Both the position numbers and the translations under genes were made by a program. Shown here one piece after another: positions 1 through 33,317 of a DNA stretch of 33,317 bases. The notes below the pieces were generated by a model. It saw only the letters and a list, made by a program, of their open reading frames with translations. It made no database searches and was not told the DNA's origin. The stretch covers positions 1-33,317 of IMG/VR virus record IMGVR_UViG_3300032291_004252. One strand, written 5' to 3'. This DNA is from a virus. Each line of letters begins with the position of its first letter. Position 1 is the first letter of the stretch.

Positions 1-1
1 A

Positions 2-229
2 TTAACAGCAGCTATTCACCAAGCAGTAGATAAAATTTGTGAGAAAAACAGAGGTGTAATTGTTACAGTAGTAGCAACCCATAATTGTGTATCTTGTAGA
101 GGTGTTAAACACCAAGGCGCTTCAATGGTAACTACAAAAGCATCAGGTGTGTTTTTGGAAAACGATAACCAAGCACGTAAAGAATTCTTTGATTCACTTA
201 AAATTAATAACGGAGGACACCAGATATGA
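2..229 (+). CDS. folE: GTP cyclohydrolase I, C-terminal part (cut by window edge)
   Basis: The first 75 readable residues, open from the left edge to a TGA, match the C-terminal end of GTP cyclohydrolase I, which converts GTP to 7,8-dihydroneopterin triphosphate. The HNCVSCRGV segment carries the third zinc-ligand cysteine of the family (E. coli HMCVKARG), and the T.T..SGVF and ARKEFF segments that follow also match. The N-terminal half with the other zinc ligands is outside the window. In phages this enzyme feeds either folate/thymidylate synthesis or 7-deazaguanine synthesis; no queC, queD or queE is visible here, while thyA lies at the other end of the window. The stop overlaps the next start as ATGA, so the two are probably translated together. 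Family assignment is firm; the pathway is inferred. Confidence 0.88.
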   Translation, partial: LTAAIHQAVDKICEKNRGVIVTVVATHNCVSCRGVKHQGASMVTTKASGVFLENDNQARKEFFDSLKINNGGHQI

Positions 230-840
230 GCCCATTAGAACAAAAACAAGACGAACTTATCCAATTGCTCCAAGGACAAGTTATGGATTTATCCCTAATG
301 TCTAAAATTGAACTTGGAGATGATGTAATTGAAAAATGGAGACAGTTAACTCGAGAAATCATCCAACTTAAAGATTATGTACCATTTGTATCAGAAGTTG
401 AAGAATTTAATGCAATCATGGGGAAACCAAATAATTATACCCCGGTCATTCCCGAGGAGAAGGAATGGATGTTTGTCTATAATTTCATTTTGGAAGAACT
501 CGAGGAATATAAACATGCTTGTGAAACAGGAGATATTGTTGAAGTGCTTGATGCTCTATGTGACATTACCTACGTCTCGCTTGGTAACGGCGCTATGCTA
601 CATGGTCTTAAGGATAAAGTATGGCCCGCATATCAAGAAGTACAAGCATCGAATCTTAGCAAAGCTTGTACAAGTGAAGAAGAGGCACAAGAAACCGTTA
701 GAGTTCGCTCCGCAGAGCAAGAGGAACCATGTCACTTTGAGAAGATTGGAAACTATTATATTGTCTATAGAACACGCGATCGTAAAGTGATGAAAAACAT
801 CAATTACTTTAGACCTAATCTAAAACAATTCCTTAATTAA
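226..840 (+). CDS. MazG-like / phosphoribosyl-ATP pyrophosphohydrolase-like NTP pyrophosphatase
   Basis: This 204-residue protein carries the helical metal-binding signature of all-alpha NTP pyrophosphohydrolases: a glutamate cluster LEELEEYKHA at residues 89-98, followed by LDALCDITYV at 108-117 with Asp109 and Asp113. Family members hydrolyse (d)NTPs to (d)NMP and pyrophosphate. In phages they may cleanse or rebalance the nucleotide pool; the substrate cannot be read from sequence. The first 60 residues look helical and lie outside the conserved core, and the last 40 residues form an extra C-terminal part without a recognisable motif. A purine-rich GGAGG sits 9 bases before the ATG, one of the few Shine-Dalgarno-like sequences in the window, though it also lies inside the folE coding end. 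It overlaps folE by ATGA and the polymerase by TAATG. Confidence 0.75.
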   Translation: MSPLEQKQDELIQLLQGQVMDLSLMSKIELGDDVIEKWRQLTREIIQLKDYVPFVSEVEEFNAIMGKPNNYTPVIPEEKEWMFVYNFILEELEEYKHACETGDIVEVLDALCDITYVSLGNGAMLHGLKDKVWPAYQEVQASNLSKACTSEEEAQETVRVRSAEQEEPCHFEKIGNYYIVYRTRDRKVMKNINYFRPNLKQFLN

Positions 841-3446
841 TGTATCAAGCTGTCTATTACGATAGAGAAGAAAGACAGTACTATTTAAGAGACGATAAGA
901 AAGGCTGGAGCGTATTTCAGCACTGGCCTACTTATTATGTTGCTCATGAAGATGGTGAGTTTGAAACTCTTGATGGTACTCTGGTTACTCCTGTTAAAAA
1001 AATGGATAACTGGAAGGATCCTAAGTATTATGAAAAAGATGTTGATAAATCTACTCGATTATTAGTTGATGCTTATTATCAATCAGATGATACTCCTTCT
1101 TATCATAATTTAGTTTACCTGGATATTGAGTGTGAAATTGCCGGAGCACTTACACCTGAAAACATTAAAGATCCTAAAGGTAAAATTACATCTATTGCTT
1201 TATATGATAACAACAGTAAAAAATACTACTGTTTATTATTAGATGAAAAACAATCCTTTGAGGATGTAAGTGATGAAAATAAAGAAGTACTCCCTTATAA
1301 ATCAGAACGAGATTTACTTACAGGCTTTCTTAATATTTGGTCCCAATTAGACCCTACCATTATTTCAGGATGGAATAGTGAATTCTTCGATATACCTTAT
1401 TTGTATTATCGTATTAATAAGGTTTTAGGGGTGGATATGGGTAGTCAATTATCTCCAATTCAAAAAGTTAAACCGACTACAATGATGTCAAAAAATGGTT
1501 TACTAGAATTTGTAGATATAGGTGGTGTTAACCACTTAGACTATATGAACTTGTTTAAGAAATACATTACTAAACAAGAACCAAGTTATGCTTTAGGTAA
1601 CATCGGAGAAAAATATGTCAAATTAGGTAAAATTGAATATAAAGGTTCCCTTGATAGATTATTTCAAGATGATGTAAATAAATTTATTGAGTACAATATT
1701 CGAGACGTTGAAATCATTGTTGAATTAGAAAAATCACTTAAATTTATTGATTTAACAGTTACTATTTCCCACTTATGTCATACAACTTACGAATCAATTT
1801 ATTTCTCTACAGTACTAAATGATGGAGCTATTTTAACTTACCTAAAACGTAAGGGAATAGTTTCACCTAACAAACCAACTACATATAATCCAATCCTTAA
1901 AGAAATTAAGGAAGAATATGCTGGTGGTTACTTAAAAGATCCAATACCTGGTTTATATGAATGGGTTATTGATCTTGACTTTACCTCATTGTATCCATCG
2001 ATTATTCGATCGCTCAATATGGGCATTGAAACATTGGTAGGCCGCGTTGTAAACACAGGTAAATTCGATAATCAATGGTCTTTAAGGGAACTTAAGAAAA
2101 TGGATCCTAATAAAATAGTTGAAATTGAAAAAGTACGTAAAGATAGAAAATTATCTCGTTCCGAAATAAAGGTTCATCAACTTATTGAACTCATTAAAGA
2201 AAATGACCTATTAATCTCAGCTCCAGGAGTAATATTCCGTAAAGATAAATCAAGTGTTGTTTGTGAAATTTTAGCTGACTGGTTTGCTAAACGTCAAGAG
2301 TATAAGGCGTTAATGAAAAAAGCATATAAAGTTGATAATGATCCTGTTATGGGAGAATTTTACAATAAACGCCAACACGCATATAAGATTAAATTGAATG
2401 ACGTTTATGGTGTATTTGCTATTAATGGTTGGAGATACACTGATGGGCATAAATTTATATCAAAAGCAATTACACTTACAGGCCAAAGATTAACTCAAGA
2501 GTCTATTAAGTTTGTAAATGAATGGATGAATAAAGAACTAAACACTGAAGATAAAGATTACATTGTTACCTCAGATACCGATTCATTATTTATCCAAACA
2601 AAAGAATTAATTTTACAACGTAATCCTGAACTAGCAGATGCTACACAAGAGGAAATTGTAAAAGCAGTACTTGAAGTTGCTACCGAAATCCAAAAATTAG
2701 CAAATGATAATTTACATACTTTAGTACAAGAATTATTTAATGTTAAGTACCCCGATGAACCACATTATTTTGAGTTAAAACAAGAAGTTGTACTTGATCG
2801 AGGTTATTTCGCAGGTAAGCGTAGATATGCAATGCATATTGTAAATAAAGAAGGTGTACCAACAGATGAATTAGATATGAAGGGTTTAGATTTGATGAAA
2901 TCAAATTTCCCCCCACTATTTAGAAAATTTGGAGAACATATTTTGAATGAAATTATGTTTGGTACCAAAAAGGGTAGCATTGATAAACAAGTACTTGAAT
3001 TTAGAGAATCACTTAGAACAGTTGGTTGGGAACAAATTATGAAACCTACTGGACTAAAGAAAATCAATGAATATATAGCTTCAGGTCCTACAGCAGGTGA
3101 AATATTTTCAAAACTTGGTTTGAAATGTCCTATCAATACTAAAGCTGCTATTTACTACAATGACCTATTACGTTTTAAAAGCTTAGATAAAAAATATCCA
3201 ACTTTTCAAGTAGGAGATAAAATGTATATTGGATACCTAAAAGAAAATCCGTATCGTATTGACGTAATTGGTTTTAATGGATATAATGATCCTCCTGAAA
3301 TTATGGAATTTATTGAAAAATACATTGACAGAGATGGATTATTTGATTCCGTTATGAAGAACAAATTAGAAGGAATATACAGCGATTTAGGTTGGGGTAT
3401 GCCTGTTTTTAATAAAAAAGTTAATAAATTTTTTACATTCGATTAA
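840..3446 (+). CDS. Family B replicative DNA polymerase (T4 gp43 type)
   Basis: An 868-residue DNA polymerase with 3'-5' proofreading, close in length to T4 gp43 (898). Exonuclease motifs are all present: Exo I YLDIEC with Asp95 and Glu97, Exo II GWNSEFFD with Asp184, Exo III YNIRD with Tyr285 and Asp289. Polymerase motifs follow: motif A DLDFTSLYPSI with Asp380, motif B KIKLNDVYG around 516-524, motif C SDTDS at 578-582, and the KRRYAM (KxY) segment downstream. The protein ends in NKFFTFD, a short aromatic tail resembling the C-terminal clamp-binding peptide of gp43; that role is inferred. The clamp gene starts one base after the stop, so polymerase and clamp are probably co-translated. All catalytic residues are intact and it should be active. 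Confidence 0.97.
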   Translation: MYQAVYYDREERQYYLRDDKKGWSVFQHWPTYYVAHEDGEFETLDGTLVTPVKKMDNWKDPKYYEKDVDKSTRLLVDAYYQSDDTPSYHNLVYLDIECEIAGALTPENIKDPKGKITSIALYDNNSKKYYCLLLDEKQSFEDVSDENKEVLPYKSERDLLTGFLNIWSQLDPTIISGWNSEFFDIPYLYYRINKVLGVDMGSQLSPIQKVKPTTMMSKNGLLEFVDIGGVNHLDYMNLFKKYITKQEPSYALGNIGEKYVKLGKIEYKGSLDRLFQDDVNKFIEYNIRDVEIIVELEKSLKFIDLTVTISHLCHTTYESIYFSTVLNDGAILTYLKRKGIVSPNKPTTYNPILKEIKEEYAGGYLKDPIPGLYEWVIDLDFTSLYPSIIRSLNMGIETLVGRVVNTGKFDNQWSLRELKKMDPNKIVEIEKVRKDRKLSRSEIKVHQLIELIKENDLLISAPGVIFRKDKSSVVCEILADWFAKRQEYKALMKKAYKVDNDPVMGEFYNKRQHAYKIKLNDVYGVFAINGWRYTDGHKFISKAITLTGQRLTQESIKFVNEWMNKELNTEDKDYIVTSDTDSLFIQTKELILQRNPELADATQEEIVKAVLEVATEIQKLANDNLHTLVQELFNVKYPDEPHYFELKQEVVLDRGYFAGKRRYAMHIVNKEGVPTDELDMKGLDLMKSNFPPLFRKFGEHILNEIMFGTKKGSIDKQVLEFRESLRTVGWEQIMKPTGLKKINEYIASGPTAGEIFSKLGLKCPINTKAAIYYNDLLRFKSLDKKYPTFQVGDKMYIGYLKENPYRIDVIGFNGYNDPPEIMEFIEKYIDRDGLFDSVMKNKLEGIYSDLGWGMPVFNKKVNKFFTFD

Positions 3447-3447
3447 A

Positions 3448-4188
3448 ATGATAAATAAACTAGACCTAACAAGTGTTATTTCAAAATATTACCTAAATGG
3501 TATGATTGAAGCAGTTAAATGGGACATTAAAGATGAAAATTTAACTATCAAATTTAATGCACCAACAAAAGAAATGATTGGATGTGTTGAATTTAAAGGT
3601 ATGCCACTTGAAGATTCAACAATTGCTATTAGTAATACAACTCAATTGAATAAGTTGATTGCTATTACAAATGGTTATTTGGAATTAAAATACCAAAAAC
3701 AAAATAAATACATTACTAAACTCATTATTGCGGATAATCAATTTACTCTCAATTATGCTTTAGCTGATACTATGATTATCCCTAAAGCAGGAGAAATAAC
3801 AAATGAAATGTCTTGGAATATTGAAGCTCCTCTTGATAATGAAAGTATTAATGCTATTGTTAGAGCTAAATCAGCATTAGCTGAGAGTGAAACAGTAGTA
3901 ATTAAACCATATGAAAATGCAGATGGTGAATTTCAAATTGAAATGCAATTTGGAGGTAACGTAGAACACGCTAATAAAGTTTCATTCTATATCCCAGGTG
4001 CTGAAAGTAATGATTTGCCTGATAAGTTTAAAGAACATTACAATTCAAATATGATTAAAGAAATCATGTATTGTAATAAAGATATGGCTCATGGTACTAT
4101 TCATATTAATTTAGATGGTATTATGAAATTGGAATTTGAAAATGATGAAGTAAAAAGTACATATTATTTAGTATCTAAAGAAATTTAG
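3448..4188 (+). CDS. DNA polymerase sliding clamp (T4 gp45 type)
   Basis: A 246-residue protein, slightly longer than T4 gp45 (228), with the alternating beta-strand pattern of a processivity clamp and a conserved-looking ALADTMIIP segment near residue 107, comparable to the ADPS region of gp45. Members of this family form a trimeric ring that tethers the polymerase to DNA and, in T4, also activates late transcription. Identification rests on the fold-like pattern, its length and its place directly after the polymerase, with the clamp-loader genes 3 kb downstream. Start choice: ATG one base after the polymerase stop, in an AAA-ATG context. It is followed by the first real intergenic gap of the window. 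Confidence 0.85.
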   Translation: MINKLDLTSVISKYYLNGMIEAVKWDIKDENLTIKFNAPTKEMIGCVEFKGMPLEDSTIAISNTTQLNKLIAITNGYLELKYQKQNKYITKLIIADNQFTLNYALADTMIIPKAGEITNEMSWNIEAPLDNESINAIVRAKSALAESETVVIKPYENADGEFQIEMQFGGNVEHANKVSFYIPGAESNDLPDKFKEHYNSNMIKEIMYCNKDMAHGTIHINLDGIMKLEFENDEVKSTYYLVSKEI

Positions 4189-4270
4189 TATATGTATAAT
4201 AAAACGACCCAAGGGCGCTTAATTAATCGTTTAACCCGCTGATCTTAGGACAGCACAAAATGTAAATCAA
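4189..4270 (+). promoter_or_regulatory. Clamp-hsp20 intergenic leader with imperfect stem
   Basis: This 82-base gap is richer in G and C than nearby spacers. AAACGA at 4202-4207 can pair with TCGTTT at 4227-4232, and CCCAAGGG sits just inside the 5' arm. No run of T follows, so it is not a standard terminator. An AT-rich TATGTATAAT stretch at 4191-4200 could serve as a promoter element. A leader, attenuator or processing site ahead of the chaperone genes is possible, but nothing here matches a known RNA family that I recognise. Confidence 0.3.
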
Positions 4271-4678
4271 ATGAGTACAAATTTTAATGAATTCGACATT
4301 CTATTTCACAATTTCTTCCACCCCACAAGTGGATTCCTTTCAGCCGCAACGGCAAAACAACCCCACCCCTTAAATATTTTCTACACTGATGATGAACTTC
4401 ATTTTGAAGTTGCATGTACAGGTCTTACAAAAGAAGATGTAAAAATAAATATCGAAGAAGATATTTTAAAAATCAGTTATAAAAAACCAGAAGAAGATGA
4501 TACATTACATCCTGGTACAATTCATAGAGGTCTATCAAGACGTTCATTCGATTTAGGATATAAAATTTCCGCAAAGTATGATTTAGGTAATGCAGAAGCA
4601 AAACTTGAAAATGGTTTGTTAGAAATTATTATTCCTATTTCCGAAAAATCCAAACCAAAAGTTTTAAAAATTAAATAA
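4271..4678 (+). CDS. Small heat shock protein, Hsp20 / alpha-crystallin family
   Basis: A 135-residue ATP-independent holdase. Residues from about 35 to the end form an alpha-crystallin domain: NIFYTDDELHFEVACTGLTKEDVKINIE, then ILKISYKK, a RGLSRRSFDLGYKI strand, and the closing AKLENGLLEIIIPI typical of the family. The C-terminus ends in VLKIK, which resembles the I/V-x-I/V tail used for oligomer assembly. Such proteins hold unfolding clients for refolding by chaperonins; small heat shock genes are known in T4-like cyanophages. Here the gene sits directly upstream of groES and groEL, which suggests one folding pathway, perhaps for virion proteins. A terminator hairpin follows it, so it may be transcribed separately from groES. 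Confidence 0.9.
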   Translation: MSTNFNEFDILFHNFFHPTSGFLSAATAKQPHPLNIFYTDDELHFEVACTGLTKEDVKINIEEDILKISYKKPEEDDTLHPGTIHRGLSRRSFDLGYKISAKYDLGNAEAKLENGLLEIIIPISEKSKPKVLKIK

Positions 4679-4706
4679 AAACCTATCGCCCTTAGGTTGT
4701 TTTTTT
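4679..4706 (+). terminator. Rho-independent terminator after hsp20
   Basis: AACCTA at 4680-4685 pairs with TAGGTT at 4693-4698 across a 7-base loop, and a run of seven T follows after one G. The stem is short and its core is only two C-G pairs, but the location immediately after a stop codon and the T-tract are typical of an intrinsic terminator. Confidence 0.7.
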
Positions 4707-4754
4707 AAATATTAATTAGTATATTATCAACAGTTATAAATTAAAAATCAAAAA
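4707..4754 (+). promoter_or_regulatory. Possible promoter before groES
   Basis: This AT-rich spacer between the terminator and groES contains TATAAATT at 4735-4742, one base off the T4-type late promoter box TATAAATA, and ends with an A-rich run before the groES ATG. Position after a terminator supports new initiation here. A match of this kind is easy by chance in AT-rich DNA, so confidence is low. Confidence 0.3.
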
Positions 4755-5049
4755 ATGAAGTTAGAAGCACTTTACAATGCTGTTATCGTAAAACCGATCG
4801 AGGCAGAGGAAACCTCTTATGGAGGTATTATTGTTCCCGATTTAGGGAATGAAAAAAACAAACTTGCTGAAGTAGTAGCAGTTGGAGAAGGTTATTGGTC
4901 AGTCACTGGTACTTTTATTAAAACAATTCTTAATGTTGGGGATGTTGTAGTGTTACCTACAATGGGTTTTAGTAAGGTAGAATTTGAAGGTGAAGAATAT
5001 TGGATCGGACCCGAAAATCAAGTATTAGGAAAAGTAAATAAAGAAGAAA

Positions 5050-5057
<8 letters not shown>
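4755..5057 (+). CDS. groES: Co-chaperonin GroES (Cpn10)
   Basis: A 100-residue GroES homologue, close to the usual bacterial length (about 97). It opens with LYNAVIVKPIEAEE, the canonical first strand, and carries the mobile loop with the hydrophobic Ile-Ile-Val tripeptide at 25-27 (GGIIVP), the part that docks on GroEL. The later VGDVVVLP and VLGKV segments also match. GroES caps the GroEL ring to enclose folding substrate. T4 encodes a divergent co-chaperonin (gp31) that uses host GroEL; this protein is recognisably GroES and is followed by its own groEL after one small gene, so it probably works with the phage chaperonin. The overlap with the next ORF is 8 bases. Confidence 0.93.
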
Positions 5058-6851
<1,794 letters not shown>

Positions 6852-6862
6852 ATTTAAATAAT

Positions 6863-7060
6863 ATGAGAGACGCAGTAGATCTTATAGGAAAACCAGTTGT
6901 AGTTAAAGAGACAAAATACATCATTAGTAATGTTAATTTTCTCCCAACCCCAGCTCAATCAGGTAATTATATTTGGTTTGGATTATCATCAAATGGAGCA
7001 ACTGTAAATTATCCCTATGAAGATCTACTGCCGTATCTTAAAGAACAAATTAGGTTATGA
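6863..7060 (+). CDS. Hypothetical protein, 65 aa
   Basis: This is unrecognised. It looks like a compact beta-rich domain: LIGKPVVVKETKYIISNVNFL, then GNYIWFGLSSNGATVNYPYEDLLPYL, which recalls a small SH3-like barrel describing a parameter lookup or binding module. It starts 11 bases after groEL and overlaps the next gene by ATGA. No signal peptide or membrane segment is seen. Confidence 0.6.
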   Translation: MRDAVDLIGKPVVVKETKYIISNVNFLPTPAQSGNYIWFGLSSNGATVNYPYEDLLPYLKEQIRL

Positions 7061-7314
7061 AAGTAGAAACACAAGAATTTCTTGAAGTTATAGCAAATCG
7101 AATCCCTCCAGGTGATCGATGGACATTAGTAGGGGATAAAACAATCCACAATTCAATCACTGAAACTCTAGAGGCATGGTTCCAAAAAACAGGTGAAAAA
7201 GCAGAATTTAGACTTGCTCCTTTACAAGGAAAGTTGTATGTTATACGCACAGAAGAAGTAGAAATTCAACCTGAACCACCTAAACGTTTTGATATATATG
7301 GCGATTATGAATAG
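7057..7314 (+). CDS. Hypothetical protein, 85 aa
   Basis: I do not recognise this 85-residue acidic protein. It has an N-terminal helix (VETQEFLEVIANRIP), an alternating middle, and a proline- and acid-rich end. Its start lies in the AGGTTATG context seen at several other genes of this window. Its last codons overlap the clamp-loader start by 8 bases, so it is part of the replication operon and may be a replication accessory gene, but no motif supports that. Confidence 0.6.
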   Translation: MKVETQEFLEVIANRIPPGDRWTLVGDKTIHNSITETLEAWFQKTGEKAEFRLAPLQGKLYVIRTEEVEIQPEPPKRFDIYGDYE

Positions 7315-8221
7315 AAAACAACATACACTTTGGGTTGAAAAATACCGCTCACAAAATCTAGATTCATATGTTGGTAATGAAACTATTAAGAAATCCATCC
7401 AACAATATCTAGGTCAAAATGACATCCAAAATTTTATTTTCTATGGCCCAGCTGGAACAGGTAAAACTACTCTTGCTAAACTTATTGTTAATAATTTAGA
7501 TTGTGATTACCTTTATATCAATGCCTCCGATGAACGTGGAATTGAAACTATTAGAGATAAAGTTCAAGGTTTTGCATCAGTAGCTTCTTTTAAATCAATT
7601 AAAGTTGTTATTTTGGATGAAGCAGATTTTCTAACAATCCAAGCACAAGCATCCCTCCGAAACATAATTGAAACATTTTCCCGTACTACACGTTTTATTT
7701 TAACTTGCAACTATGTTGAACGCATCATCGATCCTCTTCAATCTCGTTGTCAAGTACTTAAAATTGTACCTCCTTCAAAACAAGAAATTGCATATCACAT
7801 TGTAGATATTCTTAAGGAGGAAGAAGTAGGAATGGGATTAGATGATTTAAGAACTGTTATCAATCAATTTTATCCTGACATTCGTAAAATGCTAAACACA
7901 TTACAAATGAGTGTTGATGGAGATGAAATTAAATTAGATAAATCAGTAATTGTATCTTCTAATTACATGAATCAAGTAGTTAAAGAATTATCTCAACCCA
8001 AACCAAGTTTTAACGGAATACGCCAAATTATAGCAAATGCTAATGTTCAAGACTTTGAAGAACTTTATCGTTTTTTATATGATAATGCCTCCAAATATGC
8101 TACGGGTAATGAAGGAATGGTTGCGATTTACATAAATGAATATAGTTATCAAGCTAATTTTAGATTAGATAAAGAAATTAATTGTATGGCTTTAATTGCC
8201 CGATTAATGGAATTAAAATGA
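7307..8221 (+). CDS. Clamp-loader ATPase subunit (T4 gp44 / RFC-small type)
   Basis: A AAA+ ATPase of 304 residues from the chosen ATG. Walker A is GPAGTGKT at 47-54, Walker B VILDEAD at 101-107, sensor 1 LTCN at 132-135, and the clamp-loader SRC motif is at 146-148 (QSRC). It opens sliding clamps and loads them at primer-template junctions together with the gp62-type subunit 0.4 kb downstream. A longer reading from a TTG at 7289 is possible, but the ATG at 7307 gives MNRKQHTLWVEKYR, which lines up with the usual start of the family (EKYRP) and keeps a short overlap with the previous gene. Every catalytic motif is intact. Confidence 0.95.
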   Translation: MNRKQHTLWVEKYRSQNLDSYVGNETIKKSIQQYLGQNDIQNFIFYGPAGTGKTTLAKLIVNNLDCDYLYINASDERGIETIRDKVQGFASVASFKSIKVVILDEADFLTIQAQASLRNIIETFSRTTRFILTCNYVERIIDPLQSRCQVLKIVPPSKQEIAYHIVDILKEEEVGMGLDDLRTVINQFYPDIRKMLNTLQMSVDGDEIKLDKSVIVSSNYMNQVVKELSQPKPSFNGIRQIIANANVQDFEELYRFLYDNASKYATGNEGMVAIYINEYSYQANFRLDKEINCMALIARLMELK

Positions 8222-8427
8222 AATATTTCCTAAAGTATACATTATCTTGGGTATCTAGCAATCTTTCAATACCGTTTTGGACTATTGGTCATATCCACTT
8301 AATGACATCTATATACGCTGATATACATGAGGTATTAATGTCATTAGGAATGAATATAATTGTAGCTGCTGGATTTATCCATGATTTTATAGAATATAAA
8401 AACGAAAAAACAAAAACAAATGAGTAA
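8218..8427 (+). CDS. Small hydrophobic protein between clamp-loader genes
   Basis: This 69-residue protein starts at the ATG that overlaps the clamp-loader stop as ATGA; a TTG 36 bases upstream is a less likely start. A hydrophobic stretch (VLMSLGMNIIVAAGFIHDFI) and an earlier LSWVSSNLSIPFW segment suggest one or two membrane helices, followed by a charged tail rich in Lys, Glu and Thr. The function is unknown. A membrane protein inside a replisome operon is slightly odd, but the ATGA coupling supports that it is translated. Confidence 0.6.
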   Translation: MKYFLKYTLSWVSSNLSIPFWTIGHIHLMTSIYADIHEVLMSLGMNIIVAAGFIHDFIEYKNEKTKTNE

Positions 8428-8656
8428 TCAACAAATGGGTCTTAACATAGACATCAAAAACACAAAATCTATCGTTTCCGAAGATGGAAACCAAGTATTT
8501 GCTGAAGGAGTAATCCTACGCCGAGTATCAAAATTCATTTCAGGCACATCCGAAGATGGAGTTATTCCAATCCCTTGTTTCTATGATGTGAAAACTGGAA
8601 GAATTTTAGTAGATTTATTACCAAAAGATTTACAAGAAGAATTTAAAAACCAGTAA
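8420..8656 (+). CDS. Conserved-looking phage hypothetical protein, 78 aa
   Basis: It has no named family that I can assign. The sequence has a beta-rich first half (NIDIKNTKSIVSEDGNQVFAE) and a hydrophobic core with PIPCFYDVKTGRILVDLLP, giving the look of a small single-domain protein. It overlaps both neighbours (8 bases and TAATG) and sits between the two clamp-loader genes, so a replication-linked role is possible but not shown. Confidence 0.65.
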   Translation: MSNQQMGLNIDIKNTKSIVSEDGNQVFAEGVILRRVSKFISGTSEDGVIPIPCFYDVKTGRILVDLLPKDLQEEFKNQ

Positions 8657-9108
8657 TGGCTAGACCTAAAACTAATAAAACATCTTTTACCATATTTGAT
8701 TGGTTAAACCAAATCACTTATGAGAAAAAACTTTGGTCTGAATTTACAGAAGATCAACAAGAATCATTTAATTCTTACATGATCCATAGGTTTCTAAGTA
8801 TGTATCAGGGATATATTGATATCACAAATGTTGTGCAAAAATTCCCTATGAATGATAAAGAAACAATTTATAATACATACAGATCAATGATTCCTAAAAA
8901 AAAGATGTTTTTGAAGTACATCAAGTCTACCCAAAAAAGAACACCCGATTCTTTATTAATTCATATTGCTGACCATTTCCAATGTTCATTAGGAGAAGCA
9001 GAAGAATATACCTACATTCTTCGAAAAACAGGAATTGAACAAATATTATTTGAAAGAGGGATCGGGGATAAAGAAAGTGAAAAGTTATTAAAAGAATTAG
9101 TTTTGTAA
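8656..9108 (+). CDS. Clamp-loader small subunit (T4 gp62 type)
   Basis: A 150-residue protein with FDWLNQITYEKKLWSEF followed by YMIHRFLSMYQGYI, the arrangement I associate with gp62-type clamp-loader subunits of T4-like phages (FDWL...YMINRFLSM in cyanophage relatives). In T4, gp62 joins four gp44 subunits to make the loader; it has no ATPase site, and none is seen here. Gene order gp44, two small genes, gp62 supports the call. The protein is shorter than T4 gp62 (187). No SD is visible; the start overlaps the previous stop as TAATG. Confidence 0.78.
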   Translation: MARPKTNKTSFTIFDWLNQITYEKKLWSEFTEDQQESFNSYMIHRFLSMYQGYIDITNVVQKFPMNDKETIYNTYRSMIPKKKMFLKYIKSTQKRTPDSLLIHIADHFQCSLGEAEEYTYILRKTGIEQILFERGIGDKESEKLLKELVL

Positions 9109-9111
9109 TTT

Positions 9112-9462
9112 ATGCATAGTAAAGAAAAAGCAGTAAAAGATTTTGAAAAAACATATCCAACATTAGCTGAAGCTTGGAAACAAGCTCAACAAGAGCAATA
9201 TGAATTGTTTGCTCAAAAAATGATGGATTATGGTTTAGGTAATATTTCTTTAGGTACCAATTTAGAGGAATCAGAAGATATTAAATTATCCTTAACCGGG
9301 ATTTGGTTGCGTTGTAATGATAAAGTAAACCGTTTAAAAAATTTATTAAAACGGGATGGTGCTAATTATGTTAATGGTGAAACTATGATGGATAGTTTTT
9401 TAGACATTTCTAATTACGGCATTATCGCGTCTTTAGTAATGAGAAATAAATGGAAAAAATAA
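9112..9462 (+). CDS. DUF1599 / nucleotide-modification-associated domain 1 protein
   Basis: A 116-residue protein with the pattern of DUF1599: KMMDYGLGNISLG at about 36-48, LSLTGIWLRCNDKVNRLKNLL at 59-79, and DSFLDISNYGIIASLVMRNKW at 91-111. The family has been named nucleotide modification associated domain 1 from its gene contexts, with a proposed link to modified bases, but its reaction is not established to my knowledge. The conserved Asp, Lys, Arg and DISNY residues resemble a MazG-like helical nucleotide-binding core, so a nucleotide pyrophosphatase activity is another option. It lies between the clamp loader and a nuclease, 3 bases from the upstream stop. Confidence 0.72.
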   Translation: MHSKEKAVKDFEKTYPTLAEAWKQAQQEQYELFAQKMMDYGLGNISLGTNLEESEDIKLSLTGIWLRCNDKVNRLKNLLKRDGANYVNGETMMDSFLDISNYGIIASLVMRNKWKK

Positions 9463-9465
9463 GTT

Positions 9466-10416
9466 TTGGCTAAAAAGAAAATACCCTCTATAGTAAAAGA
9501 AGTTAGATTATACCCTCAAAGAGAAACCAACTACGCAGTTGAAAAAACAATCTCCTTTAGTCAGTTATCTATGTATTCTTCTTGTCCTCGTAAATGGGCA
9601 CTTCAATATAAAGAAGGACATTACACGAGTGAATCATCTATCCACATGACTTTTGGTACAGCACTGCATGAAGCTCTCCAACATTACCTTACAGTTATGT
9701 ATGAAGAAAGTGGTGCTGCTGCTGATAGAGTTGATATAGAATCATACTTTGAGGAACGTCTTCGGGAAACTTATTTGAAAGATTACAAATCAAACAAAAA
9801 CATCCATTTTAGCAACTCAGAAGAAATAGCTGAATTTTATGAAGATGGGATAGAAATACTAAAGTATTTAAAGAAGAAAAAAAACCGATATTTTAGTAAA
9901 AAAGGATGGTATTTAATAGGATGTGAAGTTCCAATTACTATTCATCCACATTATGAGTATAAAAATCTCATATATAAGGGATACCTAGATGTTGTTTTTT
10001 ACAATGAAACCACAAATAAGATTAAAATTTTAGATATTAAAACATCTACTAGAGGTTGGGATGAAAAAACTAAAAAAGATGAGGTAAAACAAACTCAACT
10101 TATTTTATATAAAAAATATTTTTCCAAACAATTTAACTTCCCAGAAGAAAATATTGATGTTGAATTTTTTATAGTTAAACGAAAAGTTAGAGAAAATTCT
10201 GATTTTCCTATTTCTCGAATTCAAGCTTATACTCCACCTAGTGGGAAAATTAAATTGAATAAAGCATCTCAATTAGTAGAAAATTTTATAACTAGTGTGT
10301 TTAATCCCGATAATTCCTATAAGGAAAAAACTTTTGAACCTAATCCTAGTAAATGGAATTGCAACTATTGCCCCTTTAATAACAATAAAGAACTTTGCAA
10401 TAAGGGCATACTTTAG
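9466..10416 (+). CDS. PD-(D/E)XK nuclease with Cas4/AddB-like Fe-S cysteines
   Basis: A 316-residue RecB/Cas4-type nuclease. Nuclease residues: His68 in the GTALHEAL helix, Glu154, Asp175 in GYLDVVFY, and the LDIKTS motif with Asp190 and Lys192, followed by QLILY (Gln211...Tyr215), the QxxxY element of the RecB family. One cysteine near the N-terminus (Cys40 in SSCPRKW) and three at the end (Cys299, Cys302, Cys311) match the spacing logic of the 4Fe-4S cluster in Cas4 and AddB. The start is TTG at 9466, in the context AAGTTTTG that mirrors the AAGTTATG seen at other genes; no better ATG is near. Family members cut single-stranded ends in recombination and repair. A role in phage recombination or host DNA degradation is inferred. 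Confidence 0.88.
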   Translation: MAKKKIPSIVKEVRLYPQRETNYAVEKTISFSQLSMYSSCPRKWALQYKEGHYTSESSIHMTFGTALHEALQHYLTVMYEESGAAADRVDIESYFEERLRETYLKDYKSNKNIHFSNSEEIAEFYEDGIEILKYLKKKKNRYFSKKGWYLIGCEVPITIHPHYEYKNLIYKGYLDVVFYNETTNKIKILDIKTSTRGWDEKTKKDEVKQTQLILYKKYFSKQFNFPEENIDVEFFIVKRKVRENSDFPISRIQAYTPPSGKIKLNKASQLVENFITSVFNPDNSYKEKTFEPNPSKWNCNYCPFNNNKELCNKGIL

Positions 10417-10460
10417 TATCTTTTTATATATTTATATATGATATTAAAATAATAAAAGCT
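10417..10460 (+). promoter_or_regulatory. AT-rich spacer, possible promoter for the RHH and sugar genes
   Basis: This 44-base gap is nearly all A and T, with TTTTTATATATTTATATATGATATTAAAATAATAAAAG. It is the only spacer between the clamp-loader genes and the sugar cluster with room for a promoter, and several TATA-like boxes occur, none clearly better than the others. I see no hairpin followed by a T-run. Confidence 0.25.
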
Positions 10461-10652
10461 ATGAGTAAAAAAGATATGACCCTAACTTCTGTAAAAGTAC
10501 AGAGTGAATTATTCGAAAATTTTAAAATTTCTTGTGTAAAATATAAATTTTCCTTACAAAAACTTGCCGATCGAGCAATTCATTTATATCTTACAGATGA
10601 TGATTTTCGTAAAAAAATCCATAACCACAACAGTCTAGAAATAGAAAAATAA
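10461..10652 (+). CDS. Ribbon-helix-helix family small DNA-binding protein
   Basis: A 63-residue basic protein with the Arc/MetJ-type layout: a short strand TLTSVKVQSELFENF, then two helices (FKISCVKYKF and LQKLADRAIHLYL), and a charged tail. Such dimers bind operator DNA through the paired strands. The gene sits alone between two AT-rich spacers, immediately before the sugar cluster, which makes it a reasonable candidate local regulator; no operator repeat is obvious. It could also be a conserved phage accessory protein without a role in transcription. Confidence 0.65.
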   Translation: MSKKDMTLTSVKVQSELFENFKISCVKYKFSLQKLADRAIHLYLTDDDFRKKIHNHNSLEIEK

Positions 10653-10669
10653 ACTAAATTTAAAGTTAC

Positions 10670-12109
10670 ATGAACACTAGTTTTGAATACCTTCCTAAAG
10701 ATCAAAGGAAGAAAATTTTATTAATTTGTGATGATATTAGAGTCCACTCAGGGATCGCAACTGTAGGACGAGAAATTGTTATCCATACATCACATCATTT
10801 TAATTGGGTTAACATTGGAGGAGCAGTTAAACACCCTGAAGAAGGTAAACGCTTAGATTTATCCCCTTCAACAAATGAGATAGCTAACATTCCTGATTCA
10901 TCTGTTACTTTATACCCAGTTTCAGGATATGGAAATGCAGATTTAGTTAGATACATGATTGAGAATGAAAAACCAGATGCAATTATGTTAATTACCGATC
11001 CACGTTATTTTGATTGGTTATTTATGATTGAAAATGAAATCCGTAAAAAAATTCCAATTGCTTATTTAAATATTTGGGATGATTATCCTGCGCCTCATTA
11101 TAATAAAGCGTTTTATGAAGCATGTGATTTGTTAATGGGTATTTCAAAACAAACCGTAAACATTAATAGATTAGTTTTAAAGGAAAAAGCGGATAAAAAA
11201 ATTCTTCGTTATGTACCTCATGGTTTAAATAATGAAATCTTTAAACCTTTAGATAAAAACGATTCTACTTTACTAGAATTTAAAAATAAACTCTTTTCAG
11301 GTAAAGAATATGAATTTGCTCTTTTATTTAATTCAAGAAATATTAGACGTAAGCAAATCCCAGATACAATGCTTGCTTATAGACATTTTATAGATCAATT
11401 ACCTATTGAACAAGCTAAAAAATGTGTATTAGTTTTACATACTGAAGTAGTAAATGAGCATGGTACTGATTTAGCAGCTGTACAGGAATTGTTACTTAAT
11501 GGAGATCAATATAATGTTGTCTTCTCCTCAGGTGGTATGATTCCAACTGAACAAATGAATTTACTATATAATAGTTGTGATGCTCAAATTCTTTTAACTT
11601 CAAATGAAGGATGGGGATTAAGTTTAACAGAAGCTATTTTATGTGGAAAACCAATTATTGCTAACGTAACAGGTGGTATGCAAGATCAAATGCGTTTCGA
11701 ATTTGAAGATGGAACATGGATTGATTTTGATGATGAATTCCCTTCCAATAACCGAGGCACAATCCGCAAACATGGTGAATGGGCATTTCCAGTTTATCCA
11801 ACCTCACGTTCTTTAGTAGGTTCTCCTCCAACACCTTACATTTGGGATGATAGATGTGAACCCGAAGATGCGGCTAAACAAATCTTAGAACTATATAACT
11901 TAGGAGACGAGGAACGTAGACGTTTAGGTAATATAGGAAGAGAATGGGCTATTGGAGAAGAAGCAGGATTTACTTCCAAACATCAAGCAAATAGAATTTT
12001 AAAAGCATTTACTGAATTATTTGAAACTTGGAAACCAAGAGAAAAATATGAATTAATTGATGTAAATGAAGTAGAAGATAGAGTTATAAATCATAAATTG
12101 TTATATTAA
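10670..12109 (+). CDS. Glycosyltransferase, GT-B fold, GT4-like
   Basis: A 479-residue glycosyltransferase. The C-terminal Rossmann half contains SNEGWGLSLTEAILCGKP at 311-328, with the E-x7-E pair Glu313 and Glu321 that binds the donor nucleotide-sugar in GT4 enzymes, and the following GGMQDQ segment. The N-terminal half has the glycine-bearing acceptor-side start ICDDIRVHSGIATVGRE at 19-35. It transfers a sugar from a nucleotide donor with retention of configuration; donor and acceptor are unknown. No membrane helix or signal peptide is visible, so it acts in the cytoplasm. It opens the sugar cluster and is followed one base later by a second GT4-like gene, so the two probably add successive residues. 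Confidence 0.88.
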   Translation: MNTSFEYLPKDQRKKILLICDDIRVHSGIATVGREIVIHTSHHFNWVNIGGAVKHPEEGKRLDLSPSTNEIANIPDSSVTLYPVSGYGNADLVRYMIENEKPDAIMLITDPRYFDWLFMIENEIRKKIPIAYLNIWDDYPAPHYNKAFYEACDLLMGISKQTVNINRLVLKEKADKKILRYVPHGLNNEIFKPLDKNDSTLLEFKNKLFSGKEYEFALLFNSRNIRRKQIPDTMLAYRHFIDQLPIEQAKKCVLVLHTEVVNEHGTDLAAVQELLLNGDQYNVVFSSGGMIPTEQMNLLYNSCDAQILLTSNEGWGLSLTEAILCGKPIIANVTGGMQDQMRFEFEDGTWIDFDDEFPSNNRGTIRKHGEWAFPVYPTSRSLVGSPPTPYIWDDRCEPEDAAKQILELYNLGDEERRRLGNIGREWAIGEEAGFTSKHQANRILKAFTELFETWKPREKYELIDVNEVEDRVINHKLLY

Positions 12110-12110
12110 A

Positions 12111-13409
12111 ATGAAACCATTATTTATTATTAGTTGTCCATTTGATACTTATAGTGGCTATGGAGCTCGCTCACGAGATTTAGTTAAAGCTATTATAAAA
12201 ACCGATAAATACGATGTTAGATTACTATCTCAGAGATGGGGAAATACACCTTTTGGATTCTGTAAAGATAACCCAGAATGGAATTTCCTATTAAATCACC
12301 AACTTCCAGGAAACCAAATTCCTAAACAACCTGAAATTTGGGCTCAAGTTACTGTCCCTAATGAATACCAACCAGTAGGAAAATTTAATATTGGCTTTAC
12401 AGCAGGTATTGAAACAACAGTTTGTCCTGCTGAATTTATTGAGGGATGTAATCGAATGGATTTGAATATTGTTTCTTCAGAACATGCTAAAAAAGTATTA
12501 AGAGAATCAAAATTTGAGAAAAGAAACAAAGAAACAAATAATCTAGAAGAATTAGTTGAACTTAAAAAACCAGTTGAAGTTCTATTTGAAGGAGCTGATA
12601 CAAATATATATAAAGTGATTGAAAAAAATCAAATAACAAATATCAACCTGGATTCTATTCAGGAAGAATTTGCCTATTTGTTTGTAGGTCACTGGATGCA
12701 AGGGGAAATGGGGGAAGACAGAAAGAATGTAGGTTTACTAGTAAAAGCATTCTACGAAACATTCAAAAATAAGACCAAAAAACCAGCATTAATTTTAAAG
12801 GCAACTCAAGTAGGAGCATCTTATGTTGATAGAGAAGAAATTCTTAAAAAACTTAAAGCTATTCGAAAAACAGTTAATTCTAAAAATTTACCTAAAGTTT
12901 ATTTACTTCATGGTGAGTTTAGTGATAGTGAAATTAACGAACTTTACAATCACCCTAAAGTTAAAGCAATGGTTAACCTAACCAAAGGTGAAGGATTTGG
13001 TCGTCCACTACTTGAATTTAGTTTATCTAAAAAACCAATCATCACATCAGCTTGGTCAGGACAAATGGATTTCCTTAACCCTGAATTCATATGTGGTTTA
13101 GGAGGTACATTAACTAATGTTCACCCAAGTGCGGCAAATCAATTTTTACTTGCTGATTCACAATGGTTTTCTCCTGATCACGGGCAGATTGGACATTTTT
13201 TAAGAGACGTTTTTGAAAATTATAAAAACTATACCGAAAAAGCAAAACGTCAAGCTTATAAAAGTAAAAGTGAATTTAATTGGGAACAAATGGCTGAATT
13301 GATAGATACTTATTTGGATAAATACGTACCTGAATTTCCTAAGGAAGTAAAATTAAAATTACCTTCACTTAAAAAAATCGAATTACCGAAATTAAAACCC
13401 GTAGAATAA
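12111..13409 (+). CDS. Second glycosyltransferase, GT-B fold, GT4-like
   Basis: A 432-residue protein with a GT4-type donor site: KGEGFGRPLLEFSLSKKP with Glu and Glu eight residues apart (EGFGRPLLE), and a glycine-bearing N-terminal segment PFDTYSGYGARSRDLV like that of the previous gene. The middle carries VLFEGADTNIY and VGHWMQGEMGEDRKNVGLLVKAF, the inter-domain region with the conserved RKN typical of GT4. The C-terminus is lysine- and proline-rich (LKLPSLKKIELPKLKPVE), which may anchor it to a membrane or another protein. It resembles the upstream enzyme only in the general fold, so it is not an obvious recent duplicate. The donor is unknown. Confidence 0.87.
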   Translation: MKPLFIISCPFDTYSGYGARSRDLVKAIIKTDKYDVRLLSQRWGNTPFGFCKDNPEWNFLLNHQLPGNQIPKQPEIWAQVTVPNEYQPVGKFNIGFTAGIETTVCPAEFIEGCNRMDLNIVSSEHAKKVLRESKFEKRNKETNNLEELVELKKPVEVLFEGADTNIYKVIEKNQITNINLDSIQEEFAYLFVGHWMQGEMGEDRKNVGLLVKAFYETFKNKTKKPALILKATQVGASYVDREEILKKLKAIRKTVNSKNLPKVYLLHGEFSDSEINELYNHPKVKAMVNLTKGEGFGRPLLEFSLSKKPIITSAWSGQMDFLNPEFICGLGGTLTNVHPSAANQFLLADSQWFSPDHGQIGHFLRDVFENYKNYTEKAKRQAYKSKSEFNWEQMAELIDTYLDKYVPEFPKEVKLKLPSLKKIELPKLKPVE

Positions 13410-13864
13410 TGGATAATTTAACTACTTGTTCCAAATGTGGATCAGATGCATGCTATGTTGATATAGTAAATCAAGACATAACAACTCAATTTTGTTATGG
13501 ATGCGGTTATCAAACTAATTCTTTAATGAAAGAAGATGAACCGTTTTATATAGAACAATTAGAAGTCCTTCCTGAACTTTATAGAGATTTACTTTATAAA
13601 GAGGAAAATGGATTAATATGGTTACCATCAATGGTAAACGTTCATGAAAAAGGAATGGTATTTGCTAACGGTCCCTCTAAAGAACAATGGGGTTGGGCAG
13701 CTGTAAAAGCAGTACCTGTTTTAGAGGAAGAAAAGGAAAAATATCCTATTCCTAATCGAAAAGGTGAATTTTATGAATGGAGAATGGATATGACTACGTT
13801 AAGAATGTTTCCTGAGCGTGAATACATGGATGCTCTTTCGTATATTGAAGTATTACCTGAATAA
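13409..13864 (+). CDS. Zinc-ribbon hypothetical protein
   Basis: This 151-residue protein opens with a zinc ribbon: CSKCGSDAC at 7-15 and FCYGCGY at 28-34, giving two CxxC pairs. The rest is a soluble domain rich in Glu, Trp and Tyr with no family that I know (IWLPSMVNVHEKGMVFANGP, then WGWAAVKAVPV). It overlaps the upstream glycosyltransferase by one base (TAATG) and lies 6 bases before a GT2 gene, so it is carried with the sugar genes, yet nothing suggests sugar chemistry. A conserved phage protein that escaped naming is the simplest reading. Confidence 0.6.
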   Translation: MDNLTTCSKCGSDACYVDIVNQDITTQFCYGCGYQTNSLMKEDEPFYIEQLEVLPELYRDLLYKEENGLIWLPSMVNVHEKGMVFANGPSKEQWGWAAVKAVPVLEEEKEKYPIPNRKGEFYEWRMDMTTLRMFPEREYMDALSYIEVLPE

Positions 13865-13870
13865 AATCCT

Positions 13871-14494
13871 ATGAAAATAAGTTATGCAATCACAGTATGT
13901 AATGAATTCAAAGAAATTCAGCGTTTAGTGCACTTTTTGCTTCGACACAAACGCATACAAGATAATATTGTGATTTTATTTGATGAAGCAAATGGTGACC
14001 TCGAAGTGGAGAATTTTCTCCGTACCCACTCTCAAAATGGAGAATTTCATTGGCATAAAGGAAAATTTGATCGTCATTTTGCCGACTGGAAAAACAAATT
14101 AACCAGTTTTTGTAATGGCGATTACATCTTTCAGATCGATGCTGATGAAATACCACATGAAAAATTAATAGAAGTAATACCATTTGTATTAGAGGAAAAT
14201 TTTGATTGTGATGTATTCTTAGTACCCCGAGTTAATACAGTAGACGGTTTAACTGATGAACACATTGCTAAATGGGGCTGGAATGTAAATGATCAAGGAT
14301 GGGTTAATTGGCCTGATAATCAATGGAGAATTTGGAAAAATAAACCTGAAATAAAATGGATTAACAAAGTACATGAACGGTTAGATGGTTTTAAATCATG
14401 GACTATTTTACCTGAAATGGAAGGATTTGCATTGTATCACCCTAAAACAATAAGTAAACAAGAAAAACAAAATCAGTTATACGACACAATTTAA
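13871..14494 (+). CDS. GT2-like glycosyltransferase (GT-A fold)
   Basis: A 207-residue protein with a GT-A start (MKISYAITVCNEFKEIQRLV), the nucleotide-binding region DNIVILFDEANGD, and a metal-binding DxD motif IDADE at 89-93 preceded by CNGDYIFQ. Near the end WINKVHERLDGF and YHPKTISKQEKQNQLYD resemble the acceptor side of small GT2-type enzymes. It is shorter than most GT2 proteins (about 250-330), having only the catalytic core and no membrane helices. Donor and acceptor are unknown. It starts 6 bases after the zinc-ribbon gene and ends 3 bases before the dehydrase gene. Confidence 0.82.
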   Translation: MKISYAITVCNEFKEIQRLVHFLLRHKRIQDNIVILFDEANGDLEVENFLRTHSQNGEFHWHKGKFDRHFADWKNKLTSFCNGDYIFQIDADEIPHEKLIEVIPFVLEENFDCDVFLVPRVNTVDGLTDEHIAKWGWNVNDQGWVNWPDNQWRIWKNKPEIKWINKVHERLDGFKSWTILPEMEGFALYHPKTISKQEKQNQLYDTI

Positions 14495-14497
14495 GTT

Positions 14498-15817
14498 ATG
14501 GAAGAAATTTTAAAAGCTGTTGAACAGTTTATTAAAGATAAAAAATCTAAAAAAGAATGGGTTGCAGGAAGAGATTTAGTACAATATGCCGGAGATTATT
14601 TTGATGAAAAAGAATATGTAGCGGCTGTTAAAACTTTATTAGGTGGTTGGTTAGTATTAAATCAAGAAGGTATTCGCTTTGAATCTCGTTTTCCTAAACG
14701 CTTGGGTAAAAAATTAGGTATTTTAACTAATAGTGGTTCAAGTGCTAATTTACTTATGATGGCTGCTTTAACCTCTAAACGAGGATTAAATCTACCTAAA
14801 GGAACCAAAGTATTAACTCCAATTGCCGGTTTTCCAACTACTATTAATCCAATTATCCAACTTGGGTTTACACCTGTATTTGTTGATATTGAATTAGAAT
14901 CCTTAAATTTAGACCTAGATCAGGTAGAACAAAAGTTAAAAGAAGATCCCGAAATTAAAGTAATTACATTTGCTCACGTGTTAGGTAATCCACCAAACAT
15001 GGATCGTTTAATGGAATTGGTTGAAAAATATAATTTAATTTTCCTGGAAGATTGTTGTGATGCTTTAGGTTCAACGTATAAAGGCCAAATGTTAGGTTCA
15101 TACGGCAAAATGGCTAGTTGTTCCTTCTATCCAGCACATCATATTACAATGGGTGAAGGTGGATTTGTAGCTTGTAATGATATGGAAACAGAACGTATCC
15201 TAAGAAGTCTTAGAGATTGGGGTCGTGGTTGTTATTGTGTAGGAAAACAAAATCAACTCGAATGTGGAATGTGTAATCAACGTTTTAACAACTGGCTTCC
15301 ATCACTTCCGGATGATGTATTTGATCATAAGTACGTTTATGAAGAAATTGGTTATAATTTAAAACCAATTGAAATGCAAGCCGCTATGGTGTTTATCCAA
15401 ATGCAAAAGCTAGAAGAAATTGGACAAATTAGACGTAAAAACCATAAATTGATTACTTCAATTTTCGAAAAATATAGTAAATACTTCATTTTGCCTAAAG
15501 CAACTGAACACTCCGACCCAGACTGGTTTGCAGTAGCATTAACAGTGAAAGATGAAGCTGGATTTACACGTGCTGATTTTTGTCAATTTTTAGAATCAAA
15601 TAAAATCCAAACACGTCCTTATTTTGCAGGTAATATCATGTTACAACCAGCATATGAAGGATTAATGGATGCTGAAGCTGTAATTAAAGATTTTCCTGTA
15701 GCAAGAAAAGTAACAACAGATACATTCTTTTTAGGTTGTAGCCCTGTAATTACAGAAGAGCAAATTGAATATATTGAAACAATTGTAGATAAATTTTTTA
15801 ACTCATTAACACTATGA
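14498..15817 (+). CDS. rfbH: RfbH-type [2Fe-2S], PMP-dependent nucleotide-sugar 3-dehydrase
   Basis: A 439-residue member of the DegT/DnrJ/EryC1 fold, matching the CDP-4-keto-6-deoxyglucose 3-dehydrase E1 (437 residues) in length and signature. SFYPAHHITMGEGG at 209-222 has His214 at the place of the PLP-binding lysine, so it should be a dehydrase and not an aminotransferase. The [2Fe-2S] cysteines are present: Cys187, Cys245, Cys247 and Cys256, with exactly 57 residues between the first two and one between the next two, as in E1 (C-X57-C-X1-C-X7-C; the last gap is one longer here). E1 normally works on CDP-sugars with reductase E3, but no E3, RfbF or RfbG is seen. Its neighbours make GDP-sugars, so a GDP-linked 3-deoxy sugar is an alternative. 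The start context is AAGTTATG. Confidence 0.88.
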   Translation: MEEILKAVEQFIKDKKSKKEWVAGRDLVQYAGDYFDEKEYVAAVKTLLGGWLVLNQEGIRFESRFPKRLGKKLGILTNSGSSANLLMMAALTSKRGLNLPKGTKVLTPIAGFPTTINPIIQLGFTPVFVDIELESLNLDLDQVEQKLKEDPEIKVITFAHVLGNPPNMDRLMELVEKYNLIFLEDCCDALGSTYKGQMLGSYGKMASCSFYPAHHITMGEGGFVACNDMETERILRSLRDWGRGCYCVGKQNQLECGMCNQRFNNWLPSLPDDVFDHKYVYEEIGYNLKPIEMQAAMVFIQMQKLEEIGQIRRKNHKLITSIFEKYSKYFILPKATEHSDPDWFAVALTVKDEAGFTRADFCQFLESNKIQTRPYFAGNIMLQPAYEGLMDAEAVIKDFPVARKVTTDTFFLGCSPVITEEQIEYIETIVDKFFNSLTL

Positions 15818-16713
15818 AATTATTAGTAACTGGAGGAAAAGGATTAGTTGGCTCCGAAACATCAGCTGATGTAAAAGTTGGAAGAGAATATAATTTAGTA
15901 AATTCTGCTGAATGTGACTTAATGTTTAAAGAACATAACCCAACTCATGTTATCCATTGTGCTGGAAAAGTAGGTGGAATTGGAGGTAACATGAATTATA
16001 AAGGAGAGTATTTCTATGATAATTTAATGATTAATACAAATGTTATAGAAGCTGCTCATAAAAATGGAGTAGAAAATTTAGTATGTTTCCTTTCTACATG
16101 TGTATTCCCAGATAATGTTGAATATCCATTAACAGAAAACAAAGTACATCTTGGAGAACCCCATAATTCTAATTATCCTTATGCATATGCTAAGAGAATG
16201 GCAGACATTCAGATTAGAGCATATAGAGAACAATATGGTATAAATTATACAACAGTTATTCCTTGCAACATATATGGGTCTAATGATAATTATTCGTTAC
16301 AACATGGACACGTTATGCCTATGTTAATACATAAATTATATTTAGCTCAACAAAACAATGAAGATTTTGTTGTTTGGGGATCAGGTGAGCCTTTAAGAGA
16401 ATTTATCTATTCTAAAGATGTAGCTAAATTAGCTGAATGGGCTGTTTCTAATTATAATGAATCTGAACCTATTATATTTAGTACATCTGAAGAAATAAAA
16501 ATTAAAGATCTTGTTGATATTTTAGTTCAAGAATTTAATTTTAAAGGTAAAGTTATATTTGATACAACTAAACCCGATGGACAACTTAGAAAACCATCTG
16601 ATAATAGTAAATTAAAATCTTACTTACCTAATTTTGAATTTACACCTATTGAAACAGGAATTAAAGAAACAGTAAATTGGTTTATTAATAATTATGAAAA
16701 TACAAGAAAGTAA
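15814..16713 (+). CDS. fcl: GDP-L-fucose synthase-like (or GDP-colitose synthase-like) SDR
   Basis: A 299-residue extended SDR: Rossmann GGKGLVG at 7-13, AGKVGGI at 50-56, LSTCVFP at 93-99 and the catalytic Tyr123-x3-Lys127. The signature of GDP-4-keto-6-deoxymannose epimerase/reductase is strong: HVMPMLIHK, WGSGEPLREFIY and DGQLRKPSDNSKL. It converts the Gmd product to GDP-L-fucose with NADPH; ColC, which makes GDP-L-colitose from the 3,6-dideoxy intermediate, is a close relative that cannot be told apart by eye. It is about 20 residues shorter than usual and has a shortened N-terminal region after the Rossmann loop. It overlaps the dehydrase by ATGA and gmd by 20 bases. Confidence 0.85.
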   Translation: MKLLVTGGKGLVGSETSADVKVGREYNLVNSAECDLMFKEHNPTHVIHCAGKVGGIGGNMNYKGEYFYDNLMINTNVIEAAHKNGVENLVCFLSTCVFPDNVEYPLTENKVHLGEPHNSNYPYAYAKRMADIQIRAYREQYGINYTTVIPCNIYGSNDNYSLQHGHVMPMLIHKLYLAQQNNEDFVVWGSGEPLREFIYSKDVAKLAEWAVSNYNESEPIIFSTSEEIKIKDLVDILVQEFNFKGKVIFDTTKPDGQLRKPSDNSKLKSYLPNFEFTPIETGIKETVNWFINNYENTRK

Positions 16714-17692
16714 AGTTGCACTTATTACTGGTATAAATGGACAAGACGGATCCTATTTAGCCGAGTTTTTATTAGAAAAAGGTTATCAAGTTTGGGGAAC
16801 AGTAAAACGAAATTCAGTATCAGAAACCCAATCATCAAGAATTGAACATTTAAGAGATAATAATCTTATTAATTTAGAATATGCGGATTTAACTGATATG
16901 GCTTCTTTGGTTAGAATTTTAAGTAAAGTTCAACCTCATGAAATCTATAATTTAGCAGCTCAATCCCATGTTCGGATCAGTTTTGATCAACCTATTTATA
17001 CAGCTAATGTTACTGGGGTTGGAACCCTAAATTTATTAGAAGCTGTTCGTATGGTTTCACCCCATTCTAAAGTTTATCAAGCATCATCATCAGAAATGTT
17101 TGGTAATTCAATTGATGAAGATGGTTACCAACGAGAAACAACTCCATTAAATCCTGTATCTCCATATGGATGTGCTAAAGTATTTTCATATAACATCTGT
17201 AGAAACTACAGAAATGCATATGGAATGAAAGTATGGAATGGAATTTTATTTAATCATGAATCTCCAAGACGAGGAACTAACTTTGTAACAAATAAAGTAG
17301 TAAAGGCAGCCGTTAGAATTAGTTTAGGTTTACAAGACAAACTCCATATTGGTAATTTAGATGCAACCAGGGATTGGGGTCATGCTAAAGACTATGTTTA
17401 TGCAATGTGGCTAATGTTACAAACCGATAAACCTGATGATTATGTTTGTGCAACTGGCGTTTCACATTCTGTTAGAGATCTTTGTAGTTATACTTTTAGT
17501 TCTCTAGGTTTAGATTACAGTAACCATATTATAGTAGATGAAAAACATTTCCGCCCTGAAGAATTAGAAAATTTAAAAGGTGATTCCTCAAAATTAAGAA
17601 AAGAATTAGATTGGAAACCGGAATATACTTTTGAATCTATGTTAGATGAAATGATTAAATATTGGTTAGAATACTATGAAGCTAAAAGTTAG
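16694..17692 (+). CDS. gmd: GDP-mannose 4,6-dehydratase
   Basis: A 332-residue extended SDR with all Gmd hallmarks: TGINGQDGSYLAEFLL from residue 12, YADLTD, NLAAQSHV, the ASSSEMFG segment at 130-137 with catalytic Ser/Glu, Tyr158-x3-Lys162, and LFNHESPRRGTNFVTNK, the GDP-mannose-binding stretch. RDWGHAKDYV and FRPEELENLKGD complete the match. It makes GDP-4-keto-6-deoxy-D-mannose, the shared precursor of GDP-fucose, GDP-colitose, GDP-rhamnose and GDP-perosamine. No mannose-1-phosphate guanylyltransferase is in the window, so GDP-mannose must come from the host or from genes elsewhere in the phage. It overlaps both neighbours; the start at 16694 keeps the canonical ITGINGQDG position. Confidence 0.95.
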   Translation: MKIQESKVALITGINGQDGSYLAEFLLEKGYQVWGTVKRNSVSETQSSRIEHLRDNNLINLEYADLTDMASLVRILSKVQPHEIYNLAAQSHVRISFDQPIYTANVTGVGTLNLLEAVRMVSPHSKVYQASSSEMFGNSIDEDGYQRETTPLNPVSPYGCAKVFSYNICRNYRNAYGMKVWNGILFNHESPRRGTNFVTNKVVKAAVRISLGLQDKLHIGNLDATRDWGHAKDYVYAMWLMLQTDKPDDYVCATGVSHSVRDLCSYTFSSLGLDYSNHIIVDEKHFRPEELENLKGDSSKLRKELDWKPEYTFESMLDEMIKYWLEYYEAKS

Positions 17693-18488
17693 TCATTTTG
17701 ATGTTAATGTTTTTAGAAAAAAACTAGACAATTTAAAACATATTGATTTTTCGTTATTTATAGATAGTTTTCCTGAAAATCAAGAGGAATTATCTTCCAT
17801 CAATATTTTAGTTCTTCAAGAACCCAATGAATATTTTGGTCTCCATGACATGGCTATAAAACATCAAGATATGTTTTCATTCATATTGACGTGGGATGAT
17901 AAAGTATTAAATAATTGTGAAAATTCCCTATTCCTTCCATTTGGTCATACTTGGTTCCAATCAGAACAATATGAAAAAAACCATGATAAAAAATTTGAAT
18001 TGTCTCATTTATGTGGAAATTTATTAAAATCTTACGGCCACCAAATAAGACATGAATTGATGGCTAGACAAGATGAATTTCAAATTCCATTAAATTTTCA
18101 TCAAACAATAGGAGATAGACACAACATTGAAGATGCTCGACTAGGAAAAGAAACTGTATTTGGAAATTCAATGTTTGGAGTAGCTATTGAAAATTTCTCC
18201 CATAGAGGTTATTTCTCTGAAAAAATATTAGATTGTTTTCTTATGAAAACTATTCCTGTATATTGGGGTTGTTCAAATATTGGAGACTTTTTCAATAAAA
18301 AAGGTATAATTGAATTTGGAAACCCAGATGATCTTATATATATTATGAATAGTATAGATGAAAAATACTATACTTCTTTACAAGATATAATAGAAGAAAA
18401 TTATACTTTAGCTTTACAATATGTTGATTATGAACAAAAAATTATTAATCAAATTATAGAAATATTTAAATTAAATAATCTGTTATGA
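17676..18488 (+). CDS. GT10-like fucosyltransferase
   Basis: A 270-residue protein whose C-terminal half carries the alpha-1,3-fucosyltransferase (GT10) signature: FGVAIENFSHRGYFSEKILD at about 173-192 followed by FLMKTIPVYWGCSNIGDFFN. This region binds GDP-fucose in GT10 enzymes. The N-terminal half is short and divergent, as usual for the acceptor-binding part. It overlaps gmd by 17 bases, and the donor pathway is immediately upstream, so the cluster both makes and uses the GDP-deoxyhexose. If the RfbH-type enzyme feeds the same pathway, the transferred sugar could be a 3,6-dideoxyhexose rather than fucose. No signal peptide or transmembrane helix is seen. Confidence 0.78.
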   Translation: MKLKVSHFDVNVFRKKLDNLKHIDFSLFIDSFPENQEELSSINILVLQEPNEYFGLHDMAIKHQDMFSFILTWDDKVLNNCENSLFLPFGHTWFQSEQYEKNHDKKFELSHLCGNLLKSYGHQIRHELMARQDEFQIPLNFHQTIGDRHNIEDARLGKETVFGNSMFGVAIENFSHRGYFSEKILDCFLMKTIPVYWGCSNIGDFFNKKGIIEFGNPDDLIYIMNSIDEKYYTSLQDIIEENYTLALQYVDYEQKIINQIIEIFKLNNLL

Positions 18489-19453
18489 CAAAAGTAGTAT
18501 ATGTAACAGGATGCCTAGGTTTTATTGGATCCTATATAACTAGAGCATGTTTGAATAAAGGTTGGTACGTAAAAGGAGTTGATAAAATCACCTATGCATC
18601 TAATGATGATCTATTACAGGAGTTTTACAAATATGATAATTTCTCATTTGTTCACTGTGATATCAATGATTTAAAATTTTTATACGACTGTGATTTTGTA
18701 ATCAATACAGCAGCCGAAACGCATGTTGGTAATTCAATTGCTAGCAGTAATGAATTTATTAAATCAAATATTGAGGGTGTTCATAATTTACTTGAGTTAA
18801 TTAAAAACCATAGAGGAGAAAACGCCCAAAAACCCATATTACTCCATTTCAGTACAGATGAAGTATATGGTGATATTGAAAATGGAGTTCATGATGAAAA
18901 CCATTTACTTAAACCCTCAAACCCATACTCAGCAACAAAAGCAGCAGCTGATATGTTAGTTATGGCTTGGGGTAGAACACATAATATTCCTTATATGATT
19001 ATCCGCCCAACCAATAATTATGGGATAAATCAATATGTAGAAAAATTAATACCTAAAGCAGTAAAATTACTAAGTTTAGGTCGTAAAATTCCACTTCACA
19101 ATCAAGGTTTACCTTATCGAAATTGGTTACATGCTAGTGATACTGCTGAAGCCGTAATTACATTGATTGAAAAAGGTCAAGTAGGTGAAATTTATAATGT
19201 AGCAGGTGGTTTTGAACAACAAAATATTGAAACCGTAAAAGCTATTATTACCGAATTTTGTCAAATTGAAAATTGGGAAGATTTTCATGATATAGATCAC
19301 TATGTAGATTTTTCTTACGATAGAAAAGGACAAGATGTTCGATATGCTTTAGATGATTCTAAATTAAGAGCTTTAGGTTGGAAACCAGTAAGCGTGTTTT
19401 CTGAAGATATTGTTCGTATCGTTAAGCATTATAAAAATAAATTCATATGGTAG
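18485..19453 (+). CDS. RmlB-type nucleotide-sugar 4,6-dehydratase
   Basis: A 322-residue extended SDR in the dTDP-glucose 4,6-dehydratase group: Rossmann GCLGFIG at 9-15, FSTDEVYGD at 122-130 with the catalytic Asp/Glu pair, Tyr148-x3-Lys152, RPTNNYG, QYVEKLIPKA, RNWLHASDTAEAV, YNVAGG and DRKGQDVRYALD. These segments follow RmlB order exactly, but the nucleotide (dTDP, CDP or UDP) cannot be decided by eye. If it used CDP-glucose it would supply the RfbH-type enzyme upstream. The Rossmann fingerprint has TGCLGFIG instead of TGGAGFIG, a mild deviation. It overlaps the fucosyltransferase by ATGA and the RraA-like gene by 7 bases. Confidence 0.88.
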   Translation: MTKVVYVTGCLGFIGSYITRACLNKGWYVKGVDKITYASNDDLLQEFYKYDNFSFVHCDINDLKFLYDCDFVINTAAETHVGNSIASSNEFIKSNIEGVHNLLELIKNHRGENAQKPILLHFSTDEVYGDIENGVHDENHLLKPSNPYSATKAAADMLVMAWGRTHNIPYMIIRPTNNYGINQYVEKLIPKAVKLLSLGRKIPLHNQGLPYRNWLHASDTAEAVITLIEKGQVGEIYNVAGGFEQQNIETVKAIITEFCQIENWEDFHDIDHYVDFSYDRKGQDVRYALDDSKLRALGWKPVSVFSEDIVRIVKHYKNKFIW

Positions 19454-20070
19454 AAATATTAAACGAACTTTGTTCAGGAATGTTTTCTGATGAACTTGAT
19501 AAAATGGGATACCGAGATCAAGTCATTACAGGAATGAAATTAAATAACGGTAAAAAAATGTATGGTGAAGCAAAAACAGTATACATTGAAACCGTAGAAA
19601 CAGATAATGAAAATATCAGAATGGGTTTAGGTTTTTTAGGAACCTTAGGTAAAGGAGATATTTTATGTGTTCAAGGAAGTAAGGAATTTGCTTATTTTGG
19701 AGAACTAATGACACGCCTTTCAACTCGTCAAGAAATTAATGGAGTAGTAATAGGTGGACTTACTAGAGATAGTCATTATACTTGTAATGCTTCACTTCCC
19801 GTATTTGCTGAAGGATATAGTCCTAAAGATATTAAAGGTAGAGGATGTGTTAAAGATATAAATGTACCTATTCATATTGATTCAAAATCTATTACCCCTG
19901 GAGATTATATTTTTGGAGATTCAGATGGAGTTGTAGTTATTCCTAAACAAGTTCGACTTGAATTAGAAGAAAGAATTAAAGATATTTTACAAAATGAACG
20001 AAATATCATTAATGATATAAGAGAAGGCAAATCAGTAGAATACATTTTAGAGAATTATAAAGAATTTTAA
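19447..20070 (+). CDS. RraA-like / HMG aldolase family protein
   Basis: A 207-residue protein with the RraA-fold signature: GVVIGGLTRDSHYT at about 97-110 and GDYIFGDSDGVVVIPK near 151-166. Family members are either regulators of RNase E (RraA proper) or divalent-metal aldolases and decarboxylases that cleave 4-hydroxy-4-methyl-2-oxoglutarate or oxaloacetate to pyruvate; the Arg-Asp of the GGLTRD motif is the catalytic pair of the aldolases. Lying within a sugar cluster next to DAHP-synthase-like and thiamine-diphosphate enzymes, an enzymatic role in three-carbon chemistry is more likely than RNA control. It is encoded in line with its neighbours and one base precedes the next gene. Confidence 0.75.
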   Translation: MVEILNELCSGMFSDELDKMGYRDQVITGMKLNNGKKMYGEAKTVYIETVETDNENIRMGLGFLGTLGKGDILCVQGSKEFAYFGELMTRLSTRQEINGVVIGGLTRDSHYTCNASLPVFAEGYSPKDIKGRGCVKDINVPIHIDSKSITPGDYIFGDSDGVVVIPKQVRLELEERIKDILQNERNIINDIREGKSVEYILENYKEF

Positions 20071-20071
20071 T

Positions 20072-20722
20072 ATGAATAACCCCCCAAAGATATCTTATTC
20101 ATTATTAGCTTCTTTAAACTCAGATAAAAATTTATCTAACGCCCTATTCTCTGTTTCAAATACAGGAATAGACATGATTCATTATGATGTTTCAGATAAT
20201 GAATTTACTTTATCTTTAAAAGATATTAAAAAACTAAAAAAATGTACTTTTTTACCATTTGATATTCATATTGCTACAAAAGATCCTATTCCCCAATTAC
20301 AAAATGTAGTTTTAGAATCAAACGATAGAGTAGCAATTCATGTTGAATGTAAATATTCTTTGGAAGAAATAGTTACTCTAAAAAATAAATTAGGGTGTAA
20401 AATAGGATTAGCGGTTAACATAGAAACCCCAATTGAAGAATGTTTTCCTTATTTAGATCATATAGATTACATTTTATTCATGACAGTAATCCCGGGAGTA
20501 TCAGGAATGGAATTTGATTATTCTGTTTTAGATAAAATTAAGTTATTTAGATCACTTTACCCTAATTATAGTGTAACTATTGATGGGGGTATTAATGATA
20601 AAACAGCATTATTGGTTAAACCTTTTACTCCTGATACTTTAGTTTCTGGTTCTTTTATATTAAAAGATAAGAATTATGGAAAACAAGTATTCAAATTATT
20701 AGGACAAGATTTAAATTTATAA
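20072..20722 (+). CDS. Pentulose-phosphate 3-epimerase-like TIM-barrel protein
   Basis: A 216-residue protein of ribulose-phosphate 3-epimerase type. Both catalytic aspartates are in place: HYDVSDNEF near residues 37-45 and TIDGGIN near 169-175. DIHIATKDP replaces the usual DVHLM..P, and MTVIPGVSGMEFD replaces MSVNPGFGGQ.F, so the metal- and phosphate-site neighbourhood is altered. The usual enzyme interconverts ribulose-5-phosphate and xylulose-5-phosphate. A changed substrate, for example a heptulose or deoxy sugar phosphate, is plausible in this setting but unproved. The start ATG lies one base after the previous stop, and the next gene begins 3 bases after its stop, so it belongs to the same transcript. 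Confidence 0.8.
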   Translation: MNNPPKISYSLLASLNSDKNLSNALFSVSNTGIDMIHYDVSDNEFTLSLKDIKKLKKCTFLPFDIHIATKDPIPQLQNVVLESNDRVAIHVECKYSLEEIVTLKNKLGCKIGLAVNIETPIEECFPYLDHIDYILFMTVIPGVSGMEFDYSVLDKIKLFRSLYPNYSVTIDGGINDKTALLVKPFTPDTLVSGSFILKDKNYGKQVFKLLGQDLNL

Positions 20723-20725
20723 GTT

Positions 20726-21553
20726 ATGACTCAATGGAAATATAGTAGGGAATACCTCCCTGAAACTCGTACAATTCAATTAGCTGATGATCTATATATT
20801 GGAGGTAACACCAATAATACAGTTATGATTGCTGGTCCTTGTTCAATCGAATCTAAAGAACAAATTGAACAAGTTGCTGAAATGTTAGTACGTAATGGAA
20901 TTAAAATATTACGTGCTGGAGCCTTTAAACCAAGAACAAACCCATATTCTTTTATGGGATTAGGTGAAGAGGGATTAAAAATGCTCCGTGAAGTAGGAGA
21001 TAAATATAACCTAAAAGTTATTACAGAAATTCGAGATTCTACTCAAGCCGAGATGGTTATTGAATATACCGATATTATTCAAACCGGAGCAAAAGCAATG
21101 TGGGATTATGGAATGTTGGAAGCAGTAGGAAAATCAAATAAACCAGTAATGATTAAACGAGCATTTGGAGCTCGTGTACAAGAATTTGCTCAAATTGCCG
21201 AGTTTGTATTAAATCATGGAAATGAAAATGTTATTCTATGCGAACGAGGAATTAGATCATTTGAAACTGCTACACGATTTACTTTAGATTTATGTGGTGT
21301 AGCATGGTTGAAAGAAAAAACTAATCTTCCAATTATACTTGACCCATCTCATGCTATGGGATATGCTTATGGTGTAGCTGATTTGACTCGTGCTTGTGTA
21401 GCTATGGGTGTAGATGGTTTAATTATCGAAACTCATCCCAACCCAGCAATAGCTAAATCGGATGCTGAACAACAACTTACACTTGAAGCATTTGAATCAA
21501 TGTATCAATCACTCAAACCAGTTGCTTCATCTATTAATAAAAATTTAATTTAA
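20726..21553 (+). CDS. DAHP synthase-like (type I-beta) aldolase
   Basis: A 275-residue protein of the 3-deoxy-D-arabino-heptulosonate-7-phosphate synthase/KDO8P synthase barrel, which adds PEP to an aldose phosphate. Hallmarks: MIAGPCSIES at 34-43, AGAFKPRTNPYSFMGLGEEG, ILCERGIRSFETATRFTLDL, ILDPSHAMG and ETHPNPAIAKSD. Departures from the usual type I-beta enzyme cluster around the active site: RAGAF for RGGAF, GAKAMWDYGML for GARNMQNFELL, MIKRAFGARVQEF for the usual LKRG-M segment. These suggest a changed sugar-phosphate substrate. In phage or bacterial sugar clusters it probably makes a 3-deoxy-ulosonic acid phosphate instead of feeding aromatic synthesis; this is inference. The start lies in AAGTTATG, 3 bases after the upstream stop. 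Confidence 0.85.
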   Translation: MTQWKYSREYLPETRTIQLADDLYIGGNTNNTVMIAGPCSIESKEQIEQVAEMLVRNGIKILRAGAFKPRTNPYSFMGLGEEGLKMLREVGDKYNLKVITEIRDSTQAEMVIEYTDIIQTGAKAMWDYGMLEAVGKSNKPVMIKRAFGARVQEFAQIAEFVLNHGNENVILCERGIRSFETATRFTLDLCGVAWLKEKTNLPIILDPSHAMGYAYGVADLTRACVAMGVDGLIIETHPNPAIAKSDAEQQLTLEAFESMYQSLKPVASSINKNLI

Positions 21554-21564
21554 AAACAACAATA

Positions 21565-23370
21565 ATGATCAAAGTTTCAGATTATATAATTAATTTCTTA
21601 GTATCAAAAGGAGTTAAACATGCATTTCTTCTTCCTGGAGGGCAATCAATGCATATGGTTAATTCAATTAGATCAAACCCTAACATCGAGCCTGTAACAG
21701 TTTTGCATGAGCAAGCAGCTTCAATGATGACTGAAGCTTATTCTCGAATAACTAACAACTATGGTGCTTGTATTGTCTCAACAGGACCTGGAGGAACAAA
21801 TTGCGTTACAGGTTTAATTGGTGCGTGGCTAGATTCAACTCCTTGTATGTTCCTTTCAGGACAATTTGGAACTAAAAATTTAGTTTACGATCAAGGAATT
21901 CGTCAAACAGGTCTTCAAAATACTGATCCTGTGAAAATTGTAGAATCTATTACTAAATATTCTACTCTTGTTTTGGACCCCAAAACAATTCGTTACCATC
22001 TAGAAAAAGCTTATTATTTATCCACTAATGGTCGCCCAGGTCCTGTATGGTTAGATATTCCAATTGACGTTGCTGCTGCTTTAGTTAAAGAAGATGAATT
22101 AGAAGGATATGTTTCTGAAGAAATCGAAACAGCAGATGAGATTGAATTAAGAGGCCAAGTAGCTAATTACATTGAATTACTTACTAAAGCAGAACGTCCT
22201 GTAATATTAGCTGGTAATGGGGTTCGTTTATCAAAAGCAAATCAAGAATTTTTAACAGCTGTTGAAAAATTAGGTATCCCTGTTCTTACTACTATCAATG
22301 GATTAGACCTCATTTCAGATGATAATCCAAATTTCCTAGGACGCCCTAATTATTGGGGACAAAGATATGCTAACTTTGCTATCCAAAATTCAGATTTACT
22401 TTTAAGTGTAGGTGCTGGACTTCATATTGAAACCACTGGATTTAATTTTCAAGCATTCGCTAGAGAAGCTATTAAAGTATCAGTAGATATTGATAAAAAC
22501 GAATTAAATAAAACATCCGTTCCAATTGATTATAAAATTCATTGTGATGCTAAACGATTTTTTAATGAATTAAATGATCAACTTTCAAATACTACTCTTC
22601 CTAAATTCGATAAATGGTGGGAAATTTGTAAAAATTGGAAACAAAAATATCCTATTATTACCGAAGAATTAAGATCCGCTCAAGAATATGTTCATCCATT
22701 TGTGTTTTATGATATTTTATGTGATGAATTAGACCCCGATTGTAATATTTTACATGGAAGTGCAGGAACACACTTTGTAGCAGGTACCCAAGCATTTAAA
22801 GTAAAATCAGGTCAACGAGCTTGGTCCGAAATTGGTATAGGTGCTATGGGGCATTCACTCCCAGGAAGTATTGCTGCTTATTTTGCTAGACCTACTCAAA
22901 CAGTATGTGTAAGTGGAGATGGTGGTTTCCAATTTAATATGCAAGAACTTCAAACAATTATTAACTATAATTTACCTATTAAAATATTTGTTTGTAACAA
23001 TAACGGATATGCTAGTATTAAAAATACACAAAAAGCATTTTTTGATAGTAATTTTATAGGAACCTTTACTGAAGGATCAGGTCAAACACTTCCTAATATC
23101 CTAAAAATTGTTGAAGCTTATGGTATCAAAACATGTAGAATTGAAAATCAACATAACCTTAATAAAGAAATTCGAGAAGTTTTAGATTACCAAGGTCCAA
23201 TAGTATGTGAAGTGATGTTCCCACTAGATGGTAGATTAGAACCTAAAATCACAGCTAAATTACTTAAAGATGGTAGTATGGTTGCTAACCCGTTAGAAGA
23301 TTTATGGCCATTTTTAGATAGAGAAGAATTCCAACAAAATATGATTATTGATTTATGGGAACAAAACTAA
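21565..23370 (+). CDS. Thiamine-diphosphate enzyme, acetolactate-synthase-like
   Basis: A 601-residue TPP enzyme with three domains in order. The pyrimidine-binding domain has FLLPGG at 21-26 and the catalytic glutamate Glu49 in VLHEQAASMMTEAYSR. A middle domain follows. The diphosphate-binding domain has CVSGDGGFQFNMQELQTI with the GDG...NNN motif ending at FVCNNNGY. Acetolactate synthase is the nearest textbook relative, but such enzymes also occur in O-antigen clusters. One known example, YerE, attaches a two-carbon unit from pyruvate to a CDP-4-keto-3,6-dideoxy sugar, the product of RfbH, to give branched yersiniose. The RfbH-type gene 5 kb upstream makes a similar role attractive, though unproved. 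A conserved FAD site cannot be confirmed by eye. Confidence 0.85.
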   Translation: MIKVSDYIINFLVSKGVKHAFLLPGGQSMHMVNSIRSNPNIEPVTVLHEQAASMMTEAYSRITNNYGACIVSTGPGGTNCVTGLIGAWLDSTPCMFLSGQFGTKNLVYDQGIRQTGLQNTDPVKIVESITKYSTLVLDPKTIRYHLEKAYYLSTNGRPGPVWLDIPIDVAAALVKEDELEGYVSEEIETADEIELRGQVANYIELLTKAERPVILAGNGVRLSKANQEFLTAVEKLGIPVLTTINGLDLISDDNPNFLGRPNYWGQRYANFAIQNSDLLLSVGAGLHIETTGFNFQAFAREAIKVSVDIDKNELNKTSVPIDYKIHCDAKRFFNELNDQLSNTTLPKFDKWWEICKNWKQKYPIITEELRSAQEYVHPFVFYDILCDELDPDCNILHGSAGTHFVAGTQAFKVKSGQRAWSEIGIGAMGHSLPGSIAAYFARPTQTVCVSGDGGFQFNMQELQTIINYNLPIKIFVCNNNGYASIKNTQKAFFDSNFIGTFTEGSGQTLPNILKIVEAYGIKTCRIENQHNLNKEIREVLDYQGPIVCEVMFPLDGRLEPKITAKLLKDGSMVANPLEDLWPFLDREEFQQNMIIDLWEQN

Positions 23371-24152
23371 AAATATTAATTACTGGGGGTAATGGTTATA
23401 TAGCAAAAAGCTTACACTCTTACCTTCATTTAAAATATGATATAACTTTAGCATCTAGGATTGAACTTAACCTCACTCGAAGAGAAGAAGTCCAACACTA
23501 TTTTAAAGATAAACATTTTGATCTAGTAATTCATACAGCCGTAAAAGGGGGTAGCAGATTAAACCCCCTTGAAGGTCCAGAAATTGTTCTTACTAATCTC
23601 TTAATGTATGATAATTTAATGCAATGTAGAGATAAATTTGATCGATTAATTCATTTTGGATCAGGTGCTGAAGATGAAGCAAATACACCTTATGGATTTA
23701 GTAAACATATCATAAATAACTTAATGAAATTAGATCTAAAAAGTGTAAATGTAAAAATTTATGGTATATTTGATGAAAATGAATTAGATCGAAGATTTAT
23801 TAAAAGTAATATTTTAAGATACATCAATAAAGAAAATATAGTTATCCACCAAGATAAACAAATGGATTTCTTTTATATGAAAGATTTAGTTTCCATGATT
23901 GAATGGTTAATTGATTATCGTGAAGAAGAATTTCCTGTTCAAGAAATTAATTGTAGTTATTTAAAAAAATATACATTGTTACAAATAGCTGAAATTATTA
24001 ATTCATTAGATGATTATAAAGTAGAGATACAATTAGAAGATGTAATTGAAGGAAAATATTATTGTGGTATTCATCCTGTTATGCCATTTGATTTGATTGG
24101 ATTAGAAAAAGGAATTAAAGAAACTTATAATAAATTAAAAAATGAATATTAA
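23355..24152 (+). CDS. Extended-SDR NAD-dependent epimerase/reductase
   Basis: A 265-residue SDR with a Rossmann start ILITGGNGYIAKSL near 7-20, HTAVKGGSR, and a PYGFSK catalytic Tyr-x3-Lys. The C-terminal part is short (DVIEGKYYCGIHPVMPFDLIG), as in sugar reductases of the RfbD or FcI type. It overlaps the TPP enzyme by 16 bases. A reductase that acts on the keto group left by the TPP enzyme is a natural next step, in analogy to YerF in yersiniose synthesis, but the substrate is not visible in the sequence. Confidence 0.78.
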   Translation: MGTKLKILITGGNGYIAKSLHSYLHLKYDITLASRIELNLTRREEVQHYFKDKHFDLVIHTAVKGGSRLNPLEGPEIVLTNLLMYDNLMQCRDKFDRLIHFGSGAEDEANTPYGFSKHIINNLMKLDLKSVNVKIYGIFDENELDRRFIKSNILRYINKENIVIHQDKQMDFFYMKDLVSMIEWLIDYREEEFPVQEINCSYLKKYTLLQIAEIINSLDDYKVEIQLEDVIEGKYYCGIHPVMPFDLIGLEKGIKETYNKLKNEY

Positions 24153-25053
24153 AATTATATGCCATTTAATGCCGTGGGATATTGATTATGCTTTACTCAC
24201 ATTTTCTCAATTAAAAAAATCTTCTTATTACCTTGATTCCCAAGATACTATCTACATAGATACCGCTTTAAATCTTTCTGACTATGTTATTGATTGGAAG
24301 GAATCTAAATTACCAAAAGAATTCTTTATTGAGAAATATAAAACTCTATCCCAATTACTTGATTGGGCTAATCATAAACCTTTCATACATGAGGGAGATG
24401 AGCTTTATGGACATTTAGATCTCCAAAAATCCCAAATTGAACCCCATATAGATTACTACATAGGTTTATGCCCCGATATGTACTTCCATGAACATTTATT
24501 ATTTTATTTAATAGAATCAGCTAAATCTATTAAAGATAAATATTTTGTTTTAACCCCACAGATATATAAAATGTGGGATAGTACTTGGGATCATCTTACT
24601 CATCCTCAATATCAAAAAATTAAACATGATGATTGGAATGAAGGAGATGTATTTGATCTTATTAATCATACTAACACATCTAGTGAATCCACTTCCCTTA
24701 AAGAAATCAGAGATTTTAAATGGGCAGGATGGTTTGATTTATATAGTAAGGACTTCATTGAAAACCTCCTCCCAGTAATGGATGAATGGAAAGGATATGG
24801 TCCTTGGGATTTTTTCGGAATGATAGCATGTGAAAAAGCTAGAGAAGAAGGATTAGATATAAAAGAATATCTTTTAGAAAACCAAATCATCTTTGAATAT
24901 TCTACAGGTCCATTGAAAGATAAACACTTTGCTACTTACTATAAAGATCTATTAAAATTAAAAGATATTCCCAATCAGCGACAAATATTTGAATCTAAGT
25001 TTGGAGAATACATAAATAAATGGTATATTCAATACAAACAAAAAAATCTATGA
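24142..25053 (+). CDS. Putative glycosyltransferase-like protein, GT-A type
   Basis: I assign this 303-residue protein only tentatively. It has an N-terminal strand-helix pattern (IICHLMPWDIDYALLTFSQLKKS), a long middle with GHLDLQKSQIEPHIDYYIGLCPDMYFHEHLL, and a C-terminal motif GWFDLYSKDFIENLLP...GYGPWDFFGM that looks like the acceptor side of a GT-A transferase. There is no classical DxD; CPDMYF may take that role. It is cytoplasmic by sequence and tightly packed between two SDR genes (overlaps of 11 and 4 bases). Another possibility is a sugar-binding protein of the same cluster with no transferase activity. Confidence 0.5.
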   Translation: MNIKIICHLMPWDIDYALLTFSQLKKSSYYLDSQDTIYIDTALNLSDYVIDWKESKLPKEFFIEKYKTLSQLLDWANHKPFIHEGDELYGHLDLQKSQIEPHIDYYIGLCPDMYFHEHLLFYLIESAKSIKDKYFVLTPQIYKMWDSTWDHLTHPQYQKIKHDDWNEGDVFDLINHTNTSSESTSLKEIRDFKWAGWFDLYSKDFIENLLPVMDEWKGYGPWDFFGMIACEKAREEGLDIKEYLLENQIIFEYSTGPLKDKHFATYYKDLLKLKDIPNQRQIFESKFGEYINKWYIQYKQKNL

Positions 25054-25868
25054 AACACCTTATTCTAGGATCCTCAGGACAAATAGGTACATATGTTGTA
25101 AACTATTTCAAAAATCAAGGGGAAGAAGTTATTGAATTTGATATAGAAAATTCCTTTAATGAGGATTTAAGAATTAAAAATAATGATATTTTAATTAAAT
25201 ATATCAAAGAATGTGATATGGTCCATTTTTTAGCATTTGATGTTGGTGGAGCCAAATATTTAGAAAAATATCAAGATACTTATCAATTTATAGATAACAA
25301 TATAAAAATAATGAGTAATACTTTTGAATTACTTAAAAAATATAATAAACCTTTCTTATTTGCTTCTTCCCAAATGTCTGAAATGTCTTATTCTACCTAT
25401 GGAATATTAAAAAATTTAGGGGAAAAAATAACTAAAGATTTAGGAGGTATTATAGTTAGATTTTGGAATGTTTATGGATATGAAACCAATGAAGAAAAAT
25501 CTCATGTTATTACTGATTTTATAAAAATGGCAAAAACCACAGGTAAAATTAATATGAGAACCAATGGTAAAGAATCGAGACAATTATTATACGCTGATGA
25601 CTGTGCTGAATGTTTATTGATTTTAAGTAAAAAATATAATGAATTAGATCGAAATCAAAATTACCATATAACCAATTTTGAATGGATTACTATCAAACAA
25701 ATAGCATCCATTATCCAAGAAATTTCAGGATGCGATATATTTCCATCTGAAAAAGAAGACCAAACCCAGAAAAATGCTATGAATGAGGCCGATAATTATA
25801 TATTAAACTATTGGACTCCTAAAACCCAAATAAAAGACGGAATAACTAAACTTTATAATTTATATTAA
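25050..25868 (+). CDS. NAD-dependent epimerase/dehydratase (extended SDR)
   Basis: A 272-residue SDR from the ATG at 25050, which overlaps the preceding stop as ATGA; an ATG 30 bases upstream is possible but adds residues before the Rossmann strand. The chosen start gives MKHLILGSSGQIGTYVVNYF, with the GxxGxxG loop at 8-13. Later features: LAFDVGGAKY, FASSQMSEM, TYGILKNLGEKI (a Tyr-x3-Lys at the usual place) and RFWNVYG. The GSSGQIG loop and VGG are unlike the RmlB/Gmd genes, so it belongs to another SDR subgroup. The substrate is unknown. It is the third extended SDR of unassigned substrate in this cluster. Confidence 0.78.
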   Translation: MKHLILGSSGQIGTYVVNYFKNQGEEVIEFDIENSFNEDLRIKNNDILIKYIKECDMVHFLAFDVGGAKYLEKYQDTYQFIDNNIKIMSNTFELLKKYNKPFLFASSQMSEMSYSTYGILKNLGEKITKDLGGIIVRFWNVYGYETNEEKSHVITDFIKMAKTTGKINMRTNGKESRQLLYADDCAECLLILSKKYNELDRNQNYHITNFEWITIKQIASIIQEISGCDIFPSEKEDQTQKNAMNEADNYILNYWTPKTQIKDGITKLYNLY

Positions 25869-25870
25869 AT

Positions 25871-26527
25871 ATGGCTTACGATTACAGATATGTTCCTGAA
25901 ATGGAAAATCAACAAGATGTTTTTGATAATTTTTTAAATAAAACTGTTAGTCCTAGATGGCCTAATGGAGTAGGAGATAGTGATCATCATTTAGTTACTA
26001 TTTTTGGATTGGCTCTCCAAATTAGAGCTAAAAAAATTCTAGAACTAGGAGTTAGATGGGGTGATACTTCTGAACCTATGGTGTGTGCTGCTTCCATGAT
26101 AGGAGGACATTTAACTTCAGTAGATATTTCCCCAACATTATGGAAATGTCCCACTGATTTAAAAGACCATTATACTTTTATCCAATCAGATGCTATTAAG
26201 TTTCTAGAAGAAGAAGTTAAAAAGGAAGCTTATTATGATATGGTTTATATTGATGATTGGCATGCTTATGAACATGTTAAACGAGAAATTGAACTAGTTG
26301 ACAAATTAACAGATAAAAAATCACTTATTTTACTTCATGATCTAATGGCTTTCGGTGATGGAACGGAGCATGAAGCAGATTATCATAACTGTATGGATAG
26401 TCCTGTAGGTACTGAATGGTCACAAGGAGGTCCAACTAGAGCTGTATTAGAATTAGATAAAAATAAATGGGAATGGGTAACAGTTCCTATTAATAATGGA
26501 TTAACAATTTTAAGAAAAATTTATTAA
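25871..26527 (+). CDS. SAM-dependent methyltransferase, class I
   Basis: A 218-residue class I methyltransferase. The SAM-binding glycine-rich motif is ILELGVRWGDTS near 56-67, the acidic end of beta-2 is SVDIS, and DMVYIDDWHAYEHVKREIELV near 120-140 fits motif IV of the sugar or cephalosporin-hydroxylase-like group that methylates sugars. Placed between an SDR and a GT2 gene, it probably O-methylates a glycan or a sugar intermediate; protein or DNA targets cannot be excluded. It starts 2 bases after the SDR gene and its stop lies one base before the GT2 start, so all are translated in series. No target-recognition domain typical of DNA methylases is present. Confidence 0.78.
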   Translation: MAYDYRYVPEMENQQDVFDNFLNKTVSPRWPNGVGDSDHHLVTIFGLALQIRAKKILELGVRWGDTSEPMVCAASMIGGHLTSVDISPTLWKCPTDLKDHYTFIQSDAIKFLEEEVKKEAYYDMVYIDDWHAYEHVKREIELVDKLTDKKSLILLHDLMAFGDGTEHEADYHNCMDSPVGTEWSQGGPTRAVLELDKNKWEWVTVPINNGLTILRKIY

Positions 26528-26528
26528 A

Positions 26529-27407
26529 ATGAAAATAACAGCTGTTGTAATATCTAGAAATGATAATTATGGAGGTAATCTCCATGAAAGAGCTACTTAC
26601 GCTCTAAATTCAGCCATCAGTACATACGATGAAGTAATTTACGTAGACTGGAACTCATCAACACATAGTTTACTTTGGGATATTAAAGATAACCTTCAAT
26701 TAAAAGGAAATTTAAAACATTTTGTAATCCCCCCATCTGCTGCTTCCCACTTAACCAATTTTGACCCAGATGCTCAGGTATGTTGTGAAACTTTATCTCG
26801 TAATATAGGTATTCGAAGAGCCGAAGGAGATTATATTGTTTCTACTAATATTGATGTAATTCATCCAAAAAGAGAAGATATAGAAAATATTATTAATACT
26901 TATGGAGAAAATACATTTTTGACTTTAAGTCGAAGAGAAGTAACTTGGGACATTATAAAAGAATTTCACGGTGGTGAATTAATTTATGAAAATTGGGAAC
27001 CCTTAAGAGACCATATCTCAGCTAATTCTGAGAAAAGAGTCATGACTGAAAAAGTAGTAAATGGAGATGATTATAGTTTAATTAATTGCTGTGGAGATTT
27101 TCAATTAGCTTCTAAAAAAATATGGAATGAGATTAGAGGATTTGAAGAAGACCTAATTTATACTCTATATAGTGATACTAATGTTCAGAAAAAATCCGTT
27201 ATTCATGGTTTTGATTTGAAAGCAATTTTTGAACCTCCTATGTTTCATATAAATCACGGTTCCAAAGGATGGGGTGGTGGTGGTTTTGCCGATGGTATTA
27301 ATAAAAAATCTAATGACCCTTATAGAGCTGTTGCCTACCAAACCCTTACCGAAAACCCAGACACATGGGGGTTTTCAGATATTGAAATAGAATTTGAAAC
27401 ATTATAA
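26529..27407 (+). CDS. GT2-like glycosyltransferase
   Basis: A 292-residue GT-A glycosyltransferase. It starts MKITAVVISRNDNYGGNL, has DEVIYVDWNSSTHSLLWDI as the nucleotide-binding strand, SRNIGIRRAEGDYIVSTNIDVI with the DxD-like Asn-Ile-Asp, and a C-terminal INHGSKGWGGGGFADGIN loop. The pattern is that of GT2-type enzymes with an inverting mechanism; donor and acceptor are unknown. It is the last gene of the sugar cluster, separated by only 2 bases from a short phage gene. It lacks membrane helices. It differs from the smaller GT2 gene at 13871 by having a full-length catalytic domain. Confidence 0.83.
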   Translation: MKITAVVISRNDNYGGNLHERATYALNSAISTYDEVIYVDWNSSTHSLLWDIKDNLQLKGNLKHFVIPPSAASHLTNFDPDAQVCCETLSRNIGIRRAEGDYIVSTNIDVIHPKREDIENIINTYGENTFLTLSRREVTWDIIKEFHGGELIYENWEPLRDHISANSEKRVMTEKVVNGDDYSLINCCGDFQLASKKIWNEIRGFEEDLIYTLYSDTNVQKKSVIHGFDLKAIFEPPMFHINHGSKGWGGGGFADGINKKSNDPYRAVAYQTLTENPDTWGFSDIEIEFETL

Positions 27408-27409
27408 CT

Positions 27410-27568
27410 ATGATATTTGGATATTATTCACGTAACGATGAAAAACAGGAAATCATTACCAGGACAGTAGGATTTTCTCGTTTGCAAGCTGCAAAGTATT
27501 TTGCATCAAGGAAACAATTAGACCTTAAAACATTCTTAACACTATATGCAGTAAAATCTTTAGCATGA
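27410..27568 (+). CDS. Small basic hypothetical protein, 52 aa
   Basis: The reading frame opens at ATG and gives a 52-residue protein (MIFGYYSRNDEKQEI...), with a basic, helical second half (FSRLQAAKYFASRKQLDLKTFLTLYAVKSLA). The stop overlaps the next ATG as ATGA, typical of this operon, which supports translation. It has no recognisable family; the pattern of short strand then helices could be a small DNA-binding or capsid-associated protein, but there is no motif to say which. Confidence 0.6.
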   Translation: MIFGYYSRNDEKQEIITRTVGFSRLQAAKYFASRKQLDLKTFLTLYAVKSLA

Positions 27569-27936
27569 AATCCCCAGGAAAAAATATGAATATTAAACGT
27601 CGTAAAAAAAGTGATTTTGATGAAAAAGAGCTTTTTATAGACATAATGACAACATTAGATGAATGTTGGATAAGAACAAATTATGTCACAAGTAAAATCA
27701 AATTGAATACAACTGAGTATGAAGAACCCTTCTATTTAATTGTTGAAAACTTGGTATTTCTTCATTATGGGGAAAAACTTGGAATGATTATATTGTGGTG
27801 GGTATTTGAAAGACTCGATGAAAAAGGTAAATTATTACCTCTAGAATTTATCGAAGATGAAGATACATCTACTAAATTATACCTAAAAACCTCCGAAGAC
27901 CTTTGGGATTTTGTAAATAAATTAATGAACAGATGA
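27565..27936 (+). CDS. Hypothetical protein, 123 aa
   Basis: No family is recognised in this 123-residue protein. The N-terminus is lysine-rich (MKSPGKNMNIKRRKKSDFDEKE), the middle has a hydrophobic core (PFYLIVENLVFLHYGEKLGMIILWWVFERLD), and the end is acidic. The core looks like a soluble helical bundle with aromatic residues; the hydrophobic run is too interrupted for a clear membrane helix. It overlaps both neighbours by 4 bases. A second in-frame ATG at 27586 is possible, but the upstream one keeps ATGA coupling. Confidence 0.6.
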   Translation: MKSPGKNMNIKRRKKSDFDEKELFIDIMTTLDECWIRTNYVTSKIKLNTTEYEEPFYLIVENLVFLHYGEKLGMIILWWVFERLDEKGKLLPLEFIEDEDTSTKLYLKTSEDLWDFVNKLMNR

Positions 27937-28241
27937 TAGTTAGAAATTGTAAAGTTTGTAAACAACAAATTAACCCTAAACGATTAGAAATCCTTCCAAA
28001 CACCTATACCTGTGTTAACTGCTCAGATTCCTCCCGTAAAGGAGCAATTACAGTAATGAAAGGTGAAGGAGACCATACCTGGATTGAAACCATCCAAATA
28101 GACGACCCAGAAACATATAACCGCTATGCTGAGGCCGAAATCAAATTTAGAAAATCTATATCAAATTCCTCTAAAGCAGAATTGTTGGATGATGAAGATG
28201 ATGAAGTTGGAAGTTTTAATGAAATCGATTTAGAAGACTAA
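27933..28241 (+). CDS. DksA/TraR-type zinc-finger protein
   Basis: A 102-residue protein with a C4 zinc finger near the N-terminus: Cys6, Cys9 and, 18 residues later, Cys27 and Cys30 (CKVCKQQINPKRLEILPNTY...CVNC). The INPKRLEILP segment is the DksA/TraR C4 signature. Unlike DksA the zinc finger is N-terminal and no coiled-coil arm precedes it; the C-terminal half is acidic (LLDDEDDE). DksA-like proteins bind RNA polymerase and alter initiation, and phages carry short versions, so control of host or phage transcription is plausible. A plain structural zinc ribbon is the alternative. It overlaps both neighbours. Confidence 0.72.
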   Translation: MIVRNCKVCKQQINPKRLEILPNTYTCVNCSDSSRKGAITVMKGEGDHTWIETIQIDDPETYNRYAEAEIKFRKSISNSSKAELLDDEDDEVGSFNEIDLED

Positions 28242-28885
28242 TGCCAAAAGCTAAGCCACTAGGAAAGGAATTAATTTTAGCTGCTATGGCTAAAACCCAA
28301 TCAAATAAAGCAGCAGCACGTTATTTGAATTGTTCTTATATTCATTATAAAATGTGGGCTAAAAGGTATGAAGCAACTGAACCTGGTTATCCTAATTTAT
28401 TTGAGCAACATAAAAACCAATGTGGTAAAGGCATTCCTAAATTCCTTAGTAATGGCAATCCAAGAAAAGACTTTGCATTACTTGATTTAATTGAAGGTAG
28501 AATTGATCCATCTTCATTTAATCCAAATAAAATCAAATATAGATTATTACAAGAGGGTTATATGAAGGAGGAATGTTATTCCTGTGGGTTTCATGAACAT
28601 CGTTTATTGGATTATAAAATGCCTCTTTTAATGCATTTCAAAGATGGAAACAAACAACATTATCGTCTTGAAAATCTAGAAATGCTTTGTTACAATTGTT
28701 ATTTCCTTTCAGTAGGTGATATATTTACCAATAAACAATTAGAAGGTTTAGAAGAACATTTAATTAAAAATGAATCTAAAGTTGATTGGGAAGTAGATGA
28801 TTACACCCAACAACGTTTAATAGAATTAGGTTTATACGACCCTAAACCAGTTGATGATGGTAGTGAATTTATATCAAGACTATGA
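28241..28885 (+). CDS. HTH protein with degenerate HNH zinc domain
   Basis: A 214-residue protein. Residues 18-45 (KTQSNKAAARYLNCSYIHYKMW) fit a Fis-type helix-turn-helix, and residues 112-154 form a zinc domain with Cys112-x2-Cys115, His132, an Asn in the RLEN segment (Asn145), and Cys150-x2-Cys153. This is the HNH/endonuclease VII-like layout, but the closing histidine is Tyr154 (CYNCY), and His132 is preceded by Met instead of the usual His/Asp. The nuclease site therefore looks incomplete, and the protein may only bind DNA. A free-standing HNH homing endonuclease derived to a regulator is the likely origin. It starts at TAATG with the DksA-like gene and ends with ATGA into the next gene. 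Confidence 0.7.
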   Translation: MPKAKPLGKELILAAMAKTQSNKAAARYLNCSYIHYKMWAKRYEATEPGYPNLFEQHKNQCGKGIPKFLSNGNPRKDFALLDLIEGRIDPSSFNPNKIKYRLLQEGYMKEECYSCGFHEHRLLDYKMPLLMHFKDGNKQHYRLENLEMLCYNCYFLSVGDIFTNKQLEGLEEHLIKNESKVDWEVDDYTQQRLIELGLYDPKPVDDGSEFISRL

Positions 28886-29037
28886 AAAAGAAAAAACACG
28901 ATAAACTAGTTAAGGATTACGATAAACAAAAAGAACATCATCTTGAAAAACTTGCCACAAAGATGTTGGAAAATGATGAAAAACTCATTAAATTAAAAGA
29001 AAAAAATATAAATACTGACTTTTTAAAATTGTTCTAA
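28882..29037 (+). CDS. Small charged protein, 51 aa
   Basis: A 51-residue ORF starting at an ATG that overlaps the HTH/HNH stop (ATGA) and ending one base before the next ATG. It is almost entirely Lys, Glu, Asp and Leu and should be one long helix, possibly a coiled coil (HHLEKLATKMLENDEKLIKL). Its function is unknown. Coupling at both ends argues that it is translated. Confidence 0.6.
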   Translation: MKKKKHDKLVKDYDKQKEHHLEKLATKMLENDEKLIKLKEKNINTDFLKLF

Positions 29038-29038
29038 A

Positions 29039-29389
29039 ATGGCCACTGATATTACTGTAGATAATGTAGAAGAATTTGCTAAAATGGTTGACAAACAAGA
29101 TTTTAGATTGTCTAAAGCTATTGTTGATCAAATATTAAGTAATTTGACTACTAGTAAAAAACACATTCATGTTTTATCTATAAATTGTATTTCTGAAGAT
29201 TCAATTTACGATATTACTGTAGATAGAAAACATTTCGCTGAAACCCTCGAAGAACACCTACCAGTTTATATTCGTGAAGAGTATTATGAAGATTGTCGTA
29301 AAATAGCAGATGCTATTCAACAATTAAAGCAAAAAACCATTAGCGAAATTATCACAAAAGTTAGTAAATCCAAATCAGACGATAAATAA
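29039..29389 (+). CDS. Hypothetical protein, 116 aa
   Basis: I do not recognise a family for this 116-residue protein. It has a helix near the N-terminus (VEEFAKMVDKQDF), a mixed middle with one Cys (LSINCISEDSIYDITVD), and a helical C-terminus ending in Lys/Ser-rich residues. Soluble, acidic and without motifs. It starts one base after the preceding stop and is followed by a 38-base spacer, so it is the end of a co-translated string. Confidence 0.6.
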   Translation: MATDITVDNVEEFAKMVDKQDFRLSKAIVDQILSNLTTSKKHIHVLSINCISEDSIYDITVDRKHFAETLEEHLPVYIREEYYEDCRKIADAIQQLKQKTISEIITKVSKSKSDDK

Positions 29390-29427
29390 AACCACCATAT
29401 TTATGAGAGTATTTTAACTCTATAAAA
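29390..29427 (+). promoter_or_regulatory. Spacer with small hairpin before the basic 48-aa gene
   Basis: AGAGT at 29406-29410 pairs with ACTCT at 29417-29421 over a six-base loop, followed by TATAAAAATG. The stem is short and no T-run follows, so it is not a terminator of standard type; a regulatory hairpin just ahead of the start codon is possible, as is a promoter box in this AT-rich stretch. Confidence 0.25.
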
Positions 29428-29574
29428 ATGGCTGCAAAAACAAAAACACAATCAACATCTTCTTTTTTAAAAAAATCAAGAAAAAAACGTCCTGGGGTTC
29501 ACGCTAAAACAAAAATATCAAAAGCAAAAAACGGTTCAAATTATAAAAAACTGTACGTAGGACAAGGTAATTAA
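29428..29574 (+). CDS. Small very basic protein, 48 aa, RPGVHAKTK motif
   Basis: A 48-residue lysine-rich protein with KKRPGVHAKTK at about 20-30 and NYKKLYVGQG near the end. A short protein with this RPGVHAKTK...YKK..GQG pattern recurs in large tailed phages in my memory, but no function is known to me. The high charge and lack of hydrophobic core suggest binding to nucleic acid or to the capsid interior. The start is preceded by a small hairpin and AAAAATG. Confidence 0.68.
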   Translation: MAAKTKTQSTSSFLKKSRKKRPGVHAKTKISKAKNGSNYKKLYVGQGN

Positions 29575-29590
29575 TAAATAAATATAAGTT

Positions 29591-29722
29591 ATGAGTAAAA
29601 CAAGCAATAAGCAAAAAATCGAAACCCTTGAAATGTGGATTCGTTCAACAAAATTTTCCAAATCCTCTAAACCAGTTAAAAAAACAAACAACTGGAAGAA
29701 AACTTCAGGATACGAAGATTAA
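29591..29722 (+). CDS. Small basic protein, 43 aa
   Basis: A 43-residue ORF (MSKTSNKQKIETLEMWIRST, then a Lys/Ser-rich half ending in SGYED) with the AAGTTATG start context. It is followed at once by the first copy of the hairpin repeat. No family is recognised. It is short, so the coding claim rests mainly on the start context and on the tight packing with the previous gene (16-base gap). Confidence 0.5.
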   Translation: MSKTSNKQKIETLEMWIRSTKFSKSSKPVKKTNNWKKTSGYED

Positions 29723-29735
29723 AAGAAATCTGCAT

Positions 29736-29782
29736 AAAAACTTGGAGGGGCGAAAGCCCCTTCGTAGATTTACAAGGTAAGA
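29736..29782 (+). repeat. 47-bp GNRA-hairpin repeat, copy 1
   Basis: The 47-base block from AAAAACTTGG to GGTAAGA occurs again at 31237-31283 with two differences. It contains an 8-bp stem, GGAGGGGC at 29744-29751 and GCCCCTTC at 29756-29763, closed by a GAAA (GNRA-type) tetraloop; one pair is G-T here and G-C in copy 2. CTTG and CAAG at its ends can form an outer helix. No T-run follows, so it is not a standard terminator. Downstream lies AAGGTTATG of the SWIM gene, 30 bases from the stem. Role unknown: RNA processing, mRNA protection, small RNA or translation control. Confidence 0.8.
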
Positions 29783-29792
29783 AATTAAGGTT

Positions 29793-30254
29793 ATGGCATT
29801 ATTAGAAATTACAACACTTAACAAATACGGTAATCCTAGAAAACGTATTATGTTTAATCCAACAACTCAACTCACAGTTAAAAATCCATCAGTGTATGGA
29901 AAATTATTTGGAGTTCGTGTTTTTAAGTATGATTATGAACATGCTTATATGGCTCCAGCAATATTTACTTGTCCAACAAACGGAAAAAAATATATTATTC
30001 CTGCTTGGATTGAAGTTCATCCTGAAACAACATTAGCTGATATCAATTGGATTAAACCTGAGATTAAAATTACTGAACCTAAAAAAACCGAATGGATTTT
30101 CGAATCATCTTCAGGTGATGGATTTTATGCAGTTCGTTACAATTCATTAGGAGTATTAGCATGTAACTGTATGGGTTATTACAGATCAAAAGAACGTAAA
30201 TGTAAACACGTAAAACAAGTAGAAAATGATCTTGGAAAAACAGAAAACAAATAA
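29793..30254 (+). CDS. SWIM zinc-finger protein
   Basis: A 153-residue protein whose C-terminal third carries a SWIM finger: Cys124-x-Cys126, then Cys137-x-His139 (LACNCMGYYRSKERKCKHV), the CxCxnCxH pattern. SWIM domains bind DNA or protein and occur in transposases, plant and phage proteins. The N-terminal two-thirds is a beta-rich domain with KYGNPRKRIMF and KYDYEHAYMAPAIFTCPTNGKKYIIP, which I do not recognise. It starts in the AAGGTTATG context directly downstream of the hairpin repeat, and overlaps the next gene by 29 bases. A nucleic-acid-binding role is likely, but the target is unknown. Confidence 0.72.
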   Translation: MALLEITTLNKYGNPRKRIMFNPTTQLTVKNPSVYGKLFGVRVFKYDYEHAYMAPAIFTCPTNGKKYIIPAWIEVHPETTLADINWIKPEIKITEPKKTEWIFESSSGDGFYAVRYNSLGVLACNCMGYYRSKERKCKHVKQVENDLGKTENK

Positions 30255-30441
30255 AATCACTATTGATTTAACTGGTCCTCAAGGTAATGCTTTTGTATTA
30301 TTAGGAATTGCTCGAGATTTATGTCTCAAAACAAAAACAGATTGGGATACAGTTCATGCAGAAATGACTAGTGGTGATTATGAAAATCTAGTTCAAACGT
30401 TAGATAAATATTTTGGTGAAATTATAATAATGTACAAATGA
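30226..30441 (+). CDS. Hypothetical protein, 71 aa
   Basis: This is unrecognised. The first ten residues lie inside the upstream gene's end in another frame, and the core NKITIDLTGPQGNAFVLLGIARDLC is helical with a Gly-rich turn, followed by an acidic C-terminal half ending in IIIMYK. The start at 30226 is the only ATG before the core, giving a 29-base overlap with the SWIM gene. It overlaps the next gene by 4 bases, so it is coupled on both sides. Confidence 0.6.
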   Translation: MILEKQKTNKITIDLTGPQGNAFVLLGIARDLCLKTKTDWDTVHAEMTSGDYENLVQTLDKYFGEIIIMYK

Positions 30442-30713
30442 AAAGAGGAAGACCAGTAAAAGAAGCAGTTGAAGCAAGACGTAAATTTACAAAAGAAGTA
30501 ATTCATCCTGATGGAATGAAAACTGTATTTACCTATGATTTAGATAAAAGTATTGCACCTATTGGGTTTGAATACACTTATCCTAAAGGTTATAGAACGT
30601 TTGATGAAATCAACGAAGAATTACCTATAACAAAACGTAAATATTGGAATACCGCAAATGAAGACGGCGGTTACGTTTCTTACGGAAGAGCTAAACAATT
30701 AGGAATCATTTAA
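30438..30713 (+). CDS. Hypothetical protein, 91 aa
   Basis: No family is recognised in this 91-residue basic protein (MKRGRPVKEAVEARRKFTKEV...). The N-terminal GRPVKEA segment recalls an AT-hook-like GRP core, though only one is present. The middle has beta strands and a Pro-Lys-Gly turn, and the C-terminus has WNTANEDGGYVSYGRAKQLGI, possibly a small DNA-binding fold. It is coupled by ATGA to the previous gene. Confidence 0.55.
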   Translation: MKRGRPVKEAVEARRKFTKEVIHPDGMKTVFTYDLDKSIAPIGFEYTYPKGYRTFDEINEELPITKRKYWNTANEDGGYVSYGRAKQLGII

Positions 30714-30739
30714 TATTTATCAACATAAAACAAACAAAA

Positions 30740-31120
30740 ATGACCTTAAAATTCCCAGCAAATACCTCTAGAGTAGGTACAATTAAAGATTCTATCTATG
30801 GTATAAAAAATACTATTGATTATCTTGAACAAGAAGGAAAAATTGAATATAAATCATTAGGAGCATCTGCTGATGGAAAAGTCACTAATGAATACCGAAT
30901 TTTCCCAACAGACGGAACACCTCCTTTTACAATATATGATTATAGATTTGGATTTGACCCAAGTGATGAAGACCACTATGAAGAAGAATACAACTTTAGT
31001 ATCGGAGGCATAGGCCCAGAATCAGAAGAATCAGCAAAACAACTTGGTTTTGAGGTAATATCTGATTTAGATGAAGAATTTATTCGCCAAATGAAATACA
31101 AAGCAGGTATTATTAAATAA
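30740..31120 (+). CDS. Hypothetical protein, 126 aa
   Basis: I do not recognise a family for this 126-residue acidic protein. It begins with a helical SRVGTIKDSIYGIKNTIDYLEQEGKI segment, then a beta-rich middle (YRIFPTDGTPPFTIYDYRFGF) and an acidic C-terminus. No membrane segment, signal or cofactor motif is seen. It follows a 26-base AT-rich spacer and starts at AAAAATG. The layout is that of a small globular phage protein with unknown role. Confidence 0.6.
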   Translation: MTLKFPANTSRVGTIKDSIYGIKNTIDYLEQEGKIEYKSLGASADGKVTNEYRIFPTDGTPPFTIYDYRFGFDPSDEDHYEEEYNFSIGGIGPESEESAKQLGFEVISDLDEEFIRQMKYKAGIIK

Positions 31121-31126
31121 ATAAAA

Positions 31127-31294
31127 ATGAAAAAGCTGGAGAAAATAGAACTAACAATACATGAGTGGAAAGATGCTCTAAAGGTTCCTCCTCCTCATCG
31201 AAACAAAAAGAAATATTTTCGCAAAGAAAAATATAAAAAAACTTGGAGGGGCGAAAGCCCCTCCGTACATTTACAAGGTAAGATTAATAATTAA
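31127..31294 (+). CDS. Small basic protein whose end reads through repeat copy 2
   Basis: A 55-residue ORF starting at AAAATG, 6 bases after the previous stop. Residues 1-35 look like a phage small basic protein (ELTIHEWKDALKVPPPHRNK, then KKKYFRKEKYKK). From about residue 39 the frame runs through the hairpin repeat, giving TWRGESPSVHLQGKINN before a stop. Copy 1 of the repeat lies outside any recognised gene, so these last residues may be an accidental reading of an RNA element rather than a selected protein end. Confidence 0.5.
   Translation: MKKLEKIELTIHEWKDALKVPPPHRNKKKYFRKEKYKKTWRGESPSVHLQGKINN
31237..31283 (+). repeat. 47-bp GNRA-hairpin repeat, copy 2
   Basis: Second copy of the element at 29736-29782, identical at 45 of 47 positions by eye. 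The stem here is perfect: GGAGGGGC at 31245-31252 with GCCCCTCC at 31257-31264, GAAA loop at 31253-31256. Both copies are preceded 14 bases earlier by AAAGAAA and are followed, after AATTAA, by an AAGGTTATG start codon (here the gene at 31305). The T-to-C change between copies keeps base pairing (G-T to G-C), which argues for a selected RNA stem. Its upstream and downstream position relative to genes is the same in both copies. Confidence 0.8.
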
Positions 31295-31304
31295 AATCAA
31301 GGTT

Positions 31305-31523
31305 ATGAATAATGAAATTTATGAAATGGTAATGGATCAATCGAGAAAAATAGGATCATTACTCGGAACAGTAGGTGCTCTCCTCAAATACAATACACAA
31401 GGGTTAGCTGATTATGAATTCAAGCAATTAGCCATAACCTACATTGAAGTATCAAGTATTCAAAGTGATATTGATAGGGTAAAAGAAGTAGCAAAACAAC
31501 GTGGAATAAATTTGGATTCCTAA
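31305..31523 (+). CDS. Hypothetical protein, 72 aa
   Basis: This is unrecognised. It is helical and acidic, with MNNEIYEMVMDQSRKIGSL, GALLKYNTQGLADYEFKQL and IDRVKEVAKQRGI. A bundle of three helices is likely. It starts in the AAGGTTATG context 41 bases after the stem of repeat copy 2, in the same way as the SWIM gene after copy 1. Confidence 0.6.
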   Translation: MNNEIYEMVMDQSRKIGSLLGTVGALLKYNTQGLADYEFKQLAITYIEVSSIQSDIDRVKEVAKQRGINLDS

Positions 31524-31561
31524 ATCCCCATTCATACATTCATAGAGCAAAAATAAAAGTT

Positions 31562-31654
31562 ATGTTATATTTGATATTAGGAATAGTTGGATTAGTACTT
31601 CATTTAGTAGCATTAGTATTAATAATTGACACATTTATAAATTATAGAAAATAA
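31562..31654 (+). CDS. Very small membrane protein, 30 aa
   Basis: A 30-residue ORF starting in the AAGTTATG context and consisting of one long hydrophobic run (MLYLILGIVGLVLHLVALVL, then IIDTFINYRK), which should span a membrane once with a short positive tail inside. The consistent start context and its position in the operon make it a likely gene; small single-pass proteins of this size are known in phages, for example as host-membrane or lysis-related factors, but no such role is shown here. Confidence 0.5.
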   Translation: MLYLILGIVGLVLHLVALVLIIDTFINYRK

Positions 31655-31659
31655 AGGTT

Positions 31660-31911
31660 ATGGTAAAAGAAAAAACGTTAAGTGTAGATTTAGATCTTGG
31701 AATTAAGAATTATTGGAGAAAAGCAAATGAAGCTCTAGAGACCAAAAACATGGAACTAGCTGATGACCTATTAGCTTATTGTCTTGTCATTTTAGCCACA
31801 GCCACGATGAATGATATGGATGAAAATGAAAAACTAGGTGGTGTAAGATTGGGTCTTTGGAAAGAACGAGTTTGGATGGCAATTGAAAATAATGGATTAT
31901 TACCCGAATAA
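31660..31911 (+). CDS. Hypothetical protein, 83 aa
   Basis: No family is recognised in this 83-residue helical acidic protein (LSVDLDLGIKNYWRKANEA, ADDLLAYCLVILATATMN, VRLGLWKERVWMAIENNGLLPE). It starts at AAAGGTTATG five bases after the membrane ORF and is followed by one base before the next ATG. No membrane helix is certain; the LAYCLVILATATM run is hydrophobic but short. Confidence 0.58.
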   Translation: MVKEKTLSVDLDLGIKNYWRKANEALETKNMELADDLLAYCLVILATATMNDMDENEKLGGVRLGLWKERVWMAIENNGLLPE

Positions 31912-31912
31912 T

Positions 31913-32047
31913 ATGACACCGGAAGTAAAAGAGCGTTTATATAGAGAATTAGTAAGTATACTAATAGCTGTTGAAAATAGAAATATTGGGGAAGCTCAAT
32001 CCTCTCTCGAAGATTTAGTAAATAAAGTAGCATATAATAGAGTTTAA
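31913..32047 (+). CDS. Small acidic protein, 44 aa
   Basis: A 44-residue ORF of helical composition (TPEVKERLYRELVSILIAVE, then NIGEAQSSLEDLVNKVAYNRV), beginning one base after the previous stop. It could be a small two-helix bundle. Its support is the tight packing with both neighbours and an uninterrupted frame; no motif is recognised. Confidence 0.48.
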   Translation: MTPEVKERLYRELVSILIAVENRNIGEAQSSLEDLVNKVAYNRV

Positions 32048-32050
32048 ATT

Positions 32051-32230
32051 ATGACTAACGAGGAATTTATAGAAGAATTGTTATATAAAGCTCATGCAAA
32101 CGGATTTTTGGATGAATTATGGCGAAGAGCAAAAGCATATGAATTTAAGTACCCTCAAATGAAATATTACGAGCGAGTAGAAAAAGCTTATAATAAATGT
32201 AAACAGGTTAGGGAAAAAATTACTAATTAA
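32051..32230 (+). CDS. Hypothetical protein, 59 aa
   Basis: A 59-residue ORF with charged helical sequence (TNEEFIEELLYKAHANGFLDE, RRAKAYEFKYPQMKYYERV), 3 bases downstream of the previous stop, in the context AAATTATG. It is followed by a spacer with a possible terminator. There is no recognisable family. Confidence 0.55.
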   Translation: MTNEEFIEELLYKAHANGFLDELWRRAKAYEFKYPQMKYYERVEKAYNKCKQVREKITN

Positions 32231-32260
32231 AGCTTGCTTGACCAACCCGCGCTTTTTAAT
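32226..32260 (+). terminator. Possible weak terminator before 32275
   Basis: ATTAAAGC at 32226-32233 pairs with GCTTTTTAAT at 32251-32260, allowing a two-base bulge, with a 17-base loop. A T-run is part of the 3' arm. The loop is long, so this is only a weak candidate; it fits the one spacer (32231-32274) in the right-hand array without a gene. Confidence 0.3.
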
Positions 32261-32274
32261 CCGTATATACAAAA

Positions 32275-32457
32275 ATGATGAAAATAGAATTCTACACACA
32301 CCGACTTTGGGATAAAGACTTTAAGCAGTTATCGCTATGGCCTACAATATATTTTACTAGAAACCCACATGCAGCCCTAACTATTATTAGCATTAACGTT
32401 TTTGTGTGGGATATAGGATTACTTATAACAAAAAAACCAAATGGGATCTACAAATAA
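32275..32457 (+). CDS. Hypothetical protein, 60 aa
   Basis: A 60-residue ORF with two adjacent ATGs (32275 and 32278), either of which may be used. The C-terminal half is hydrophobic (AALTIISINVFVWDIGLLIT) and may cross or touch a membrane, while the N-terminal half is aromatic and charged (MMKIEFYTHRLWDKDFKQL). It overlaps the following gene by 17 bases. The function is unknown. Confidence 0.48.
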   Translation: MMKIEFYTHRLWDKDFKQLSLWPTIYFTRNPHAALTIISINVFVWDIGLLITKKPNGIYK

Positions 32458-32611
32458 AGAAATCAAAAAATGTGTATTAGAAATTTTTGATACACTTTGC
32501 GATAGAAGTGGATTTGATGATTGGTGGTTTAATTTAGATGACGATACACAAGAAGAGATTGAATCCTCTATTGAAGAGATAATTAAAAGAAGACTAGGCA
32601 AAAATGAATAA
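32441..32611 (+). CDS. Small acidic protein, 56 aa
   Basis: A 56-residue ORF overlapping its upstream neighbour by 17 bases and thyA by 8. It is acidic and helical ([40 protein letters not shown]), with two tryptophans in the DDWWFNLDD core that give a small hydrophobic centre. I do not recognise a family. The continuous overlap with thyA indicates that it is translated with it. Confidence 0.58.
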
Positions 32612-33317
32612 TATAGAACAAGATTATCTAAAACTGCTCCACGATGTTTTAATTAATGGAGTAGAAAAACAAGATAGAACAGGTACTGGTACAATTTCAG
32701 TATTTGGTAGGCAAATCAGACACGACATGAAGTTGGGTTTTCCGTTGTTGACAACTAAAAAAATGCCATTTAAAACTATTGCAACTGAATTGCTTTGGTT
32801 TTTGAGTGGAAATACAAATATTAAGTTTTTGATTGATAATGGGTGTCATATTTGGAATGGTGATGCTATTAAGAATTATGAAAAACATAATGGAGAAATA
32901 GATTGGGGGCCTTTTATTACAAAGGAGGAAGCATTTATTGAATCAATGAAAGATGAGGAATTTGCTAAAAAATGGGGTGATTTAGGCCCTGTGTATGGAG
33001 CACAATGGAAAAAATGGAGCAAGTTTGATTATCATTACGGAAGTATATCCGGAGATTTATCGATAGATCAAATTGCAGACCTAATCAAAGAACTTAAGGC
33101 AAACCCGGATTCAAGACGATTAATGGTGAATGCATGGAACGTAGGAGATTTGGATGAAATGACTCTTCCACCTTGCCATTACGGGTTTCAGGTTTATACA
33201 AGAGAACTTAAAGAATATGAGAGGTTTCATTTAGCATTAGATGATGTTAATAATCCTAATATCCCAACACGAGCAATCTCGTTAATGTGGAATCAACGTT
33301 CAGTGGATACGTTTTTA
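32604..33317 (+). CDS. thyA: Thymidylate synthase, N-terminal 238 codons (cut by window edge)
   Basis: Thymidylate synthase converts dUMP to dTMP with methylene-tetrahydrofolate. The catalytic Cys191 lies in LPPCHYGFQ, and Arg25 (RTGTGT), LGPVYGAQW at 128-136, [12 protein letters not shown] at 169-180 and QRSVDTFL at 231-238 are all present in order. The frame is open to the last base, so the dUMP-specificity Asn further on is outside the window; a dUMP or dCMP hydroxymethylase of the same fold cannot be fully excluded, though the overall pattern is that of true ThyA. Two insertions, at about 90-125 and 198-220, are longer than in E. coli. GTP cyclohydrolase at the left edge could support its folate cofactor. 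Confidence 0.93.

Follow-up and report, generated by a model that had tools for sequence, protein, structure and literature searches.

Does a hairpin that is repeated in front of two phage genes act as an RNA element of those genes, or does it serve something else? The question was raised by two copies of a 47-bp element in the window, by which is meant the whole stretch of 33,317 nucleotides that was analysed (IMG/VR virus record IMGVR_UViG_3300032291_004252). The window has a GC content of 31% and encodes a T4-type DNA polymerase, whose top matches, at 29-35% identity, were polymerases of cyanophages and T4-like phages, as well as glycosyltransferases, thymidylate synthase and a phage-encoded chaperonin GroEL (positions 5238-6851; phrog_5725, E 7e-157). 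No DNA similarity to the element region was found in named phages, and a search of named phages with the short element alone matched only ordinary enterobacterial phage hairpins. For the 153-aa product of the gene downstream of copy 1, no Pfam family was found; its C-terminal CxC...CxH pattern is SWIM-like by eye only.

Direct comparison of the two copies (Table 1) confirmed a preliminary description, which had reported two differences, one of them in the stem and preserving the pairing. The differences are at 29762 (T/C) and 29767 (G/C). The first turns the G.U pair 29745/29762 of copy 1 into a G-C pair in copy 2, and the second falls on an N position of the -7 box. The 8-bp stem with its GAAA loop, the AAAGAAA upstream, the CTTG and CAAG ends and the AAGGTTATG gene starts 30-41 nt downstream were all present in both copies as first described. 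Both copies folded far better than shuffled sequences (z of -4.2 and -5.6 for the 26-nt core), and they were essentially the sole strong GC hairpins within the window. On the minus strand the stem is followed by AAGTTTTT. A terminator on this strand was considered and rejected, since A.C departures, which are G.U on the minus strand, were not enriched in the hairpins of sister promoters. A search of Rfam gave nothing at gathering scores, and relaxing the cut-off added only matches below the threshold. Inspection and the absent Rfam match provided no positive evidence for a self-cleaving ribozyme or a riboswitch.

Table 1. Positions of the duplicated element, its predicted promoter parts and the adjacent genes in the window.
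Feature	Position	Strand	Basis or remark
Element copy 1 (promoter core and flanks)	29736..29782	+	Direct sequence comparison of the copies
A-rich AAAGAAA upstream of promoter 1	29722..29728	+	Position of the conserved phage-promoter AA
-33 box TTGG, promoter 1	29742..29745	+	Fixed-spacing motif in phage and Bacteroidota genomes; consensus PMC6847099
Stem-loop in promoter 1 spacer	29744..29763	+	8 bp, GAAA loop; fold and covariation
-7 box TAGATTTA, promoter 1	29765..29772	+	Consensus TAnnTTTG, PMC6847099
Gene downstream of promoter 1 (putatively served by it)	29793..30254	+	153 aa
Element copy 2	31237..31283	+	Direct sequence comparison of the copies
A-rich AAAGAAA upstream of promoter 2	31223..31229	+	Position of the conserved phage-promoter AA
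-33 box TTGG, promoter 2	31243..31246	+	Kept in orthologue
Stem-loop in promoter 2 spacer	31245..31264	+	8 bp, all Watson-Crick, GAAA loop
-7 box TACATTTA, promoter 2	31266..31273	+	Kept in orthologue; consensus PMC6847099
Gene downstream of promoter 2 (putatively served by it)	31305..31523	+	72 aa

The part conserved around the stem was TTGG-N17-CGTANATTTA, which matches the Bacteroidota sigma-A promoter. The primary sigma consensus of Bacteroidota pairs a -33 TTTG with a -7 TAnnTTTG, and transcription begins 4-5 nt further downstream (PMC6847099). Both copies have the TTG core of the -33 box, with C and not T as first base, like many phage copies. In both -7 boxes T-12, A-11, T-8, T-7 and T-6 fit the consensus. 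Their last base is A where the consensus has G, a replacement seen in 87% of the unbiased phage set, and the published host set (PMC6847099) rarely has the G found at -10 in copy 1. The fixed spacing between the boxes is common to phage and host promoters, and the conserved AA of phage promoters is found 17-18 nt 5' of the -33 box. On sequence grounds, both copies are phage promoters of the Bacteroidota primary-sigma type. We infer that transcription starts at about 29777 and 31278, 4-5 nt after the -7 box, giving leaders of 16 and 27 nt to the ATG. Since the stem lies upstream of these starts, downstream mRNA from either promoter would not carry it.

The preliminary description had proposed a stand-alone cis RNA for the downstream gene, with a role in processing, stability or translation. 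The stem and loop are RNA-like and both copies lie shortly 5' of a gene start, as such an element would, but the predicted transcription starts are 3' of the stem, the conserved part is the promoter, the stem is absent from most sister promoters and from the orthologue of copy 2, and Rfam offered no match at gathering scores. This explanation is very improbable.

The promoter type would point to a Bacteroidota host for the window phage. A contig of 6757 bases from a Flavobacteriaceae MAG (L313) carried a phage-type promoter near-identical to that of a viral locus (L095). It probably belongs to a phage and was binned with the Flavobacteriaceae genome, which gives a hint of the host group.

Scans were performed with the flanks fixed and the stem letters free and, in a second flank scan, with loop and length loosened as well; the scan counts are samples, and mismatch thresholds, not a tree, decided which matches were distinct. 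The scan with free stem letters found 61 phage contigs, and the looser one gave at least 120 matches. Most matches listed from both flank scans were without a stem, and their common feature was CTTGG-N17-CGTANATTTA. With a wholly unspecified spacer at least 120 matches were found in phage contigs, and 15 with a spacer one base longer; the one-base-longer patterns served as spacing controls. The exact spacing was observed in 26 of 26 motif-bearing phage contigs, at 1-10 copies per contig and on one strand per contig, and a spacing of one additional base in none of 26 contigs, a list partly different from the former. When YTTGG-N15-TTCGTATATTTRC was searched in one genome per species of 84,980 prokaryote species, 78 of 80 among the matches listed were Bacteroidota by name. 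In many of the Bacteroidota chromosomal matches listed, an ATG followed a few tens of bases later.

Hairpin-free phage spacers contained a loose TACCYRARA motif, which was not seen in host promoters of the same pattern. Together with the upstream AA, this motif is possibly contacted by a phage factor. A few Bacteroidota chromosomal promoters (five loci) had inverted repeats of 15-18 bp centred on the -33 box.

Near-identical phages and orthologues of the copy-1 gene argue for the promoter, as the boxes stayed constant while the spacer was replaced. Contig 3300032219_003129 was 98.8% identical to the window over 27936-31134 and 92% identical over 31127-32443. Its promoter 2 orthologue has the same boxes and flanks around the spacer AAACCCGAAGAATGATT, which forms no hairpin. 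Among promoter-bearing relatives of the copy-1 gene, the window and its near twin carried the hairpin with the stem AGGGGC, L537 with AGGAGC and L474 with AGCCCC. The hairpin was absent from L541, L542 and L544, and also from L540, in which the -7 box is altered. The comparison indicates that the boxes are the constant part and that the hairpin is optional, its pairing being kept through different letters when it is present. A 55-aa ORF (31127-31294) spans promoter 2 and its hairpin, and the orthologue in 3300032219_003129 ends at a TGA inside the spacer. The spacer swap thereby changed the C-terminus of the protein as well.

Among 107 distinct phage promoters, for which GAAA was required and the stem letters were left free, the five free pairs were all Watson-Crick in 28 (1.5 expected by arm swapping), and only two promoters had four of five pairs Watson-Crick. 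The perfect GAAA-loop spacers had about a dozen different stems, including AGGGGC, AGCCCC, AGACCC, AGGCCC, AGGAGC and AAGGGC and the AT-rich AAGTTT, ATTATT, ATAATT, AAAATT and ATATTC. In a loop-free scan three G/C letters were fixed per arm, with the pairing and a loop of 3-6 bases left free. All 27 distinct GC-stem matches paired perfectly and had a loop of 4 nt, GAAA in 26 and GAAT in one; one match with a GTAA loop was seen in the 26-contig motif set. GAAA occupied the loop position in 7 of 139 unbiased spacers (p 7e-23). No such stem was present, in this register, in any of the 115 host promoters that fit the pattern. Only one of 29 spacer stems contained a G.U pair, and departures were too few for a G.U/A.C strand test. 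At two loci the spacer hairpin lay in a different register and had a loop of 3 nt (GGCTCCC-TGA-GGGAGCC and GGCTGCC-ATA-GGCAGCC).

Judging by this compensation, the spacer hairpin is under selection and no accident. The further copies and the covariation that were looked for were both found in other phages. The view of the element as a selected RNA therefore stood in part: the stem is selected, and other phages have it a short way upstream of gene starts in many compensatory versions. The assignment to the downstream gene did not stand, as the conserved surroundings are those of a promoter that would start 3' of the stem, and an intercistronic RNA role would be possible only within read-through RNA from the upstream gene. 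The promoter kind has already been described, and the spacer hairpin is apparently new; no reports of Bacteroidota phage promoters with spacer hairpins were found in the open-licence literature.

The dyads could also lack a function: template switching at quasi-palindromes could have produced them, and recombination between promoter copies could have spread them. Such an origin agrees with stems that are either perfect or absent, with the recurrence of one spacer at different places and with the comparison of G001 and the window, in which the whole spacer is swapped and the flanks are unchanged. It is hardly probable, since GC stems with GAAA in phages of 31% GC, about a dozen stems and no decayed forms argue for selection, and a choice of loop is not expected from template switching.

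The explanation we favour, with somewhat better than even confidence, combines a host-type promoter with a hairpin that would act on the read-through RNA of the upstream gene, as a 3' end or terminator. Judging by conservation, each copy is a Bacteroidota-type promoter for the host primary RNA polymerase (-33 TTGG, -7 TAnATTTA, fixed spacing), with a predicted start about 4 nt past the -7 box and a leader of 16-27 nt to the ATG. The perfect GAAA-loop hairpin nested in the spacer would lie outside the transcript started there. It would be carried by read-through RNA from the upstream gene, would fold upon leaving the polymerase and, once folded, may constitute a weak terminator or a stable 3' end, and the promoter within the same 33 bp would start the next transcript. 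The whole element would thus form a compact module for stopping and restarting transcription between phage genes that lie close together.

A role in RNA is suggested by the GNRA (GAAA) loop on the sense (+) strand, where a GC-rich stem-loop, as in terminators, is found. Stretches matching AGGGGC-GAAA-GCCCCT were found in enterobacterial phages, one of them an annotated terminator. The U-run of a terminator is absent: as first described, no T-run is found on the + strand, and the bases after the spacer stem are GTANATTTA (GTAGATTTA and GTACATTTA in the two copies). The placement of the stems is only suggestive at p values of 0.005-0.07, because the sequences are correlated and several tests were made: no stem was inside the upstream reading frame (0/38, versus 38/273 hairpin-free promoters, p 0.007), but inclusion of copy 2 of the window changed this to 1/39 (p 0.065), and a same-strand stop codon was found at most 250 nt upstream of 73 of 74 hairpin promoters versus 246 of 273 (p 0.014). 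Copy 2 lies inside the 55-aa ORF, and a ribosome would therefore open its hairpin.

Sister promoters provided further indications. Longer hairpins centred on the -33 box were present in 25 of 139 (0.8 expected) and tolerated G.U and not A.C (25 versus 9 stems, 0.8 and 0.5 expected). They were followed by more T (p 0.005, again suggestive), as overlapping terminators would be. At seven loci, among others, hairpins of 9-13 bp overlapped the -33 box of related phage promoters and often had T-runs behind them, which sets them apart as a class from the spacer hairpins. With sense-strand G.U tolerated, the 9-13 bp hairpins over the -33 box are predicted terminators fused with promoters.

The spacer stems, however, are almost purely Watson-Crick, and RNA stems usually drift through G.U. 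The spacer dyad could instead work as DNA, a hairpin or cruciform extruded under negative supercoiling switching or tuning the promoter. The variable stem letters, the strict Watson-Crick pairing and the perfect-or-absent distribution (28 perfect, 2 with one defect) are as a DNA fold demands, and the stem fills the spacer between the boxes exactly. Strong hairpins were rare outside promoters in 277 kb of sequence from such phages, which means that the stem may serve the promoter itself. The single strands of the two copies also fold as DNA (-7.1 and -10.6 kcal/mol), GCGAAAGC-type DNA hairpins are unusually stable, and hairpin promoters occur in phage N4. Extrusion would, however, collapse the distance between the -33 and -7 boxes, which is fixed in all these promoters. 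The stem is missing from most promoters of these phages and from one orthologous promoter, AT-only stems exist and would be weak, and the placement relative to reading frames and stop codons is left unexplained. Action as DNA is possible but unlikely. The corresponding promoter class, in which a sequence-variable GAAA hairpin would fill a host-sigma spacer and exert control at the DNA level by being supercoiling-sensitive or recognised as a hairpin, is slightly more doubtful still. The putative action on read-through RNA is more likely than action as DNA.

The strict dyad symmetry without G.U, located between the -33 and -7 boxes as is typical of operators, could also mark where a dimeric regulator encoded by the phage binds, each phage having a half-site of its own. 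The same stem was often found with differing flanks within a genome: AGGGGC three times in G001 (once with a GAAT loop), AGCCCC three times each in G016 and G018, and AGGCCC twice in G037. But G019, G036 and G043 carry both AGCCCC and AGACCC, and G010 carries AGGAGC and AAGGGC, with both arms compensated, and the half-sites of one regulator need not show several fully compensated stems per genome. The asymmetric GAAA centre is moreover near-invariant though the half-sites vary. An operator is improbable.

The TTGG/-7 signature is a ready promoter marker for uncultured Bacteroidota phages, which could be used for operon mapping and as an indirect suggestion of the host. The spacer hairpin poses a testable choice between a transcript end and start fused in 33 bp and a DNA structure in a sigma-dependent promoter. 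Either outcome would be helpful for understanding and engineering expression in Bacteroidota, and the DNA-level alternative, if true, would amount to a naturally occurring hairpin promoter serving a host sigma factor.

The element resembles the Bacteroidota sigma-ABfr promoter (PMC6847099) in having the two boxes in the same order and at the same distance from the gene start. In contrast to that promoter, the phage -7 box ends in TTTA and not TTTG, the -33 box is often CTTGG, and the spacer holds a hairpin, which 0/115 host promoters do in the same register. Intrinsic terminators with a C(GAAA)G loop in enterobacterial phages share AGGGGC-GAAA-GCCCCT, with an annotated terminator in Klebsiella phage May; here, the -7 box follows the stem in place of a U-run. 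The virion-polymerase promoters of phage N4 likewise place a hairpin with a purine loop, similar in size, within a phage promoter. There, a single-subunit phage polymerase reads the promoter and recognises the hairpin sequence itself, whereas the hairpins described here vary in sequence and are flanked by two host sigma boxes. Another dyad between promoter boxes is found in MerR-type spacer operators. MerR promoters have an overlong spacer, whereas here the spacing is equal in hairpin and hairpin-free promoters.
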